This document shows positions 1-64,000 of a stretch of 64,000 nucleotides of DNA, piece by piece (position 1 is the stretch's first letter; every line of letters begins with the position of its first letter). The stretch spans positions 2,728,001 through 2,792,000 of the forward strand of contig NZ_CP063845.1 of NCBI RefSeq assembly GCF_021018745.1. The letters are read 5' to 3'. The position numbers and the translations under genes are program-made. The stretch is from Gloeobacter morelensis MG652769. GTDB lineage: Bacteria; Cyanobacteriota; Cyanobacteriia; Gloeobacterales; Gloeobacteraceae. The notes beneath the pieces were generated by a model. That model had not been told where the DNA came from. It saw only the letters and a program-made list of their open reading frames with translations, and made no database searches.

Positions 1-269
1 AGAAAGTCGAAACCGAAATCATCGAAATATTGATGGAGATGACCGCAGATTGGGACCTAGATGTTGAGCAAATCCAGTCCCAGACCAGCCTGGTCGAAGA
101 ACTCGAATTTGCTTCGATCGACTACGTGCATCTGGTGGTAGAAATCGAGGAACACTTTCAGCGCAAACTCGATTTCAGTGAATTGATTTTGCGCGACGGC
201 AAGTACGTCAGCGATATCTCCGTCCAGGAACTGGTCAGCTTTGTAACCCGTAAACTCAATCAGGATTAG
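1..269 (+). CDS. Acyl carrier protein, 5' end outside window
   Basis: The frame is open to the left edge from base 3, so the gene starts before the window; the internal TTG/ATG codons at 30 and 33 are probably not starts. The visible 89 residues have the four-helix acyl carrier protein pattern: an amphipathic first helix (VETEIIEILMEM), then LVEELEFASIDYVHLVVEIEEHF. The serine of FASID sits where the phosphopantetheine-bearing Ser of the usual DSL motif lies, at the start of helix 2; the flanking residues differ from DSL, as in many cyanobacterial secondary-metabolism carriers. It would hold acyl chains as thioesters in the cytoplasm. The phosphodiesterase-like gene starts 2 bases after its stop, so the two are almost certainly cotranscribed. 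A stand-alone carrier of a polyketide or lipid pathway is likelier than the housekeeping AcpP. Confidence 0.85.
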   Translation, partial: KVETEIIEILMEMTADWDLDVEQIQSQTSLVEELEFASIDYVHLVVEIEEHFQRKLDFSELILRDGKYVSDISVQELVSFVTRKLNQD

Positions 270-271
270 CC

Positions 272-1864
272 ATGACTCGAACTTTAGCAATCGGTTTGGA
301 CGGGGCTACTTTCACGGTGCTCGACCAGATGGTCGAAGAACTGCCCGGCCTCGGTCTGGCCATGCCCTTTATGAAAAAAATCTTCGAGCAGGGCTCCCGC
401 TCCAAGTTGCTCTCGACGCCCAATCCGCTCACCCCACCCGCCTGGGTCTCGTTTATGACCGGGCGCACCCCGGGCAACCACGGCGTCTACGACTTTATCC
501 GCATGGAAGAAAAAGGCGACGACGTCTTCTACACGCTCTACGATGCCCGCGACGTGCAGACCGAGATGATCTGGTCGATCGCCACCCGGGCAGGCAAAAA
601 AGTGGTTGCCCTCAACTATCCGTTTACTGCCCCGCCCCGGCCCAACACCGGTTCGCTGGTGCCCGGTTTCACCCACTGGAAGCACCTGCGGCGCAGCACT
701 TCGCCGCCTGAACTGTACGAACGCCTCAAAGAACTGCCCGACTTCAGCCCCAAAAACCTTGCCTGGGACTTCGAGCACGAAAAGCAGATCATGGAAGCGC
801 TCAACCAGGGGGATCTAGCCGATTGGATCCGCTACCACATCCGCCGCGACGAAAACTGGTTCGCGGTTGCCAAGAAGCTGCTCACTGAAGATAACCCGGA
901 TCTGATGGCGGTGCTCTTCGACGGCACCGACAAACTCCAGCACCAGATCTACTATTATCTCGATCCGAACTTGATCCCCGAGGAGCCGAGCGAAGGGTAC
1001 CTCACCCTGCGCGCCCTCTCGTTCGAATATTTCCGCAAGCTGGATAGCTGGATTGAGCAACTGGTGGAACTGGCCGGTCCCGATTGCCAGGTGTTCCTCA
1101 ACTCCGATCATGGTTTTACGGCCTCTTTTGAGGTGGTGCGCATCAACGCCTACCTCGCCGAAAAGGGCTACCTGGTGCTCAAGGCGGGCGACGGCAACGA
1201 CGACGGCCGTCCCACCGCCTCGTGGTTTGCCAACGTCGACTTCACCAAGACGAGCGCCTACTGTCCGACCCCCTCGAGCAACGGCATCGTCATCCGCGTC
1301 GCCGTCAAACCGGGCGATCCCGGCATTGCTCCTGAGGAGTACGAGGCGTTTCGCGAACGGCTCATCGCCGATCTCGAAGCGCTCGTCGACCCGACCACCG
1401 GTGAGCGGATCATCACCGCCGTGCGCAAGCGCGAGGACATCTACAACGGAGCCGCCTTGCCCGAAGCCCCGGATCTGACCCTCACCCTGCGCGATCACGG
1501 CTTCGTGTCGATCCGCGACGTGTACCCGGTGGTCGAGAAACGGCCCGAACCGCTGGGTACCCACCACCCCGACGGGGTGTTTCTGGCCTTCGGCCCCGGC
1601 ATTCGCTCGGGCTTTGTGGGCGAGCGCCACAACATCCACGACGCGCCCGCCACGCTGCTCTACAGCCTCGGCTTGCCCATCCCCGACAACTTCGAGGGCA
1701 AGGTCACCGTCGACTTTTTCAACGACGATTACCTGATGGTGAACCCCGTGCGCACCGGCGAGGCGGCCCTGGCAGGCCAGGGTAAAACCGACGAAGCCAG
1801 CATCAGCGAAGCCGAAAAGGCAAAACTGCTCGAACAGCTGCAGATGCTCGGCTACGTCGAGTAA
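272..1864 (+). CDS. Alkaline phosphatase superfamily phosphodiesterase / nucleotide pyrophosphatase-type protein
   Basis: 530 residues of the type I phosphodiesterase/nucleotide pyrophosphatase fold (PF01663-like). Metal and catalytic positions are readable: Asp10 in AIGLDGATF, the probable nucleophile Thr54 in NPLTPPAWVSFMTG, Asp217/Asp220/His224 in LFDGTDKLQH, Asp279-His280 in NSDHGF, and a late His pair in GTHHPDGVF. Family members hydrolyse phosphodiesters, pyrophosphates or sulfate esters with two metal ions. No signal peptide is seen, so a cytoplasmic site is likely. ATG 272 lies 2 bases after the carrier-protein stop and the next gene follows after 7 bases, so the three form one transcript. 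The setting suggests release or processing of a phosphopantetheine- or nucleotide-linked acyl product. That is inference; the substrate cannot be read from sequence. Confidence 0.85.
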   Translation: MTRTLAIGLDGATFTVLDQMVEELPGLGLAMPFMKKIFEQGSRSKLLSTPNPLTPPAWVSFMTGRTPGNHGVYDFIRMEEKGDDVFYTLYDARDVQTEMIWSIATRAGKKVVALNYPFTAPPRPNTGSLVPGFTHWKHLRRSTSPPELYERLKELPDFSPKNLAWDFEHEKQIMEALNQGDLADWIRYHIRRDENWFAVAKKLLTEDNPDLMAVLFDGTDKLQHQIYYYLDPNLIPEEPSEGYLTLRALSFEYFRKLDSWIEQLVELAGPDCQVFLNSDHGFTASFEVVRINAYLAEKGYLVLKAGDGNDDGRPTASWFANVDFTKTSAYCPTPSSNGIVIRVAVKPGDPGIAPEEYEAFRERLIADLEALVDPTTGERIITAVRKREDIYNGAALPEAPDLTLTLRDHGFVSIRDVYPVVEKRPEPLGTHHPDGVFLAFGPGIRSGFVGERHNIHDAPATLLYSLGLPIPDNFEGKVTVDFFNDDYLMVNPVRTGEAALAGQGKTDEASISEAEKAKLLEQLQMLGYVE

Positions 1865-1871
1865 CAATCCC

Positions 1872-3398
1872 ATGGGCAACCCCGAACCACGGCCCGGCCT
1901 GCGTCTGGAGGATCTGCGCAAGACCTGCCGCAACGGCCTTGGAGACGGCTTCAACAGCTACGCCCACGCGATGGGCTGGTTCGAGGGCCATCTCTACGTG
2001 GGCACCACCCGCGCCGTGCTGCAGAAGCTCAAGACGATGATTCCCCTGCAGACCGAATTCTGGCCCGTGGACGCCTCGGATCTGACGGCAACGGACTTCG
2101 AGGAGCGCGTCGCCCCCGCCGAGATCTGGCGCTTCGACCCAACAAGCGACCACTGGGAGCGGGTCTTCCGCTCGCCCCTCATCTTGGGATCCCACGGCCA
2201 GCACATCGCCCGCGAGATGGGCTTTCGCTCGCTCACCCTATTTCAGGGCGCTTCCGACAGCAAACCGGCGCTCTATCTGGGCAACTTCTCCCGCGCCCAG
2301 GGACCGGGGGCGCAGATCGTCCGCTCAGAGGACGGCGTGCACTTCGAGGCGGTCTCCGAGGGCGGCCTGATGGGGCTTGCCTTCACGAGCATTCGCCTGT
2401 TGGTGCCCTTCAAGGGCAAACTCTTTACTGCTCCCACCGGCGCCAAGGGCGGCAACCAGAACGCCAGCGGCGTCTGCATGATCTTCGAGAGCGACGATCC
2501 GGCCAGTGGCGTCTGGCGGGCGGTCAACGAACCCGGCTTCGGCGATCCCGGCAACCTGACGGTGTTTATCATGAACACCTTCGCAGAGCACCTGTACGCG
2601 GGCACCTTCAACAACGCCGGTTTTCAACTGTGGCGCACCGATGCGGAGGGCACACCGCCCTACCGCTGGGAGTGCGTGATCGAGGGCGGGGCGGGCCGCG
2701 GCGCCCTCAACCAGGTGGCGGTGAGCTTGATCCCCTTCAAAGGCGCTCTGTACCTGGGCACGGGCATCCAGAACGGCGGCTGCGATCTCAAGAACAACAT
2801 CGGCCCGGCTGGGGCTGAAATTTTGCGGGTGCACCCGGACGGCTCCTGGGATCTCTTGGTGGGCGAGCGGCGCGCCGACGGCCGTTTCCCGGCGAGTGGC
2901 TTTACCGACGGCTTCAACAACGTCCGCAACGGCTATATCTGGCGGATGGGCGCCCACGACGGCTGGCTGTACGCCGGCACGATGAACTGGAGTTCGATAT
3001 TGCGCTACATGAGCCCCGACATCGCCACCAGCGCCAAGGTCCGCCGGATTATCGAACTGATTGGCCTCGACAACCTGGTGGACGAAGAAGGCGGCTCGGA
3101 ACTCTGGCGCAGCTGCGACGGCGAGAACTGGCTGCCGGTGGATCGGCGCGGTTTCGGCAATGTCTACAACTACGGTATCCGCAACATCGTCTCGACCCCG
3201 GCGGGTCTATTTATCGGCACCGCCAACCCCTTCGGTCCCCGTGTCGCTGTCAAAGAAGATGGCCAGTGGACTTACACCGACAATGCCCTGGGCGGCTTGG
3301 AAGTCTGGCTGGGTAACCGCGCGCCTGTCCAACCGGCTGCGGGTATCCCCCAGGCGCTCGTTTCGAGCTTTAACGGTCGGCGCGGACCTCTCTCATAG
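1872..3398 (+). CDS. Predicted beta-propeller protein of unknown function
   Basis: 508 residues with no recognised catalytic motif. A short strand motif recurs at fairly regular spacing: LYVGTTRA, LYLGNFSRA, LFTAPTGA, LYAGTFNNAG, LYLGTGIQNG, LYAGTMNWSS and LFIGTANPFG. Each is preceded by phrases such as 'fkG' or 'dGw' and several are followed by an LWR or EIWR strand. Seven repeats of about 50-70 residues suggest a seven-bladed propeller, related in style to kelch/sialidase-like folds. There is no N-terminal signal sequence; the first residues are MGNPEPRPGLRLEDLRK. ATG 1872 follows the phosphodiesterase stop by 7 bases, so it is the third gene of the carrier-protein operon. It may be a lyase, a hydrolase or a scaffold for the carrier product; the sequence does not decide. 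Confidence 0.7.
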   Translation: MGNPEPRPGLRLEDLRKTCRNGLGDGFNSYAHAMGWFEGHLYVGTTRAVLQKLKTMIPLQTEFWPVDASDLTATDFEERVAPAEIWRFDPTSDHWERVFRSPLILGSHGQHIAREMGFRSLTLFQGASDSKPALYLGNFSRAQGPGAQIVRSEDGVHFEAVSEGGLMGLAFTSIRLLVPFKGKLFTAPTGAKGGNQNASGVCMIFESDDPASGVWRAVNEPGFGDPGNLTVFIMNTFAEHLYAGTFNNAGFQLWRTDAEGTPPYRWECVIEGGAGRGALNQVAVSLIPFKGALYLGTGIQNGGCDLKNNIGPAGAEILRVHPDGSWDLLVGERRADGRFPASGFTDGFNNVRNGYIWRMGAHDGWLYAGTMNWSSILRYMSPDIATSAKVRRIIELIGLDNLVDEEGGSELWRSCDGENWLPVDRRGFGNVYNYGIRNIVSTPAGLFIGTANPFGPRVAVKEDGQWTYTDNALGGLEVWLGNRAPVQPAAGIPQALVSSFNGRRGPLS

Positions 3399-3539
3399 CC
3401 TTTTTCTCAGGGGTAGAAAGCAACTGTAAACCTTTTCTGCGATTGGTTTTGCTCCCCCTGTGTTGCAAGAAGAGGCTGGAAGGCAGGGTTAAATAGTCTC
3501 TACTAAAAATCTTGACAAAACTATGGCTTTGCTTAATTC

Positions 3540-4505
3540 TAACGTCAGTTCGGGATAAGGAAAGGCGGTCCGCCTAGGCTGGGATTAGCACATCACAAGC
3601 CACGGACCGCTCGCTATGCCCAGTCTAGAAGCGCTCTTTTGCCATGTCGATGACTTCTGCCAACGCTTCGAACCGCTCTGGCAGCAACAATTGCTCGACG
3701 ATGGCCTGCGACACAGGCGACGGCCACGCCGACTCTGCCTCAGCGAAATCCTGACGATTCTGATTGCTTTTCACCAATCCGCCTACCGCCACTTCAAGGC
3801 CTTCTACACCGAAATGGTCTGCGCTTACTGGCGAAGCGCTTTTCCTGGACTGGTCAGCTACGCGCGCTTCGTCGAGTGGATGCCCTCTACCCTTATGCCG
3901 CTCAGTGCCTACCTGCGCCACTGTTTTGGCCCCTGCACCGGCATCAGTTTTATCGATTCGACTCCACTTGCCGTCTGCCATGTGCGCCGCGTCCACGCCC
4001 ACAAAGTCTTTGTCGGTCTGGCCGCCTGGGGCAAAAGCTCGGTGGGCTGGTTTTACGGCTTCAAGCTGCACTTGGTGGTCAATGAGCGCGGCGAATTGCT
4101 GGCGATGAGCGTGACGGCTGGGAACACTGACGATCGCAAGCCTGTGCCTGAACTGCTCAAAGACTTGCACGGCAAAGTGTTTGGCGACCGCGGCTACATC
4201 AGCAGCAAGCTTGGCAGGCAATTGCGCGAGGAGCTGGGCATGGCGCTGATCACCAAGTTGCGGCGCAAGATGACCAATCGGCTGATGGTGATGACGGACA
4301 AACTGCTGTTGCGCAAGCGCGGGATCATCGAAGCAATCAATGACCAGTTGAAGAACATTTCGCAGATAGAGCACACCCGCCATCGCAGCGAAGTGAATTT
4401 TTTGGTGAACCTGGTGTGTGGGTTGATTGCCTACTGCCACAAACCGAACAAGCCGTCGGTGGCGTCTGATGCCGACCAGCTCAATGCTTAACCCGAACTG
4501 ACGTT
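3540..4505 (+). mobile_element. IS982-family insertion sequence, apparently intact
   Basis: The single transposase gene at 3616-4491 is bracketed by inverted ends AACGTCAGTTCGGG (from 3541) and CCCGAACTGACGTT (to 4505); the match continues imperfectly inward (about 18 of 21). The sequence TTAATTC stands at 3533-3539 and again at 4504-4510, a likely 7-base target duplication. Because it overlaps the end of the repeat, the exact boundary is ambiguous by 1-3 bases. The element separates the propeller gene from the toxin-antitoxin genes. Intact ends, an intact gene and a matching duplication point to recent insertion. Confidence 0.85.
3616..4491 (+). CDS. IS982-family transposase
   Basis: 291 residues, full length for the family. 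The DDE triad is readable: Asp in [11 protein letters not shown], Asp in VFGDRGYIS and Glu in [12 protein letters not shown]. The family signature ([37 protein letters not shown]) is also present. It catalyses cut-and-paste transposition of its own element. No frameshift or stop interrupts it. It starts at ATG 3616 inside the left end and stops 14 bases before the right end. Confidence 0.93.
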
Positions 4506-4570
4506 AATTCGAGCTTGGGCTTTCAGCTTGAGCTTCGAGAGCATTTGTGTTACAACTACAGTCTAGACAA

Positions 4571-4582
4571 TAAACTAGTTTA
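4571..4582. promoter_or_regulatory. 12-base perfect palindrome, likely operator of the toxin-antitoxin operon
   Basis: TAAACTAGTTTA is its own reverse complement and ends 14 bases before the antitoxin ATG at 4597. A purine-rich ribosome-binding site (GAGGGG) lies between palindrome and start. Phd/VapB-type antitoxins normally repress their own promoter by binding a short palindrome in just this place, so it is the best operator candidate. The role is inferred. Confidence 0.55.
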
Positions 4583-4596
4583 CTTAGAGGGGCACC

Positions 4597-4839
4597 ATGC
4601 GTGAGGTTGGAGCCTTCGAGGCCAAAAGCAAGCTAGGAACCTTGCTCGATTGGGTTGAGGGCGGCGAGGAGGTGCTCATTACCCGACGTGGCAAGGCCGT
4701 GGCGCGTCTGGTGCCTGCTGAAGTCGGCTTTGACCGCGCCAAGGCGCATCGCGCCTTGGAGGGCATCCTTGAGGCGCGACGCGGCATCACTCTTGGTGGC
4801 CTCAAGATTAAAGATCTAGTGAATGAAGGTCGCCCATGA
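4597..4839 (+). CDS. Type II antitoxin, Phd/YefM family
   Basis: 80 residues. The N-terminal 40 match the Phd/YefM DNA-binding fold: MREVGAFEAKSKLGTLLDWV, then GEEVLITRRGKAVARLVP. The remainder (EGILEARRGITLGGLKIKDL) is the helical tail that usually wraps the toxin. It should neutralise the PIN nuclease encoded next and repress the operon through the upstream palindrome. Its stop overlaps the toxin start in ATGA (4836-4839), the translational coupling typical of such pairs. GAGGGG lies 4 bases before the ATG. Confidence 0.9.
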   Translation: MREVGAFEAKSKLGTLLDWVEGGEEVLITRRGKAVARLVPAEVGFDRAKAHRALEGILEARRGITLGGLKIKDLVNEGRP

Positions 4840-5270
4840 CCTTTGTGCTGGATAGCGCGGTCGCGCTGGCCTGGTGTTTCGAGGATGAGCGCACTGATGC
4901 AACAGACACTCTGTTGCGGCAAGCGGCAGCGTCCGGCGCTGTGGCTCCCGCTTTGTGGCCACTGGAAGTGTTGAACGGTTTGGCCATGGGCGAACGGCGC
5001 GGTCGCCTTGATGCCGCCAAGCGAACAAGCCTGGGCGGCTTTCTGCGCGACCTGCCGGTCAGCATCGACGACGAGACGGCGGCACGGGCCTGGGGAGTCA
5101 CAGCGACTCTGGCGGCGCGGTTTCAGCTCACCGTCTATGACGCGGCCTACCTTGAACTGGCGCAGCGGCTGGCGCTGCCCCTCGCCACCCGCGACCGCGC
5201 TTTGCGGGGTGCGGCGGGCAGCCTCGGCGTCGCCCTATTGGGTGAAGCGACCGATGGGAATGCGGCATGA
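4836..5270 (+). CDS. VapC-type PIN-domain ribonuclease toxin
   Basis: 144 residues, a whole PIN domain. Acidic metal ligands are visible at Asp6 (FVLDSAVAL), Glu44 (WPLEVLNGL), Asp102 (TVYDAAYLELA) and Asp120 (LATRDRAL), which is the full VapC set. VapC toxins cleave tRNA or rRNA and halt translation when the labile antitoxin is lost. It overlaps the antitoxin by 4 bases, and its own stop overlaps the start of an integrase stub by 4 bases, so three reading frames were once chained. Confidence 0.92.
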   Translation: MTFVLDSAVALAWCFEDERTDATDTLLRQAAASGAVAPALWPLEVLNGLAMGERRGRLDAAKRTSLGGFLRDLPVSIDDETAARAWGVTATLAARFQLTVYDAAYLELAQRLALPLATRDRALRGAAGSLGVALLGEATDGNAA

Positions 5271-5380
5271 CGGATACGTCGCTTCCCCTCCCCGCCGCCG
5301 GCCGCCTGCTGACGGCCGAGCGGTTCCACCAGCTCGCCAACGTGCCGCCCGAGGTCGAATGGTTCGCCAACCTTGACTGT
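5267..5380 (+). pseudogene. 5' stub of a tyrosine-type site-specific integrase gene
   Basis: The first about 37 residues (LLTAERFHQLANVPPEVEWF followed by ANLD) match the N-terminal SAM-like region of phage-type integrases, which continue with NPRTRRAY. Here the sequence switches after ANLD to CPCHRRIEVSGGEL, which has no integrase character, and no catalytic R..HxxR..Y part follows before the convergent DUF1501 gene. The start overlaps the vapC stop in ATGA. I read it as an integrase deleted after about 110 bases; bases 5381-5516 hold nothing else I recognise. Confidence 0.65.
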
Positions 5381-5516
5381 CCTTGTCACCGCCGCATCGA
5401 GGTTTCCGGAGGGGAGTTGCCGGGAGGGAGGATTGCAGCTTCTCGAACGGTCATTGGGAGCTGCTTCGACCAGCCGTTGAATCGCAGGCTGGGGCATGCC
5501 ACTGTCAGAAGCAGAT

Positions 5517-6755
5517 TCAGGACGAATACATCACATCGGCGCGCTCGGCGGCAAAGCCCGGTAAAACCCGCTGCACCCGGCGATCGTCAAGGAGCAAATG
5601 CCGCTCCAGGACCGTGGCGATCACCGAGCGAAAATCGGTGGTCACCGGCAGATCGCGCCCTTCAAAAAGCCGGTCGGCGGCCAGCCCCGGCCACCCGCCG
5701 TGGATTTTGCCACCTTTGACGGCCCCGCCGGCCAGCCACAGGACGTTGCCGTAGCCGTGGTCGGTGCCGCCGTTGCCGTTCTCGCGCACGGTGCGCCCGA
5801 ATTCGGAGCTCACCACGATCGCTGTGTGCTCGAAGAGCGGCCCCAGTTCGGCGGCGAAGGCGGCAAGACCCTGGCCGAGGGCCCGCAACCTGAGGGCCAG
5901 TTGACCCCGATTGGTGCCCTGGTTGACGTGGGTGTCCCAGCCGCCCAGAGCCATAAAGGCCAGCTGCACCTCCGGATTGCGCACCATCAGTTGGGCCAGG
6001 CGCCGCGCGTCCCCCGTAAAGGCGCTCCCCGGCAGCGCTGCGCCGTTGCTCGCCGTGTCGTCCTCGCCGGTGGAAGATAAACTCTCCTGAATCACCCGGC
6101 GGGCGCTGCGCCCCTCGCGGTAGGCGTGGCTCAGCGGGTCGGAGCCGCTGTAGAGCGCGTCGAAAGCAGCTGCCACCTGGGGCCTGTCGAGCGGCTGGGC
6201 GCGGGTGGCGGCACGGCCGGGAGCCAGGCTCGCCACCGGTTCCGCTCCCGCCAGGATGCGCGGCAGGGTCGAACCCAGATGAATCGCCCGCACCGGGGCG
6301 GTCGTGGCGGGCAAAACGGCGAGCAACCGGTTCATCCAGCCGTCGTCAGCGCCTTTGAAGCCGGGGGCGGCGCTTTCTATCGCTTCTTGGGCGTCGAAGT
6401 GGGAACGGTTGGGTGCAGGTAGACCGCAGGCGTGTACAAAAGCGAGACTGCCCCGCCGCCACAGAGGCAGCAAGGCTTCCAAAGCCGGGTGCAGACCGAA
6501 GTGGCCATCGAGGTCGATAGCTCCGTCCGGCTTACCGGGCCGGGGTACCGCCAGCCGCGGTCGCGCCCGGTAGTAATCCCCATCGCTATGAGGAACAACG
6601 ACGCTCAGACCGTCGAGCGCCCCGCGCAAAAAGACGACCACCAGCCGCCGGTCCCGGTCGGGAGCGGCCTGCACCCGGGCGGCCCAGCCGGTAGTCCCGA
6701 GGGAGATAAGCGAGCCGAGGCCCGCCTGGATCAATGCGCGTCTGGGGAGGATCAT
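5517..6755 (-). CDS. DUF1501 family protein, Tat-exported
   Basis: About 412 residues. The N-terminus MILPRRALIQAGLGSLISLG is a twin-arginine-type signal, ending near VQAAP. DUF1501 hallmarks follow: VVVFLRGALDGLSVVVP, SHFDAQEAIES, GWDTHVNQG, VVSSEFGRTVREN and GTDHGYGN. The family resembles the alkaline phosphatase/sulfatase fold and is almost always paired with DUF1800, as here. ATG 6755 is preferred because AGGTG precedes it by 6 bases; an in-frame GTG at 6764 would add three residues and abut the upstream stop. Cotranscription with the DUF1800 gene is clear from the spacing. The enzymatic role of the pair is not established. Confidence 0.92.
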   Translation of the reverse strand: MILPRRALIQAGLGSLISLGTTGWAARVQAAPDRDRRLVVVFLRGALDGLSVVVPHSDGDYYRARPRLAVPRPGKPDGAIDLDGHFGLHPALEALLPLWRRGSLAFVHACGLPAPNRSHFDAQEAIESAAPGFKGADDGWMNRLLAVLPATTAPVRAIHLGSTLPRILAGAEPVASLAPGRAATRAQPLDRPQVAAAFDALYSGSDPLSHAYREGRSARRVIQESLSSTGEDDTASNGAALPGSAFTGDARRLAQLMVRNPEVQLAFMALGGWDTHVNQGTNRGQLALRLRALGQGLAAFAAELGPLFEHTAIVVSSEFGRTVRENGNGGTDHGYGNVLWLAGGAVKGGKIHGGWPGLAADRLFEGRDLPVTTDFRSVIATVLERHLLLDDRRVQRVLPGFAAERADVMYSS

Positions 6756-6764
6756 CGCCGGCAC

Positions 6765-8333
<1,569 letters not shown>

Positions 8334-8502
8334 TGTCCTTTACCGTCCGGATTTACCGTCCAATCCCGCCCGTTGGACGCTGGGCGTTGCTCTCGGGTTC
8401 AATCCCACCAACCAGTCCGGAGTATTGTTGTGTTGCCTCAGCTACAAGTGCGCTGCAAACGTTGGCTGTACTGTACAAAAGGTGCCCTCTGCAACTTTTG
8501 CG

Positions 8503-11469
8503 ATGCCTTTATTCAGACGCTGGTCGCCTTTGACTTCAAGAAGACCCGCCGCCGGCGCATTCTCGATCTGGACCGGGTGGTTGGGCCTGGGGCTTGCCGC
8601 CACTCTGGCGCTGGGCGCACCACCCGCTGTTGCCCAGGTTGATTTTGCCACTCCCCGGGTCTTCGCGGCGGCCAATGAACCCTACGCCCTGGCCGCAGGC
8701 GACCTCGACAAGGATGGCGACCTCGACGTGGTCACCGCCAACGGTGCCACGGGCAACGTCACGATTCTCAAAAACAACGGCAATGCCACGTTCATCGCCG
8801 CCGACTTCGCCACCGGCGGGCCACCGGTAGCCGTCGCCCTGGGCGATATCGATGGCGACGGCGACCTGGACATCGTCGCCGCCAAAGCGAGCAGCTACCC
8901 GAATTACACCAGCGGCGCGGCCGTCCTCAAAAACAACGGCGACGCCACCTTTGCCGCCCCCGTCGCCACCGCCGTGGGCGACACTCCGGCAGGCATCGCC
9001 CTGGGCGATGTCGATGGCGACGGCGACCTGGACATGGTTAGCGCCAACCGGGGCAGCTACCCGGATTACAACGGCAGTGTCTCGGTGCTCAAAAACAGCG
9101 GCAGCGGCAGTTTTGCCGCTGCGGTCAACTTCGGTGCCGGCACGAACGCCAACTCCGTTGCCCTGGGCGACCTCGACAAAGACGGCGATCTCGATGTCGC
9201 CACCGCCAACGGCGGTTCAGGCAACCTCTCGATTCTCAAAAACAACGGCACCGGCAGCTTTGCCGCCGCCGTGGGCATCGCGACGGGCAGCGCGCCCTAC
9301 GCGGTTGCTGCGGCCGACCTCGACAAGGACGGCGATCTTGACCTGGTGAGCGCCAATTTTGGTTCCGACAATCTCTCGGTGCTCAAAAACAACGGCAACG
9401 CCACCTTTGTCCGCACCGACCTCGCCGTGGCCGACCAGCCCTACGCCGTCTCCGTGGGCGATCTCGACGGCGATGGCGACCTGGACATTGCCGCTGCCAC
9501 CTTCGGCACCGACAACGTCGTATCGATTCTCAAAAACAACGGCAGCGGCAGCTTCGCCGCCGCCACCGCCGTACCCGCCGGTGGCTTCACCACCCGCATC
9601 CTCACAGGCGATCTCGACGGCGACGGCGATCTGGACTTGGCGCTGGCCAATGATTTCACCGTCTATGTGTCGGTGATCAAAAACACGGGCAATGCCATCT
9701 TTGCGAGCACCCCCAACTTCGCGGTGGCCGGTTTTCCGGCCGCTGTCGCCGTGGGCGATCTCGACAAGGATAAGGACCTGGACCTGATTGCCGCCAATCG
9801 ATTTTTGGCGAATGTGACAGTCCTCAAGAACAACAGCGGCACCTTCAGCGACGGCGGCGACTTCGGTGTCGGTGGCTCACCCTACGCCGTCGCCACGGGC
9901 GATCTCGATAGAGACGGCGATATTGACGTCGTGGTAGCCAGGCGCTTTCCCGATGGTGTCGCCGTGTTGTTGGGAAATGGTACAGGCAGCCTCGCCGCTC
10001 CCGTCGGCCTGGCGGCCGGCGCCACCCCCAGTGCTGTCACCCTGGGTGACCTCGACAAAGACGGCGACCTCGACATCGTCGCCGCCAATTTCGGCACCGA
10101 CAATATCTCGATTCTCAAAAACAACGGCACCGGCAGCTTCAGCGCCGCCGCCAATTTTGCAGCAGGCGACAGCCCGATTGCCCTGGTTTTGGGCGATCTC
10201 GATAAAGACGGCGACCTCGATGTCGCCACTGCCAACTTCAATGCCAACAGTGTGGCGATCCTCAAAAACACCGGCAGCGGCAGCTTTGCCGCCCCGGTCA
10301 GTTTTGCGGTCAACCCGGACTCCAGCGTGCCGACCGTTCCCTATAGTTTGGCTGCGGGCGACTTCGACGGCGACGGCGACCTGGATATTGCGACTGCAAA
10401 CGTCTCCGGCAACGTGTCGGTGCTGAAAAACAACGGCGACGGCAACTTCGCCCCGGCGGTGCTGGTGGCTTTGGGAGGCACCCCCAACGGTGCAGTGGCA
10501 GGCGATCTCGACGGCGACGGCGATCTCGACTTGGCGGTAACCAACGGCAGCAACCTGACGGCCTTGCTGGGCAGCAGCGGCACCTTCACCGCGGTGCCCA
10601 ACTTCGCGACCGGCGACAACCCGATTGCTGTGGCTGCGGGGGATTTCGACGGCGACGGCGATCTGGATGTAGCGACGGCGAACTACATCTCCGATAGCAT
10701 TTCGGTACTCTCGAACACGACCTCGCGGCTGACGCCGGAGGATATCCTCTGGCGCAACACCACCACCGGCCAGAACACCGCCTGGCTGATGAAGGGCACG
10801 ACTTTGCTTGCTACCCTCGCGTTGCCGGCGGTGGGCGATCCGAACTGGCGCATCGGCGGCAGCGCCGATTTTACCGGCGACGGCCAGCGGGACATCCTCT
10901 GGCGCAACGCCGCCCTCGGCATCAACCGCGTCTGGATTCTCAACAACGGCGTCTACAGCAGCTTTGTCGACCTGCCGGGGGTAAGCGATCCCAGCTGGCA
11001 GGTGCAGGGGGTGCGCGATTTTACCGGCGACGGTAGAGCGGATATTCTCTGGCGCAACGGAGCCACCGGGGCGAACACCATCTGGCGGATGGACAGAACC
11101 ACGTTCGTAGCGAGTGTCGCACTGCCGGCGGTGGGGGATCTCAACTGGGCAATGGGGGGTACGGGAGATCTCACCGGTGATGGGAAGACCGATATTCTCT
11201 GGCGCAATCAGGCCACCGGAGCGAACACCGTCTGGCAGATGAACGGTACCGCCTTTGTAGCCAGCATCGCTCTTGCGAGCGTCTCGGATCTCAATTGGCG
11301 CATCGGCGGCAGCGGCGACTACAACGGCGACGGCAAGGCGGATATTCTCTGGCGCAACGGAGCCACCGGGGCGAACACCGTCTGGTTGATGGACAGAACC
11401 ACCTTTGTCTCCAGCGCTCCGCTCACGTCGGTGGCTCCCAGCGGCTGGCAGATCCAGGGACCGCGCTAA
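8503..11469 (+). CDS. Large secreted FG-GAP/VCBS repeat protein
   Basis: 988 residues from ATG 8503; the frame is open further upstream, but that stretch would overlap the divergent gene and lacks protein character. A basic N-terminus and hydrophobic segment (WLGLGLAATLALGAPPAVAQ) form the signal peptide. About 14 repeats follow, each with a calcium-loop motif such as GDLDKDGDLDVVTAN plus a LKNNGxGSF strand, giving two or more seven-bladed propellers. The C-terminal about 250 residues switch to five 50-residue repeats beginning DILWRN.ATG.NT.W.M and ending FTGDGKA. A role in adhesion or calcium-dependent surface display is inferred. The repeats are also visible in the DNA, so copy number may vary between strains. 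Confidence 0.9.
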   Translation: MPLFRRWSPLTSRRPAAGAFSIWTGWLGLGLAATLALGAPPAVAQVDFATPRVFAAANEPYALAAGDLDKDGDLDVVTANGATGNVTILKNNGNATFIAADFATGGPPVAVALGDIDGDGDLDIVAAKASSYPNYTSGAAVLKNNGDATFAAPVATAVGDTPAGIALGDVDGDGDLDMVSANRGSYPDYNGSVSVLKNSGSGSFAAAVNFGAGTNANSVALGDLDKDGDLDVATANGGSGNLSILKNNGTGSFAAAVGIATGSAPYAVAAADLDKDGDLDLVSANFGSDNLSVLKNNGNATFVRTDLAVADQPYAVSVGDLDGDGDLDIAAATFGTDNVVSILKNNGSGSFAAATAVPAGGFTTRILTGDLDGDGDLDLALANDFTVYVSVIKNTGNAIFASTPNFAVAGFPAAVAVGDLDKDKDLDLIAANRFLANVTVLKNNSGTFSDGGDFGVGGSPYAVATGDLDRDGDIDVVVARRFPDGVAVLLGNGTGSLAAPVGLAAGATPSAVTLGDLDKDGDLDIVAANFGTDNISILKNNGTGSFSAAANFAAGDSPIALVLGDLDKDGDLDVATANFNANSVAILKNTGSGSFAAPVSFAVNPDSSVPTVPYSLAAGDFDGDGDLDIATANVSGNVSVLKNNGDGNFAPAVLVALGGTPNGAVAGDLDGDGDLDLAVTNGSNLTALLGSSGTFTAVPNFATGDNPIAVAAGDFDGDGDLDVATANYISDSISVLSNTTSRLTPEDILWRNTTTGQNTAWLMKGTTLLATLALPAVGDPNWRIGGSADFTGDGQRDILWRNAALGINRVWILNNGVYSSFVDLPGVSDPSWQVQGVRDFTGDGRADILWRNGATGANTIWRMDRTTFVASVALPAVGDLNWAMGGTGDLTGDGKTDILWRNQATGANTVWQMNGTAFVASIALASVSDLNWRIGGSGDYNGDGKADILWRNGATGANTVWLMDRTTFVSSAPLTSVAPSGWQIQGPR

Positions 11470-11562
11470 GGCGCTTCCATTGCGGGCGTTCCCGGGTTAT
11501 TCACGATCAAAACTTACGATCGGCGGTGGTTTCGCCCGTCCACGGCGGGAGAGTACACGCCC

Positions 11563-12087
11563 ATGTACAGCAAAATTCTGGTAGCCCTCGATTATGCCCC
11601 CGGCGCTCGCCGGATCTTCGAAGCGGCCCTTGGAATGGCCCGGGTGCACGCAGCGCGTCTGAAACTGCTGCACGTGCTCACCTACGAAGATGAAGCCTAT
11701 CTGCCGGGTCCGGTAATCGAACAAGATAGCCTCGGTAAGCTTATCGGCGCGGTGGAATTGGAGCGCTATCTGGAACTGCGCCTGACGCTGCACAACGCAG
11801 GCCTCAAGCGGCTGACCGCCCTGGTGGAGGAGGCGAGGGCCGCCGGGATCGAGGCCACCTTCGCCCAACCGTTCGGCAGCCCGGAGGAAGCCATTTGCAA
11901 AGTGGCCAAGGAGTGGAACGCGGATCTGATCGTGCTGGGTCGGCGGGGCCGCTCGGGCCTGAGCGAACTGTTCCTGGGCAGCGTCAGCAACCACGTCGTC
12001 CACCGCGCTTCCTGCGCGGTGCTGATCTTCCACCCGACGGCCGTCGCTTGCAGCACGCAAGCGACAGCCAAAGTCAAACTCACTTAG
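11563..12087 (+). CDS. Universal stress protein (UspA family), copy 1
   Basis: 174 residues: ILVALDYAPGARRIFEAAL at the start, the HVLTYEDEAYLPG segment, and the ATP-binding signature GRRGRSGLSELFLGSVSNHV near the C-terminus (G-x2-G-x9-G-S type). It is cytosolic and a probable nucleotide-binding stress modulator. It converges on the P-type ATPase gene with a 4-base overlap of the ends. A 92-base block encoding the signature is identical to one in the second usp gene at 14970-15061 although the rest of the two proteins has diverged. Confidence 0.93.
   Translation: MYSKILVALDYAPGARRIFEAALGMARVHAARLKLLHVLTYEDEAYLPGPVIEQDSLGKLIGAVELERYLELRLTLHNAGLKRLTALVEEARAAGIEATFAQPFGSPEEAICKVAKEWNADLIVLGRRGRSGLSELFLGSVSNHVVHRASCAVLIFHPTAVACSTQATAKVKLT
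11890..11981 (+). repeat. 92-base inverted repeat, arm 1 (inside usp copy 1)
   Basis: Identical, base for base, to the reverse complement of 14970-15061; beyond it only two differences appear in the next about 25 bases. It encodes AICKVAKEWNADLIVLGRRG onward in both usp genes. The arms flank the entire ATPase gene in opposite orientation. Confidence 0.9.
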
Positions 12088-14828
12088 CGAGCCTGGCGTC
12101 TGCGCAACAGCCACTTTTCAGCCTCGACAGCCAGTAACAGCGTGCTGCCCAGCCCGACGCACAACAAAAAGTCGGCGGGTGAAAGCGGGGTAAGTCCGAG
12201 AAATACGTCGCGCAGTGGCGGCACGGTGAGGGCAGCCACCTGCAAGAGGACAATCAGGAAGATGACCAGCACCATCAGCCGGTTGGTGAACAGTCCCAAG
12301 CGCCAGAGCGATTCGTAGCTTGAACGGGTCGCAAGGGCCTGAAAAATCTGCAGGAAGGCCAGGGTTGTGAAGATCATTGTCTGCCACTGGGGCAGTCCCT
12401 GCAGGTAGTACCCGTAGCCGACCGCGAGGGTGAGCGCAGCGATAAATCCGCCAACCCAAGCCACCTGCCAGCCCATGCCGTCGCTGAAGACGCCGTCGGC
12501 GGGCGAGCGGGGCGGGCGCTGCATGACGCGCTTTTCCGCTTGTTCTACTCCCATGCTGAGGCCCAAAAGCCCGTCGGTCATTAAATTGAGCCACAGAAGC
12601 TGCAGCGGCAAGATGGCGACGGTGCTCTCGAGCGGTTGACCCGTCAGAAAAAACGGCATGGGCCACAGGAGCATCACGCCCACCTTGCCGACGTTGCCCG
12701 CAACGGCGAACTTGATAAACCGTCGCAGGTTGTCGTAAATCACGCGGCCTTCTTCGACCGCCGCCACGATCGTGGCGAAATCGTCGTCGAGAAGCACCAT
12801 ATCCGCCGCTTCCTTGGCGACGTCGGTGCCGGTGACGCCCATCGCCACCCCGATGTCGGCTTTTTTGAGCGCCGGGGCGTCGTTGATCCCATCGCCGGTC
12901 ATCGCGACGATGTGCCCCTTGCGCTGCAGGGCTTCGACAATTTTGAGCTTGTGTTCGGGCGTCACCCGGGCGTAGACCGGGACCGTCTCGACATCGGCGG
13001 CGAGTTGCTCGGCGGACATGCGGCTCAACTGCTCGCCGCTGAGCACCACGCCCCCGTCGGAGATGCCCAGTTCGCGGGCGATACTGCAGGCGGTCAGCGG
13101 GTGATCGCCGGTGATCATCACCGGGCGGATGCCCGCGCGCAGGCAGGTCTGCACCGCCTGGCGCACCACCGGCCGCGGCGGATCGATGAGCCCCACCAGC
13201 CCGACAAAGACCAATTGCTCTTCGAGGGCGGTGGCGCTCACCGGTTCGGCCAGCGGCCGAAAGGCCACCCCCAGCACGCGCATCCCGTCCCGGGCCAGGG
13301 CTTCCTGCTGCGAGCGGATGTGGGCGGCCCTCGCCTCGTCCATCGGCACCGGCCGCTCGCCGTCCCACAGGTCGGTGGCCAGGGGCAGCAGGCTGTCCGG
13401 GGCTCCTTTGGTGAAGACGACGTAGGGCGTACCGGCCATCGCCGCGAGCCGGCCGGCCGGCTCGGGCGGCCCCTCCGCCATCGAGCGGGCAAACCGGTGC
13501 AGGGTGCTCATCCGCTTGCGCTCCGAATCGAAGGGCAACTCCGCCACCCGCGGCAGATCCCGGCGCAACGCGGCCATCGCCAGTCCGGCCTCGACCGCCG
13601 CCACCAAGAGCGCCCCCTCGGTCGGATCGCCCACCGGCCCGTCCGGCTGCCAGACGGCGTCGTTGCACAGGGCGCCTGCCGCCAACAGCAATTCGAGCGC
13701 GGCGGGGGAGTCCCCAAAACCACCGCCCTCCCCTCGCCGGAGGCAGCGACCCGCAACGCAGGCAGCAGTAGCGCTCATGCGGTTTTCGGTGAGCGTACCG
13801 GTTTTGTCAGAACAGATGGTCGTCACCGAGCCCAGGGTCTCGACCGCCGGCAGTTTGCGGATGAGCGCCCGGCGGGCCAGCATCCGTTGAGCCCCCAGAG
13901 CGAGGGTGAAGGTGACGACGGCGGGCAATCCCTCCGGAATAAAGGCAACCGCCACGCTGATGGCCGTCAGGATCATCGCATCGAGCGGCTCACCCGCACC
14001 CAGACCGACGGTCATGATCAGCCCCGCCACAGCGATTCCGGCGACGGCCAGTTGCTTGCCGACCGCGTCGAGGCGCTGCTGCAAAGGCGTCAGTTCGGCC
14101 TTCACCTCCTGGATGAGCGTGGCAATCTTGCCCAGTTCGGTGCCCATGCCGGTCGCGACCACGACAGCTCTGCCCCGGCCGTAGGTGACGACGGTCCCCA
14201 TATAGCCCATGTTCAGCCGATCCCCCAGGGACACCTCGGCGCGGGCCAGCGGGGCGGTGTCTTTTTCGACCGCCTCGGATTCACCGGTGAGGGCCGCCTC
14301 CTGCACGCGCAAATTGGTACCCTCGATGAAGCGCACATCCGCAGGCACCAGGTTGCCCGCCTCCAGCACAATCACATCGCCCAGCACCAGTTCGCGGGCA
14401 CCGACGGTGCGCAAAGTACCGTCGCGCCGAACGCGCACATCGGGGACCGCCAGCTTTCTAAGGGCGGCAATCGCCTGCTCGGCCCGGTAATCCTGAAGGA
14501 AACCCAGCACGACGAACAGGACCACGATGGCGAGAATAGCCCCCGCCTCCAGCCATTTACCCAGCACCAGGGACAATCCCGCTGCCCCCAATAAAATCAG
14601 CACCATCACAGCGCTGAGCTGCTCCCAGAGGATTATCCACGGCGAGCGTGCCCCGCGATCCACCAGCTCATTGGCGCCACCTTCAGCCAACCGCCGGGCC
14701 GCCTCAGCACCCGACAGGCCGCGCTCGGCGTCCGTAGCCAGTGCAGCGAGCACCTGCTCCACCGGCTGGCAGTGCCAGCCGTCCGCCCGGCAGACCGGGG
14801 TGCTGGATTCGATTGGAGTGTTGCGCAT
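12084..14828 (-). CDS. P-type cation-transporting ATPase (P2A-like, Ca2+/Mn2+ type)
   Basis: 914 residues from ATG 14828; a longer open frame upstream overlaps the usp gene and is not protein-like. Domains in order: cation-ATPase N domain (about 18-90), TM1-2, actuator domain with LTGES near 181, TM4 [10 protein letters not shown] near 297, phosphorylation site [11 protein letters not shown] with Asp341, the P-domain hinge [20 protein letters not shown], and six C-terminal membrane helices containing [15 protein letters not shown]. The PEGL and NLMTD motifs fit P2A/P2B calcium or related cation pumps better than heavy-metal pumps. It is downstream of usp copy 2 on the same strand (44 bases apart), suggesting a stress-linked transcript. 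The ion transported is uncertain. Confidence 0.93.
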
Positions 14829-14872
14829 CACGTCATCTCCCGAAGACACGGCAGTGGGTGGACGGAGCGCTC

Positions 14873-15388
14873 TCAGGGGCTTGCCTCGGTCTGCGCGCTC
14901 GAGACGGCGGCCAGTTGTTGCAGCACCAGGACCGCGCAGGGGGCATGGTGAACGACGTGGTTGCTGACACTGCCCAGGAACAGTTCGCTCAGGCCCGAGC
15001 GGCCCCGCCGACCCAGCACGATCAGATCCGCGTTCCACTCCTTGGCCACTTTGCAAATGGCATGCTCGGGGCTGCCCGCGTACTGGACGTGGTTCGCCTC
15101 GACACCGGCGGCCCTCGCCTCCTCCACCAGGGTGGAGAGTTTATCGAGGCTCTCTTTTTGCACCGTCTCGCGCAATTCCAGATAGCGCTCGAAGGCGGTC
15201 TCGCCGATGAGCGCATAAAAATCGCCCGGGGCGGGGGTGGGATTGGCCAGATAGTTGTCGTCTTCGTAGGTGAGCACGTGCAAAATCAGCAACTGCGCCC
15301 CATGCAGGTGGGCGACTTCGAGCGCGTCTTCAAAAACTTTGCGGCCCGCCGGGGAGCTGTCGATGGCTGCCAGTACTTTGCGAAACAT
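14873..15388 (-). CDS. Universal stress protein (UspA family), copy 2
   Basis: 171 residues from ATG 15388, chosen because GGAG lies a few bases upstream and the protein then begins MFRKVLAAIDSSPAGRKVFE like other Usp proteins. The C-terminal signature GRRGRSGLSELFLGSVSNHV is identical to that of copy 1 at both protein and DNA level. The central region (YALIGETAFERYLELRETVQ) is clearly different from copy 1. It is probably first gene of an operon with the P-type ATPase. The sharp contrast between the identical block and divergent remainder suggests gene conversion. Confidence 0.93.
   Translation of the reverse strand: MFRKVLAAIDSSPAGRKVFEDALEVAHLHGAQLLILHVLTYEDDNYLANPTPAPGDFYALIGETAFERYLELRETVQKESLDKLSTLVEEARAAGVEANHVQYAGSPEHAICKVAKEWNADLIVLGRRGRSGLSELFLGSVSNHVVHHAPCAVLVLQQLAAVSSAQTEASP
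14970..15061 (-). repeat. 92-base inverted repeat, arm 2 (inside usp copy 2)
   Basis: Partner of 11890-11981 in inverted orientation. About 3 kb lies between the arms, including the full P-type ATPase gene and parts of both usp genes. Recombination between the arms would invert that segment and swap the usp 5' parts. Confidence 0.9.
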
Positions 15389-15491
15389 GGTGCGCTCCTT
15401 TCGATGCAATGCGATCGGCCTTGTGTCTTCACCGTAGGCAGCAATGGTGAAAAACCGGAGAAGACCGCCTGCAACCGGCCTGGGACAACGG

Positions 15492-15887
15492 TTAGACTGC
15501 TTGGCCTTCGCGGCCGGCATTCCAGCCTAAAAGCACTTCGAGCTGGTCGGTGAGACCCATCGGGTCGAAGGGTTTAGCAATCACCCCAGCCACCCCCAGT
15601 GCGGCGAAGCGGCGCTTGTCGGCGCTCTGCGCTTTGGCGGTGAGCAGCACCACCGGGATGGCGCAGGTGGCCACTTCCGCCTGCAGCCTGGCAAACGTCG
15701 CCACCCCGTCCATCTCAGGCATCATCACATCGAGCAAGATGGCATCCGGATGGCGGCTTGCCGCCAGGGCGATTCCTTCGTGTCCCGATTCAGCGGCGAG
15801 GATTTCCCAGCCGCGGGTCAATTCCAAAGTCAGTTGAATCACCTCGCGGATATCCGCTTCGTCGTCGATGACCAGGATGCGCCTCAC
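15492..15887 (-). CDS. Single-domain response regulator (receiver only)
   Basis: 131 residues, one REC domain. Acidic pocket in ILVIDDEADI, phosphoacceptor Asp in DAILLDVMMPEMDG, the conserved Thr in VVLLTAK and Lys in VIAKPFDPMGL. There is no output domain, so it likely shuttles phosphate or acts by protein contact. Its ATG overlaps the stop of the hybrid kinase gene by 4 bases (15884-15887), making it the third gene of the phosphorelay operon. Confidence 0.93.
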   Translation of the reverse strand: MRRILVIDDEADIREVIQLTLELTRGWEILAAESGHEGIALAASRHPDAILLDVMMPEMDGVATFARLQAEVATCAIPVVLLTAKAQSADKRRFAALGVAGVIAKPFDPMGLTDQLEVLLGWNAGREGQAV

Positions 15888-17944
15888 TGGCTTTCTCCGG
15901 CCCGCTCACGGGCGATACGCGCCAGCAACCCCGCCACCTGATGCTCGAACTCGGCAGGCGGAATGCGGCTTTTGGTAAAAAATAGGGTCGGCCCGAGCCT
16001 CAGCCGCTCGCGCTGGGCTGCGTCGATTTCCTGGACGGTATATACTATCAGCGGCATCAACCGCAGGCGGTCGTGCTGCCTGAGGCGATTGACGAGCGCG
16101 TAGCCGTCGCCGTCGGCCAGGAGCAAATCGAGCACCAACAAGTCGGGGTGGTGGTCCAGGCAGAAGGCGAGCGCCTCGGAGGCGGTGCGGGCGTGGAGAG
16201 CCTGCGCGCCGCAGCGGGCGAACGTGACGGTGAGGATGTGGGCCAGTTCGGGATCGTCCTCGACCACCAAGACCCGCAAAGCGCTCTCGGCTGTACTCGC
16301 TCGCTCGAGCGAAGCGAGGGTATCCGGGGGGGCGGGTGCTGCATCGACGACCACCGGCAGGGTGAGCACAAAGGTGCTGCCTTGGCCGGGGGTGCTCTCC
16401 GCCCAGATCCGGCCGCCGTGCTGCAGGACGATGCTGCGGCAGATGGCCAGACCCAGGCCGGTGCCGCCTTTTTTGCGCGAATCGCTCGCGTCGACCTGCT
16501 GGAAGCGCTCGAAGATGCTTTCGAGTTTCTCCGGCGGGATGCCGCGCCCCTGGTCGACGACCCGCACCTGCACCTGCGGCCCTTCGCACGCACTGCTCAC
16601 CCGCACCGTCGAACCTGCGGGGGAGAATTTAATGGCATTGCTGATCAAATTGGTGAATACCTGGATGAGGCGGTCGGGATCGGCCCACAGGGGGGCTGAT
16701 GCGCTCTCGCAGCACAAGATCACCCCACCTTGCTGGGCTATCGACTGCATCAGGTCCGCCGATTGGGTGAGCAGCTCGGCCAGATCGCAGCGCTGGCGCA
16801 CCAGGATCATCCTGCCCGACTCCATGCGCTCGACGTCGAGGATGTCGTTGATGAGCCGCACCAGCCGGTCGGTGTTGGCAATGGCAATATCGAGCATGCG
16901 CTGGCCTTTTTCGGACAGCGGCCCCAACAACCCGCCGGTGAGCAACCCGAGCGCCCCGCGAATAGAGGTGAGCGGTGTGCGCAGTTCGTGGCTCACCACC
17001 GAGACAAATTCGGCTTTGAGCCGCTCGACGGCCTGCCGCTCGGTGATGTCGCAAAAGGTGATCACCGCCCCCAGGATGTTCCCCTGTTCAAGAATCGGGG
17101 TGCTCACGTACTCGACTGGAAATGACGAGCCGTCCCGGCGGCCGAAGCAGCCATTGCCCACCCGGTGCACAGAAGCGTCGACAAGTGACGCGTAAAGCGG
17201 GATATCGGCCATCCGATAGGCGGGAGACGCAGCCCGCCCACCAGGCAACCGCTCGTGAAAGGGTTGGCCCAGCAGTTCGTGCACCGCGCAGCCCAGCATG
17301 CGCGCTCCGGCCGGGTTGATGAACGCCACCCGCCCCTGCAAATCGAGGCCCACGATCCCCTCGCCCGCCGAATTCAAGATCAGCTCGTTTTGGTGGCTCA
17401 ACAGTTCGATCGCCTCTTCGGCGCGGCGGCGCTCGGCCAGTTCACCTTGCAGCCGGGCGTTGGCGGAGCTGAGGGCGGCGGTGCGCTCGGCGACGCGCCT
17501 TTCAAGTTCGTCTTTGGCCTGGCGCAGCGCTTCCTCGACGCGCTTGCGCTCGGTGATGTCGTTGCGGATGGACACGTACTGGTAGGAGTGACCTTGGTGG
17601 TCTAGAAACGGCACGATCGTCGTGTCCACCCAGTAGATTGAGCCGTCCTTGGCCCGATTGCGGATTTCGCCTCTCCAGACTTTGCCCCCCGCGATCGTCT
17701 CCCAGAGGTTCTTAAAAAATGCTGGCGGATGGAAGCCAGAGTTGATAATTCGGTGGTTCTGGCCCAAAAGCTCGGCGCGGCTGTACTGTGAGATTTCGCA
17801 GAATTTGTCGTTGACATAGACGATCAGCCCCGCTGCGTCGGTGATCGCCACAATCGACGATTGATCGAGGGCAAACTTGATGTCCGCCAGCTCCTTGAGC
17901 AGCGTGGCGTGCAAGTCGGCCAGCGAGGAAGAGGATTCGTTCAT
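15884..17944 (-). CDS. Hybrid sensor histidine kinase, PAS-PAS-HisKA-HATPase-REC
   Basis: 686 residues without membrane segments, so a cytoplasmic sensor. PAS 1 at about 20-130 (IVYVNDKFCEISQYSRAELL, with PAC ending YVSIRNDITERKR), a coiled coil at 132-180, PAS 2 at about 185-300, the HisKA box SVVSHELRTPLTSIRG with His319, and HATPase motifs NLISNAIKFSP, VVDQGRGIPPEKL and GGTGLGLAI. A C-terminal receiver follows with Asp in LLVLDLLLADG. PAS pockets may bind haem, flavin or a small ligand; the sequence does not say which. It overlaps by 4 bases both the upstream multi-receiver regulator and the downstream single receiver, so all three are translationally coupled. Confidence 0.95.
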   Translation of the reverse strand: MNESSSSLADLHATLLKELADIKFALDQSSIVAITDAAGLIVYVNDKFCEISQYSRAELLGQNHRIINSGFHPPAFFKNLWETIAGGKVWRGEIRNRAKDGSIYWVDTTIVPFLDHQGHSYQYVSIRNDITERKRVEEALRQAKDELERRVAERTAALSSANARLQGELAERRRAEEAIELLSHQNELILNSAGEGIVGLDLQGRVAFINPAGARMLGCAVHELLGQPFHERLPGGRAASPAYRMADIPLYASLVDASVHRVGNGCFGRRDGSSFPVEYVSTPILEQGNILGAVITFCDITERQAVERLKAEFVSVVSHELRTPLTSIRGALGLLTGGLLGPLSEKGQRMLDIAIANTDRLVRLINDILDVERMESGRMILVRQRCDLAELLTQSADLMQSIAQQGGVILCCESASAPLWADPDRLIQVFTNLISNAIKFSPAGSTVRVSSACEGPQVQVRVVDQGRGIPPEKLESIFERFQQVDASDSRKKGGTGLGLAICRSIVLQHGGRIWAESTPGQGSTFVLTLPVVVDAAPAPPDTLASLERASTAESALRVLVVEDDPELAHILTVTFARCGAQALHARTASEALAFCLDHHPDLLVLDLLLADGDGYALVNRLRQHDRLRLMPLIVYTVQEIDAAQRERLRLGPTLFFTKSRIPPAEFEHQVAGLLARIARERAGESQ

Positions 17945-19779
17945 CGCGGGGAGCGTCTGCGTTCAAGACGGTTGAGAATGCGCATAGCCAGATTCGGACC
18001 GGAGACGGGTTTGGCCACAAAGTCGTCGGCTCCGCCGGCCCAGGCGCGCTGGATGGTTTCCTCGTCGGTGTGACAGGAAAGAAACAGCACCGGCAACCAC
18101 TGCCACTGCGGGTCGCCGCGCACGATGCGGCATAATTCGATGCCGCTCAAGTGGGGCATCTCGACGTCGAGCACCAGCAAATCGGGCCGAAAGGACTCAA
18201 GCTGCTGCCAAAATTGCAGCGGGTCGGCCAGGGTGAGCAGCTGCAATCCCCAGGGAGCAAGCAGGGCGCGCAGGGCGGCGAGCAGCGGCGCATCGTCATC
18301 GACGATCATCACCTTGGCGGTGCGGCGGCGGGCGCGCTCGAGCACCCGTTCGACGGTGCCAATCACCCGCTCCGGGCCGACCGGTTTTTCGAGAAAGGCA
18401 CGGCTGCCGAGCCGGGTCGCCTCGATACGCTCCTCAAAAGAATGGCGATCGCTGAGCACCAGCGCCGGGATGGGCGGCTGGCGGGTGGCGAGTTCCCCCA
18501 AAAGCGACCAGCGCGCCGCCTCGTCCGCCGCCGGCAATCGCTCCGCCAGGACCGGGTGCAAGTCGAGCACGATCAGATCGGGGCGATGGTGCTCCATCCA
18601 ATCGTGCGCCGCCTCTACGCCGCAGACGATATCGAGCAAAAACACCTCCCCCGCGGCGTCCTGCAGCGCCTGGGCAAGCGGTTGGTCCGGGTCGACGGCG
18701 AGCACGCGCGGGTGATTTTCGAGGGGGCGCTCGGGGGCGGGGGCAGCACCCTCCAGTTCGCGCTGCAGAGCAACGATCCCCTCAGCAAAGCGCAGCGCCC
18801 GCTCGCGGGTGGGGGACAGCCCCGCCTGCAAAGCCTGCTCCATCGAGCGCGCCAGGCGCGAACCTTCGCGAAAACCAAACGTCCCCAGCGAACCTGCAAG
18901 CTTGTGGGCTTCGCGCTCGGCCTGCTGCCTGAGGGCGTCGTCAAGACGCGCTTCGAGCATCGCCAGGCTCGCGCGCTCCAGCACCGCCACGCGGGCCAGG
19001 ACATTGGCTTTGCTGCGCTCCCAGATCCCGGCCAGGGCTGAGTGCAGCTGCCCACGCACTGCGGCGGGTGAAATCTGTGCGGTGGCCGTCTCAGTCTCGA
19101 GGCTGGCTTGAGGCTTGAGGCGGTATCCCAGGCCGTAGACCGTCTCGATGAGGTCCGCCGGGGCGCCCACGGCGCGCAGTTTGTGGCGCAGTCCCTTGAC
19201 GTGGGCTTTGACGGTGTCCTCCTCGGGGGGTTCTTCAAAAGGCCACAGGTGATCGACGATGGCGCTACGGCTGTAGACCCGCCGCCCGCCGCGCAAAAAT
19301 AGCTCCAGCAAGTTGTACTCTTTGGGGGTCAGGTGCAGCGGTTGTCCCTGGTAGCTCACCTCGCAGGTGTTCGGATCCAGGCGCAACGGTCCCCATTCGA
19401 GCACCGGCGGCAAGGCGGCTCCACCCCGGCGCAACAGCGCTCGGATGCGCGCCGCCAGTTCGGCAAGATCGCAGGGTTTGACGACGTAATCGTCCGCACC
19501 GGCATCGAGACCCGCCACCTTGTCGGTGCTCGCGTCGAGTCCGGTCAGCAATAGTACCGGCATGCGGTGCCCTTTCGAGCGCAACCGGCGGCACAGGCTG
19601 ATCCCATCCAGCTTGGGCAACAGCACATCGAGCAAAATCAGGTCGTAGTTGCCCAGTTCGATCAAGTTCCAGGCCGCTTCCCCGTCGCCCGTAACATCCA
19701 CCAGATGGCGCTGGTGCACTAGAAATTCCTGTAGCACCTCGGCTACGGATTCGTCGTCTTCGGCCAACAGCACTTTCAT
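17941..19779 (-). CDS. Multi-domain response regulator, REC-wHTH-HPt-REC-REC
   Basis: 612 residues from ATG 19779. Domain order: REC 1 (Asp51 in LILLDVLLPKLDG), an OmpR/PhoB winged helix at about 130-225 (LTPKEYNLLELFLRGGRRVY, ending TVYGLGYRLKP), a histidine phosphotransfer helix bundle with His292 in AHKLAGSLGTFG, a second receiver around Asp406 (LIVLDLHP, partly degenerate), and a third with Asp538 (LLVLDVEMPHLSG) and Lys in FVAKPVSG. Such a protein can receive, pass on and read out phosphate itself. First gene of the operon with the hybrid kinase (4-base overlap) and the single receiver. Related multi-receiver regulators occur in other cyanobacteria. Confidence 0.93.
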   Translation of the reverse strand: MKVLLAEDDESVAEVLQEFLVHQRHLVDVTGDGEAAWNLIELGNYDLILLDVLLPKLDGISLCRRLRSKGHRMPVLLLTGLDASTDKVAGLDAGADDYVVKPCDLAELAARIRALLRRGGAALPPVLEWGPLRLDPNTCEVSYQGQPLHLTPKEYNLLELFLRGGRRVYSRSAIVDHLWPFEEPPEEDTVKAHVKGLRHKLRAVGAPADLIETVYGLGYRLKPQASLETETATAQISPAAVRGQLHSALAGIWERSKANVLARVAVLERASLAMLEARLDDALRQQAEREAHKLAGSLGTFGFREGSRLARSMEQALQAGLSPTRERALRFAEGIVALQRELEGAAPAPERPLENHPRVLAVDPDQPLAQALQDAAGEVFLLDIVCGVEAAHDWMEHHRPDLIVLDLHPVLAERLPAADEAARWSLLGELATRQPPIPALVLSDRHSFEERIEATRLGSRAFLEKPVGPERVIGTVERVLERARRRTAKVMIVDDDAPLLAALRALLAPWGLQLLTLADPLQFWQQLESFRPDLLVLDVEMPHLSGIELCRIVRGDPQWQWLPVLFLSCHTDEETIQRAWAGGADDFVAKPVSGPNLAMRILNRLERRRSPR

Positions 19780-19991
19780 ATCGATTCGGAGCGCTCGGTG
19801 CTTTCTCCACGCTACCCCGGCGGTGCGTGCTCTGCGCTTGTTCAACAGAGGCTCACCCCGCCGCCTATTTTCTACTGCGCTCCGGTTCGCGATCGGCGAA
19901 GCTTCGTGCAAAATTTCACAATTTGCGCTTCGGGCTAAGATCGGCACGTTATGCCCTGGGCATCCTGGTACTGAAGCGTGCCTGTCGAACG

Positions 19992-20966
19992 ATGCAACCC
20001 GCTGCCGCCACGGCCGATTCCGGCCGACAATCCCGTCTACCCGCCCTCGCCGTCGAAGGACTGAGTAAATCCTTTCGCGCCGGTTTCTGGCTTAACCGGG
20101 TCGTCTCGCCGCTGCGCGGCTGCACTTTAGAGGTGTTTGTCGGCGAGACTTTTGGGTTGCTCGGTCCCAACGGTGCCGGCAAGACGACGCTGCTCAAGGT
20201 GCTCTTGGGCATCGTGCGCCCGAGTGCCGGAAAAGCGACACTGCTGGGTCACCCGCTGGGCGATGCGGCTGTCAGAACGCGCCTTGGTTATTTGCCTGAG
20301 AACCCCTATTTTTATGAGTATCTGACGGGCGAGGAAACGCTGCGCTTCGTGGGCAAGCTCTTCGGGCTGTCCGGGGACGTGCTTGCCGGGCGCATTCCTG
20401 GGTTGCTCGAGCGGGTGGGTCTTTCGCGCGAGGCCGCCAGGTGCCCCCTGCGCAAATATTCCAAGGGCATGCTCCAGCGCATCGGCCTTGCCCAGGCGCT
20501 CATCAACGACCCGCAACTGGTCTTTCTCGACGAGCCGATGTCGGGGCTCGACCCTACCGGCCGCCGCCTGATCCGCGAGATCATTCTGCAGTTGCGCGCC
20601 GAGGGCAAAACGGTTTTCTTCAACAGCCACATCCTCGCCGATGTCGAAGTCCTCTGCGACCGCATCGGGCTTCTGGTGCAGGGCGAACTGGTCAGCTGCG
20701 GCACGCTGGAGGCGCTTTTGGGCACCGAGCAGACCTACAGCGCCGAACTGGCGGGTGTCGGTATTGCCCAACTCGCCCACCTGCTCAGCCACAGTGAGCA
20801 GCGCGGCGAGCGGGTGCGGGGACGGCTGAAGGTGCCGGTGGCCCAATTTACGGCCCAACTGCCGCCCCAGGCGGTGTTGATCGATCTCAAACTGGAGCGA
20901 CGCTCGCTGGAAGAATTTTTCCAGGCCAAAGTCGCCGAGCACCAGGGCCGTGTCTTTGATACCTGA
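19992..20966 (+). CDS. ABC transporter ATP-binding protein
   Basis: 324 residues from ATG 19992; upstream in-frame codons lack protein character and lie in the divergent promoter zone. Walker A GPNGAGKTT at 58-66, Q-loop region GYLPENPYFYEYLTG, signature YSKGMLQRIGLAQAL near 156, Walker B LVFLDEPMSGLDP near 177 and the H-loop FFNSHILADVE. The C-terminal about 90 residues resemble the regulatory tail of ABC-2 type export ATPases (CcmA/NatA-like). No permease gene adjoins, so the partner is encoded elsewhere or downstream genes were lost. The substrate is unknown. Confidence 0.92.
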   Translation: MQPAAATADSGRQSRLPALAVEGLSKSFRAGFWLNRVVSPLRGCTLEVFVGETFGLLGPNGAGKTTLLKVLLGIVRPSAGKATLLGHPLGDAAVRTRLGYLPENPYFYEYLTGEETLRFVGKLFGLSGDVLAGRIPGLLERVGLSREAARCPLRKYSKGMLQRIGLAQALINDPQLVFLDEPMSGLDPTGRRLIREIILQLRAEGKTVFFNSHILADVEVLCDRIGLLVQGELVSCGTLEALLGTEQTYSAELAGVGIAQLAHLLSHSEQRGERVRGRLKVPVAQFTAQLPPQAVLIDLKLERRSLEEFFQAKVAEHQGRVFDT

Positions 20967-21010
20967 CGGTGCGACACTGGAACGTATGCGTCGTGACTGG
21001 CGGCAAAGCA

Positions 21011-21247
21011 ATGATACGGCTTGATTTCGAAATTTCAGAGGATGTGGCTGGGCGGCTACGTGCCCAGGCGGAGCGCAAAGGTCTCAGCCTGTCCCAGTAC
21101 CTCACCAAGCTGGCCGCTGATGCCGTTGAAGCCGAAAAGGGTTGGCCCGCAGGGTACTTTGAGCGCCTGGCCGGTGTTTGGGCAGACGAACGCTTCGAGG
21201 AGCCGGAGGAACTACCCTACGAAAAACGCTCCTGGAAAGACTTTTAA
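21011..21247 (+). CDS. Ribbon-helix-helix-like small protein, orphan antitoxin-like
   Basis: 78 residues from ATG 21011, preferred over an in-frame start 14 codons earlier because the protein then opens with a beta strand and two helices typical of RHH proteins: MIRLDFEISEDVAGRLRAQA, then ERKGLSLSQYLTKLAADAV. The tail (FEEPEELPYEKRSWKDF) is acidic/aromatic like a toxin-binding arm. No toxin gene follows: the next gene is on the other strand and overlaps the stop codon. It may be a solitary antitoxin or a small regulator. Confidence 0.7.
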   Translation: MIRLDFEISEDVAGRLRAQAERKGLSLSQYLTKLAADAVEAEKGWPAGYFERLAGVWADERFEEPEELPYEKRSWKDF

Positions 21248-21600
21248 GCTTCCCGGGTAAAACGCGGATGAGCCGAGTCGTATTTTTCGAGCACTTCGCC
21301 AATCTCGACGGTCCAGGAGGCCATCGTGCGCTGCCCATCGTGCAGTTTTGCCAGCATGTGTTCGGGGTGATCGCGCCAGCGATCGAGCGCCGGGGTCGAG
21401 GCAAATTCTACCAGGGTGAGCACTTCGCCGTCGGAGGCCAGATAATCCCGGTGGGCGATAAATCCGTCGATGGCACTCAACACACCCGTCAGGTGGGCGA
21501 TCGCAGCTTCCGTCTCGGCGTCTGGGGCATGGCGGGGGCGAAATCGAAACAGGGCGAGGATGATCTTCGCTCCAGAAGTGGGGTCAAGGCGGGTGGTCAT
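21244..21600 (-). CDS. Antibiotic biosynthesis monooxygenase (ABM) domain protein
   Basis: 118 residues, one dimeric alpha-beta barrel domain: AKIILALFRFRPRHAPDAET, FIAHRDYLASDGEVLTLVEF, ALDRWRDHPEHM. Family members are cofactor-less monooxygenases, haem-degrading enzymes or small-molecule sensors. ATG 21600 has GGAG 7 bases upstream. It is divergent from the LuxR-type gene across 84 bases that contain a 16-base palindrome, so control by that regulator is plausible. The substrate is unknown. Confidence 0.85.
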   Translation of the reverse strand: MTTRLDPTSGAKIILALFRFRPRHAPDAETEAAIAHLTGVLSAIDGFIAHRDYLASDGEVLTLVEFASTPALDRWRDHPEHMLAKLHDGQRTMASWTVEIGEVLEKYDSAHPRFTREA

Positions 21601-21658
21601 GGCCAACTCCAGTGGCTCGCATGGCGTGCATGGTAGGATGCCGCACAGTCGCAAGCCA

Positions 21659-21674
21659 GTACCCGTTCGGGTAC
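21659..21674. promoter_or_regulatory. 16-base palindrome between LuxR and ABM genes
   Basis: GTACCCG-TT-CGGGTAC has 7-base perfect arms around a 2-base centre. It ends 10 bases before the LuxR ATG and lies about 60 bases upstream of the ABM start. Position and symmetry fit an operator for the dimeric LuxR-type protein encoded beside it, controlling itself and the divergent ABM gene. The function is inferred. Confidence 0.5.
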
Positions 21675-21684
21675 ATCTTTGCCC

Positions 21685-22395
21685 ATGACGCGGACGCTTC
21701 GCACCTGGATAGACCATCTGGCCGCCGCCGAAAGCGCGCGGGAGTTGCGGCTGCGCTATATGGACACTGCCGGGCGCTACTTCGCCTCGCAGCACTGGAG
21801 CATTTATTTGATGCAACCGGCCGGCCGGCTCGCCGATTTTGACGTGTGCGGTCTGCCGGATGCCTTTGTGGATCATTACGAGGCCGTCGGCCGGGCGGTG
21901 GACCCTGTGCTGGGTTGCGTGCTGGACACGCACGCCCCAGCGCACGAGCAGCTGATCTTGAGTGCGCAAGGCTGGAAGCAGAGTCGGCTGTACCGTGACT
22001 GCTGCGCCATCTACGACCACGAGCACATCATGACCGGGCCGATCGTGGGCGGTGGGCGGCTGATCGGGACCGTACATTTTGCCCGCACCGGCACAACACC
22101 GGCTTACGGCCCACAGGATTTGCGGGATCTGGGGGCGCTGTGCGCGCACTTGTCCGCCTGTCTGGCATCACTGCGCTCGCAGCCGGATTTCCACGGCTAC
22201 CGGGCCTGGCAACAGCTCACCCCCCGCGAACGCCAGATTGCCGCACTGCTTTGCGAAGGTCTGACCAATGCGCGTATTGGCGAACGGCTCTGGATCAGCG
22301 AGAACACCGTCAAGCGGGCCTTGGGGCGCGTCTATCAAAAGCTCGGGGTGTCCTCGCGGGCACACTTGGTCGCCCGTTTGAGCACGTTATCATAA
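21685..22395 (+). CDS. LuxR family transcriptional regulator
   Basis: 236 residues from ATG 21685 (a TTG two codons earlier is possible). The first about 170 residues form a GAF/autoinducer-like sensor domain (YFASQHWSIYLMQ, MTGPIVGGGRLIGTVHFART). The C-terminal LuxR helix-turn-helix is clear: LTPRERQIAALLCEGLTNAR, then IGERLWISENTVKRALGRVY. No receiver domain, so it responds to a ligand or redox cue rather than phosphorylation. It is divergent from the ABM gene; the palindrome immediately upstream suggests autoregulation. Confidence 0.92.
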   Translation: MTRTLRTWIDHLAAAESARELRLRYMDTAGRYFASQHWSIYLMQPAGRLADFDVCGLPDAFVDHYEAVGRAVDPVLGCVLDTHAPAHEQLILSAQGWKQSRLYRDCCAIYDHEHIMTGPIVGGGRLIGTVHFARTGTTPAYGPQDLRDLGALCAHLSACLASLRSQPDFHGYRAWQQLTPRERQIAALLCEGLTNARIGERLWISENTVKRALGRVYQKLGVSSRAHLVARLSTLS

Positions 22396-22440
22396 TCGTG
22401 ACCTTTCGTTTTGACTACGATTAAATTTTGCTGTACTAAT

Positions 22441-22779
22441 TTATGAGATAAATTCCACCTGCCCTCGCATATCTTGTAAATCTAACAATTCCCAAATCAA
22501 AATCAGGCCACGCACAAGTTCACCAACGGTCTTTCGGTCTTTTTGGCAGTAAACAATTCCCGCATGTTCAATGCCATCTCGATGCAGTCGTAGGAAATCG
22601 GTGTCGTGGGTGAAAATAACCCTGCTTTGCGTAAGGGAAAACTCTAACTGCACGGCATCCGGCGCAGAAATCAAATCTACTTCCACGCTGGTTGTGGTAT
22701 CGACCCCACGCTGGCGCAACCCGGCAGCCACTGCGTTGCTGACGTTTTCATCCAGATGAAACCGAATCGTTCTTGACAT
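22441..22779 (-). CDS. DUF5615 family PIN-like protein, probable toxin
   Basis: 112 residues. A PIN-like fold is indicated by FHLDENVSNAVAAGLRQRGV (Asp10, Glu11), then LEFSLTQSRVIFTHDTDFLR and GIVYCQ. The family is paired with DUF433 proteins in many cyanobacteria as a putative toxin-antitoxin module. Its start lies inside the 3' end of the DUF433 gene (32-base overlap), indicating coupled translation. Nuclease activity is predicted from the fold, not shown. Confidence 0.88.
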   Translation of the reverse strand: MSRTIRFHLDENVSNAVAAGLRQRGVDTTTSVEVDLISAPDAVQLEFSLTQSRVIFTHDTDFLRLHRDGIEHAGIVYCQKDRKTVGELVRGLILIWELLDLQDMRGQVEFIS

Positions 22780-23083
22780 TCGGATCTTTCAATCTTTGCT
22801 GCACAAGTGAAGTCATCTGCGCTTGCATCTTTTGGGCAAAGATTTCATCTTCTGCAATTTGTTGTTGAATTTCCTGCAGATGATCGTGATAGTAAGTGAG
22901 GGCAGCATAGACATCGGCAAGGGTAATACTTGGATGATGCAGGATGATTTCATCCGGAGACATGCCCATCCGTTCATGGCAGAGCACAATATCTTGCACC
23001 CTGATTCGATGACCGGCAATGCGGGGTCTGCCGCCACAAACTCCCGGCGTAATTTCGATGTGTTCGGAGATCACCGGCACCAT
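22748..23083 (-). CDS. DUF433 family protein, probable antitoxin
   Basis: 111 residues: HIEITPGVCGGRPRIAGHRI, VQDIVLCHERMGMSPDEIIL and HHPSITLADVYAALTYYHDH are the complete DUF433 helix-turn-helix core. A charged helical tail (about 75-111) may contact the partner. It is the first gene of a two-gene operon with the DUF5615 gene, overlapping it by 32 bases. The AT content is higher than in neighbours, which fits a mobile module. Confidence 0.9.
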   Translation of the reverse strand: MVPVISEHIEITPGVCGGRPRIAGHRIRVQDIVLCHERMGMSPDEIILHHPSITLADVYAALTYYHDHLQEIQQQIAEDEIFAQKMQAQMTSLVQQRLKDPNVKNDSVSSG

Positions 23084-23139
23084 ACATCACCTCCGTCTTT
23101 CGACTGCCTTAACGCTAGCACGGGGTTTTGGAGCGGGCT

Positions 23140-24912
23140 TCACTCGAAGCGCTGTGGCAATGCGAGCGGATAGAGGTGTTCGCTCAGGAGCACATCGAGG
23201 CTGAAGGGCGGCGCTATGCGGCTTGCCGTCTGCTCGATGCCCAGGCTGCGCAGCGCCGTGCGGGTGGCTTCGGCGCCGAGCAGGCTTGCGAGCGTGCTCT
23301 GCTCGCCTTCGAGTCGCTCAAGGGCGACCGAGTCGGGAGCCACTTTCGCCTTTTCAGCCGCGAGGGCGATGGCCGTATCGATGCCGCCCAACCGGTCCAC
23401 CAGCCCCAGTTCGAGAGCTTTGCGCCCGAGCCAGGTGCGGCCCTGGGCGACTGCTTCCATCTGGGGGACGGTTGTGTTGCGGCCTTTGGCGGCGAGGGCT
23501 ACGAAGCGGCGGTAGCTGGCGAGCAGTTCTTGATCGAAGATCTTTGCCTCTTCCGGATTTAATGGCCGGTTGCCGCCCAGAGCGTCGGCGCGCGCCCCGC
23601 GCTTGAAGACTTCCGGGGTGAGGGTGAGGTCGCGGTTCAGTTGCTCGACGTTGGGGATCACCGCGAAGATGCCGATCGATCCCGTCTGGGTGGAAGGCTG
23701 GGCGACGATCGCACTGGCGTCCATCGCAATCCAATAACCGCCGCTTGCGGCCGAATCGCCCATCGAGACGACGACGGGCTTTTTGGCGCGCAACCGTTCG
23801 ACTTCCCGGCGCACCAGATCGCACCCCAGACCCGCCCCGCCGGGGGAGTTGACCCGCATCACCACCGCCTTAATTTCCTCGCGCTGTCCCGCTTCGCGCA
23901 GAGCCTTGATGAGCGGCTCGGACCCCTGCACCGGTCCGCCGGACAGTGGATTGACAAGGCCGCTGCCCCCTGAGACCACCAACCCCTCCGCGACGATGTA
24001 GCCGATTTTGTTCGGCCCCCGATTGAGGTCCAGATCCTCCAGGTTCACCCGTGCGTACTCGGAGGCGCTCACCTTCTCCAGTTCCTTGTCTGCGGCCAGG
24101 CCCACCCGCTTTTTGAGGTCCGCTTCCACCTCATCCCAGTAGGCGATGCCGTCGATGAGTTTGTTGGCAAGCGCCCATTCGGCGGTGGGCCGGTTGGTGT
24201 CGATGAGCCGGCGCACCTCGGGTGCGGGGATCTTGCGGGCGGCGGCCACGGCGCTCACGAACGTGTCGTACTGTTCGGTGAGGTTGAAGTTGATCATCGC
24301 CTTGACCGGTTCACTGAACGCCTGCTGGCCAAAGGTCTCGCCGCTGACGGATTTGTACTTGCCGTAGCGAAAGTACTGCACGCCGATGCCGACTTTGGCG
24401 AGCAATCCCGGCAGGTGGGAGTTGGAACTGACCAGGCCGTTCATCTCGAAGCCGCCCGTGGGCGGCAGGTAAAGGCGGTCGAGGGCAAGCGCCAGGTAGT
24501 ACCCCCGCTCGCTTATTCCTTCGGCGTAGCCCACCGCGAATTTGCCGGATTGGCGAAACTTGGCTATCGCCTCGCGCAACTCTTCAACCCTTGCCCAACC
24601 CAGGCTATTGCCGTCGAGGCGCAGCACCACCCCCTTGATGCGCGGGTCTTTTGCCGCTTTTTTGAGGTTGTCGAGCGCATCTTTGAAAGTCAGGGCAGGG
24701 GTACCCAACAGCCCGGCAATAGGGTCTTCGGAGGCTTTTTCCGGCAGATCGCCGGCAAGTTTGATTTCGAGGACCGAGTTGTCGGCAATCTGCGGCCCAC
24801 GGCCCAACAGCAGCAACCCCACCACGGCCACGACCGCCAGCACCACCGCGAGAGCGCCAATCACCGCCAGGATGCGCCCCAGCCAGAGCCCGATGATTTT
24901 GAGGGTGCTCAT
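23140..24912 (-). CDS. sppA: Signal peptide peptidase SppA, long (67-kDa) form
   Basis: 590 residues from ATG 24912. One N-terminal membrane anchor at about 5-37 (VIGALAVVLAVVAVVGLLLL), then two tandem Clp-like domains. The catalytic Lys is Lys187 in GKYKSVSGETF of the first domain and the nucleophile Ser390 in GDSAASGGYWIAM of the second, the same split arrangement as E. coli SppA. It degrades cleaved signal peptides at the cytoplasmic membrane. Cyanobacterial SppA has also been linked to light acclimation. A hypothetical secreted protein is encoded 94 bases upstream on the same strand. Confidence 0.95.
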   Translation of the reverse strand: MSTLKIIGLWLGRILAVIGALAVVLAVVAVVGLLLLGRGPQIADNSVLEIKLAGDLPEKASEDPIAGLLGTPALTFKDALDNLKKAAKDPRIKGVVLRLDGNSLGWARVEELREAIAKFRQSGKFAVGYAEGISERGYYLALALDRLYLPPTGGFEMNGLVSSNSHLPGLLAKVGIGVQYFRYGKYKSVSGETFGQQAFSEPVKAMINFNLTEQYDTFVSAVAAARKIPAPEVRRLIDTNRPTAEWALANKLIDGIAYWDEVEADLKKRVGLAADKELEKVSASEYARVNLEDLDLNRGPNKIGYIVAEGLVVSGGSGLVNPLSGGPVQGSEPLIKALREAGQREEIKAVVMRVNSPGGAGLGCDLVRREVERLRAKKPVVVSMGDSAASGGYWIAMDASAIVAQPSTQTGSIGIFAVIPNVEQLNRDLTLTPEVFKRGARADALGGNRPLNPEEAKIFDQELLASYRRFVALAAKGRNTTVPQMEAVAQGRTWLGRKALELGLVDRLGGIDTAIALAAEKAKVAPDSVALERLEGEQSTLASLLGAEATRTALRSLGIEQTASRIAPPFSLDVLLSEHLYPLALPQRFE

Positions 24913-25006
24913 CTTCTCGTTCCTTCGACGCCAACAGGGCGATCGTAACAAAGCCGGTCTGCCGCATCCTGCGATCGGGTACGAATCGGGCAATCTGCAG
25001 AAGGCT

Positions 25007-25930
25007 TTATCGGCTAATAGCCGCCGCTGGAGCCTCTTGCCCGCTTTCGAGTCGGGCGATACGCTCGTCGAGCCGGGCAAACAGTTTGGCCAGACCGCTT
25101 GTGGGATCGCGTCCGATGACATCGATGGTCACAGGCCGGTTCTTGCCGTCGAGCACTTCTTCAAAACGCACGAACAGCCGCTCCGCCAGGTACTGGCCAC
25201 CCTCGATGGTGTCGGGAATCGGAATGCCTTGATCTCTCAGCAGCCGCTGCAGGGCGACCAGCCGCTCTTCCTCGCCGCGGCCGGGGGCGGTCAATTCAGC
25301 TTCAATGGCGGCAATTTGTTTCTCCAGTTGGGCGTTTCCCGGCGGATCCCAGGTGCCGCGCCGCTCCAGGCGGTTCTTGAGAGATAGCTGATAGGCGCGG
25401 GCAGCCAGATCCGGTTCGACCAGGGCCAGTAGCGCAATCGAGTTGGGCTCAGCTAGAATCCCCATCAGTGTGTTGACTAGCTCAGCACCGTTGCGCCGCA
25501 GGATCTTCAGCACCCGCGGGTCGGTGATGTCGATGTCGGGATTGCTCGCGGCGACGGCGGCAAGCAACTTGTCGAGGTTGGGCTCGGTGGCGATCACCCG
25601 GTTGTAGACGCGGCGCACCGCCGAACTGATAAAGGGCATCCGCTGCTGTTGACCGGTCACCAGACCGACTACGAAAGCAAAACCCTCCCGCGCCCGGTTG
25701 CGGCCCGCGTCGTTTCCGAGTTCCACCGGGTAGGGACCGAAGGGTGTGCGCACGGTGAAGCTCGGATTGAGCGCGCTCCACAACTGGCGGCCTGTGAGTT
25801 GGCGCTCCAGTTCACCGGCACTGTCGGTCTCGATGCGAATGTCGAGGGTGGGGGGTTGGCCCGGCTGGGCGCCGACCGGTGGCGCCAAAACGGCCAGCAT
25901 GGCAAACAGGACGGCGGCTTGTCGGAGCAT
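25007..25930 (-). CDS. Secreted protein of unknown function
   Basis: 307 residues from ATG 25930, giving a clean signal peptide (MLRQAAVLFAMLAVLAPPVG, cleavage near AQ). The mature part is mostly helical and charged, with no motif I can name; GRNRAREGFAFVVGLVTGQQ may be an amphipathic or membrane-associated stretch. It lies upstream of sppA on the same strand (94-base gap) and may share its transcript. Alpha-helical periplasmic protein is all that can be said. Confidence 0.75.
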   Translation of the reverse strand: MLRQAAVLFAMLAVLAPPVGAQPGQPPTLDIRIETDSAGELERQLTGRQLWSALNPSFTVRTPFGPYPVELGNDAGRNRAREGFAFVVGLVTGQQQRMPFISSAVRRVYNRVIATEPNLDKLLAAVAASNPDIDITDPRVLKILRRNGAELVNTLMGILAEPNSIALLALVEPDLAARAYQLSLKNRLERRGTWDPPGNAQLEKQIAAIEAELTAPGRGEEERLVALQRLLRDQGIPIPDTIEGGQYLAERLFVRFEEVLDGKNRPVTIDVIGRDPTSGLAKLFARLDERIARLESGQEAPAAAISR

Positions 25931-26060
25931 GGCGGGGTAGGGTTGCGACGCTGCCAACGTAGCACGGCCCTTTTACTCCCCGTTTGGGTTCCCCCCGCGG
26001 GTAGAACCGGCTGCAGCGATTTCGCGGGAGGCTAGAGGGCGGATGCGAGCGGACCCTTGT

Positions 26061-27413
26061 ATGCAAAAGCACTATGACCTGGTGGTTCTGGGCACTGGCG
26101 TGGCCGGCTCCTCCGTCGCCAAGCGCTGCCGGGAGGCCGGCTGGAAGGTCGCCATCGTCGATTCGCGGCCCTTTGGCGGCACTTGCGCCCTGCGCGGCTG
26201 CACCCCCAAAAAAATGCTCGTTCAAGCCGGGGAACTGCTCGATCGGTGGCGACGCCTGGAAGGCAAGGGCCTGCGCGCCGAGGAGGCCCGCATCGATTGG
26301 CCGGAGTTGATGCGCTTCAAGCGTTCGCTCATCGAGCCTCTGCCGGCCGCGCGCGAGGCGGAGTACGCCGAGGCGGGCATCGAGTCCTACCACGGCGCAG
26401 CCCGATTCGTCGGGACGAGCGCGCTCGAGGTGGAGGGCGCCCACCTGCAGGGAAAAAAGGTGCTCATCGCCACCGGGGCGCGGCCGGCCACCCTCGGCAT
26501 TGCAGGGGAAGAGCACCTTGCGAGCTCGGACGATTTTTTGGAACTGGGAACGTTGCCACGGCGCATTGTGTTTGTAGGCGGCGGCTATATTTCGATGGAA
26601 TTTGCCCATCTCGCCGCCCGCGCCGGCTCCCAGGTGCACGTTTTGCATCAGGACGAACGCCCGTTGGCCCCGTTCGATCCCAATCTGGTGGATCTGCTCA
26701 TCGAAGCGACGCGGGAACTGGGTGCTCTGTGTTTGTGCCACCGGGTCAAGGCGATCGAGAAAACCGCCCGGGGTCTGCTGGTGCACACCGACGGTGACGG
26801 CGGCCCCTACGAGGCGGACCTGGTCGTGCACGGCGCCAGCCGCTCCCCTAATATCGAAGCGCTCAATCTCGACCGGGCGGGTGTGGAAGCAGGCAAAAAA
26901 GGAATCACCGTCAATGCCCATCTACAGAGCGTCTCCAACCCGGCGGTGTACGCAGCCGGAGATGTAGCCGACGCCCCCGGTCCGCAGTTGACCCCGGTGG
27001 CCAGCCTGCACGCCGAGACGGTTGCCGAGAACCTGCTGGAGGGCAACACCCGCTCCCTCGAACCAGCGGTCTTTGCCAGCGCAGTGTTCACAGCGCCTGC
27101 CCTGGCGGGGGTGGGCTTGCTGGAGGAGCAGGCCCAGGCGCAGGGGCTTCACTACCGCGTACTGCAGGCCGACCACCGCGATCGGCTCCCCGTCCGCTCC
27201 CTGGCCGCTCCCTACGCAGCCCACAAAATCCTGGTCGAGGAGCCGGGCGGGCGTATTTTGGGGGCCCATCTGCTCGGTCCCTTCGCCACCGAGATCATCA
27301 ATGTCTTCGCCCTGGCCATCCAGGCGCAAGTCGACATCGACCAACTGCGGGCCACCCACTTTGCCTACCCGACCGGCAGCTCCGAGATTTTTGCGATGCT
27401 CTCAAAAGGCTGA
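26061..27413 (+). CDS. Class I pyridine nucleotide-disulfide oxidoreductase with altered C-terminal dyad
   Basis: 450 residues from ATG 26061 (an upstream in-frame ATG at 26043 would add six). FAD motif VLGTGVAGSSVAKR (residues 9-22), redox pair Cys42/Cys47 in GGTCALRGCTPKK, NAD(P) motif VGGGYISMEFAHL and FAD motif VYAAGDVADAPG. The dimerisation domain ends THFAYPTGSSEIFAML where glutathione reductase-type enzymes have HPT.AE: the catalytic His is Tyr and the Glu is shifted. It therefore retains the disulfide and flavin but not the standard proton relay, so it is probably not a glutathione, mercuric or lipoamide reductase. Single gene, divergent from the secreted protein. Confidence 0.9.
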   Translation: MQKHYDLVVLGTGVAGSSVAKRCREAGWKVAIVDSRPFGGTCALRGCTPKKMLVQAGELLDRWRRLEGKGLRAEEARIDWPELMRFKRSLIEPLPAAREAEYAEAGIESYHGAARFVGTSALEVEGAHLQGKKVLIATGARPATLGIAGEEHLASSDDFLELGTLPRRIVFVGGGYISMEFAHLAARAGSQVHVLHQDERPLAPFDPNLVDLLIEATRELGALCLCHRVKAIEKTARGLLVHTDGDGGPYEADLVVHGASRSPNIEALNLDRAGVEAGKKGITVNAHLQSVSNPAVYAAGDVADAPGPQLTPVASLHAETVAENLLEGNTRSLEPAVFASAVFTAPALAGVGLLEEQAQAQGLHYRVLQADHRDRLPVRSLAAPYAAHKILVEEPGGRILGAHLLGPFATEIINVFALAIQAQVDIDQLRATHFAYPTGSSEIFAMLSKG

Positions 27414-27737
27414 ACCGGACCACTGTCGCAACTCAATCCGACTGCAGAGCGCCTGCCGACCCCTGAGAGCTCCCTCTGCAGCACACCCGTCAAGCGATAG
27501 GCCGCCACGGTCCACCACGCCATCCAAATTTTCTTAAACCAATAATAATATTGAATTTTTTCGATACTTGTCATAGCAAACATAGAAAAACTGTTCTGGC
27601 CGCTTCAACCGTGAGAACTTTCTCACAATGTGTCTAGCGCTACTTTTGCCGTGTATTCGGTGTTCCTGGCGACCTGGAAAAAATGTGGTTCGCTCCTATG
27701 CTCTGTTTTGTTCCATGTCCGTAGCTAGGAGTCTTCT
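27414..27737. other. Intergenic region upstream of the SBBP gene
   Basis: No convincing reading frame. The middle is unusually AT-rich for this genome (around 27525-27570, AATAATAATATTGAATTTTT). A 16-base palindrome is at 27611-27626. AGGAG at about 27728 precedes the SBBP ATG. It probably holds promoter and operator for that gene. Confidence 0.6.
27611..27626. promoter_or_regulatory. 16-base palindrome upstream of SBBP gene
   Basis: GTGAGAA-CT-TTCTCAC has 7-base perfect arms, about 112 bases before the SBBP start. It could be a repressor or activator site. No known cyanobacterial consensus is matched with confidence. Confidence 0.4.
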
Positions 27738-29831
27738 ATGAAATTTGGCTTACAATTGTTTAATCTGACGTTGCCTGTGGCCCTCGCACTCTCGTTGTCT
27801 TTGGCCCACCGGCCGCAGCCGGTCGGTGCCTTAGAAAACGCGGGTACGCCTTCTGAGGCACCCCAGGTTGTGTTCGAGGCAAACAAAGGCCAAAGCGCTC
27901 CCCAGGTCAAATTCCTCTCGCGCCACCGCGATTCGAGCTTATTCTTGACTGCCGCCGAAGCGGTGGTTGCCCTGCGTATCAATGAAAAGACCGGTGCGGC
28001 TTTGCGCCTGCGGTGGCTGGGGGCCAATCCCAATTTGCAGATGGTCGGTGTGCAGCCGCAGGCTGGGGTGAGCAACTACTACCTGGGCAGCGATCCGCAG
28101 CGCTGGCAGACGAACGTCGGTCATTACGCCAAAGTTCAGTACCGCTCGGTGTACCCGGGTATCGACATGGTCTGGTACGGCCAGAAGCGCGAGTTGGAGT
28201 ATGACTTTGTCGTACAGCCCGGCGCCGACCTCCGTGCCATCCGCCTTGAGTTGCAGGGGGCTGAGCGCCTGGAACTCGACAAACAGGGAGATTTGTTGCT
28301 GCGCCTGCCCGGCGGCGCAACGCTCAAACAACCCCGGCCGCTGGTGTACCAACAGGTAAACGGCAAGCGCCGGGCTGTCGAGGGCCGCTATGTCCTTGCG
28401 GGTCGCCAAACAATCGGTTTTGTTGTGGGTCGCTACGACCGCACTCAACCGCTGGTGATCGACCCGGTGCTGCGCTACTCGACCTATCTCGGGGGTAGCG
28501 GCGAAGATCTAGGCGACGCCCTGGCTGTCGACCGCACCGGCAGCGTCTACGTGACCGGCGAGAGCTTCTCGGCGGATTTCCCGACCACGGCGGGCGCTTA
28601 TCAGCTTTCCCCGGCGGGCGGCGGCGACGTGTTTGTGACCAAATTGAACGGCACCGGGAGTGCCCTGGTCTACTCCACGTTTATCGGCGGCAGCGCTTCG
28701 GAAGTCGGCGAGCGGGTCGTCGTCGACCGGCAGGGCAACGCCTACGTAGGCGGCACGACCGCTTCGCCCAATTTTCCGACCACCAATGGGGCTTATCAGA
28801 CGGCTTCCGGCGGCGGTGAGGATGCTTTCATCGCCAAGCTCGACGCGAGCGGCGGAGCGCTGGTCTATTCCACCTACCTAGGTGGCAGCGCCGATGACGC
28901 CGGCGATGAAATTGCCCTGGATCGTGCGGGTAGCGTTTTGGTCGCCGGTGTCACCGCCTCGGGTGACTTTCCGGTGAGCGCCGGTGCCTTCCAGAGCACC
29001 CCCGGCGGTGGTGAAGACGCTTTTGTCGCCAAGTTGAACCCGGCAGGCAGCGCGCTTGTTTACTCCACTTTGCTGGGGGGCAGTGAAGACGACGTTGCCG
29101 ACGCCATCGACCTCGATTCGGAAGGGAACGCTGTGGTGACCGGTGTTACGGCATCTCCCGACTTTCCGCTGAGCACCCGCGCCCTGCAGCGGCGGCTGCG
29201 CGGCGACACCGACGCCTTTGTCAGCAGATTCAATGCCGACGGCAGCGCCCTGGTCTTTTCGACCTACCTGGGCGGCAACGCCGATGAAGAAGGCGACGAA
29301 ATCGGCGTAGATAGCGCAGGCAACGTCTACATCACCGGCATCACCAACTCCGCCAACTTCCCCACCACCCCCGGTAGCTACCAGGGAACCATCGGCGGTG
29401 GAGAGGACGCTTTTGTGGCTAAGCTGAACCCGGCGGGGACAGCCCTGGTGTACTCGACGTTCCTGGGCGGCAGCGCCGACGATGCGGGCGACGGCATCGC
29501 CGTGGACCAGGCCGGCAACGTCTACCTGACCGGCCAGACCTTCTCGGCGGATTTCCCGGTCACCGCGGATGCCTTCCAGCCGACCATCGGCGGCGGCGAG
29601 GACTCGTTTGTCACCAAGCTGAGCACCACCGGGGCGAGCTTGGTCTACTCGACCTTCCTGGGCGGTAGCGGCTCCGACAGCGCCGATGAAATCGTCGTCC
29701 AGGCGGGCAATGCCTTTGTGACCGGCTCGACCGATTCGCCCGACTTCCCCACCACCCCCAGGGCGTACCAGAAGGCACTGAGCGGCGGCAGCGACGCCTT
29801 TGTCGTCAAGATCACCGACCCGGCGCCCTAA
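27738..29831 (+). CDS. SBBP repeat beta-propeller protein with N-terminal DUF7948-like domain
   Basis: 697 residues. Signal peptide at 1-31 (FNLTLPVALALSLSLAHRPQ). Residues about 35-240 are the domain that usually precedes SBBP repeats (FEANKGQSAPQVKFLSR, VGVQPQAGVSNYYLGSDP, YPGIDMVWYG, LVIDPVLRYSTYLGGSG). Seven repeats of about 58 residues follow, each with YSTYLGGS, a VDxxGNVYVTGxT strand and DFPTT.GAYQ...GGG.DAFVxKL. An extracellular propeller is inferred. AGGAG sits 7 bases before the ATG and a strong terminator 20 bases after the stop. The last 235 bases of gene plus terminator are duplicated at 36463-36697. Confidence 0.92.
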   Translation: MKFGLQLFNLTLPVALALSLSLAHRPQPVGALENAGTPSEAPQVVFEANKGQSAPQVKFLSRHRDSSLFLTAAEAVVALRINEKTGAALRLRWLGANPNLQMVGVQPQAGVSNYYLGSDPQRWQTNVGHYAKVQYRSVYPGIDMVWYGQKRELEYDFVVQPGADLRAIRLELQGAERLELDKQGDLLLRLPGGATLKQPRPLVYQQVNGKRRAVEGRYVLAGRQTIGFVVGRYDRTQPLVIDPVLRYSTYLGGSGEDLGDALAVDRTGSVYVTGESFSADFPTTAGAYQLSPAGGGDVFVTKLNGTGSALVYSTFIGGSASEVGERVVVDRQGNAYVGGTTASPNFPTTNGAYQTASGGGEDAFIAKLDASGGALVYSTYLGGSADDAGDEIALDRAGSVLVAGVTASGDFPVSAGAFQSTPGGGEDAFVAKLNPAGSALVYSTLLGGSEDDVADAIDLDSEGNAVVTGVTASPDFPLSTRALQRRLRGDTDAFVSRFNADGSALVFSTYLGGNADEEGDEIGVDSAGNVYITGITNSANFPTTPGSYQGTIGGGEDAFVAKLNPAGTALVYSTFLGGSADDAGDGIAVDQAGNVYLTGQTFSADFPVTADAFQPTIGGGEDSFVTKLSTTGASLVYSTFLGGSGSDSADEIVVQAGNAFVTGSTDSPDFPTTPRAYQKALSGGSDAFVVKITDPAP

Positions 29832-29895
29832 GGGTCGATTCTTGAGCACGGGCGGGCGTCGGGGGTTGGCCCCCGGCGCCCGCTTTAACTATCCA
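29661..29895 (+). repeat. 235-base direct repeat, copy 1 (SBBP 3' end plus terminator)
   Basis: Matches 36463-36697 with two differences (near 29789 and 29798). It covers the last SBBP repeat, the stop codon, the terminator and the final bases of the convergent membrane-protein gene. The spacing of the copies is 6802 bases. The copy ends precisely where the truncated IS4-type sequence begins. Confidence 0.92.
29852..29886 (+). terminator. Rho-independent terminator of the SBBP gene
   Basis: A 14-pair GC-rich stem (GCGGGCGTCGGGGG pairing with CCCCCGGCGCCCGC, one G-U pair) with loop TTGG, followed by TTT. An identical copy lies at 36654-36688. Confidence 0.8.
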
Positions 29896-30633
29896 CCTTC
29901 TCCCGGCCGCATATTCCGCACTTTTTCTGCCCAATAGCAGGTGACATTGAAGGGAGAAAATCCTTGGTTTGCTCGCTTTTTTGTCACCCGCACTCCCGCC
30001 AAAAAAAGGGACATGCCAGGTTTGAGACCCAGCGACTTCAGCGACCGAAAATCTTGGCCTTGTTGCTGAATATATGCACTGATTTTCAAGCGCAAGCAGA
30101 AGCTAGCTTTCTGGCTGCGTAGCCAATTGGCTAACTTGACGCTGCAGAACTCCCGGTCGCCCAAAACGACGATATGGTAACCGGATAGCAAGGAAAAAAT
30201 GGGCAATAGCAACAGTTTTTGGTCCTCAAGGTCACTGTTGCCAGTGTGGTCGAGCAAAGTCCAGTTGAGCGGCAGAGCATGGCGGTTCCAGATCAGGACC
30301 ACCGTGAGAACGTTGTAGTGCCACCAGGGTCGTTGCCCCAACGACCCCCAAGTGGTACGATCGAGGGTAAGTTTGAGTGTGGAGCCAGCAGGAAAGTAGG
30401 TGTGCAGCAGATGCAGAACGATTGGGAACCAGGCGTCGAAAACGTTGAGAATGTCGAGGGTCAAAAAGCGTTGCACAGCGCGCTTGCGACTGTCAGCTTG
30501 AATTGGCAGGGGTAGAGCTTGAGAGAGTTTGCCGAGGCCGAGATGTTTGTGGGCCTGAAGTGTGTGGAGCAGGAGACAGAGAAAGATATACTGTCTCGGG
30601 CTGAGGAGTTGAGCGAAGAAGGTCTGGTAGAAT

Positions 30634-31864
30634 GGCTCTCCTGACTTCAGTGTGAAGGGGAGCCTTTTCCCGTAAAGCAGGCCAGCAGACGCAGACGCAG
30701 GTTCTCAAAGTTTGTAAAGCCGTAACCTTGACGCTTAATCAACTTGATTCGATTGTTGATTCCCTCCATTACACCGCTACTCGAACGACTGATAAAATAG
30801 TTGCAGATCCCCTCGAAATGCTCACTAATCGTCTGCACCACCTTCCCATAGACCTTGCGAACTTTCAGCAGCCATGCTTCCAAGTTCCGCTGTCCTTCTT
30901 CCACTGTCTGACTCTCTTCATAAATTAACCGAAATTCTTCTTTGTATTCGTAGGCCTGACGCAAACGCTTGTCCCGCTGCAGAGCGGCCTCCAACTTCTC
31001 ACTCTCCTCGACACTCAAGTCCTTGCCATTCTTCAGCAAACAGCACTGCTCCTTGCGTTTGCCAATGCCACACTGACGGGCAATCTTTTTGACCTCGGAC
31101 ACAACCATCCGCATCACGTGAAATCGGTCGTAGACAATCACGGCATTCGGAAACACTTGCTGCACAACCTTCGTAAATCCTCCCCACATGTCTATGCTCA
31201 CTTCCTCGACCGCTTCACGCACCGAGGATGCTTGCCTTGACAGGTTTTCGATGATCTCCTTCTGTTTATGGCTGTCCACCACTTCCAGCAGTTCGCCCGT
31301 CTCAATATTGCTGACGACCGTCTTGAAATCGTGACCTCGCCGCATGCCGAACTCATCGATGCTTATGCGTACCACTGCGTCCCAGTCTTTTTTTTGACTG
31401 TGCCGCCACATGCTCAAATATGCCGCGCACTTCCTCCGGGCTGATCCCTTCTTCGCGGGCAATCTGTTCGAGGCTTGAGTGTTGTACCCGTTCATAAACA
31501 TCCTGCTCAAAACGTCGAGTATGTCGCCGCCGCCAATCGACAAACTCCAATTGCTCGGTGGCGTAGCGTTGGCAATCTGGACAGTGAAATTGACGGCGGG
31601 GGATTTGTAGATGGACGGGTCGTTTGAGAATAGCCAAGTCGCGAATGATTACTTTTGGTGCTTGATGGACACGGTCAATGAACCGTCCACAACCAGGGCA
31701 ACGCATGCCGTCACTGAGAGGGCGCAACTGCAACAGCCACCCCTTGTCGGTCTTGGAGTAGGATTCGACGTAGATGTTCGGTAGTTCGAGGAGTTCGGTG
31801 ATTTCGAGGCCCATTGGCAGAATGTATAGCTGCACACATTCTACACACTCGTTTCAGGAGACCC
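30634..31864 (-). mobile_element. ISL3-family element with 8-base target duplication
   Basis: 1231 bases. The ends are imperfect inverted repeats: GGCTCTCCTGACTTCAGTGTG at the left against GGGTCTCCTGAAACGAGTGTG read inward from the right. GGTAGAAT flanks it on both sides (30626-30633 and 31865-31872), matching the 8-base duplications made by this family. It sits inside the IS4-type transposase A gene, just after its start codon. Confidence 0.9.
30647..31814 (-). pseudogene. ISL3-family transposase, frame broken at an A8 run
   Basis: The N-terminal part starts at ATG 31814 (MGLEITELLELPNIYVESYS), with zinc-ribbon motifs CPGCGR and CPDC and a helix-turn-helix (SLEQIAREEGISPEEVRGIF). The C-terminal part carries the catalytic region (ISIDEFGMRRGHDF, SIDMWGGFTKVVQQVFPNA, VYDRFHVMR, VMEGINNRIKLIKRQGYGF). 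The frames join in a run of eight A residues (plus strand T at 31388-31395): with seven the product reads AAQSKKDWDAVVRIS without interruption. It is either a one-base insertion or a site where polymerase slippage restores the frame. Confidence 0.85.
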
Positions 31865-31894
31865 GGTAGAATCTAGTCATCATTTTGTTGTTTG

Positions 31895-31927
31895 GTGGAC
31901 TCAGGCACAGCTCCGAGTCCACTTTTT
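31895..31927 (+). terminator. Terminator-like hairpin at the start side of IS4-type element A
   Basis: GTGGACTC and GAGTCCAC pair perfectly (8 bases) around a 12-base loop and are followed by TTTTT on the plus strand. It lies just upstream of the IS4-type transposase start and would block rightward transcripts that run antisense through the element. Confidence 0.55.
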
Positions 31928-32256
31928 CTATGTAGCAATGCCTGTGATGCTTGTCCAGCACGGGTTTCGAGCTACTCTGTCACCCCTTGAACAAATCAAC
32001 GGAAACAATAAACAAAAAAATGGGATTTTGTATCAAACAGCACATTACTCTAGTCCGCTCGCTGTGATATTGTTCTCAAGTTCAGTGTAAATCCGATTCC
32101 GGCTAAAAATCGGACAGTATCGGAGAGTTTAAATAACTACCTCGAGCAACAACTTGCAAAGCAAGGATGTTTGTTGTGGTTCTTATTCTTTCTGCGCAAC
32201 CTCAGATTTGATGCATCCAGCGAGAAATCAAATTTAAACGAATCGAGGATTCAAAC
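31928..32256. other. AT-rich region upstream of the foreign gene
   Basis: No protein-like frame. The composition is AT-rich, like the gene that follows and unlike the genome. ATCCGATTCCGGCTAAAAAT followed by CGGACAG near 32092-32117 forms a weak inverted repeat (CCGATT/AATCGG). It probably contains the promoter of 32257-32925 and the lost outer end of the IS4-type element. Confidence 0.5.
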
Positions 32257-32925
32257 ATGCCCATGTCATGGAAGTTCGGAGCTTTGCTGGCAGTTAATGC
32301 ATATATTATCGCATGCTCTACATGCAACTTAGTATATGCCTCTCCTATCGAAAGAAGGCTTATTGAGTACAGATTGAAGGCATTCTCAGGTATTCCAAAA
32401 TCTGCCGATCTTGAAGAATATGTTCGGGAATGGCAGCAAAAACTAAAGCTAAGTTACCCAGACGAATCAGCTGAAAGAGTAAGAGCAAAATTCATTTTTT
32501 CAAAACCCCTAAGCAACTCAGAATTAGTTAGATTTGCAGGCACGTATGGCCTGGAAATTTTGGAAGCTGAATTCAGTACATTTGATCCACAGCGTGAAAA
32601 AATATACGGCAGCGGATATTATAATTTGAGTGCTCGGTACGGTGAAAACCTACAAGCTAGGCTTGCCTACTTTGAAGAGCTGCACTTGAAGCGGCTGGCA
32701 AAACGCGATTCCAAAATCAGGAATTTGGAAGAAGAAAACTATTTACGCGGAAATGGTTTTGCATATTTTAGCGTTGTTGCTTATGCAAATGCTGGTGCAA
32801 TTGTTGGTGCAGTGGACGCAGCAGAAGTCAGGTTTATCCCTTTTTCAAACCATGTGTCCGAAGCAGAGTACATCAAGTATTTGGAGATCCAGGATAATTT
32901 GAACCGGGATTCCGCAGGTAGGTAG
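32257..32925 (+). CDS. Foreign AT-rich gene for an exported protein, 3' end cut by IS1634
   Basis: 222 residues with a signal sequence (KFGALLAVNAYIIACSTCNL, possibly a lipoprotein or cleavage after VYAS). The mature part is charged and helical (ADLEEYVREWQQKLKLSYPD, RLAKRDSKIRNLEEENYLRG); VVAYANAGAIVGAVDAAEVR is a small-residue hydrophobic stretch. No family is recognised. Codon use is AT-rich, in contrast to everything around, indicating horizontal origin. The last residues (about NRDSAGR and the stop) are encoded by the left end of the IS1634 element, so the native C-terminus is lost; it is uncertain how much is missing. Confidence 0.65.
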   Translation: MPMSWKFGALLAVNAYIIACSTCNLVYASPIERRLIEYRLKAFSGIPKSADLEEYVREWQQKLKLSYPDESAERVRAKFIFSKPLSNSELVRFAGTYGLEILEAEFSTFDPQREKIYGSGYYNLSARYGENLQARLAYFEELHLKRLAKRDSKIRNLEEENYLRGNGFAYFSVVAYANAGAIVGAVDAAEVRFIPFSNHVSEAEYIKYLEIQDNLNRDSAGR

Positions 32926-34779
32926 AGCGGCTAAAGTATTTTGGTAGGATGAGCCAGCCTCCTCCTGAAATCCAGGTCCAGAACCTCGACCACCTCGGCA
33001 TCGTGGCTGGAATCATCGACTCTATCGGCCTGGTCGAAGAGGTCAACCAGCTCCTGGGCACGCATCCGCAGGAGCATGTGAGCTGCGGACAGGTACTCAA
33101 GGGTCTCATCCTCAATGGACTCGGCTTCGTCTGTGCACCCCTGTACTTGTTCGAGCAATTCTTCGTTGGCAAGGCGACCGAGCACCTGATTGGACCAGGC
33201 GTGCAGCCGGAACACTTTAACGACGACCGGCTTGGCCGGGTGCTCGATAAGCTCTACGAGGAGGGTACCACCAAGGTCTTCGTCCATCTGGCACTCAAGG
33301 CCGCCAGGCAATTTGGCATCAAGACCGGCAGTGTGCATCTGGACTCGACATCGTTCCATGTGGACGGTGAGTACATCCCAAGGGGGCGATTGGCACCTCG
33401 GGCAGAAGACGAACCGCAGCCGATTGTCATCACCCACGGCTATAGCCGGGATCATCGCCCCGACCTCAAGCAATTCTTGTTGTCGATGATCACCAGTGGC
33501 GATGGGGACGTGCCCCTCTACCTGCGCGTGGGTAACGGCAACGAAGCGGACAAGGCTATCTTTGCGCAGATGATTCAGGATTTTCGCTCCCAGTGGGACG
33601 TGGATGCCCTGTTTGTCGTCGATTCAGCCCTTTACAGTGCCCAGAACTTGAGCGAGGTGCAAGCCATGCACTGGCTGAGCCGGGTACCCTCGACCCTTAC
33701 GCAAGTGAAGCACCTGCTGGCGGCATTGAGCGATGAGCAGTTCGCGCCTGCCCAACCAGGCTACCGAGTCGCCGAGGTGGGTAGCACTTACGCCGAGATC
33801 CAACAGCGCTGGGTGGTAGTCGCAAGCGACGAGCGGCGCAAAAGCGACCTCGCGGCCCTGGACAAGAAACTCAATGAGCTCGATGGCAAGCTGGGCAAGG
33901 AACTGACGGCGCTGTGCAAGATGGCCTTTGCCTGTGAAGCGGATGCCCTGGAAGCGGCGGAGCGGTTCGCTTCTGGGTTGAAGTTCCATCTGCTCGGGGC
34001 AGTACGGGCCGTCGAGCAAGCCCGGCATGACCAAGCCGGGCGACCGGCGCGGGGCAGCAAACCTGCGAAGACGGGCGTGTGGCTGCTCTCGGCACAACTG
34101 GTGCGCAATGCGACAGCTATCGAGGTGGAGCAGCATAGTGCGGGCAAGTTCGTGCTGGCGACGAACGTGTTGGACGAGCAGGAGCTTTCGACGGCTGAGG
34201 TCCTGTCCGAGTACAAAGCCCAGCAGTCAGTGGAGCGAGGCTTCCGCTTTCTGAAAGACCCGCTGTTTTTCACCTCCAGCGTGTTTCTCAAATCGCCTGA
34301 ACGCGTCGAGGCGTTGGCGATGGTGATGGGGTTGTGCCTGCTGGTCTACAGCCTCGGGCAGCGGCAGTTGCGTTTAGCACTCTCAGCAGCACAGCTGACG
34401 GTCAAAAGTCAGACCAAGAAGCCGACCGCGACGCCGACCTTGCGGTGGATCTTTCAGGTCTTTCAGGCGGTGCATCTGCTGGAAGTCTCAGGAGTGAAGC
34501 AGGTATCGAATTTGAGCGAGGAGCGTCGGCGCATCGTGAAGTGTCTGGGTCCGACCTGTGGGCAGTACTACTTGATGGGCTGAGGGAGCAGTGCCTGAAC
34601 ATAACTGCGAGGCGAGAGACAATTCTGAATACTGTAGAGAAAAGCTGTCCAGTGCGCTTGCGGCAAAGTGGTTTGGTGAGCCCAAATGCCTGGGCAATGC
34701 AGGGCAAGTAGAGCCGGAAACCCGGCCAAGGAGGGAAATTCCAGAAGTCACATCCGAACCTGCGGAATCAGGGTTCAAA
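32898..34779 (+). mobile_element. IS1634-family element
   Basis: The transposase gene is bracketed by imperfect inverted ends: TTTGAACCGGGATTCCGCAG (from 32898) against TTTGAACCCTGATTCCGCAG read inward from 34779. I find no matching target duplication, and the flanks are of different origin (the foreign gene on the left, an IS5-type transposase fragment on the right), so a deletion or recombination at one end is likely after insertion. Confidence 0.75.
32949..34583 (+). CDS. IS1634-family transposase
   Basis: 544 residues, full length. Family features: NLDHLGIVAGIIDSIGLVEE, the first catalytic Asp in SVHLDSTSFHVDGEY, the second in ALFVVDSALYS, the zone GFRFLKDPLFFTSSVFLKSP and the final HLLEVSGVKQVSNLSEERRR and IVKCLGPTCGQYYL. 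The frame is uninterrupted and the catalytic Glu is expected in KAQQSVERGFRFL. It is probably still active. Confidence 0.93.
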   Translation: MSQPPPEIQVQNLDHLGIVAGIIDSIGLVEEVNQLLGTHPQEHVSCGQVLKGLILNGLGFVCAPLYLFEQFFVGKATEHLIGPGVQPEHFNDDRLGRVLDKLYEEGTTKVFVHLALKAARQFGIKTGSVHLDSTSFHVDGEYIPRGRLAPRAEDEPQPIVITHGYSRDHRPDLKQFLLSMITSGDGDVPLYLRVGNGNEADKAIFAQMIQDFRSQWDVDALFVVDSALYSAQNLSEVQAMHWLSRVPSTLTQVKHLLAALSDEQFAPAQPGYRVAEVGSTYAEIQQRWVVVASDERRKSDLAALDKKLNELDGKLGKELTALCKMAFACEADALEAAERFASGLKFHLLGAVRAVEQARHDQAGRPARGSKPAKTGVWLLSAQLVRNATAIEVEQHSAGKFVLATNVLDEQELSTAEVLSEYKAQQSVERGFRFLKDPLFFTSSVFLKSPERVEALAMVMGLCLLVYSLGQRQLRLALSAAQLTVKSQTKKPTATPTLRWIFQVFQAVHLLEVSGVKQVSNLSEERRRIVKCLGPTCGQYYLMG

Positions 34780-34971
34780 CTACCCCGTGGCCGCTTTTTG
34801 GTGGGAGTCTGGCTGTTGGCGTGCACCCTTTTGATCCCCTGGTAGCCCTTATCCGCCAGGCATTTCACCCACGGAGCAAAGCGCGTGTGACTGTGTGTGA
34901 ACAAGCGCAAATCGTGTACGCGACCGCAGCCACAGACGGTGCTCAATATCCGACGGGTGCACTGCACGACC

Positions 34972-36266
34972 CTGAGTGACGGACAGATCGCCAAGTAGTG
35001 AGCAGGGCTGACTCGCGCTCGGTGCCTGGGGTACCCTGCGGACGTTTCTTCTTGCGAGACGTTTCCCAATGCTTGGCACCGTCGGCTTCCATCGTCGCCT
35101 GCTCACCTGGCTCAGGCAAGAGCTTCCGGCCAGGACGACCGTCATCTGCAGACCCTCGCCTGGATGGTCCTCGCCGTGATGCTCTCTGGAGCCATCGGCT
35201 TGACCCGCTGGAGCACCTACATCTGCAGCCCGCGCTCGCTGCGCCCAATCCCATCAACGCCGGTTGCGTCGCTGGCTGTCCAATCCTCGAATTCACCCGC
35301 AGACTCTGTACGCCCCTTTGATCCGTGCGGCACTGAGCACCTGGGGTTCCCATCCGCTTTACCTGGCCCTCGATACCTCGGTGCTCTGGGAGCAGTTTTG
35401 CCTTGTGCAGGTGGCGGTGCTGTTTGGTGGAAGGGCGGTGCCCCTGGCTTGGCGGGTGATGCGCCACGCCAGTGCGTCCGTCGGCCTCGAAGACTACCGG
35501 CTCCTCCTCAACCAGGCCGCCCGTCGCTTGCCCGAAGGGGTCAAGCTTCTGCTGCTGGCCGACCGGGGCTTTGTGGACCTGGCCCTGATTCGACATCTGA
35601 AGTATCTGGGCTGGCACTGGCGGCTGCGCCTCAAAGCGGGGCTGTGGATTCACCCTCCCGGTGGCGGCTCGTTTCGCTTAGGCAGTGTGGCCATCCCTCC
35701 CCAGCAGGTGCAGTTGTGGCCGTCGGTGCGGGTGGGCAAAGAACGCTATGGCAAAGTGCATCTGGTCATGGCCCATCCCGAGCGGGGCAAAGAACGTTGG
35801 TATGTCCTTTCTGACGAACCGGTCAGTCTACAAACCCTTTGGGAATATGGGCTGCGCTTCCAAACGGAACAGCAATTCAAGGACAACAAATCCGGCTGTT
35901 TGAAGCTGGAGGATTGTCGGATTCGGCAGGTCAAGGCCCTCTCGCGCCTGTATCTGGTCGTCGCCCTGGCCGAATTGTACGGGGTGTCGCAGGGAGCGGC
36001 AGTCGTGGAGTTAGGCGAGCGCAGCCGGGTGGATGCGCATTGGTTTGGAGGGATGAGCTACCGCAAGATTGGCATCAAATGGGTAAAGCGCAGTCTGGGC
36101 GAGCGGCTACCGCTGCAGGAGGTAGTCCGGCTGAGCGGTGCACCCGACCCGACCCCAGCGATGAGCAGTCGGCGGCAGTGCCGTCAAAGGCTGGAGCAGA
36201 TAGAGTTTGGGCCGATTGTCGAGCGAAGACAGGTGGCCTGAGCATGGCGTTTTGTCCGTCACTCAG
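34972..36266 (+). mobile_element. IS4-type element B with 10-base target duplication
   Basis: 1295 bases. Left end CTGAGTGACGGACAGATCGC and right end (inward) CTGAGTGACGGACAAAACGC are inverted repeats, 18 of 20. CTGCACGACC lies immediately outside both ends (34962-34971 and 36267-36276). The interrupted gene is the IS5-type transposase on the opposite strand. Confidence 0.9.
35069..36241 (+). pseudogene. IS4-type transposase B with two compensating frameshifts
   Basis: The frame from ATG 35069 gives LGTVGFHRRLLTWLRQELPA; the protein then continues in another frame as DRHLQTLAWMVLAVMLSGAI and GLTRWSTYI, and returns to the first frame as CAQSHQRRLRRWLSNPRI. From 35264 the main part is uninterrupted (325 residues) with catalytic regions ALDTSVLWEQFCLV, LLADRGFVDLALI and YGLRFQTEQQFKDNKSGCL. 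The breaks are near 35140 and 35230. The 325-residue part alone lacks the N-terminal region, so activity is doubtful. Confidence 0.8.
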
Positions 36267-36399
36267 CTGCACGACCACCAGTTGCGCTTTCAGGGTATGA
36301 CATTTTTGTTTGCCACTGTAGAAGCATCTTTGCTTTTTTTGGGTCGCTCGATTGGGATCTCGGTGACATCCACGACCACTACTTCGATTTGGACATTCG

Positions 36400-36633
36400 G
36401 AGGACTCGTTTGTCACCAAGTTCGACGCCGCAGGCAGCAGCTTGCTCTACTCGACGTTTCTAGGCGGTAGCGGCTCCGACAGCGCCGATGAAATCGTCGT
36501 CCAGGCGGGCAATGCCTTTGTGACCGGCTCGACCGATTCGCCCGACTTCCCCACCACCCCCAGGGCGTACCAGAAGGCACTGAGCGGCGGCAACGACGCG
36601 TTTGTCGTCAAGATCACCGACCCGGCGCCCTAA
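36400..36633 (+). pseudogene. 3' remnant of an SBBP gene
   Basis: 77 codons in frame, EDSFVTKFDAAGSSLLYSTF and onward, ending ...DAFVVKITDPAP like the intact SBBP protein. From 36463 the DNA is 99 per cent identical to 29661 onward, but 36400-36462 differs clearly (FDAAGSSLLYSTFL against LSTTGASLVYSTFL). The 5' part is missing and an IS5-type fragment abuts at 36399. The upstream difference shows this is not a simple copy of the intact gene's 3' end. Confidence 0.8.
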
Positions 36634-36697
36634 GGGTCGATTCTTGAGCACGGGCGGGCGTCGGGGGTTGGCCCCCGGCGCCCGCTTTAACTATCCA
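36463..36697 (+). repeat. 235-base direct repeat, copy 2
   Basis: Partner of 29661-29895. It includes the terminator and the last 11 bases of the convergent gene 36687-38024, so this copy is at the native position and copy 1 carries the transplanted tail. Confidence 0.92.
36654..36688 (+). terminator. Terminator copy 2, between convergent genes
   Basis: Same 14-pair stem and TTT tail as at 29852-29886. It now separates the SBBP remnant from the end of the membrane-protein gene. Confidence 0.75.
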
Positions 36698-38024
36698 TGC
36701 CGTTGCGACGGATATAGTCGCGCCGCGCCTGCTCCAATAAAGCAACGATCAGTTGCTGGGCATCCTGCACCGTGCCGTGCTCGCGCCACTCGGCGCTCAA
36801 GGTGCGCAGCAGCTTATCGAGCAGTTGACGGGTGAGCCTTTCGCCTTCGGGGTCGGCTTTGAGCACGCCGTTGGCGGCACTGTAGGCGGCGTTGAGCGTG
36901 ACGTTGACTAGACCGCTGGTCAGCCGGGTGGGTAAAGGCAACGACTGTTTAATCGAATGGGCCAGCAGTTGTTCCAGTTCGGGGCGCACCTGGGGAAGCA
37001 CTTCTTTGACGACGATTTCGGTCTGCTCTTTGACAAAGCCATCGATCGCCGTGGGCGGGTCGTCGGCAGAACGGGGAGCCACCTGGGTAGCCCGGGGCAG
37101 CGCGGCGGTCAAGTCGGCGGTGCGCACCACATCTTGCACCTGGGTGAGGGCTTTGACCACCACCAGGTCGGTCACCTCATCGGCAATCGCCATCGAGTAG
37201 CGGTGGATGAGACCGGCAATCGGAGAGGGAAAGACGCCCAATCGCTCCAATCGATCGCCGTAGGTGAAGACGCGCAGCAGCGCCAGCCAACCGAGGTGCA
37301 CCCCGGGAATCAAGTTGACGAGGGGCACCAGATTGAGCACATCGAAACTGTTTTCAGAAAAGCAGCGCTGCCAGCTCCAGCGCGGGTGGTTGCGGTAGGT
37401 GACGAAGGTGCGCAAGACCAGTTCCACAGCAAAGACGACCATAAACCACAGGTCGATGCGCCGGAAGTACCAGTCGACAAATTCGCCGTCCTCACCGTAG
37501 TTGCGGTAATAGTTGACCGCAAACAGAGGCCGCAGCTTCTTGTCAAAAAAATCCAGCTGAGCTGCCTGTCGCGCCGGGGTCATGTTCTGCTCGCTCCAGA
37601 AGCGCAAAAACGACTGCTTGGAGGAACTGTCGCCCACGTGGCGGCGGATGCGGTTTTTGATCCGCTCCAGCGTGCCCTGCTTGCCCGCCAGCTCAAAAGG
37701 GCTGTCATCGACGATCTGGGCGCTCAACGTCCGCAAAACCGGCAGCAGTGCCGCTTCGCGCGTGGCGTCCCCGGCGTCCGCAGCCGCTTTGTAGGCATCG
37801 ACCGTCCGCAGGTACCGCTCGGTGATCCGGTGGGGTTCGATACCCTTCATCGGGTCATACAGACGGACCAGCTCGGGCACCCTGAGCACATAAAAATCGC
37901 GCAGCTGTACATAGCTCAGATCAAAGATCACCCAGACGAGGTTGACGGTGGCCACCGCCAGAAAAAGCCATTCGAGCGGCCAGAACAGGACACCGCGCCA
38001 GGAAACATTGGGTTTGGTCGCCAC
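36687..38024 (-). CDS. Conserved cyanobacterial membrane protein of unknown function
   Basis: 445 residues from a GTG at 38024. Hydrophobic segments at about 12-36 (LFWPLEWLFLAVATVNLVWV), 202-225 (IDLWFMVVFAVELVLRTFVT) and 250-275 (VLNLVPLVNLIPGVHLGWLA). The second, with ELVLRTFVTYR, resembles an S2/S3 segment of voltage-gated-type channels, but no pore loop is evident. Large soluble helical regions flank them, including a C-terminal part (about 300-445) rich in charged residues. It converges on the SBBP remnant through a shared terminator. No function assigned. Confidence 0.75.
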   Translation of the reverse strand: MATKPNVSWRGVLFWPLEWLFLAVATVNLVWVIFDLSYVQLRDFYVLRVPELVRLYDPMKGIEPHRITERYLRTVDAYKAAADAGDATREAALLPVLRTLSAQIVDDSPFELAGKQGTLERIKNRIRRHVGDSSSKQSFLRFWSEQNMTPARQAAQLDFFDKKLRPLFAVNYYRNYGEDGEFVDWYFRRIDLWFMVVFAVELVLRTFVTYRNHPRWSWQRCFSENSFDVLNLVPLVNLIPGVHLGWLALLRVFTYGDRLERLGVFPSPIAGLIHRYSMAIADEVTDLVVVKALTQVQDVVRTADLTAALPRATQVAPRSADDPPTAIDGFVKEQTEIVVKEVLPQVRPELEQLLAHSIKQSLPLPTRLTSGLVNVTLNAAYSAANGVLKADPEGERLTRQLLDKLLRTLSAEWREHGTVQDAQQLIVALLEQARRDYIRRNGMDS

Positions 38025-38134
38025 GGGGAGCCATAGGCAGAGTTCGGCAGTTCCAATTTAAGGGTAAGAACGCATGCATCAATCCCCCGGCAGTCGGGTT
38101 TGCTTCCCGGCGCCCGTCGTCAGTGCCGGTACAG

Positions 38135-39703
38135 TTATGCACCCTGGCCGCTTTCGTGCTTCTTGGTTGTGCAAGCGGAAGGCGTGCCGGGTTGATCGCC
38201 CCGGGCGCGCAGTGCCTCGAGCGCCATCGCCTTTAAGGCGTTTCGATCGATTTTGCCGGTGGGGCCGGCGGGCAACCGATCGACAACGGTGACACTCTCG
38301 GGCCACTGTTCTGTGCCCAGGTGCGCCCGGGCAAATTCGAGCAACCCCTGGCAATCCACTGCCGCATCACCCCGCCCAAGCACCACAAAGGCCCGCATCG
38401 CTTCGCCGGACCCGCGCTCCGGTATGCCGACAACCCCCGCCTGCCGCACCGCCGGATGTTGGTACAGCACTCCTTCCACCTGCACAGGAGAAACCAGTTT
38501 GCCGCGGCAATGGATGACCTCCGATTTGCGGGCGAAAAACCAGTAGTAACCGTCGGCGTCTCGATAAGCCAGATCGCCCGTGTAAAACCAGCCTTCTCGA
38601 ATCGCCACCGCCGTGCGGTCGGGATCCTGCCAGTACCCCGCCGTCATGCTGCCGCCGCGTACCCGGATTTCGCCAATCGTCTCCGGCGTGTCGATCGTTC
38701 GGGCGTCGTCATCCACCAGGGAGATCTCCATAGCCCAAATCGCAACACCGATCGAGCCTGCTTTTTGGGGTCCTTCGGGTGGATTCATCGCGTAGATTTG
38801 CAGCTCCGTCATGCCGCACCCTTCGGTGATCCCGGTGCCGAAGCGGGCCTAGAAGCGCTCTTGAAGCACAACCGGCGTAGCCTCTCCGGCTGAGAAACAA
38901 AATTGCAGCGCCCGCAGGTCGTGGTGCACGGCCTCGGGGGTATTGACCAGCTCGTTGTACAGTCCTGGAAACCCGTAAATTTTGGTTGTTCTGTAAGTCT
39001 CCATCGCTTGCAGGGCCTGTGCGGGCTCGAAGTGGGGCAGCAGGACGCAGGTGGCGCCGACGGCATGAAACGGCAGCACCTGGGAGCCAAAGCCGATCAG
39101 ATAACAGACCGGCAACATGACCAGCGTGCTGTCCTGGGCGTCGATGCCGATCTGGCGAATCTGGTTGATGGTGGCCTGCTCCAGGCTTCGGCGCGTATGG
39201 AGGACACCCTTGGGCTGTCCTGTCGTCCCGGAAGTGTAAAAAATCGCGGCGGGATGGTCGGCCGCCAGATCCGGCCACGCGGGCGGCGGGCCTTCGACCG
39301 CCAAATGTGCGATCCACCCTTGCGCCCCCAGCGATTGTGTCAAGTGCACCTGCGCAGGCAACGGCTGCGCAGCCGTTGCCTGCTGATATTGCCCGTAGAG
39401 GCAGGGCTCGGCGATCAGAACTTGGGCACCGCTATGGTTCACCACGTAGCGGACCAGATCCGCCCCGAAGCGTATATTGATCGGAACTGCAACGGCACCG
39501 ATCTTGAAGCAAGCGTAGTAACACAGCACAATCTCGGGGCAGTTCGGCATCAAAAAAGCGACGCGATCACCGGCCTGAACGTTCCACTTCAGCAACGCGG
39601 TAGCCAGGCCGTCAACAAGTTTATCCAGTTGCTCATAAGTATAGGATTCTTCGCCAAATACGAGAGCAGTTTTTGACTGCAAACGAGTACCGGCTTTGTC
39701 CAT
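38135..39703 (-). pseudogene. AMP-dependent acyl-CoA synthetase/ligase interrupted by one in-frame TAG
   Basis: The reading frame runs from ATG 39703 (MDKAGTRLQSKTALVFGEES) to 38135, about 522 codons, broken only by TAG at 38851-38849. Around it the protein reads VVLQERF-stop-ARFGTGITEGCGMTELQIYA, exactly where intact ANL enzymes have ER(F)xARFG.xI.EGYGMTE. The AMP-binding motif FYTSGTTGQPKGV and the C-terminal motifs GWFYTGDLAYRDADGYYWF and PAGPTGKIDRNALK are intact. One substitution such as CAG to TAG explains it. It starts 31 bases after the GLIC stop, so it was the second gene of that operon. The substrate class (fatty or aryl acid) is undetermined. Confidence 0.85.
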
Positions 39704-39734
39704 GAGTATTGAACAGCATAACGGGCTCCTTGAG

Positions 39735-40814
39735 CTAAAATCCAAAGAAAAGAAATGCCAGAATAATATTCGCAAGTAAGAATACGACGGGAAACGCGAT
39801 GCGAGAGGCGCGTGTAATCGATGCCGCCCTGGCAGACCGGCCCTCGACTTTTAGATAATGCTGAACGGTGACTTCAATAACGGCCACAAAATAAAACAGG
39901 TAAATCATAAAAATAATTGCCCCCGTGTAGGTCATATAGGGGGTCTTCGGAAGATTGGTTTCTACCAGAATATTGAAGGCGATGTGGGCGATAAGTGTCG
40001 AGACCACCAGCGTTACATTCGCTTCGTAGGAAGTAGACCAGAAGGCGGTCCAGGAGATAAACAGAATGAACAGCATCGGCAAAATGATGTTGGGAATATA
40101 CGAAAAATACTGACGGGAAATCCGCAACTGGTAGTCCAGTTTCGATTCAAGTCTGTCTTCTAGAGCGAAGTTTGCAGGTTTCACCACGGCCGTAAAGTTT
40201 TCGATATCCCATCCCGTCAAGAACACATCGTCGTTTTTGCCCACTTTTTTGGGGTCGACTGCAAGCACGATATTGCGAGTGTCGACCGAACGGACAATCA
40301 AGTAAACGTGTAAAATCTGCGAATCAAAAGGATAGCGGCGAAAATCCAGCGGCGAGAGAAATCGGGCAGAGAAGCGTTCCAGATACTGTACCGTCCCGTC
40401 CGGGCTTACCGAAATATCGACCACATCGGCATCGCGGGCATTTTCAACATTGACAAAGTGGATCTCCGGTATCCAGATCGCTTCGGGTTCGTAGGTTTTG
40501 ACGCGAACGCCGCTGCGGGCCGGATCAAACGCCAGGCGCCTGTCCTTCCAGCTCAAACTCAAAAAGGCATTCACTTTGAAGGTTTCTTCTTTGTCGTCGA
40601 GGCCGTAGCACTCGATAAGATAGATGCCCGTGTTCACGGTGAGTGGTTCATCGGCAATAGGCGGGGGCGACGGAACCCTATCCTGGCCCCAACCCGGTGG
40701 GGAAAACCACAACAAACCAATCTGTACCACCGCAACTGCAGCCATCGGTTGCCATAGCATACGACTTGCAGCGATGGACTCTGAAAGTCTGGGCCGCCAG
40801 CCGGTCGGGAACAT
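39735..40814 (-). CDS. glvI: GLIC-type proton-gated pentameric ligand-gated ion channel
   Basis: 359 residues from ATG 40814, with GGAGG 9 bases upstream; MFPTGWRPRLSESIAASRML and WFSPPGWGQ form the signal peptide. The extracellular beta-sandwich, the Cys-loop position without cysteines (FRRYPFDSQ), pre-M1 ISRQYFSYIPN, four membrane helices and the TM2 pore (YEANVTLVVSTLIAHIAFNI) match the G. violaceus channel as I remember it. The residues I equate with proton-sensing Glu35 (DKEETFK), Asp122 (PFDSQ), His127, Arg192 and His235 are kept. Differences include ECYG for ECYS, KEET for KAET, PEIHF for PEIRF, SARFL for SARVL and DPKKVG for DLEKVG. It forms cation-selective homopentamers opened by low external pH. 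Cotranscribed with the ligase pseudogene. Confidence 0.97.
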   Translation of the reverse strand: MFPTGWRPRLSESIAASRMLWQPMAAVAVVQIGLLWFSPPGWGQDRVPSPPPIADEPLTVNTGIYLIECYGLDDKEETFKVNAFLSLSWKDRRLAFDPARSGVRVKTYEPEAIWIPEIHFVNVENARDADVVDISVSPDGTVQYLERFSARFLSPLDFRRYPFDSQILHVYLIVRSVDTRNIVLAVDPKKVGKNDDVFLTGWDIENFTAVVKPANFALEDRLESKLDYQLRISRQYFSYIPNIILPMLFILFISWTAFWSTSYEANVTLVVSTLIAHIAFNILVETNLPKTPYMTYTGAIIFMIYLFYFVAVIEVTVQHYLKVEGRSARAASITRASRIAFPVVFLLANIILAFLFFGF

Positions 40815-40989
40815 CCCGGCGGACCTCCTGGTTGAAAATCGATAGGTCAGATATACCTCAATTCGCACTTAAAGCCAGTCCGCAGGACCAGATCTTTGAC
40901 ATTGTTAACCTGGCCAGGGTTTGCGCTCCCAAAACAAGCGAAGTGGTCCATTTCAGCCCGCTTCCCAGAGGTAGACCGTACAGGACGGG

Positions 40990-42303
40990 TCAGGCCGATT
41001 CGGGCTTGGGCAGCGAACTGGGCAGAATCAGCAGCTCGGAGGTGGAGCGCTTCTCGACCATCTCGCGGGTGATCACGCACTTGCGGATGTCGGCGCGCGA
41101 GGGTACCTCGTACATCACTTCGAGCATCAGTTCTTCGACAATGCCCCGCAGGGCGCGCGCCCCGGTTTTGCGCCGGAAAGCTTCCTGGGCAATGGTCTTG
41201 ATCGCATCGGGCTCGAAGACCATCTCGACGCCGTCCATGCGCAGCAGGCGCTGGTACTGTTTGAGCAAGGCGTTCTTGGGTTCGGTGAGAATCTCGATGA
41301 GGGCTTCCTCGTCGAGGGGTTCGAGCACCGCCACCATCGGAATGCGGCCGATAAATTCGGGGATCAGACCAAATTTGACCAGGTCGTCGGGTTCGAGGGC
41401 CTTGAGCGATTCGACCAGACGCTGTTCGCGCTTCTGGGGTTCGCCCGCCTGCACAAAACCCATCGCCCGCTTGCCGATGCGCTGCTCGACGACGCGCTCG
41501 AGGCCGACAAACGCTCCTCCGCAGACAAACAGGATGTTGGCCGTGTCGATCTGAATATATTCCTGGTAGGGATGCTTGCGCCCACCCTGGGGAGGAACAT
41601 TGGCGACGGTGCCTTCGAGCATCTTGAGGAGCGCCTGCTGGACACCCTCGCCCGATACGTCGCGGGTGATCGAAGGGTTCTCGGACTTGCGGGCGATCTT
41701 ATCGATTTCGTCGATATAGATAATGCCGCGCTGGGCGCGCTCGACCTCGCCGTCGGCCACCTGCAGCAACCGGAGCAAAATGTTCTCGACGTCTTCACCC
41801 ACGTAGCCCGCCTCGGTGAGGGTGGTGGCATCGGCAATGGCAAAGGGCACATCGAGTAAATCGGCCAGGGTCTGGGCCAAAAGCGTCTTGCCGCAGCCGG
41901 TGGGGCCGATGAGCAGAATGTTCGATTTTTGAATTTCGACCTCGTCACCGCTTTCTTCGAGCTTCGAGCTGAGGCGCTTGTAGTGGTTGTAGACCGCCAC
42001 CGAGAGGATTTTCTTGGCCTCCTGCTGACCGATGACGTGCTGGTCGAGGTAAGACTTGATCTCCTGCGGCTTGGGGATCTTTTTGAGGGAAGTGTCCCGG
42101 CGGTTGGAGCGCGAGGCTTTGACCTTGGTCGGTTGGGGCTGGGGCTGGGTCGCCCCTTCAAACAGCTCCTCGTCAAGGATTTCGTTGCACAGTTCGACGC
42201 ACTCGTCGCAAATGTATACCCCCGGCCCGGCGATGAGCTTTCGAACCTGCTCCTGGGACTTGCCGCAGAAGGAGCATTTGAGGTGAGAGTCGTACTTGGG
42301 CAT
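40990..42303 (-). CDS. clpX: ATP-dependent Clp protease ATP-binding subunit ClpX
   Basis: 437 residues from ATG 42303. N-terminal zinc finger Cys10/Cys13/Cys32/Cys35 ([14 protein letters not shown]), Walker [15 protein letters not shown], Walker [15 protein letters not shown], sensor and arginine-finger regions near [15 protein letters not shown], the substrate pore loop within [17 protein letters not shown], and the ClpP-binding loop region RIGKRAMGF. It unfolds tagged proteins for ClpP. It follows tig after 31 bases on the same strand; clpP, which often sits between them, is absent here. Confidence 0.97.
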
Positions 42304-42334
42304 GGGGCAGCCTGGGTGTTGATAAATCGAGGTT

Positions 42335-43720
42335 TCAGGAGTTGGGTTGCGCCTCGGGCTCGGTGGCCCCGGCGGCAACTTCGGGGGGAGCGTCTTCGCC
42401 CGAGCCCGGCTCAATCGCCTCACCCGGCAAAGTCAACTCTATTGTAGAGTGCTCCGCGAGCCACTCCAAAATCTTCTCCGTAAGCATTTCTTCGCGAGCA
42501 AATTCGGCCAGGGCCTGCTCGGAGACATCCTCCTCCAGTTCGCTGCGCAACTCGGCAACGCGCGCAGCCACCTGTTCCTCTTCGACCACGATATTTTCGG
42601 CGCGAGCCACTTGTGCCAGGGCCAAGGTGCGCTTGAGGCGATTTTCGGCGTCGACTCTAAGCGTTTCGCGTACCCGGGGCATGTTCTCCTCAGTGAAGAT
42701 GCGGCTGGGGTCGATGCCCTGCTGTTGGAGGTTGCGGAAGCTCTGCTCGGCCAGAAACTGTACTTCGCGGTTGACCAGCGTCTCAGGCAAGTCGACGCTC
42801 GTCTCAGCCACCAGCGCCTTGATGATGGCGGTGTCGCGGTTGGCGCGGGTCTTCTCCGCCGCCTGCTCGCGCTGCTGCTGCTCCAGAAACGCGCGCAGTG
42901 CTTCGAGGGTCTCAAATTCGCTGATGTCACCGGCAAAGTCGTCGTCGAGGACGGGCAGTTCTTTGATCTTGAGATCTTTGAGGGTGACGGCGAATTTGGC
43001 GTCGATGCCCGCCAGTTCCTGCTGCGGATAATCGTCGGGAAAGCGCAATGCAAGCTCGGTGCTCTCACCAATTTGCATTCCGATGATCCCCTCGGTGAAG
43101 CCGGCGATGAGCCGACCCGGCAGCAGTTCGACTTCAAAATCGGTGGCTTTACCCCCGACTATCTCGCTGCCGTCCGCCGCCTTGGTGCCCGCAAAGTCGA
43201 TGACAGCGGTGTCGCCGACCTCAGCCGCCCGACCCTCGACAGGAACGAGCACGGCGCGCTGCTCGCGGTACTGCTCGAGCTGGTCATCCACCTGCTTGGC
43301 TTCGTAGGGCACTTCGCTATAGCGCACCGTCAGGCCGGTGTAGGTACCCAGCTGCACCTCCGGCTGCACATCGACGGCGGCTTTGAAGCTGAGCGGTTCT
43401 CCCGGCTGGTAGCGGCCGAGCAACTCCTCGAACGAATCGCGCAGCTGCAGGTTGCCCAACGAAGCAATCGACTCCTGTTCGATCGCCTCTTTGAGGGAGC
43501 TGTCGATCAGATTTTCGAGCGCCTGCGCCCTGAGGCGCTCCTTGCCGTAGAACTGCAGCACCAGCTGGCGCGGGGCCTTGCCGGGGCGAAAACCGGGGAT
43601 GCGGGCGGTGCGCATGGTGTCGCGCACCAGTTTCTCGTAGGCTTGTTTGGATTTTTCGCCCTCGACCTCGACATTGAGGCCCATCTGGGAGCGCGGGAGC
43701 TTCTCTTGCGTGACTTTCAT
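42335..43720 (-). CDS. tig: Trigger factor, ribosome-associated chaperone and peptidyl-prolyl isomerase
   Basis: 461 residues from ATG 43720 ([20 protein letters not shown]). The ribosome-docking loop is [12 protein letters not shown] near residue 45. The FKBP-like domain follows ([39 protein letters not shown]), then the helical substrate cradle to about 430 and an acidic Pro/Ala-rich tail ([20 protein letters not shown]). It folds nascent chains at the exit tunnel. First gene of the tig-clpX operon, divergent from grpE, which forms a protein-quality-control cluster. Confidence 0.97.
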
Positions 43721-43907
43721 CGAAATGGCAGGTAACAAAAGCGGACGATGATCTTAGCTGGATTTACGGGTGACCAGCCAGAGGCTAATTGTACACGCTC
43801 CCCGGCGCAAAGGCCGGAGTCTTCATTTTTGCTGGCGGCGGCAGTCCGGAGGTTGGGTCCGCGAGCGTTTAAAATCAAGGTTGCAAACGGCACCACATGG
43901 CAGAGCG

Positions 43908-44498
43908 ATGGCAGAAAACGAGCGCACCACCGAGAACTTCCAACCGCAGGATCCTTCCTACGCAGAGGCCCAAGCCCCCGAGGCGTCCGCTGCGGAAGTG
44001 ACGGGATTGACCGCCCGCATCGACCAGCTCGCCGCCGAGAACTCCGACCTGCAAAAAAAACTCGCCGACTACGAGCAAAAGTACACGCGGCTGATGGCCG
44101 ACTTTGACAATTTTCGCAAGCGCACCCAGCGCGAAAAAGACGAACTGGCCTATTTTGTTTCCGCCAAGCTCCTCAAGGACATCCTGCCGGTCTTCGACAA
44201 CTTCGATCGCGCCCGCACCTTCGCCCAGCCCGACAACGAGCGCGAAGAGAAGCTGCACAACAGCTACCAGCAGGTCTACCGGCAGTTTCTCTCGGTACTC
44301 GAAAAGATGGGGGTGACGGCCATGGAGGCGGTCGGTCAGCCGTTCGACCCGGCCCAGCACGAGGCCATCCTGCGCGAAGAATCGGCCGCAGTCAGCCAGG
44401 AGACGGTCGTGGCGGAGTTGCAAAAGGGCTATTTGCTCGCCGACAAGGTGCTGCGCCCGGCCATGGTCAAAGTGGCGATCCCCGAAGCGGGTTCCTAG
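43908..44498 (+). CDS. grpE: GrpE, nucleotide exchange factor for DnaK
   Basis: 196 residues from ATG 43908. An N-terminal long coiled coil (about 36-90: ARIDQLAAENSDLQKKLADY, then MADFDNFRKRTQREKDEL), the dimer helices (LLKDILPVFDNFDRARTFAQ) and the beta-wing domain (MGVTAMEAVGQPFDPAQHEA, VVAELQKGYLLADKVLRPAM, VKVA). It promotes ADP release from DnaK. dnaK is not adjacent. A strong hairpin lies after the gene at 44535-44549, before the cobalamin riboswitch. Confidence 0.96.
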   Translation: MAENERTTENFQPQDPSYAEAQAPEASAAEVTGLTARIDQLAAENSDLQKKLADYEQKYTRLMADFDNFRKRTQREKDELAYFVSAKLLKDILPVFDNFDRARTFAQPDNEREEKLHNSYQQVYRQFLSVLEKMGVTAMEAVGQPFDPAQHEAILREESAAVSQETVVAELQKGYLLADKVLRPAMVKVAIPEAGS

Positions 44499-44551
44499 CC
44501 GCGGGCGGTTAAGAATTTCAGCTGCCTTCCAGCGCCCTGCGGCGCAGGGTG

Positions 44552-44652
44552 ATAATCTGTTGAGGTCCAAAAGCGGGAAAGTCCGGTGCGATTCCGGTAC
44601 TGTGCCGCAGCTGTAATGGGCTTCCCAAGTCAGAATACCGCCTTTGGACGTT
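44552..44652 (+). promoter_or_regulatory. Cobalamin (adenosylcobalamin-type) riboswitch
   Basis: The conserved core reads GCGGGAAAGTCCGGTGCGAT, TCCGGTACTGTGCCGCAGCT, GTAA and then AGTCAGAATACC, the B12-element signature (GGGAA, GGTG.gAatCC, aCtG.cCCGC..CTGTAA, AGtCAGgAtACC). Outer arms GTCCAAA (44565-44571) and TTTGGAC (44643-44649) pair to close the structure. A further hairpin, CCCTGC-GGC-GCAGGG, is just upstream at 44535-44549. It lies 45 bases before the cbiX start, so cobalamin should switch off chelatase synthesis, most likely at translation because no terminator is evident between. Confidence 0.92.
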
Positions 44653-44696
44653 GCCTCCGAATTATTCGCCTGCGTCGCACAGGAATGGGGTTGTTC

Positions 44697-45647
44697 ATGC
44701 ACGACACGGTCCATCCTTTGTTGCTCATCGGCCACGGCACCCGCGATGCCGATGGGCGCGAGACGTTTCTGGAATTTGCCGCCGCTTACCAGCATCTCGA
44801 TCCGGCCCGGCCGGTGGTGCCCTGTTTTTTGGAGCTGACCGCTCCGTCGATCCAGGTGGGGGTCGATCGCTGCATCGAGCTGGGTTACCGCGATTTGACC
44901 GCGGTGCCACTGCTGTTATTTGCCGCCCGCCACAATAAGTTCGACGTCACCAACGAACTGGACCGCGCCCGCGAGCGCCATCCGGATCTGGTGGTGCACT
45001 ACGGCGGCCATCTAGGCATCACCGCGGACCTCATCGAACTGTGGCAGGAACGGCTCGCCCGTCTCGACGAACACAGCGACATCCCGCGCTCCGAGACGCT
45101 GCTGTTGTTTGTCGGGCGCGGTTCGTCGGACCCCGACGCCAACGGCGACGCCTGCAAGATGGCCCGCCTGCTCTGGGAAGGGAGCGGCTATCTCGGGGTC
45201 GAAGTTTGCTTTATCGGCATCACCCATCCCCGACTGGAGCAGGGATTCGAGCGCGCCTGGACCTGGAGGGCAAAGCGCGTCGTCGTCCTGCCGTACTTTT
45301 TATTTACCGGTGTGCTTGTCAAGCGCATCCAGGAGACGGCCGCCCTCCAGCAAACGTTGCATCCGCAAGTCGCAGTGCAGGCTCTCGATGAAATCGGCCT
45401 CGACCCGGTGCTGTTTGAATTGCTGCGCAGGCGCGAGCAGGAAGCGCGCGAGCAACGGGTGGCGATGAACTGCGAGCTGTGCAAATTCCGCCGCGCCGTC
45501 AGCGCCGTTCACGGCTCCGGTCACGCCCACAATCACGGGCACAGCCATGCCCATGGGCACGACCACAACCAGGACCACGACCATCCGCCCGCGGACCCCT
45601 ACGCCGATTTGAGCGCTTACCACGGACTTGCCTGGCGAGCGCCTTAG
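44697..45647 (+). CDS. cbiX: Sirohydrochlorin cobaltochelatase CbiX, long form
   Basis: 316 residues from ATG 44697 (AGGA about 11 bases upstream). Two CbiX half-domains: [20 protein letters not shown] with the metal-ligand His, and [20 protein letters not shown]. Next comes MNCELC, the MXCXXC motif known in long CbiX proteins to carry a 4Fe-4S centre, then a His-rich tail (residues 272-296, 11 His) suited to cobalt storage or delivery. It inserts Co2+ into sirohydrochlorin early in the anaerobic-type cobalamin pathway. Control by the upstream riboswitch gives product feedback. No other cob/cbi gene is in the window. Confidence 0.95.
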
Positions 45648-45746
45648 TGTGTCGAACCCTGGGCCTGTCTGGCGGCCGGAAGAAAGAGCCCAATAGAGTA
45701 GGTGCGATAGGGTCATCAGCGCTACCGGTTACGTGAGGTACCTGTA

Positions 45747-45944
45747 ATGCCATCCAAGTATTTTGAAATGCCCCTTGAGGATCTGCGCAAGACTGTTGTT
45801 GCGCATCCAGAGAACCAAGAGGCGTTCGAAGCGTTCACCGACAGGTTGCGTGCCCGTCAAGGTACTTCGCTTCCCAACCCCCTTGAGGATCCGGCCGGCT
45901 TTGACCGTGCGCTGATTGAGTACATCAATTCGAGCCGCCCATAG
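45747..45944 (+). CDS. Small conserved cyanobacterial-type protein, unknown function
   Basis: 65 residues, a single small helical domain: YFEMPLEDLRKTVVAHPENQ, EAFEAFTDRLRARQGT, then LPNPLEDPAGFDRALIEYIN. It resembles small cyanobacterial proteins of the DUF6887 type. GAGGT lies 7 bases before the ATG, supporting translation. It converges on the lytic transglycosylase gene with a 20-base overlap. Comparable small proteins often pair with PIN-like partners, but none adjoins here. Confidence 0.7.
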   Translation: MPSKYFEMPLEDLRKTVVAHPENQEAFEAFTDRLRARQGTSLPNPLEDPAGFDRALIEYINSSRP

Positions 45945-47925
45945 CCGTCCGGCCGTCGATTGCGGCCAGAGCTTGGCGGCCCTGGCTGGAGTACAACCGC
46001 AGATAGTTCCAGTAGTTCTCGTAGATGTTGACCACGTAGAAGCGCGTCTCTTTAAAAGGGATCTGTTCGATAAAATCCTCTTCGTTGGTGACGGGGTTGC
46101 GCTTGAGCCACTTGGAGACGTTGCCCGGTCCGGCATTGTAACTGGCGAGCGCCAGCATCGTGCTGCCGCCGAAGCGCTCGTGGGTATAGCGCAGGTACCA
46201 GGTGCCCAGACGCAGATTGTCCACGGGGTTGGTCAGTTCGAATGCCCCCGGTTCGCGCTCGGCGATGAACCGGGCGGTGGCGGGCATAATCTGCATCAAA
46301 CCCATCGCCCCGGAGCGCGAACGAACGGCAGGCTCGAAGCGCGATTCCTGGCGAATCAGCGATGCGACCAACAGCGGATTGAGCTTGCGCTGCTGGGACC
46401 ACTGCCGCAGCCCGGGGGCGTAGAAGAGCGGATAGGCTTGCTCCCAGGCGCGCGGGTCGGCGGGCGGAGCGGCAAGCAAGGTGAGGGTCGCCTGGTTGAT
46501 CGATCTGAGGTGCTGGCCGAGGCGGGCGCGCAGTTGCGATTCGGCGAGCTTTTGGGCGGGGGAGAGCTTGCGGCGGTAGGTCTCCGACTGCCACTGCTGC
46601 TCGGCCTCGGAGATTTCGCCTAGAGCCAGCAGTTCGCGCAGGGCGGCGGAGGTTCCCTCCAGCGGCAGGGGAGGCTGCGACCAGCGCACCGAGACGACGG
46701 CTCGGTCGATGTCGTAACTGCCGTCGGCCAGACCCAGCCGGGTGGCGGAGCGCCAGGCGTAGTAGCTTCGGGGATAGCGCTTGAGCACTTCGCGAAATTG
46801 GGAGCGGGCCTCGGCGGCGGCTCCGGCTTGCTCGGCCCACTTGCCGAGCCAAAAAGCCGCCTTGGGCGCAAACGGATCGGCCGGGTGGTTGCGCACCAAC
46901 CAGCGGGCATAGGAGCGGGCCGCTCCCGTATTGCCGCGCTCGGCGCTCTGGGCGGCCAGTTCCCAGGCGGCGTTGGGAGCTTTGGCGCTTGTGGGATAGC
47001 GCTCCACCAACCGCCGGTATAAGGGAATGGCCATCTCGGGAGCGCTCAATTGTCGCACGGCAATTTGGCTGCGCGCCCAGAGCACTTCGTCGCCGCGCTC
47101 GGCGAAGGCGCGCTCCAACGGTTCGAGCGCGGCAAAAGCCTCGCCCGCCCCCAGCAACTCGGCGCGCTCGAAGGCCGCATCGAGCACCAGAGGCGATTTG
47201 GGAAAGCGCCGGGGCACCAGTTCGTAGAGTTCCCGGGCGGCAGGTTTGTCCCCCAACTTGCGCTGGAGACGGGCGCGCTCGAGCAGGTTTTCGGGGATGG
47301 CGGGGGCGCGCTCGTAGGCGGCGAGGGCCTGTTTGGCGTTGACCCGCCGATAAATAGAAGCCACCAACTGCCATTCGGCTGGGGAGAGTGCGCCGGTTTT
47401 TTCGCGCCGGGTCGCCATCGCGTAGGCGAGGGTGCTCTCGGGAAAACGGGCGATCAGCGGTCCAGCCAGGCTGCGATCGTCGGGGTCGCGCACCAGCGCC
47501 CGCTCCAGCGCCTCGCGGGTGCGATAGTGATCTGAGTAGCGATTCAGCAATTGGAGCAGAGCGGCACGATCTTGGCGGGCCAGCAATGCCAGCGCGTCGG
47601 GAACCAGTGGGCTTTTGGGGTGGGCCTCCAGCCAGCGGCGGCCCTCGCCGCTGGCAACGGCGAGCTTCAACCCAATGCGTTCGGCCAGGGCCGGGTAGGA
47701 CGCGGCCAATCCTGCCAGTTGTCGGCGGGCCTCGGCGTAATCGCCCCGCTCGAAAGCAGCACTTCCCCGGCGGTAGCGTCCGGAGCGATCCTGACTGGAG
47801 ACGGCCACCAGGGTACCCCCCTCCGTTTGCGGCTTCGAAAAGGCGACCCAGGCGAGACCCAGAGCCCCCGCCAGACTGGCGGCGATCAGCAACGTCCTGG
47901 TCTTGAAGCGAAACGGCATCGACAT
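45925..47925 (-). CDS. Soluble lytic murein transglycosylase (Slt70-like)
   Basis: 666 residues from ATG 47925, which overlaps the amidase stop in TGATG; a second ATG two codons on is possible. A signal or anchor at about 6-28 (RTLLIAASLAGALGLAWVAF). A long helical TPR-like superhelix runs from about 40 to 480. The C-terminal Slt domain has the catalytic Glu in SLIRQESRFEPAVRSRSGAM, then GLMQIMPATARFIA and ALASYNAGPGNVSKW. It cleaves the MurNAc-GlcNAc bond, leaving 1,6-anhydro ends. Translational coupling to the amidase gene indicates joint remodelling of peptidoglycan. Confidence 0.94.
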   Translation of the reverse strand: MSMPFRFKTRTLLIAASLAGALGLAWVAFSKPQTEGGTLVAVSSQDRSGRYRRGSAAFERGDYAEARRQLAGLAASYPALAERIGLKLAVASGEGRRWLEAHPKSPLVPDALALLARQDRAALLQLLNRYSDHYRTREALERALVRDPDDRSLAGPLIARFPESTLAYAMATRREKTGALSPAEWQLVASIYRRVNAKQALAAYERAPAIPENLLERARLQRKLGDKPAARELYELVPRRFPKSPLVLDAAFERAELLGAGEAFAALEPLERAFAERGDEVLWARSQIAVRQLSAPEMAIPLYRRLVERYPTSAKAPNAAWELAAQSAERGNTGAARSYARWLVRNHPADPFAPKAAFWLGKWAEQAGAAAEARSQFREVLKRYPRSYYAWRSATRLGLADGSYDIDRAVVSVRWSQPPLPLEGTSAALRELLALGEISEAEQQWQSETYRRKLSPAQKLAESQLRARLGQHLRSINQATLTLLAAPPADPRAWEQAYPLFYAPGLRQWSQQRKLNPLLVASLIRQESRFEPAVRSRSGAMGLMQIMPATARFIAEREPGAFELTNPVDNLRLGTWYLRYTHERFGGSTMLALASYNAGPGNVSKWLKRNPVTNEEDFIEQIPFKETRFYVVNIYENYWNYLRLYSSQGRQALAAIDGRTAMGGSN

Positions 47926-49685
47926 CACTCCGGCCGAACGGTGTGCAGCCAATACTCCAGCCCGCGGGTCAGCGCGCGGGCGATGCGCTCCTGGTAAGCC
48001 GGTGCAGTGATGAGCGTGTATTCGTCGGGGTGGGTCATAAAACCGAGTTCGAGCAACACGGCCGGGGCGGCCGTCGGGCGGATCACCGCCAGACTGTCCC
48101 AATAGAGACCGTAATCGGGGCGCCCAAGGTCCCGGAGCAACTGACGGTGCAGCACTTCCGCCAGTTCACGGCTTTGCATGTGGTACCAGTACACCGAAGT
48201 GCCGTACTGACGCAACGGGTCGCCCGCATCCGGCAGGGCGTTGTGGTGCAAGCTCAAAAATACCGTGGGCTGCCTCGATTCCAGCATCCGGGAGCGCTCG
48301 GCCAGCGGCACGTCCACATCGGTAGTGCGGGTAAAAAGTACCTCTGCCCCGGCCCGGCGCAACCGTTCACCCACTCGCAAGGCGATCGCAAGATTGACGG
48401 TTTTTTCGGGGATGCCCGACGGACCGATCGAACCTGTCTGGGCGCCGCCGTGGCCTGGATCGATCATCACCCGTGTCCCGGCAAGCCCGCGGCCCACCCG
48501 CGGCCCCTTGCGCAGAGCCACCACCAGCGTATTGTCCTCGTAGCGCAACTGGTAGCCCCACTGCCGCCGCTCGCGCAGATCGATATAAAAGCGCACACCC
48601 TCCGGGGAGACCGTCTCCCACTGCACCGAGCGGATGAGCGGGTCGGGCGCGTCAAAACGAATTAAATCCGTGCGCGCCTGTGCCCCCCAGAGGGTGACGA
48701 TGAGCCGGTGCTCCTCCTGGCGCACACTCGTCGGCAAACGCATCTCCAGCGGCACGATCAGTTCGCTGCCCGCCGTCGTCACCCGAGTGCGCAGCGCCCC
48801 CACCGCACTGCTCGGCAGTGCAGCCCCCGCGGGCAATGCCATCACATCCGCCCTGGCAATCCAACCTTCACCCTGCAGGCGCAGCCAGTCGCCACTCATG
48901 GCGGTGACCCGCGAGCGCACCCCGCGCGCGAGGGGCGAAAGCCGCGCAAATTCGGCCCCCGGCCCGGCCCGGACAATCGCTTCGGCGGCGGTGACTTCGA
49001 TCACGGTCAGCTGGCGCGGATCGAGACTGGTCATCGTGGCGGGCACCGGGGAGCTGAGTACCTGGCCGCGCCAGCGAAAATCCAGGCGCGGCTCGACATC
49101 GCGCCACGATTCGGCCGCCGCCAGACAGCCGCGGTAGAGACCGACAAGGGAGCGGCCAGCCGCACCGCCACTCAGCACCGCCGCCGCGTCCCCCGGCTCC
49201 CGAAACGGGGCGCTCTCCGCAAGGGCGACCGACTGTTCCCCGACGCGCGCCTGCAATTGGCCGCCGGGAGTCGCCCGCGCCTCAAAGCAAACCGGCTCGA
49301 AAGGCAGCACCCGCTGCTCCCCGCGCGGCAGGCGCGCTTCTAGAACCAACCGATCCCCGGGTACCGGCGAATTCGGGCTCTGGCGGATGACCTGCCGCTC
49401 GACGGTTTCGCTCGCACCATGCGCCCCCCGAAAAGTCCAGCGAAAGGTGTTGCTCCCCGTCTGCAGCGGCACCGTCCAGGCGAAATGGCCCGCCGGGTGG
49501 CGCGCTACTTTTTGGCCGTTGACCTGCAGACTACCCACCCCGGGGGCCGTACCGATGAAATATATGCTGGCGCTCTCGGTGCGATGTCCATCGGGCGGAT
49601 AGACCAGTCGCAGGGCAGCCGCGGCCTGGGCCACCCCCAGCCAGGACGATACGAAAAGTGCAGTGGCAAACCGCATTGCGCTCAT
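47925..49685 (-). CDS. N-acetylmuramoyl-L-alanine amidase with SH3-like and AMIN-type regions
   Basis: 586 residues. Signal peptide at about 1-22 (ALFVSSWLGVAQAAA). The N-terminal beta-sandwich region (LVYPPDGHRTESASIYFIGT) may be an Ig-like binding domain. An SH3-like domain lies around 225-285 (EAIVRAGPGAEFARLSPLAR, SGDWLRLQGEGWI). An AMIN-like segment follows, then the Amidase_3 catalytic domain from about 390 with zinc ligands in MIDPGHGGAQTG, IPEKTVNLAIAL and FLSLHHNA, and catalytic Glu in VLLELGFM. It removes stem peptides from glycan during division. It is cotranscribed with the lytic transglycosylase (TGATG overlap). Confidence 0.94.
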   Translation of the reverse strand: MSAMRFATALFVSSWLGVAQAAAALRLVYPPDGHRTESASIYFIGTAPGVGSLQVNGQKVARHPAGHFAWTVPLQTGSNTFRWTFRGAHGASETVERQVIRQSPNSPVPGDRLVLEARLPRGEQRVLPFEPVCFEARATPGGQLQARVGEQSVALAESAPFREPGDAAAVLSGGAAGRSLVGLYRGCLAAAESWRDVEPRLDFRWRGQVLSSPVPATMTSLDPRQLTVIEVTAAEAIVRAGPGAEFARLSPLARGVRSRVTAMSGDWLRLQGEGWIARADVMALPAGAALPSSAVGALRTRVTTAGSELIVPLEMRLPTSVRQEEHRLIVTLWGAQARTDLIRFDAPDPLIRSVQWETVSPEGVRFYIDLRERRQWGYQLRYEDNTLVVALRKGPRVGRGLAGTRVMIDPGHGGAQTGSIGPSGIPEKTVNLAIALRVGERLRRAGAEVLFTRTTDVDVPLAERSRMLESRQPTVFLSLHHNALPDAGDPLRQYGTSVYWYHMQSRELAEVLHRQLLRDLGRPDYGLYWDSLAVIRPTAAPAVLLELGFMTHPDEYTLITAPAYQERIARALTRGLEYWLHTVRPE

Positions 49686-49791
49686 TTGCTTCTTACAAAT
49701 TATTGAGTTTGTTTACGTTACTTGGGGTAGCATGAAGTCAAGGACAATGTGAGTTGTTTCACAGGGGTCCGACTCTTAGCTGGTCCATGCC

Positions 49792-50133
49792 ATGCTGACA
49801 TACGCGCGCGTGCTAAGTCTTTCGGAAGGTGGGCACTTCACCCCCTTTGCCCATCTCAACCACCGGATTATCCGCTTCCTCTGCCACTCCCTTGACGCGA
49901 GCGAAAACCGCGACGAACTTCTGGGCGAGGCTATCGAAAACGCCAAGCTGCACTTCAGCCTGCGCAGCGCCCATCGGGCCTACGAGGTGTTCGGCAGCAG
50001 CTACACCCAGTTTGTCGAACAGGGCGTCTGCGGCGAGCGTCTCGATGAGCGCCTGGTGTGCGATCTTTATGCGGTCTACCGCCGCCGCCTCGAAAGCGAC
50101 GTGGCCGGGTACCTGAAGATGCGTCTGGCCTGA
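49792..50133 (+). CDS. Small protein of unknown function
   Basis: 113 residues: MLTYARVLSLSEGGHFTPFA, HRIIRFLCHSLDASENRDEL and YEVFGSSYTQFVEQGVCGER. It is mainly helical, soluble, with no signal or recognised family. It stands alone on the plus strand between two minus-strand genes, divergent from the amidase operon. Its composition matches the genome, so I take it as a real gene, perhaps Gloeobacter-specific. Confidence 0.65.
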   Translation: MLTYARVLSLSEGGHFTPFAHLNHRIIRFLCHSLDASENRDELLGEAIENAKLHFSLRSAHRAYEVFGSSYTQFVEQGVCGERLDERLVCDLYAVYRRRLESDVAGYLKMRLA

Positions 50134-50139
50134 ACCGGT

Positions 50140-50973
50140 TCAACCGCCGCACTGCTCGATTACATAACTTCCTAAGATATTCAGTTCGGCCACCACTGCG
50201 GCCACCTGCCGGAGGGCTGTGTTCACCGGTTCAGCCTCGGCTCCGCCTTCGAGATCTGCAAAGAACAAGTATTCGCCGAGCACCTTCTTGGTCGGCCGCG
50301 ATTCGATTTTGGCCAGGTTAATACTGTAGCGCGCAAAGATCGAGAGTACCTCGTGGAGTACCCCCGGCTGATTGCGGCGCAGGGCAAAGGCGATCGAGGT
50401 GCAGCCGCCCGGCGGGGGGAGCGTTTCTGTTAGCGGCTTTTCGCTCACCAGCCAGAAGCGGGTGCAGTTGTCGGGGTGGTCGTTGATCGCCCGGAAGATG
50501 ACGCTGAGCCCGTGCAGCCGGGCGGCGCGCTCGGAGGCGATGGCGGCGGTGTGCGCTCCGATGTGGCGCAGCGCTTCGCTGGTCGAGGCGGTGGGGATGC
50601 GCTCGACCGCTCCGAGATGTTCTTCTAGCCATCCCTGGCACTGGGCAAGGGCCTGGGGATGGGAGTAGACCGCCTGGATGTCGGCGGGGTGTTGCACAGG
50701 GCCGATGAGGCAGTGGCGCACCGGCAGCACCAGCGCCCGGCGCACCCGCAGTTGCGGATAGAGCCAGAGGGTGTCGAGGGTGGCACTCACCGTGCCTTCG
50801 ACGGCGTTTTCCACCGGCACCACGGCACAGTCGACCTCGCCCGCGGCGGCGGCGCGCAGGGTGCCCTGGATGCTCGGGTGGGCAAGCCGCTCGCACTTGC
50901 TACCCAACAGGGCCAGGGTGGCTTCCTCGGCGTAGGTGCCGCTCGGTCCCAAAAAGGCGACGCGCAAAATCAT
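50140..50973 (-). CDS. pheA: Prephenate dehydratase
   Basis: 277 residues. The catalytic domain (1-180) begins VAFLGPSGTYAEEATLALLG, has the PVENAVEGTV loop and ends in NCTRFWLV, with the catalytic Thr of the TRF motif. The ACT regulatory domain (about 195-270) has RNQPGVLHEVLSIFARYSIN and ESRPTKKVLGEYLFFADLEG, where ESRP binds phenylalanine. It converts prephenate to phenylpyruvate, the committed step to phenylalanine, with feedback inhibition. It is a monofunctional enzyme without chorismate mutase. The NDH-2-like gene lies 9 bases upstream on the same strand, so they may be cotranscribed. Confidence 0.96.
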   Translation of the reverse strand: MILRVAFLGPSGTYAEEATLALLGSKCERLAHPSIQGTLRAAAAGEVDCAVVPVENAVEGTVSATLDTLWLYPQLRVRRALVLPVRHCLIGPVQHPADIQAVYSHPQALAQCQGWLEEHLGAVERIPTASTSEALRHIGAHTAAIASERAARLHGLSVIFRAINDHPDNCTRFWLVSEKPLTETLPPPGGCTSIAFALRRNQPGVLHEVLSIFARYSINLAKIESRPTKKVLGEYLFFADLEGGAEAEPVNTALRQVAAVVAELNILGSYVIEQCGG

Positions 50974-50982
50974 GAGGTCATC

Positions 50983-52191
50983 TTACTGCCGCTCGCTCGG
51001 TAACCCGGTGCCGCTGAACAGCTCCGGGGCCATGCGCGCGAGCAGCGGATTCTGGATGGCATTGAAGTAGAACAAGTCGGCCGCCTGGGCGACCGTCCAA
51101 CCGGCGGTGCCGGTGAGCACCTGGCCGTCGACCACAGCCAGACCGTCGAAGGCCCCGAGCGACAGGGCGATGCGCTCGATGGTGGGCACAAAGGCGGTCA
51201 GTGCTTCCCCACGGCTCTCGGCGACGATGTTGGCGGCGGCCACCTCCGCCGAGCGCACCGCCAGTTGCCCGCAGGGGGGCAACGTCCGATTGAGTTGCGG
51301 GTTAAAAGGTAGGATGCTGTCGCCAATCGCGTAGGTGCGTGGATAATCGACCAGGCGCAAATACGGATCCACCCGCAGAAACTGACTTTTATCGCGCAGA
51401 TCGGCGGGTTCTTCCTCCAGGCGCACCGGCTGGCTGCCGCCGGTCCAGAAGACCGTTTGGGTGGCCAGTTCCTCAGGTCCGGCAGGGCCTTCGAGCACGA
51501 CGCCGTCGGCACGCACCCGCCGCACCGCGGTGGCAGCCTGCACGATCACCCGATGGCGCTTCAGCCAGCGGGTCACCCAATCGGAAGCCTCGGCGGGCCA
51601 GTCGGGCAACAACCGGGAGCTGCGCTGGATCAGGTGAATCTGGATTGCCTCGGCCAGACCGCCGTAGCGGTTGCGCCACCGCCTGGCCAGGTGCACCAGT
51701 TCCGCCGCCAATTCGACGCCCGTGATGCCGCCGCCCACGATCACCCAGCGCAGCAGGCTCAGATCGCAGCGCTCGCGCTGTAGAGCGTCCTCCAGCCGCG
51801 CCCAGTGGCTGAGTGCCTGCTGCAGATCTTCGAGACTATAGAGCGGCAGGGTGTAGCGCGGAGCGCCTGAGGCGCTCAGATTCGCCTCCGAACCGACGGC
51901 AATCACCAACCGGTCGCCCTGGAGCATTTCGTAGTCGGTCTCCACCGCCGCTGTCTCCGGATCAAAACCCAGCGCCGTCGCCTGCAGGTGGCGCACCCCC
52001 ACGGGCAACACCCTTGCCAGAGGCACACTCACTTCTTTTAGGGCGATGCGCCCAGCGGCGGCGGCTACCAGCCGCGGGCGCAAAATGTGTTCGCGCCGCG
52101 GCTCGACGAGGATGACCGGCAGATTCTGACTAGCCAGCAGCTGCACGGCCCGCAGACCCGCATACCCGCCACCGAGCACGATTGTTTGCAT
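50983..52191 (-). CDS. Type II NADH dehydrogenase-like FAD oxidoreductase
   Basis: 402 residues from ATG 52191 (MQTIVLGGGYAGLRAVQLLA). FAD motif GGGYAG at the N-terminus, a second dinucleotide motif VIVGGGITGVELAAELVHLA for NAD(P)H near 155-175, and the FAD-phosphate motif TYAIGDSILPFNP near 300. No redox cysteine pair, as expected for NDH-2. The C-terminal amphipathic region (AADLFYFNAIQNPLLARMAP) may bind the membrane. NDH-2 enzymes pass electrons from NADH to quinone without pumping and in cyanobacteria can act as redox sensors. It precedes pheA by 9 bases. Confidence 0.88.
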   Translation of the reverse strand: MQTIVLGGGYAGLRAVQLLASQNLPVILVEPRREHILRPRLVAAAAGRIALKEVSVPLARVLPVGVRHLQATALGFDPETAAVETDYEMLQGDRLVIAVGSEANLSASGAPRYTLPLYSLEDLQQALSHWARLEDALQRERCDLSLLRWVIVGGGITGVELAAELVHLARRWRNRYGGLAEAIQIHLIQRSSRLLPDWPAEASDWVTRWLKRHRVIVQAATAVRRVRADGVVLEGPAGPEELATQTVFWTGGSQPVRLEEEPADLRDKSQFLRVDPYLRLVDYPRTYAIGDSILPFNPQLNRTLPPCGQLAVRSAEVAAANIVAESRGEALTAFVPTIERIALSLGAFDGLAVVDGQVLTGTAGWTVAQAADLFYFNAIQNPLLARMAPELFSGTGLPSERQ

Positions 52192-52307
52192 GGGTTGTCC
52201 TGCAACGAAATAACAACGCTTCTCACTCGATTCTAAAAGCGGCAAAGCACCGACTTCACCACAAATTCAGCACAGCTACTCTATTTCAATGAAAAACCCT
52301 TGAGGAT

Positions 52308-52360
52308 CTACATATAGTGTTCTAGAATTTGAGGCAGGTTTGCCAGCGCTACATGTAGTG
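52308..52360. promoter_or_regulatory. Paired 12-base sites in a divergent promoter region
   Basis: CTACATATAGTG (52308-52319) and CTACATGTAGTG (52349-52360) are near-identical direct copies 41 bases apart, close to four helical turns; the second contains the palindrome CTACATGTAG. They lie between the NDH-2-like gene and the small gene at 52436. Cooperative binding by one regulator is plausible. No known consensus is assigned. Confidence 0.4.
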
Positions 52361-52435
52361 GCTTGCGAACCCGATTTTCCAAAGCAGCAGCTTCAAAAGT
52401 TTCGGGTCTTTGTTTTCAATTTTGGAGATAACTCT

Positions 52436-52690
52436 ATGAATCCGCAAGGTCCGGATCCGGAGATCGATCTGCGGGACGTTTTGCGCGAGCGCGAGCGCGC
52501 CATCGAGGCGATGGGAGCGAGGGCTTACGACACCGCCGTCCTTGAAGCCATCGCCCATCTGGCCGTCAGCGACATCCTCTGGCCGGAGAAAGCGATCGAG
52601 CTGTTGAAGCCATACTTGCAGGGCCGCTTTGGCCCGCACGGTGCGAGCGTGGGCATTGCCGCTTTGCAGCGGCTGGCGGACGACGCCTAG
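52436..52690 (+). CDS. Small helical protein of unknown function
   Basis: 84 residues from ATG 52436, with GGAG 9 bases upstream. MNPQGPDPEIDLRDVLRERE is followed by RAIEAMGARAYDTAVLEAIA, suggesting a helical bundle. It is soluble, acidic, and no family is recognised. It is divergent from the NDH-2-like gene across 244 bases carrying the paired 12-base sites. Confidence 0.65.
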   Translation: MNPQGPDPEIDLRDVLRERERAIEAMGARAYDTAVLEAIAHLAVSDILWPEKAIELLKPYLQGRFGPHGASVGIAALQRLADDA

Positions 52691-52846
52691 AGCCTGTGGG
52701 GGACTCGGCTCGGGCGGGGTTGGGGTGCAATTGTGCTGCCCCATCCCGCAAACCCTGCGATGCCAAAGTGGGCCTTCGCACGGCCTGTGCGCCCCGCTGC
52801 TGCTGGCTGCGGCTCAAGGGCAATCGCTATACCGCGCCGCCCGCCG

Positions 52847-54991
52847 TCAAAACTTCAACTGCATACGGAGGTTGGCCACCAGGAACGCCCAGCGGTCCGC
52901 CGCTTCTTCGATGAGCTTGGCGGTCGGCTTGCCCGCCCCATGACCTGCCTTCGTCTCGATGCGAATCAACACCGGCCCTTCGCCCGCCTGCGCCGCCTGC
53001 AGCGCTGCTGTGAACTTGTAACTGTGAGCTGGCACCACCCGGTCGTCGCTCTGCGCCGTCGTCACCAAAGTCGCCGGGTAGCGTCTGCCCGCTTTCAAGT
53101 TGTGCAAAGGCGAGTAGGCGTACAACGCCTGGAACTGCTCGCGCTCTTCTGCAGAACCGTAATCCGACACCCACGCCCAGCCAATTGTGAACTTCGTAAA
53201 GCGCAACATGTCCATCACCCCCACCGCCGGCAGGGCGGCGGCGAACAACTCCGGGCGCTGGGTCATCGCAGCTCCCACCAGCAAACCGCCGTTGCTGCCG
53301 CCGCCGATGGCCAGTTTCTCCGAGGCGGTGTACTTGTGGGCAATCAGGTATTCGGCGGCGGCGATAAAGTCATCGAAGACGTTTTGTTTGTTGAGCTTGG
53401 TGCCCGCCTGGTGCCAATCCTCGCCGTACTCGCCGCCGCCGCGCAAATTGGCAACGGCGTAAAGGCCGCCCATTTCCAGCCACAGCAGGTTGGCCGGTGA
53501 AAAAGTGGGGGTGAGCGAAACGTTGAAGCCGCCGTAGCCGTAGAGGTAGGTGGGGTGGCGGGCGTTGCGGGGGGTGCCTTTTTTGTAGGTGATGAACATC
53601 GGGACGCGGGTGGCGTCCTTGCTGTGGAAGAAGACCTGCTCGGTGGTGTACTCGCCCGGGTCGAAGTCGACTTGAGGCTGGAAGAGGACGGTGCTTTTGG
53701 CCGTGGGGAGGTCGTAGCGGTAGATGGTGGTGGGGGTGGTGAAGCTGGTAAAGGCATAAAACGTCTCGCTGTCCGTGCGCTTGCCGCTAAAACCCGTGAC
53801 GGTGCCAAGGCCGGGGAAGGCCACTTCACTCAAGAACTTGCCTTTGAGATCGAAGACTTTTACCTGGCTGCGGGCGTCTTTGAGATAACGCAGGAACAAC
53901 CGTTCCCCCACGATGTCGGCGCTCTGGAGTGTAGCGTCGGTCTGGGCAACCACCTCCTGCAACTGCAGAGGTCGTGTCGTGTCGATCAGCACCAGGCGAC
54001 CGCGGGGCGCCTCTTTGTCGGTGACAAACCAAAAGCGCGGCCCGTCGTTGCCGATAAACGTGTAAGCGGCGTCGGCACCGGGCAATAGCTCCATCACCCT
54101 GTCTGAGTTGTTTTGCAGGTCTTTGTAGAAGATCCGATTTTTGGGATCGGTGCCCTGGCTGACGTTAATGACGAGGTACCGTCCGTCCTCGCTCACCTCG
54201 CCGCCGAAGCCCCACTCTTTTTGGTCTTTGCGCTCGTAGACCAGCACGTCCTGGTCCTGGGGGGTGCCCAGGCGATGGAAGTAGAGCTTCTGAAAGTAAT
54301 TGACGTCTTTAAACTGGCCGGCGGCGTTCGGCTCGTCGTAGCGGCTGTAGAAAAAGCCCTTGCCATCTTTGCTCCAGGATGCTTCAGAGAATTTGACCCA
54401 CCGGATGACGTCGGGCAGATCGCGACCGGTTGCCACTTCGCGCACGCGCCACTGCTGCCAGTCGGAGCCGGAGGCGGCGGTGCCGTAGGCCAGGTACCTG
54501 CCATCGTCGGTGATGTCGATGCCGGTGAGTGCCACCGTACCGTCTTTGGAGAGTGCATTGGGATCGAGCAGTACCCGGGGCGTTTCGCCCAACTTCGCCG
54601 CAGTGTACAGGACACTCTGGTTTTGCAGGCCGCTGTTGCGGGTGAAGAAGAACCGGCCCCCTTCGCGGTTGGGAATACCGTACTTCTCGTAGTTCCAGAT
54701 CTTGGTGAGCCGTTCTTTGAGGGGTTTGCGGTAGGGAAGGCCTTCCAGGTAAGCGAAGGTGACTTTGTTTTGCGCCTCCACCCAGGCTCTGGTTTTGGGA
54801 GAATTGGAATCTTCAAGCCAGCGGTACGGGTCAGCTACGCGGGTGCCGTGGTAGTCGTCAAATTGATCGACCCGCTCGGTAGGCGGATAATTCACGCTCG
54901 GAGCACTCGCCGCCAGATTCTGGGCAAGGGCGCCAGAAGCATCCAGCAATATCGCCAGGGCAAGAGCACCGAATCCGAACAGGGCGTTCAT
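52847..54991 (-). CDS. Exported prolyl oligopeptidase (S9A family)
   Basis: 714 residues from ATG 54991. Signal peptide MNALFGFGALALAILLDASG, cleaved near GALAQ. The N-terminal propeller starts with DDYHGTRVADPYRWLEDSNS. The catalytic domain has YGYGGFNVSLTPTFSPANLL, nucleophile Ser in IGGGSNGGLLVGAAMTQRP, Asp in TAQSDDRVVPAHS and His in ETKAGHGAGKPTAK. It cleaves short proline-containing peptides, here in the periplasm. It is a single gene, upstream of nothing on its strand. Confidence 0.96.
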   Translation of the reverse strand: MNALFGFGALALAILLDASGALAQNLAASAPSVNYPPTERVDQFDDYHGTRVADPYRWLEDSNSPKTRAWVEAQNKVTFAYLEGLPYRKPLKERLTKIWNYEKYGIPNREGGRFFFTRNSGLQNQSVLYTAAKLGETPRVLLDPNALSKDGTVALTGIDITDDGRYLAYGTAASGSDWQQWRVREVATGRDLPDVIRWVKFSEASWSKDGKGFFYSRYDEPNAAGQFKDVNYFQKLYFHRLGTPQDQDVLVYERKDQKEWGFGGEVSEDGRYLVINVSQGTDPKNRIFYKDLQNNSDRVMELLPGADAAYTFIGNDGPRFWFVTDKEAPRGRLVLIDTTRPLQLQEVVAQTDATLQSADIVGERLFLRYLKDARSQVKVFDLKGKFLSEVAFPGLGTVTGFSGKRTDSETFYAFTSFTTPTTIYRYDLPTAKSTVLFQPQVDFDPGEYTTEQVFFHSKDATRVPMFITYKKGTPRNARHPTYLYGYGGFNVSLTPTFSPANLLWLEMGGLYAVANLRGGGEYGEDWHQAGTKLNKQNVFDDFIAAAEYLIAHKYTASEKLAIGGGSNGGLLVGAAMTQRPELFAAALPAVGVMDMLRFTKFTIGWAWVSDYGSAEEREQFQALYAYSPLHNLKAGRRYPATLVTTAQSDDRVVPAHSYKFTAALQAAQAGEGPVLIRIETKAGHGAGKPTAKLIEEAADRWAFLVANLRMQLKF

Positions 54992-55061
54992 GGTCAGATC
55001 CACAGCGCGCTAGAGATCACGCTCCAGGCTAACCGAACGCCCCGCCGGACGCAAAACCACC

Positions 55062-55874
55062 CTACAATCCGGTGGAGGCTTTCTGGAAGCGGCGATTGAT
55101 CTCATCCCAGTTGAGCGTGTTCCACCAGGCGCTCAGGTAATCGGCGCGGCGGTTCTGGTACTTGAGATAGTAAGCGTGCTCCCAGACGTCGTTGCCCAAG
55201 ATCGGGTATTTGCCGTCGGTAATGGGCGAATCCTGATTGGCGGTGCTCACGATCTCAAGCTTGCCGCCGGGATTGCTCACAAGCCACACCCAACCGCTGC
55301 CGAAGCGCCTGGTGCCCGCCTCGTTAAACTGGGTCTTAAAGGCGTCGAAGCTGCCGAAGTTGGTGCGGATGGCGGCGGCGATCGGACCGGCGGGCTCGCC
55401 GCCCCCTTTGGGCTTCATGATCTCCCAGAACATCGTGTGGTTGACGTGGCCGCCGCCATTGCCGCGCACGGCGGCACGGGTGTCCTCAGGGATCTGCTTG
55501 AGATCGCGCAGGAGTTGCTCGGGCGATTTTTTTTGGAGATCCGGATACTTCTCGAGGGCTTTGTTGAGATTGTCCACGTAAGCCTGGTGGTGCTTGTCGT
55601 GGTGAAGCTTCATGGTTTCTGCGTCGATATAAGGCTCAAGAGCGCCGTAGTCGTAGGGGAGGGGGGCGAGTTTATAGGGATAGCCCGACGCCGTTGTCGA
55701 CGCCTGGGTGGCGGAGGGCATCGTGACCGAAGGCGGTTGCACCGACGGTACAGTGACGGTGGGCGGGGTGATCGTCGGTGTCGGGATGGTGATCTGGGCT
55801 TGGGCAGCTGTGGGCAACAACGCGGCAGCGGCAAGGCAAAGGGTGCCGGCCAGCGCAGATACGGAGCATTTCAT
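55062..55874 (-). CDS. Secreted Fe/Mn superoxide dismutase with Pro/Thr-rich linker
   Basis: 270 residues from ATG 55874; codons further upstream overlap other sequence and lack signal character. Signal peptide [20 protein letters not shown], then a 40-residue linker of [20 protein letters not shown]-type repeats, then a complete SOD domain. Metal ligands: His in [17 protein letters not shown], His in [14 protein letters not shown], and Asp/His in [28 protein letters not shown] and GTRRFGSGW suggest the Mn-preferring or cambialistic subgroup. It removes superoxide outside the cytoplasm. The linker may tether the enzyme to the envelope. Confidence 0.95.
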
Positions 55875-56070
55875 CGAGACGAACTCCTGGCAGAGTGAAC
55901 CGGCTTTTGCCCCAGGTGAACCGCAAGGGTCACGCCCGGCTAGAACATCGCCGGCAGCCTCTGGTGCTGGAGGACATCGAGCCTCACCTGTAAGCAAAAC
56001 ATCCAAAACCATCTTGCGCCTCCCCTCGGTGAAGCGATCGAGCTTTTGGTCCGCCCCCTTAAGAACCGCT

Positions 56071-56946
56071 CTACCATTCGAGGCCGAGTTGCTCGCTTTC
56101 GGCGGGGCAGTCGCGGGGAAAGGGGCGCTCTGCCAGGCCCAATTTGCGCACAAGCAGCATCGCCGACCCCGGCGAGAAACCTTCGAAATGGTTGTCAAGC
56201 AGTACATAGACGCGTTTGCCGCCTTGCGCCAGGCGCCCAACGGCCGCCGCCCACGCATCGAGGGTCTCCGTGCGGTCGAATTGCCGGTGGGTAAAGTGCT
56301 CCAGACCGTTGGATTTGGAGCCCATCAGCCGCAGATAGAGCCAGTCGGTGGGTAGCCTGTCGATCCAGGCGAGCGCCAGTGGTGTCGGTATCCAGGGGGT
56401 GTCCCCAAGGGTCAGGGCGATCCGGTGGGCCGCCAAAAGTTCGACCGTGCGCTCACTGAGCCAGGCAGGATCGCGAAATTCAACGGCAAAAGGCAAATCC
56501 GCGGGCAGATGGGGCAAAAAGCGCTCCAGCACCGCAAATTCATCCGTTGCAAATGACGGAGGCAACTGGATGAGAATCGCCGCCAATTGGACTCCCAGGG
56601 GGCGGGCGCATTCACAAAAGGCCGAAAGGGTCGCCCTTCCCCGCGCAAGGCGGTAATCGTGGGTAAGGGTGCGGGGCAACTTCAGAGTAAAGCGAAAGGT
56701 CTCAGGCACCTGGGCCGCCCAGTTCTTGACTACCCGCACCTGAGGAACCGCATAAAAGGTCGAATCGACCTCTACTAGCCCGAAAGTGCGGGCGTAATGC
56801 TCCAGTTCGCGAGCGGCGGGCAGCCTGGGCGGGTAGAACGGGGCCCTCAGATCGCCCACCGCTTCCGCAGAGGCCAACCGCCAATCCGGGTAGCGCCAGC
56901 CCTGGCAGCCGACGTAAATCAGTGTGTCCTCGGACATCAAAGCCAT
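56071..56946 (-). CDS. DUF72 family protein
   Basis: 291 residues from ATG 56946; an internal ATG at 56937 is equally possible ([14 protein letters not shown]). DUF72 landmarks: [69 protein letters not shown] and [10 protein letters not shown]. It is a TIM-barrel-like family of unknown activity found across bacteria. It is divergent from the CPBP protease gene (85-base gap) and 196 bases upstream of the SOD gene on the same strand. Confidence 0.92.
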
Positions 56947-57030
56947 GCCCCGGTGGAACCTGCACTTGCCTTGCTCCAGATCTTAGCTGTCGGGCTGATA
57001 GGATCGCCTGTGGTCCGTTCTTGTCGGATA

Positions 57031-57900
57031 ATGGCGACCGTCCTGCGATTTAGTGAACGCCCACTCGTTCGCATTGCACTGTTTTTGGCCGGGCTTTTGG
57101 CGCTGTGGCTGCCGGGGGTGCTGGTCTGGCTTCTTGCGACCGGGTGGCGACCGGGGATGCCCTTCGAGACGCTCAGCACCTCCCAGACCCTTGGGGCAGC
57201 CGTGGTCTTGTACGCGGCTATTCTGGCGGTGTTGTGGCTTTTGGCTCACCGCCTCGACGGCCGCTCCCTCGCCCAGTACGGCCTGGCCCGCGATTGGACC
57301 AATCTCCTCCTCGCAGGCATCGGTCTTGTCATCGGGGTGGTGGGACTCAGTCTACTGGTCGCGGCCGAAGCCGCCCTGGGCTGGGTGAGCTGGCATCCCA
57401 AAAAATTTGCCGACCTGGCCAGCTCTGTTGCCGAGGGGCTCGCGGTCGGCCTGGCGGTCGGCTTTATTGAAGAGCTGCTCTTTCGGGGCTTTTTGCTGCA
57501 AACGTTCGCCCAGCGCTACGGGGCCTGGGCGGCAGCGGTAGCGAGTGCGGCGCTGTTTGCTGCTGCGCACTTCATCAAAGCCCCCGAAATTATCCTCGCC
57601 ACCTGGCCGCAGTTTCCGGCGCTGTTTGCAGCCGGGCTGCTGCTCGCATTCGCCCGCCTGCGGGGCGCCGGCCGCCTGGGACTCGCCGTCGGACTGCACG
57701 CCGGCTGGGTGTGGACCTACTACGTCGTGAGCACCCAGGGTATGGCCCTGTACGACCGGCCCGAAGTGCCCCAGTGGCTCACTGGTCTGGGAGGACATCC
57801 CCTGGCCGGAGCTGCCGGGGTGCTGCTTTTGGCCGCCGTCGCCCTGCTGCTCGCCCGTCTGCCGCTACCCACCCTAGAAAAATTGCCGAAGCACCATTGA
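57031..57900 (+). CDS. CPBP family intramembrane glutamic protease (Rce1-like)
   Basis: 289 residues from ATG 57031, with about eight membrane helices. CPBP motifs: EELLFRGFLLQTFA (Glu-Glu-xxx-Arg), FAAAHFIKAP with the second-motif His, and VGLHAGWVWTYYV with the third. In eukaryotes the family cleaves prenylated proteins; in bacteria it is tied to peptide maturation, immunity or stress. It ends just before the PadR-type palindromes. It has no partner gene that would reveal a substrate. Confidence 0.93.
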   Translation: MATVLRFSERPLVRIALFLAGLLALWLPGVLVWLLATGWRPGMPFETLSTSQTLGAAVVLYAAILAVLWLLAHRLDGRSLAQYGLARDWTNLLLAGIGLVIGVVGLSLLVAAEAALGWVSWHPKKFADLASSVAEGLAVGLAVGFIEELLFRGFLLQTFAQRYGAWAAAVASAALFAAAHFIKAPEIILATWPQFPALFAAGLLLAFARLRGAGRLGLAVGLHAGWVWTYYVVSTQGMALYDRPEVPQWLTGLGGHPLAGAAGVLLLAAVALLLARLPLPTLEKLPKHH

Positions 57901-57906
57901 CATCTC

Positions 57907-57955
57907 TATCCAGAATGGATATACTATCCACATCGGATATATCCGATGTGGATAG
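57907..57955. promoter_or_regulatory. Operator cluster: 15-base and 32-base palindromes
   Basis: 57907-57921 is TATCCA-GAA-TGGATA. 57924-57955 is a perfect 32-base palindrome whose half is CTATCCACATCGGATA. The 15-base type recurs at 58401-58415 in front of the PadR gene with one change. All lie 10-140 bases upstream of the small gene at 58048. A dimeric PadR protein is the obvious candidate to bind. Perfect symmetry over 32 bases also allows a cruciform or RNA hairpin. Confidence 0.65.
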
Positions 57956-58047
57956 CTTCTGGAGTCGGTTGCTGAGCGCGGGCCTTCCCAGGCTCCGGCT
58001 CATCGAACCGGTCATTTGTCACTGCACCATACTTATCTGGAGAACGT

Positions 58048-58308
58048 GTGATCTTCCGTGCTTCCCGTTTTGTCGCGCCTGTCTTTTCCCCGGTCCGCCC
58101 CATCCGCTTCGACCTGGAGTGGGGGCTGCAGATTCTCCTCGCCCTCACCATCCTGGTTGCAGCCGCGTTCGGTGTGCAGCAGGCGGCAGGCCAAACGCGC
58201 CGCGCCACTCGCCCGCGCCCGGCGGGCGCAGAAGTCTACACCCTGCCTGAAGTCGTCGTCACTGCCGAGCGGCGCCGGGGTATACCGGTACGCCCCGAAG
58301 GCGACTGA
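58048..58308 (+). CDS. Small single-membrane-span protein near PadR
   Basis: 86 residues starting with GTG 58048, supported by GGAG 9 bases upstream. A basic N-terminus, one hydrophobic helix at about 27-49 (GLQILLALTILVAAAFGVQQ), then a basic Pro-rich region and LPEVVVTAERRRGIP, similar to segments that sit at the start of TonB-dependent proteins. The function is unknown. It lies between the operator cluster and the padR gene and is likely a target of PadR. Membrane or secreted location is predicted. Confidence 0.6.
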   Translation: MIFRASRFVAPVFSPVRPIRFDLEWGLQILLALTILVAAAFGVQQAAGQTRRATRPRPAGAEVYTLPEVVVTAERRRGIPVRPEGD

Positions 58309-58400
58309 AAAGCTGCGCTGTCGCTATCCGTCTTCAGCCTGCCAGGGCTTGAAGCGGTTGACGGAAAACCGTTCAGCCGATAAATTGTCCATATCAGATA

Positions 58401-58415
58401 TATCCAGAACGGATA
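58401..58415. promoter_or_regulatory. Second PadR-type site
   Basis: TATCCAGAACGGATA, one base different from 57907-57921, 14 bases before the padR start at 58430. It is immediately preceded by CCATATCAGATA, resembling the half-site of the long palindrome. Autoregulation is likely. Confidence 0.6.
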
Positions 58416-58429
58416 AAGTTCCTGTATTC

Positions 58430-58798
58430 ATGAGCATCCCTGTGCCTGACCCGAGATCGTTTTTGCCGCTGACCCCGGCGGCCTTTCATATTCTGCTTGC
58501 CCTTGCCGAGGGCGAGCGCCACGGCTACGGCATCAGCAAAGAAGTCAAAGATCGTACCGACGGCGCGGTGCGGCTGGGGCCGGGGACGCTCTACCGTTCG
58601 ATCAAGCAACTGTTGGGCGACGGGTGGATCGAAGAGTCCGACGAGCGGGCCGACCCGGACCTTGACGATCAGCGCCGCCGCTACTACCGGCTTTCGCCTC
58701 TGGGGCGGCGGATCGCCGCCGCCGAGGCCGCCCGGCTTGCGGATCTAGTCGACCTGGCCCGCGCCCGCCGACTGCTCCCTGGTACGGATCCGGCCTAG
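58430..58798 (+). CDS. PadR family transcriptional regulator
   Basis: 122 residues from ATG 58430. The winged helix PLTPAAFHILLALAEGERHG, YGISKEVKDRTDGAVRLGPG, TLYRSIKQLLGDGWIEESDE and RRRYYRLSPLGRRIAAAEAA is diagnostic for PadR. Only a short C-terminal helix for dimerisation follows, so it is a PadR-s1/s2-like short form. PadR proteins repress membrane or detoxification genes and release DNA on ligand binding. The palindromes here (TATCC-N5-GGATA) differ from the classical ATGT-N8-ACAT operator. Confidence 0.93.
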   Translation: MSIPVPDPRSFLPLTPAAFHILLALAEGERHGYGISKEVKDRTDGAVRLGPGTLYRSIKQLLGDGWIEESDERADPDLDDQRRRYYRLSPLGRRIAAAEAARLADLVDLARARRLLPGTDPA

Positions 58799-59305
58799 CC
58801 GCGATCTGCCAAATACCGGTGAAACGTTGATTTTTCGCGGGCTGAACCCCCACTTTCGCCAGAAAGTCCCGACGTGGCTGAGTTTAATCGGACTCCACCT
58901 GATATCTAAAAAAGTCCCACAGAAGCTTTTCGCCGCTGCTGTGGGACAGGATATTACGCTGCATTTTGGGAGTAAACAACCACCAGCAATACCACTGGAG
59001 GCTTCACCGCTCAACAGTTCATCGAGCGCCACGACCTGTCTACGGAGGCCGTTCGCCAGAAGCCGCACAGAGGGCATTGCGGCCATCTGCGCATCGTCTT
59101 CTAAGCGACTCAGCCACTGTATCATGCAGCCGGGGATCAAGCCTGCGGCTGTAACAGAACATTGCCTTTGCGACTGCAAAGTTTTCGGAGTTTACGATAC
59201 TGCGGTTGACATTCGCATCGAGTATTCCGTTGCGAACGAGTTTGCTGCTCTAGGATAGAGTCCAGAGCGCTGCGAAAATCATTCGACTTTTACTGGAGCA
59301 AAGCC
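58799..59305. other. About 500 bases without a clear gene
   Basis: Open frames occur on both strands; the minus-strand frame (59112-58800) has protein-like composition in SVRLLANGLRRQVVALDELL but matches no family I know and runs without plausible ribosome-binding site. It may be a decayed gene. GTCCCACAG at 58913 and CTGTGGGAC at 58940 form a 9-base inverted repeat. No further element is recognised. Confidence 0.5.
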
Positions 59306-60094
59306 ATGGTCAGCGTGCCCAAAGGAATGTCTCCTGCTCAGTACCTCGAGTGGGAGTCTTACCAGCAAATCCGGCACGAGTACGTCCACGGCGAAATTTT
59401 TGGCATGACGGGCGGCAGCATCGCCCACAACACGGTTGCCGTCAACGTCGCCAGACTCCTCGGCAACCATCTGGAGACTTCGGGAAGCCCCTGCCGGGTC
59501 TTCATCAGCGATGTTAAGGCACAGATTACCGAGGATGGCCCGTTCTACTACCCGGATGTGATGGTCACCTGCGACGAGCGTGACCGCAGCGCCATCTACA
59601 CCCTTCGCCATCCTTGTTTGATCGTCGAAGTGCTCTCCCCGACTACCGAGGCTTTTGATCGAGGGAATAAGTTCGCAGACTACCGGCGGATCGACGCACT
59701 GCAAGAGTACGTGCTTTTTGATTCACGCAAGATCGCTGTGGAACATTACCGCCGCGAGTCGGAGCGCACCTGGAAACTGATGCTCTACACCGCTGAGGAC
59801 TCTGTGCATCTAGAAAGCGTCCGCATGGATTGGACGCCCTTTAATGCAAAGCTTTACTATTGCAAGCGCTGTTGTAGCTTTGGTAGCTGGGGCATGGAGC
59901 TTTTGGCTTCGTCCACCAGGCACAAGCATCACCATCGGCACTTGTTTGCTCGGATTGATGGTTCTTCTGACTATATGCATAGGCATTCTCAAGCTCCGGC
60001 GCTAACAGTTTCTGACGGGAGCCGAAATTATTCTGCAACCAGGGAAACCTGCAGCAACTGCGCGAGGGTGGAAACGACCGCCGCCGCAAACTGA
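59306..60094 (+). CDS. Uma2 family endonuclease-like protein with lost stop codon
   Basis: The first about 175 residues are a standard Uma2 (DUF820) domain of PD-(D/E)XK type: MSPAQYLEWESYQQIRHEYV, HGEIFGMTGGSIAHNTVAVN, YYPDVMVTCDERD (Asp), CLIVEVLSPTTEAFDRGNKF (Glu...) and YRRIDALQEYVLFDS. These normally end near residue 185-190. Here the frame continues to 262 with low-complexity, Cys- and His-rich text (RHKHHHRHLF) unlike any Uma2 and overlaps the 3' end of the next gene by 67 bases. Probably a frameshift or stop loss. The physiological function of Uma2 proteins, abundant in cyanobacteria, is unknown. Confidence 0.85.
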   Translation: MVSVPKGMSPAQYLEWESYQQIRHEYVHGEIFGMTGGSIAHNTVAVNVARLLGNHLETSGSPCRVFISDVKAQITEDGPFYYPDVMVTCDERDRSAIYTLRHPCLIVEVLSPTTEAFDRGNKFADYRRIDALQEYVLFDSRKIAVEHYRRESERTWKLMLYTAEDSVHLESVRMDWTPFNAKLYYCKRCCSFGSWGMELLASSTRHKHHHRHLFARIDGSSDYMHRHSQAPALTVSDGSRNYSATRETCSNCARVETTAAAN

Positions 60095-60414
60095 GGGCGT
60101 TGCTCGTAGGCGGGTAGGCGGTTGACTTTACCGCCGGGGGTGCGCTCTAAGCCGTAGTTGCTGTTGAGGCGCAGGTGTTCTCCCCAGTCAAGCAGTTCGA
60201 TCAAGGTGTTCGTCGGTAAATCGCCCACGACCCGAAACACATAGTTAAATGTATTCTGCCGGGCGGCAGCGACGGTGGAAGGTTCTCCGTAGCAAGCTTT
60301 GAGCTTCGAGCCCACCTGCTCGACGAGGGCCGGGTCGTGCCACTCGTAAAGAAGCCGCGTGTCGAGGGTGAGGGCGAAATAAAATTCTTCGACAGAAACA
60401 AAATCCAGCTGCAT
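60028..60414 (-). CDS. Hypothetical protein, cyanobacterial
   Basis: 128 residues: MQLDFVSVEEFYFALTLDTR, LLYEWHDPALVEQVGSKLKA and FNYVFRVVGDLPTNTLIELL. It is a soluble alpha/beta protein without recognised family. Its 3' end overlaps the run-on part of the Uma2 frame by 67 bases on the opposite strand, and it diverges from the DUF2996 gene. The overlap supports the view that the Uma2 tail is artefactual, not this gene. Confidence 0.7.
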   Translation of the reverse strand: MQLDFVSVEEFYFALTLDTRLLYEWHDPALVEQVGSKLKACYGEPSTVAAARQNTFNYVFRVVGDLPTNTLIELLDWGEHLRLNSNYGLERTPGGKVNRLPAYEQRPQFAAAVVSTLAQLLQVSLVAE

Positions 60415-60521
60415 CCGCGGCCTTTGGGGCTTGGTCTTCAGTAGTTGAGACTAACAGCCCTTGCCTCGCCGCGACAATCGCGTCCACAATGACACTGGGC
60501 CACCGAACCACCAAAATCGCC

Positions 60522-61136
60522 ATGCCGGAAGAGAATCAGGCGCCGCCCGCCGAGGCCGCCACCCCGACTCCCGAAAGCCCCACCGACACCAAGGCGGCGG
60601 ATGCCACCCCGGCCCCCGATGGGGAAGCGCCCGCTCCCAAGCCGCGCCCGCCGCGCCCCCGGCCCGCCGCTGCGAGCGCAGAAGGTGTTGCCGCCGAAGC
60701 TCCGGCACCCGCCGAGGGCGGCGAAGCTCCAGCCCGGCCCGCCCGACCCAAACCCGGCGACGCCCCGGCCAAACCGCTGCCGCAGTACATCCAGGAAGAT
60801 ATCCTGCCGCTACTCGAAAAGCGTATGAAAGCAGAAGGGGCGGCCGATGTCGCACTCGCCGCCGGGGAGGCCGACTTTACCGCCACCTGGGATAACGGCA
60901 ACAAGACATTTACCATCTACTTCGACGAGGGCAACCTCGAAGGCCGCAAGACGATCGCCTACAACGAGGTCAAGTCCCCCGGCCGGGTGCTGCAGATGTT
61001 CATGCCCCCCGAGCGCGGCTTCAAAGGCGTCGACGCCAAGCAGATCGTCGTGATGATCCTGCAGCAATTTACAACAACGCTCACATGGGTCAAAAAGCAA
61101 CCGGCTGCAACCGGTGCGAAAAAACCCAAAAAGTGA
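60522..61136 (+). CDS. DUF2996 family protein with Pro/Ala-rich N-terminus
   Basis: 204 residues from ATG 60522. The N-terminal about 90 residues are Pro/Ala/Glu low-complexity (APPAEAATPTPESP, PRPPRPRPAAASAEG). The DUF2996 domain follows: YIQEDILPLLEKRMKAEGAA, FTATWDNGNKTFTIYFDEGN, VLQMFMPPERGFKGVDAKQI and VTLTWVKKQ-like end. The family is shared by cyanobacteria and plastids; homologues are linked to the photosynthetic electron chain, but the molecular role is unclear. The disordered tract may be a docking segment. Confidence 0.9.
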   Translation: MPEENQAPPAEAATPTPESPTDTKAADATPAPDGEAPAPKPRPPRPRPAAASAEGVAAEAPAPAEGGEAPARPARPKPGDAPAKPLPQYIQEDILPLLEKRMKAEGAADVALAAGEADFTATWDNGNKTFTIYFDEGNLEGRKTIAYNEVKSPGRVLQMFMPPERGFKGVDAKQIVVMILQQFTTTLTWVKKQPAATGAKKPKK

Positions 61137-61370
61137 AGTGGACCCGGGTTTTTGGACAACTCGACAGGCAATGCCCCTGCCCCCTGAACTAGTCAGCACG
61201 GCGGCATACTCAGGAGCAAGCACCGCTTAAGCGATGCTTCAAAACTGTCTCAGCCTGTGGGTCCACCTCACCTGGCTCGGCGGCCCACGGCGCAAAACTC
61301 GGGGCATAGACCGACCGGCGCTACTGGCGGAAGACGCTACGATAAATCTCTGGGAACGCCGGAGAGAAGC

Positions 61371-62864
61371 ATGGCCGAGGAAGATTTGCGCCGCACGCGC
61401 CTGGAGAAGGCCGAGCAGTGGCGCGTCCACAACCAAAATCCCTACCCGTACCGCTACGAGCGCACGCACATGGCGGGGGATTTGCAGGCGAAATATCAAC
61501 ATCTCGAAAACGGTCAGCCAGTCGAAGATGCCGTCTCGGTGGCGGGCCGCATCGTCGCCCGGCGCGTGCTGGGCAGCGTCGCCTTTTTTGGCCTGCAGGA
61601 CGATTCGGGCACCATCCAGCTTTACTTTGACAAGAGGCGCATCCGCGAGAGCATGGGGGCCGACGCCTTCAAGTGGCTCGACAAGCTCACCGACACCGGC
61701 GACTTTATCGGGGCGCACGGCACGATTCGCCGCACCGAGCGCGGCGAACTGTCGGTCTATGTCCACGAGTACGAACTGTTGTGCAAGGCGATTTTGCCCC
61801 TCCCCTCCGAGTACTACGGCCTCACCGACGTCCAGAAGCGCTACCGCCAGCGCTATCTAGATCTAATCGTCAACCCCGGCGTGCGCGAAACCTTTCGCAA
61901 ACGCGCCCTGATTGTGCGGCAGATCCGCCACTTTCTCGACGAGCGGGGCTTTCTTGAAATCGAGACGCCTGTGCTGCAGACCGAGGCCGGCGGTGCGGCG
62001 GCGCGGCCTTTTACCACCCACCACAACGCCCTGGGCCTCGATATGTTCCTGCGCATCGCCACCGAATTGCACCTGAAGCGGCTGGTGGTGGGCGGGTTCG
62101 AAAAGGTCTACGAACTGGGGCGGATCTTTCGCAACGAGGGCATCTCGACGCGCCACAACCCCGAATTTACTACCGTCGAAATTTACGAAGCCTACAGCGA
62201 TTACTTCGACATCATGGACCTGGTGGAAGCCCTGCTGCGCGCGGTGGCCCAGACCGTCCTCGGCTCCACCGAACTGGTCTGCGAGGGCAATACCATCGAC
62301 CTGGGCGCCCCGTTTCGGCGGATCACCATGTTCGAGCTGGTCGAGGAGATGACCGGGGTGGCCCTGGCCGGGTTGCGCGACGCCGAGAAGGCGGCCCGCC
62401 TTGCCGAACAAGTCGGTGTCGAGGTACCCGCGGGGGCCTCGGTCGGCCAAATTCTCTACCAGCTGTTCGAAGAAAAGTGCGAGACGCAGCTCACCCAGCC
62501 CACCTTCGTGCTCGACTATCCGGTCGAAATTTCGCCCCTCGCCAAGGCCCACCGCTCGGTGCCGGACATGGTCGAGCGCTTCGAGCTGTATATCAACGGC
62601 CGCGAGACCGCCGACGGTTTTTCAGAACTCAATGACCCGGTCGACCAGCGCGCCCGCCTGGAGACCCAGGCCAGTGCGAAGGCGGCGGGAGATCTGGAGG
62701 CGCACCCCTTCGACGAGGATTTTCTGACCGCCATCGAGCACGGCCTGCCCCCTACCGGCGGCGTCGGCATCGGCATCGACCGGTTGGTGATGCTGCTGAC
62801 CGACAGTCCGAGTATTCGCGATGTGATTGCCTTTCCGACGCTGCGGCCGGAGGCGGTGGAGTAG
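61371..62864 (+). CDS. lysS: Lysyl-tRNA synthetase, class II
   Basis: 497 residues from ATG 61371 (GGAG 8 bases upstream). The OB-fold anticodon domain spans about 45-145 ([40 protein letters not shown]). The class II catalytic core has motif 1 around [20 protein letters not shown], motif 2 in [20 protein letters not shown] and motif 3 in [16 protein letters not shown]. It charges tRNA-Lys. The gene ends 3 bases before the convergent CsgG-like gene stop. No paralogue in the window. Confidence 0.97.
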
Positions 62865-62867
62865 CCC

Positions 62868-64000
62868 TCAGGGGCTGAGCTTGCGCGGGGTGCCTCCGGT
62901 ATCGGCGGCCAACCCCTGGGAAAGGCGCTCGACGATGGCGCTGGTGGCCTGCATCAGGGCCGCACCGTTGTCCTTGAGGCCGGTAGGCAGCGTGCGCACC
63001 TGGATATCCTTCCAGAGGCGCCGCCCCTGCTGGTCGATCAGTTCGAACTGCAGGACCACCTCGGCGGCGGCTCCCTGGCTGAGGCCCAAAAAGCCGCCGC
63101 TCACGTAGGTGCTGCTGCGCACCAGGCCGAGCATGACCGCGTCCACCCCGAGGGTGCGCGCGAGCAACTTCGGGTCGCTGGTGAGCAATTGGGCAGGTTC
63201 GATTCCCAGTTCGGCGAGGCGGGCAAAAGAGGCGTCCGGGTCGCTCACCTCCCAACCCAAGTTGGTCAGTTTTTCGGCGAGCACCTGCCCGAGGCTCTCC
63301 GCCCGGTTGGCCTTTTCGTTGTAAAGGGCCGAGTCCGGCCCCAACAGGGCGATCCGGTGGATGGACGCGAGCGATTCGTGGCGGGCGATGGGCGACAGGT
63401 CGGTGCCGGGCTTGCCGTTTTCGGCCAGGGCGCCCTTAGCAAACTGGTTGGCCACGTCCTGGGCGGTAATCACCAGGGCATTGCCCAGCATGGTGCTGTC
63501 GACTTTGCCGCTCAAAAACGGGTCGTCGCGGTTGGAGACTTCCGCCTTCCAGGTCGAACGGCCCTCGCGGTCAAAAGCCTCCGCCCGGGCAACGACCGTG
63601 GGCGACTGCAACTGCGAGAGCACGAAGGGCACGTAGGGATTCCACAACCCCGCCAACCGCTCAAGGGTGCGATCGGGCATCCCGACGCGCAGCGGCTCGC
63701 CCACCAGCACATAATCGGCGCCGAGCAGCGAGGCGACCTGGCGCACCGCCTCCGGGTCGCCTGTGCGCAACTGGTCGGGGCTGAGGGCGAGGGTGTCGAG
63801 GACCGTCTTGATCTGCAGCGGCGGCACAATCTCGAAGCGGCGGGTGCGCAGCAGGCTGCCCGCCACCACCTCCGACACGTTCGGGAAGCGGCCCCCGGCG
63901 CGGGCCTGGCCGGTCTCGAAGCCGACGACGGCCACCTTCGGCAGCGCGGCGGTGGGCGGTAGCGCGGCGGCGTTCACCGGCAGCAACAGGCGGCTCGCCC
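62868..64000 (-). CDS. CsgG/HfaB-like lipoprotein or envelope protein, 5' end outside window
   Basis: At least 377 residues; the frame is still open at base 64000, so signal sequence and start lie beyond the window. Two halves each resemble the CsgG/curli-assembly nucleotide-binding-like fold: KVAVVGFETGQARAGGRFPN, VSEVVAGSLLRTRRFEIVPP, VASLLGADYVLVGEPLRVGM, and later LGVDAVMLGLVRSSTYVSGG with GLSQGAAAEVVLQFELIDQQ. Such proteins are periplasmic or outer-membrane and often assemble into rings. The assignment rests on pattern only. It converges on lysS. Confidence 0.6.
   Translation of the reverse strand, partial: ASRLLLPVNAAALPPTAALPKVAVVGFETGQARAGGRFPNVSEVVAGSLLRTRRFEIVPPLQIKTVLDTLALSPDQLRTGDPEAVRQVASLLGADYVLVGEPLRVGMPDRTLERLAGLWNPYVPFVLSQLQSPTVVARAEAFDREGRSTWKAEVSNRDDPFLSGKVDSTMLGNALVITAQDVANQFAKGALAENGKPGTDLSPIARHESLASIHRIALLGPDSALYNEKANRAESLGQVLAEKLTNLGWEVSDPDASFARLAELGIEPAQLLTSDPKLLARTLGVDAVMLGLVRSSTYVSGGFLGLSQGAAAEVVLQFELIDQQGRRLWKDIQVRTLPTGLKDNGAALMQATSAIVERLSQGLAADTGGTPRKLSP

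Follow-up and report, generated by a model that had tools for sequence, protein, structure and literature searches.

A close GLIC ortholog in Gloeobacter morelensis as a natural variant at the carboxylate-coordinating residue Arg77

The proton-gated channel GLIC of Gloeobacter violaceus (Glr4197; UniProt Q7NDN8; PDB 6hja, 4hfi and 3eam) is a leading structural model for neurotransmitter receptors. Its cellular role is unknown (PMC4795631). A full scan of its titratable residues identified Glu35 as the key proton sensor; the D145N-E147Q pair was without effect, and removing the hydroxyl of Ser29 gave no more than a tendency to higher pH50 (PMC5760087). In the intersubunit site that binds carboxylates, Arg77 coordinates every co-crystallised carboxylate (PMC7336382). 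In the apo crystal structure the same residue forms a bridge with Asp88 of the adjoining subunit (PMC10859675), an inter-subunit contact also present in the open cryo-EM structure at pH 4 (PMC10997623). Changing Arg77 to alanine abolishes most mono-carboxylate inhibition of GLIC, such that 64-71% of the current is left with 1 mM acetate, butyrate or crotonate, compared to 10-12% in the wild type (PMC10859675).

The window studied here is the whole 64,000-nucleotide stretch of the G. morelensis MG652769 chromosome from position 2,728,001 to 2,792,000 of contig NZ_CP063845.1. An original prediction, made from the letters alone, placed a natural variant of GLIC at 39735-40814 and gave no strand. 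These coordinates are correct, and the gene occupies the minus strand, where one intact open reading frame runs from an ATG at 40814 to a stop at 39735 and encodes 359 amino acids. The plus-strand reading of the interval contains stop codons and was dropped. A GTG start at 40868, which would give a 377-residue protein, was discarded because only the ATG at 40814 fits the known protein start and is preceded by an AGGAGG sequence.

39735..40814, minus strand: coding sequence of the GLIC ortholog, stop included (open reading frame; 95.0% identity over 359/359 residues to 6hja_A and the G. violaceus gene; Pfam Neur_chan_LBD, E 1.5e-23)
40824..40829, minus strand: AGGAGG, Shine-Dalgarno-like, 9 nt 5' of the ATG (direct sequence reading)

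The encoded protein has the features expected of a pentameric ligand-gated ion channel (pLGIC), with a ligand-binding domain and a four-helix transmembrane domain supported by Pfam and by a full-length match to GLIC. PF02931 (Neur_chan_LBD) scores over its cut-off, and PF02932 falls slightly under it (E 2.4e-5; 25.2 bits against 28.1). The Pro-loop motif YPFD (residues 119-122) and the pre-M1 Arg192 are both in place; F/Y-P-x-D is the Pro-loop motif of this channel superfamily (PMC4795631). The top PDB match is full-length GLIC (6hja_A, 359/359 residues, E 2.5e-227), well outside what chance would give, and alignment with the G. violaceus protein is gap-free, with 341/359 residues identical (95.0%) and 18 substitutions. 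In the sister genome G001, which is of the same genus and was taken as G. violaceus PCC 7421, the reciprocal closest match is the GLIC gene, which sits at the same position downstream of tig-clpX. GLIC has just one other match in the genome that contains the window, at 20% identity, and the best homolog beyond the genus, among the 59 nearest genomes searched, is 41% identical (L006). Judged by sequence, the gene is a genuine, intact and close GLIC ortholog, carried by another species of Gloeobacter. A search of the open-access literature found no study of this G. morelensis ortholog.

That lone second match is itself a remote pLGIC of 355 amino acids (L017:5679-6746; G000:C1, about 3.608 Mb). 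It is about 20% identical to GLIC, has ELIC as its best PDB match (E 2.3e-11) and carries Neur_chan_LBD (E 6e-11). Searches of the other three Gloeobacter genomes recovered no ortholog of it; the only match in them is GLIC itself. ELIC and other prokaryotic pLGICs share the Pro-loop and pre-M1 arginine with the window protein, and they are not detectably closer to it than GLIC is.

Numbered on the mature protein, so that Glu35 corresponds to residue 77 of the precursor, the changes from G. violaceus to the window protein are K-33R, V-1G, M4R, S6P, P7S, S29G, A34E, V57A, R77H, V110F, T125I, I128V, L146P, E147K, S164N, S283G, Q284R and P285S. The signal peptide carries two of them, the extracellular domain 13 and the M3-M4 loop three.

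40689..40814, minus strand: signal peptide, precursor residues 1-42, with K-33R and V-1G (crystallised mature GLIC chains start at precursor residue 43)
40602..40604, minus strand: codon 29, Gly in the window, Ser in G. violaceus, Gly in the outgroup (alignment; Ser29 hydroxyl tested in PMC5760087)
40587..40589, minus strand: codon 34, Glu in the window, Ala in G. violaceus; adjoins Glu35 and is acidic in five other GLIC-like proteins (alignment)
40458..40460, minus strand: codon 77, the carboxylate-coordinating pivot, His in the window, Arg in G. violaceus and the outgroup (alignment; PMC7336382, PMC10859675)
40248..40253, minus strand: Loop F codons 146-147, L146P and E147K (alignment; D145N-E147Q without effect in PMC5760087)
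39738..40112, minus strand: transmembrane domain, mature residues 193-317, helices free of amino-acid change (M1-M3: 0 nonsynonymous, 14 synonymous)
39957..40031, minus strand: M2 pore-lining region, approximately residues 220-244, same as in G. violaceus (comparison with 6hja_A and G001)
39834..39842, minus strand: M3-M4 loop codons 283-285, SQP to GRS (alignment)

Every motif quoted in the original prediction is real (window/G. violaceus: KEET/KAET, PEIHF/PEIRF, SARFL/SARVL, DSQILHVYL/DSQTLHIYL and DPKKVG/DLEKVG), and the pairwise alignment that it called for recovers all of its listed differences among the 18. They do not reflect a mis-remembered reference, because G001 encodes a protein identical to the GLIC reference. 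The prediction did not include K-33R, V-1G, M4R, S6P, P7S, S29G, V57A, S164N, S283G, Q284R or P285S.

Another origin for the 18 differences, faulty sequencing or assembly of what is in fact a G. violaceus genome, has a negligible probability. Nothing in favour of it was found, and the codon pattern refutes it: 43 synonymous versus 18 nonsynonymous codon differences in the GLIC gene and 61 versus 1 in clpX. Moreover, the two chromosomes differ in length (4,921,229 versus 4,659,019 bp), and an independent genome, the outgroup introduced below, has seven of the mature-protein differences as well.

The gating residues and the pore are conserved, in line with the original prediction. Every published gating or proton-sensing residue that was checked is identical, including E26, D32, E35, D122, R192, E222, H235, E243 and H277, and the same is true of Y28, E82, D86, D88, H127 and T158. 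The published E35 pocket (P113, L114, F116, F156, T158, P247) and the D32-R192-D122 cluster are shared by the two proteins. Helices M1, M2, M3 and M4 are likewise all identical, which bears out the expectation of an unchanged TM2 pore. Very probably the ortholog forms a homopentamer that is selective for cations and opens in response to external protons, its pore and coupling machinery being those of G. violaceus GLIC. The window protein is almost certainly a functional channel, as far as sequence can tell; its predicted function is a cation current at low external pH, and its pH50 would lie near that of GLIC.

Over the whole gene, dN/dS between the window and G. violaceus is 0.116, and a ratio of about 0.12 means that the window gene is under purifying selection. 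Substitutions number 13/192 in the extracellular domain and 3/125 in the transmembrane domain, a contrast that is not significant on its own (p = 0.11). Comparison of M1-M3 with the remainder gives 0/89 versus 16/228 (p = 0.008), a contrast chosen after the data were seen. Gene conversion or identical DNA behind the unchanged membrane domain was ruled out, since that part of the gene has an ordinary level of synonymous divergence (dS 0.26). Such numbers also suit the view that the substitutions are neutral drift and that the channel is equivalent to GLIC in both pH and carboxylate response. With the low dN/dS, the concentration of changes in loops, the N-terminus and the beta-sandwich with none in the helices, and the tolerance of GLIC to most single titratable mutations (PMC5760087), this view has a little under an even chance of being right. 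It must accommodate R77H, which hits the residue whose alanine mutant affects mono-carboxylate modulation most (PMC10859675).

The direction of change can be assessed with the best outgroup, a GLIC homolog from the metagenome-assembled genome (MAG) Aphanocapsa lilacina HA4352-LM1 (L003) that is 79.5% identical to the window protein. It sides with the window, not with G. violaceus, at 9/18 sites (including 29, 34, 57, 110, 125, 146 and 285) and with G. violaceus at three (7, 77 and 164), and the other six have no assigned direction. By this outgroup G. violaceus has the derived residue at nine of the 18 sites; as the polarity comes from a single close outgroup (dS about 1), individual sites may be misjudged. 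The comparison shows S29, V57, V110, T125, L146 and P285 of G. violaceus GLIC as putatively derived. The outgroup protein has G29, E34, A57, F110, I125, P146 and S285 like the window protein, and it differs by retaining R77 and by D86Q, D88E and E243A.

Those three residues make the outgroup gene (L003:6001-7050) a natural variant of its own. In GLIC, E243A reportedly reduces proton sensitivity, and for this reason the outgroup channel would be a good second natural variant.

Residue 34 is Glu or Asp in the window protein, the outgroup and four more distant cyanobacterial homologs. Within the GLIC-like set it is Ala in G. violaceus alone, and it is Ser in the remote second channel of the window's genome. 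Given this distribution, the KEET/KAET difference most likely arose in the textbook channel, with Ala34 probably derived and an acidic residue the common state. The difference beside Glu35 is real, as the original prediction held, but its direction appears to be reversed.

The same reversal affects the proposal that A34E and S29G, next to Glu35, retune proton sensitivity as an adaptation of G. morelensis. A34E does place a carboxylic acid next to the proton sensor, and the pH50 of GLIC tended to rise when the neighbouring hydroxyl of Y28, S29 or T158 was lost (PMC5760087); both changes adjoin the sensor and could shift the pH50 of the window protein. However, E34 and G29 match the outgroup and so are not changes of this species, and any retuning would have been in G. 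violaceus. Adaptive retuning here is therefore unlikely. The open-access GLIC studies consulted report no functional assay of residue 34. More broadly, a real ortholog with substitutions close to Glu35 and in the beta-sandwich of the extracellular domain has been confirmed, but that these positions tune pH sensitivity is not established: the 18 differences are confounded with one another, and published mutagenesis showed little effect at two or more of the positions.

R77H has a different history. The outgroup retains Arg77, and by the same polarity the histidine, which is seen in one assembly, is a change on the window's own lineage. It is the window-lineage change with the best functional link. 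Both carboxylate pockets are otherwise unchanged (R85, Y102, E104, R105, R133, N152, E177 and E181), so that of the four residues of the complete intersubunit site the window protein keeps R105, E181 and N152 and has His for R77. This site is a modulator site and not a defining feature of GLIC orthology. Arg77 is a carboxylate-coordinating pivot and not an established proton sensor, and R77H bears more on modulator pharmacology than on proton sensing.

Because Arg77 is His, altered carboxylate modulation would be the main functional difference from GLIC. When the pH is low, His77 in its protonated form may do part of the work of arginine, which would leave carboxylate inhibition weaker and more pH-dependent; we infer that the carboxylate response of the window protein is altered and possibly pH-dependent. 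R77H could also be neutral, because a protonated histidine may do the job of arginine. The published GLIC studies searched in the open-access literature contained no test of R77H itself.

The neighbourhood of the gene suggests a further layer of history. The order tig-clpX-GLIC is common to the window, G. violaceus and the outgroup.

40990..42303, minus strand: clpX, upstream neighbour, whose stop codon bounds the diverged block in the outgroup genome (Pfam zf-C4_ClpX, AAA_2)
38135..39703, minus strand: acyl-CoA ligase-type gene split by a lone in-frame TAG, 38849-38851 (the two halves each match Pfam AMP-binding)
36687-38024, minus strand: conserved membrane-type protein of 445 amino acids, beyond the acyl-CoA ligase-type gene (no Pfam or NCBIfam match)

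The acyl-CoA ligase-type gene downstream of GLIC is in decay, since it has the TAG here, is truncated by a deletion of approximately 980 bp in G. violaceus and is absent in the outgroup. The 445-residue protein was found in 4/4 other Gloeobacteraceae genomes tested. In G003, a single-contig 4.7-Mb Gloeobacter genome, clpX and the gene for this protein lie far apart, and GLIC was not found there.

Outgroup positions 3082-8762 correspond to 36690-43720 of the window. Synonymous divergence of the outgroup from both the window and G. violaceus is 0.09-0.21 in tig and clpX and about 1.0 in GLIC. In 100-bp steps, identity drops from ~96% to ~70% exactly at the clpX stop codon and recovers shortly before the gene for the 445-residue protein. 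So sharp a break suggests a swap by recombination, and on the simplest reading the GLIC cassette of the outgroup would have been replaced by a diverged allele through exchange in conserved flanks. A chimeric MAG contig could also produce the jump. The gene for the 445-residue protein has a different pattern, with the window copy as the outlier in synonymous divergence (dS 0.42 and 0.39 versus 0.116), which points to more than one exchange in the region.

The two histories can be combined in a speculative and rather improbable proposal. The carboxylate pivot would now be a titratable histidine, bringing protons and carboxylate metabolites together on one residue with pH-dependent modulation, and GLIC cassettes, from clpX to the following gene, would be exchanged between Gloeobacter lineages.

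The window gene is an ordinary ortholog and a useful natural variant of a known channel. At 95% identity and with an unchanged membrane domain, it isolates a few extracellular differences. Ala34 and Ser29, near the proton sensor of the model protein, would be lineage-specific residues and not the family norm. Carboxylate modulation has its hub at Arg77, where the ortholog provides a natural experiment, and exchange of GLIC cassettes, if true, would mean that the properties of this channel are under changing selection.
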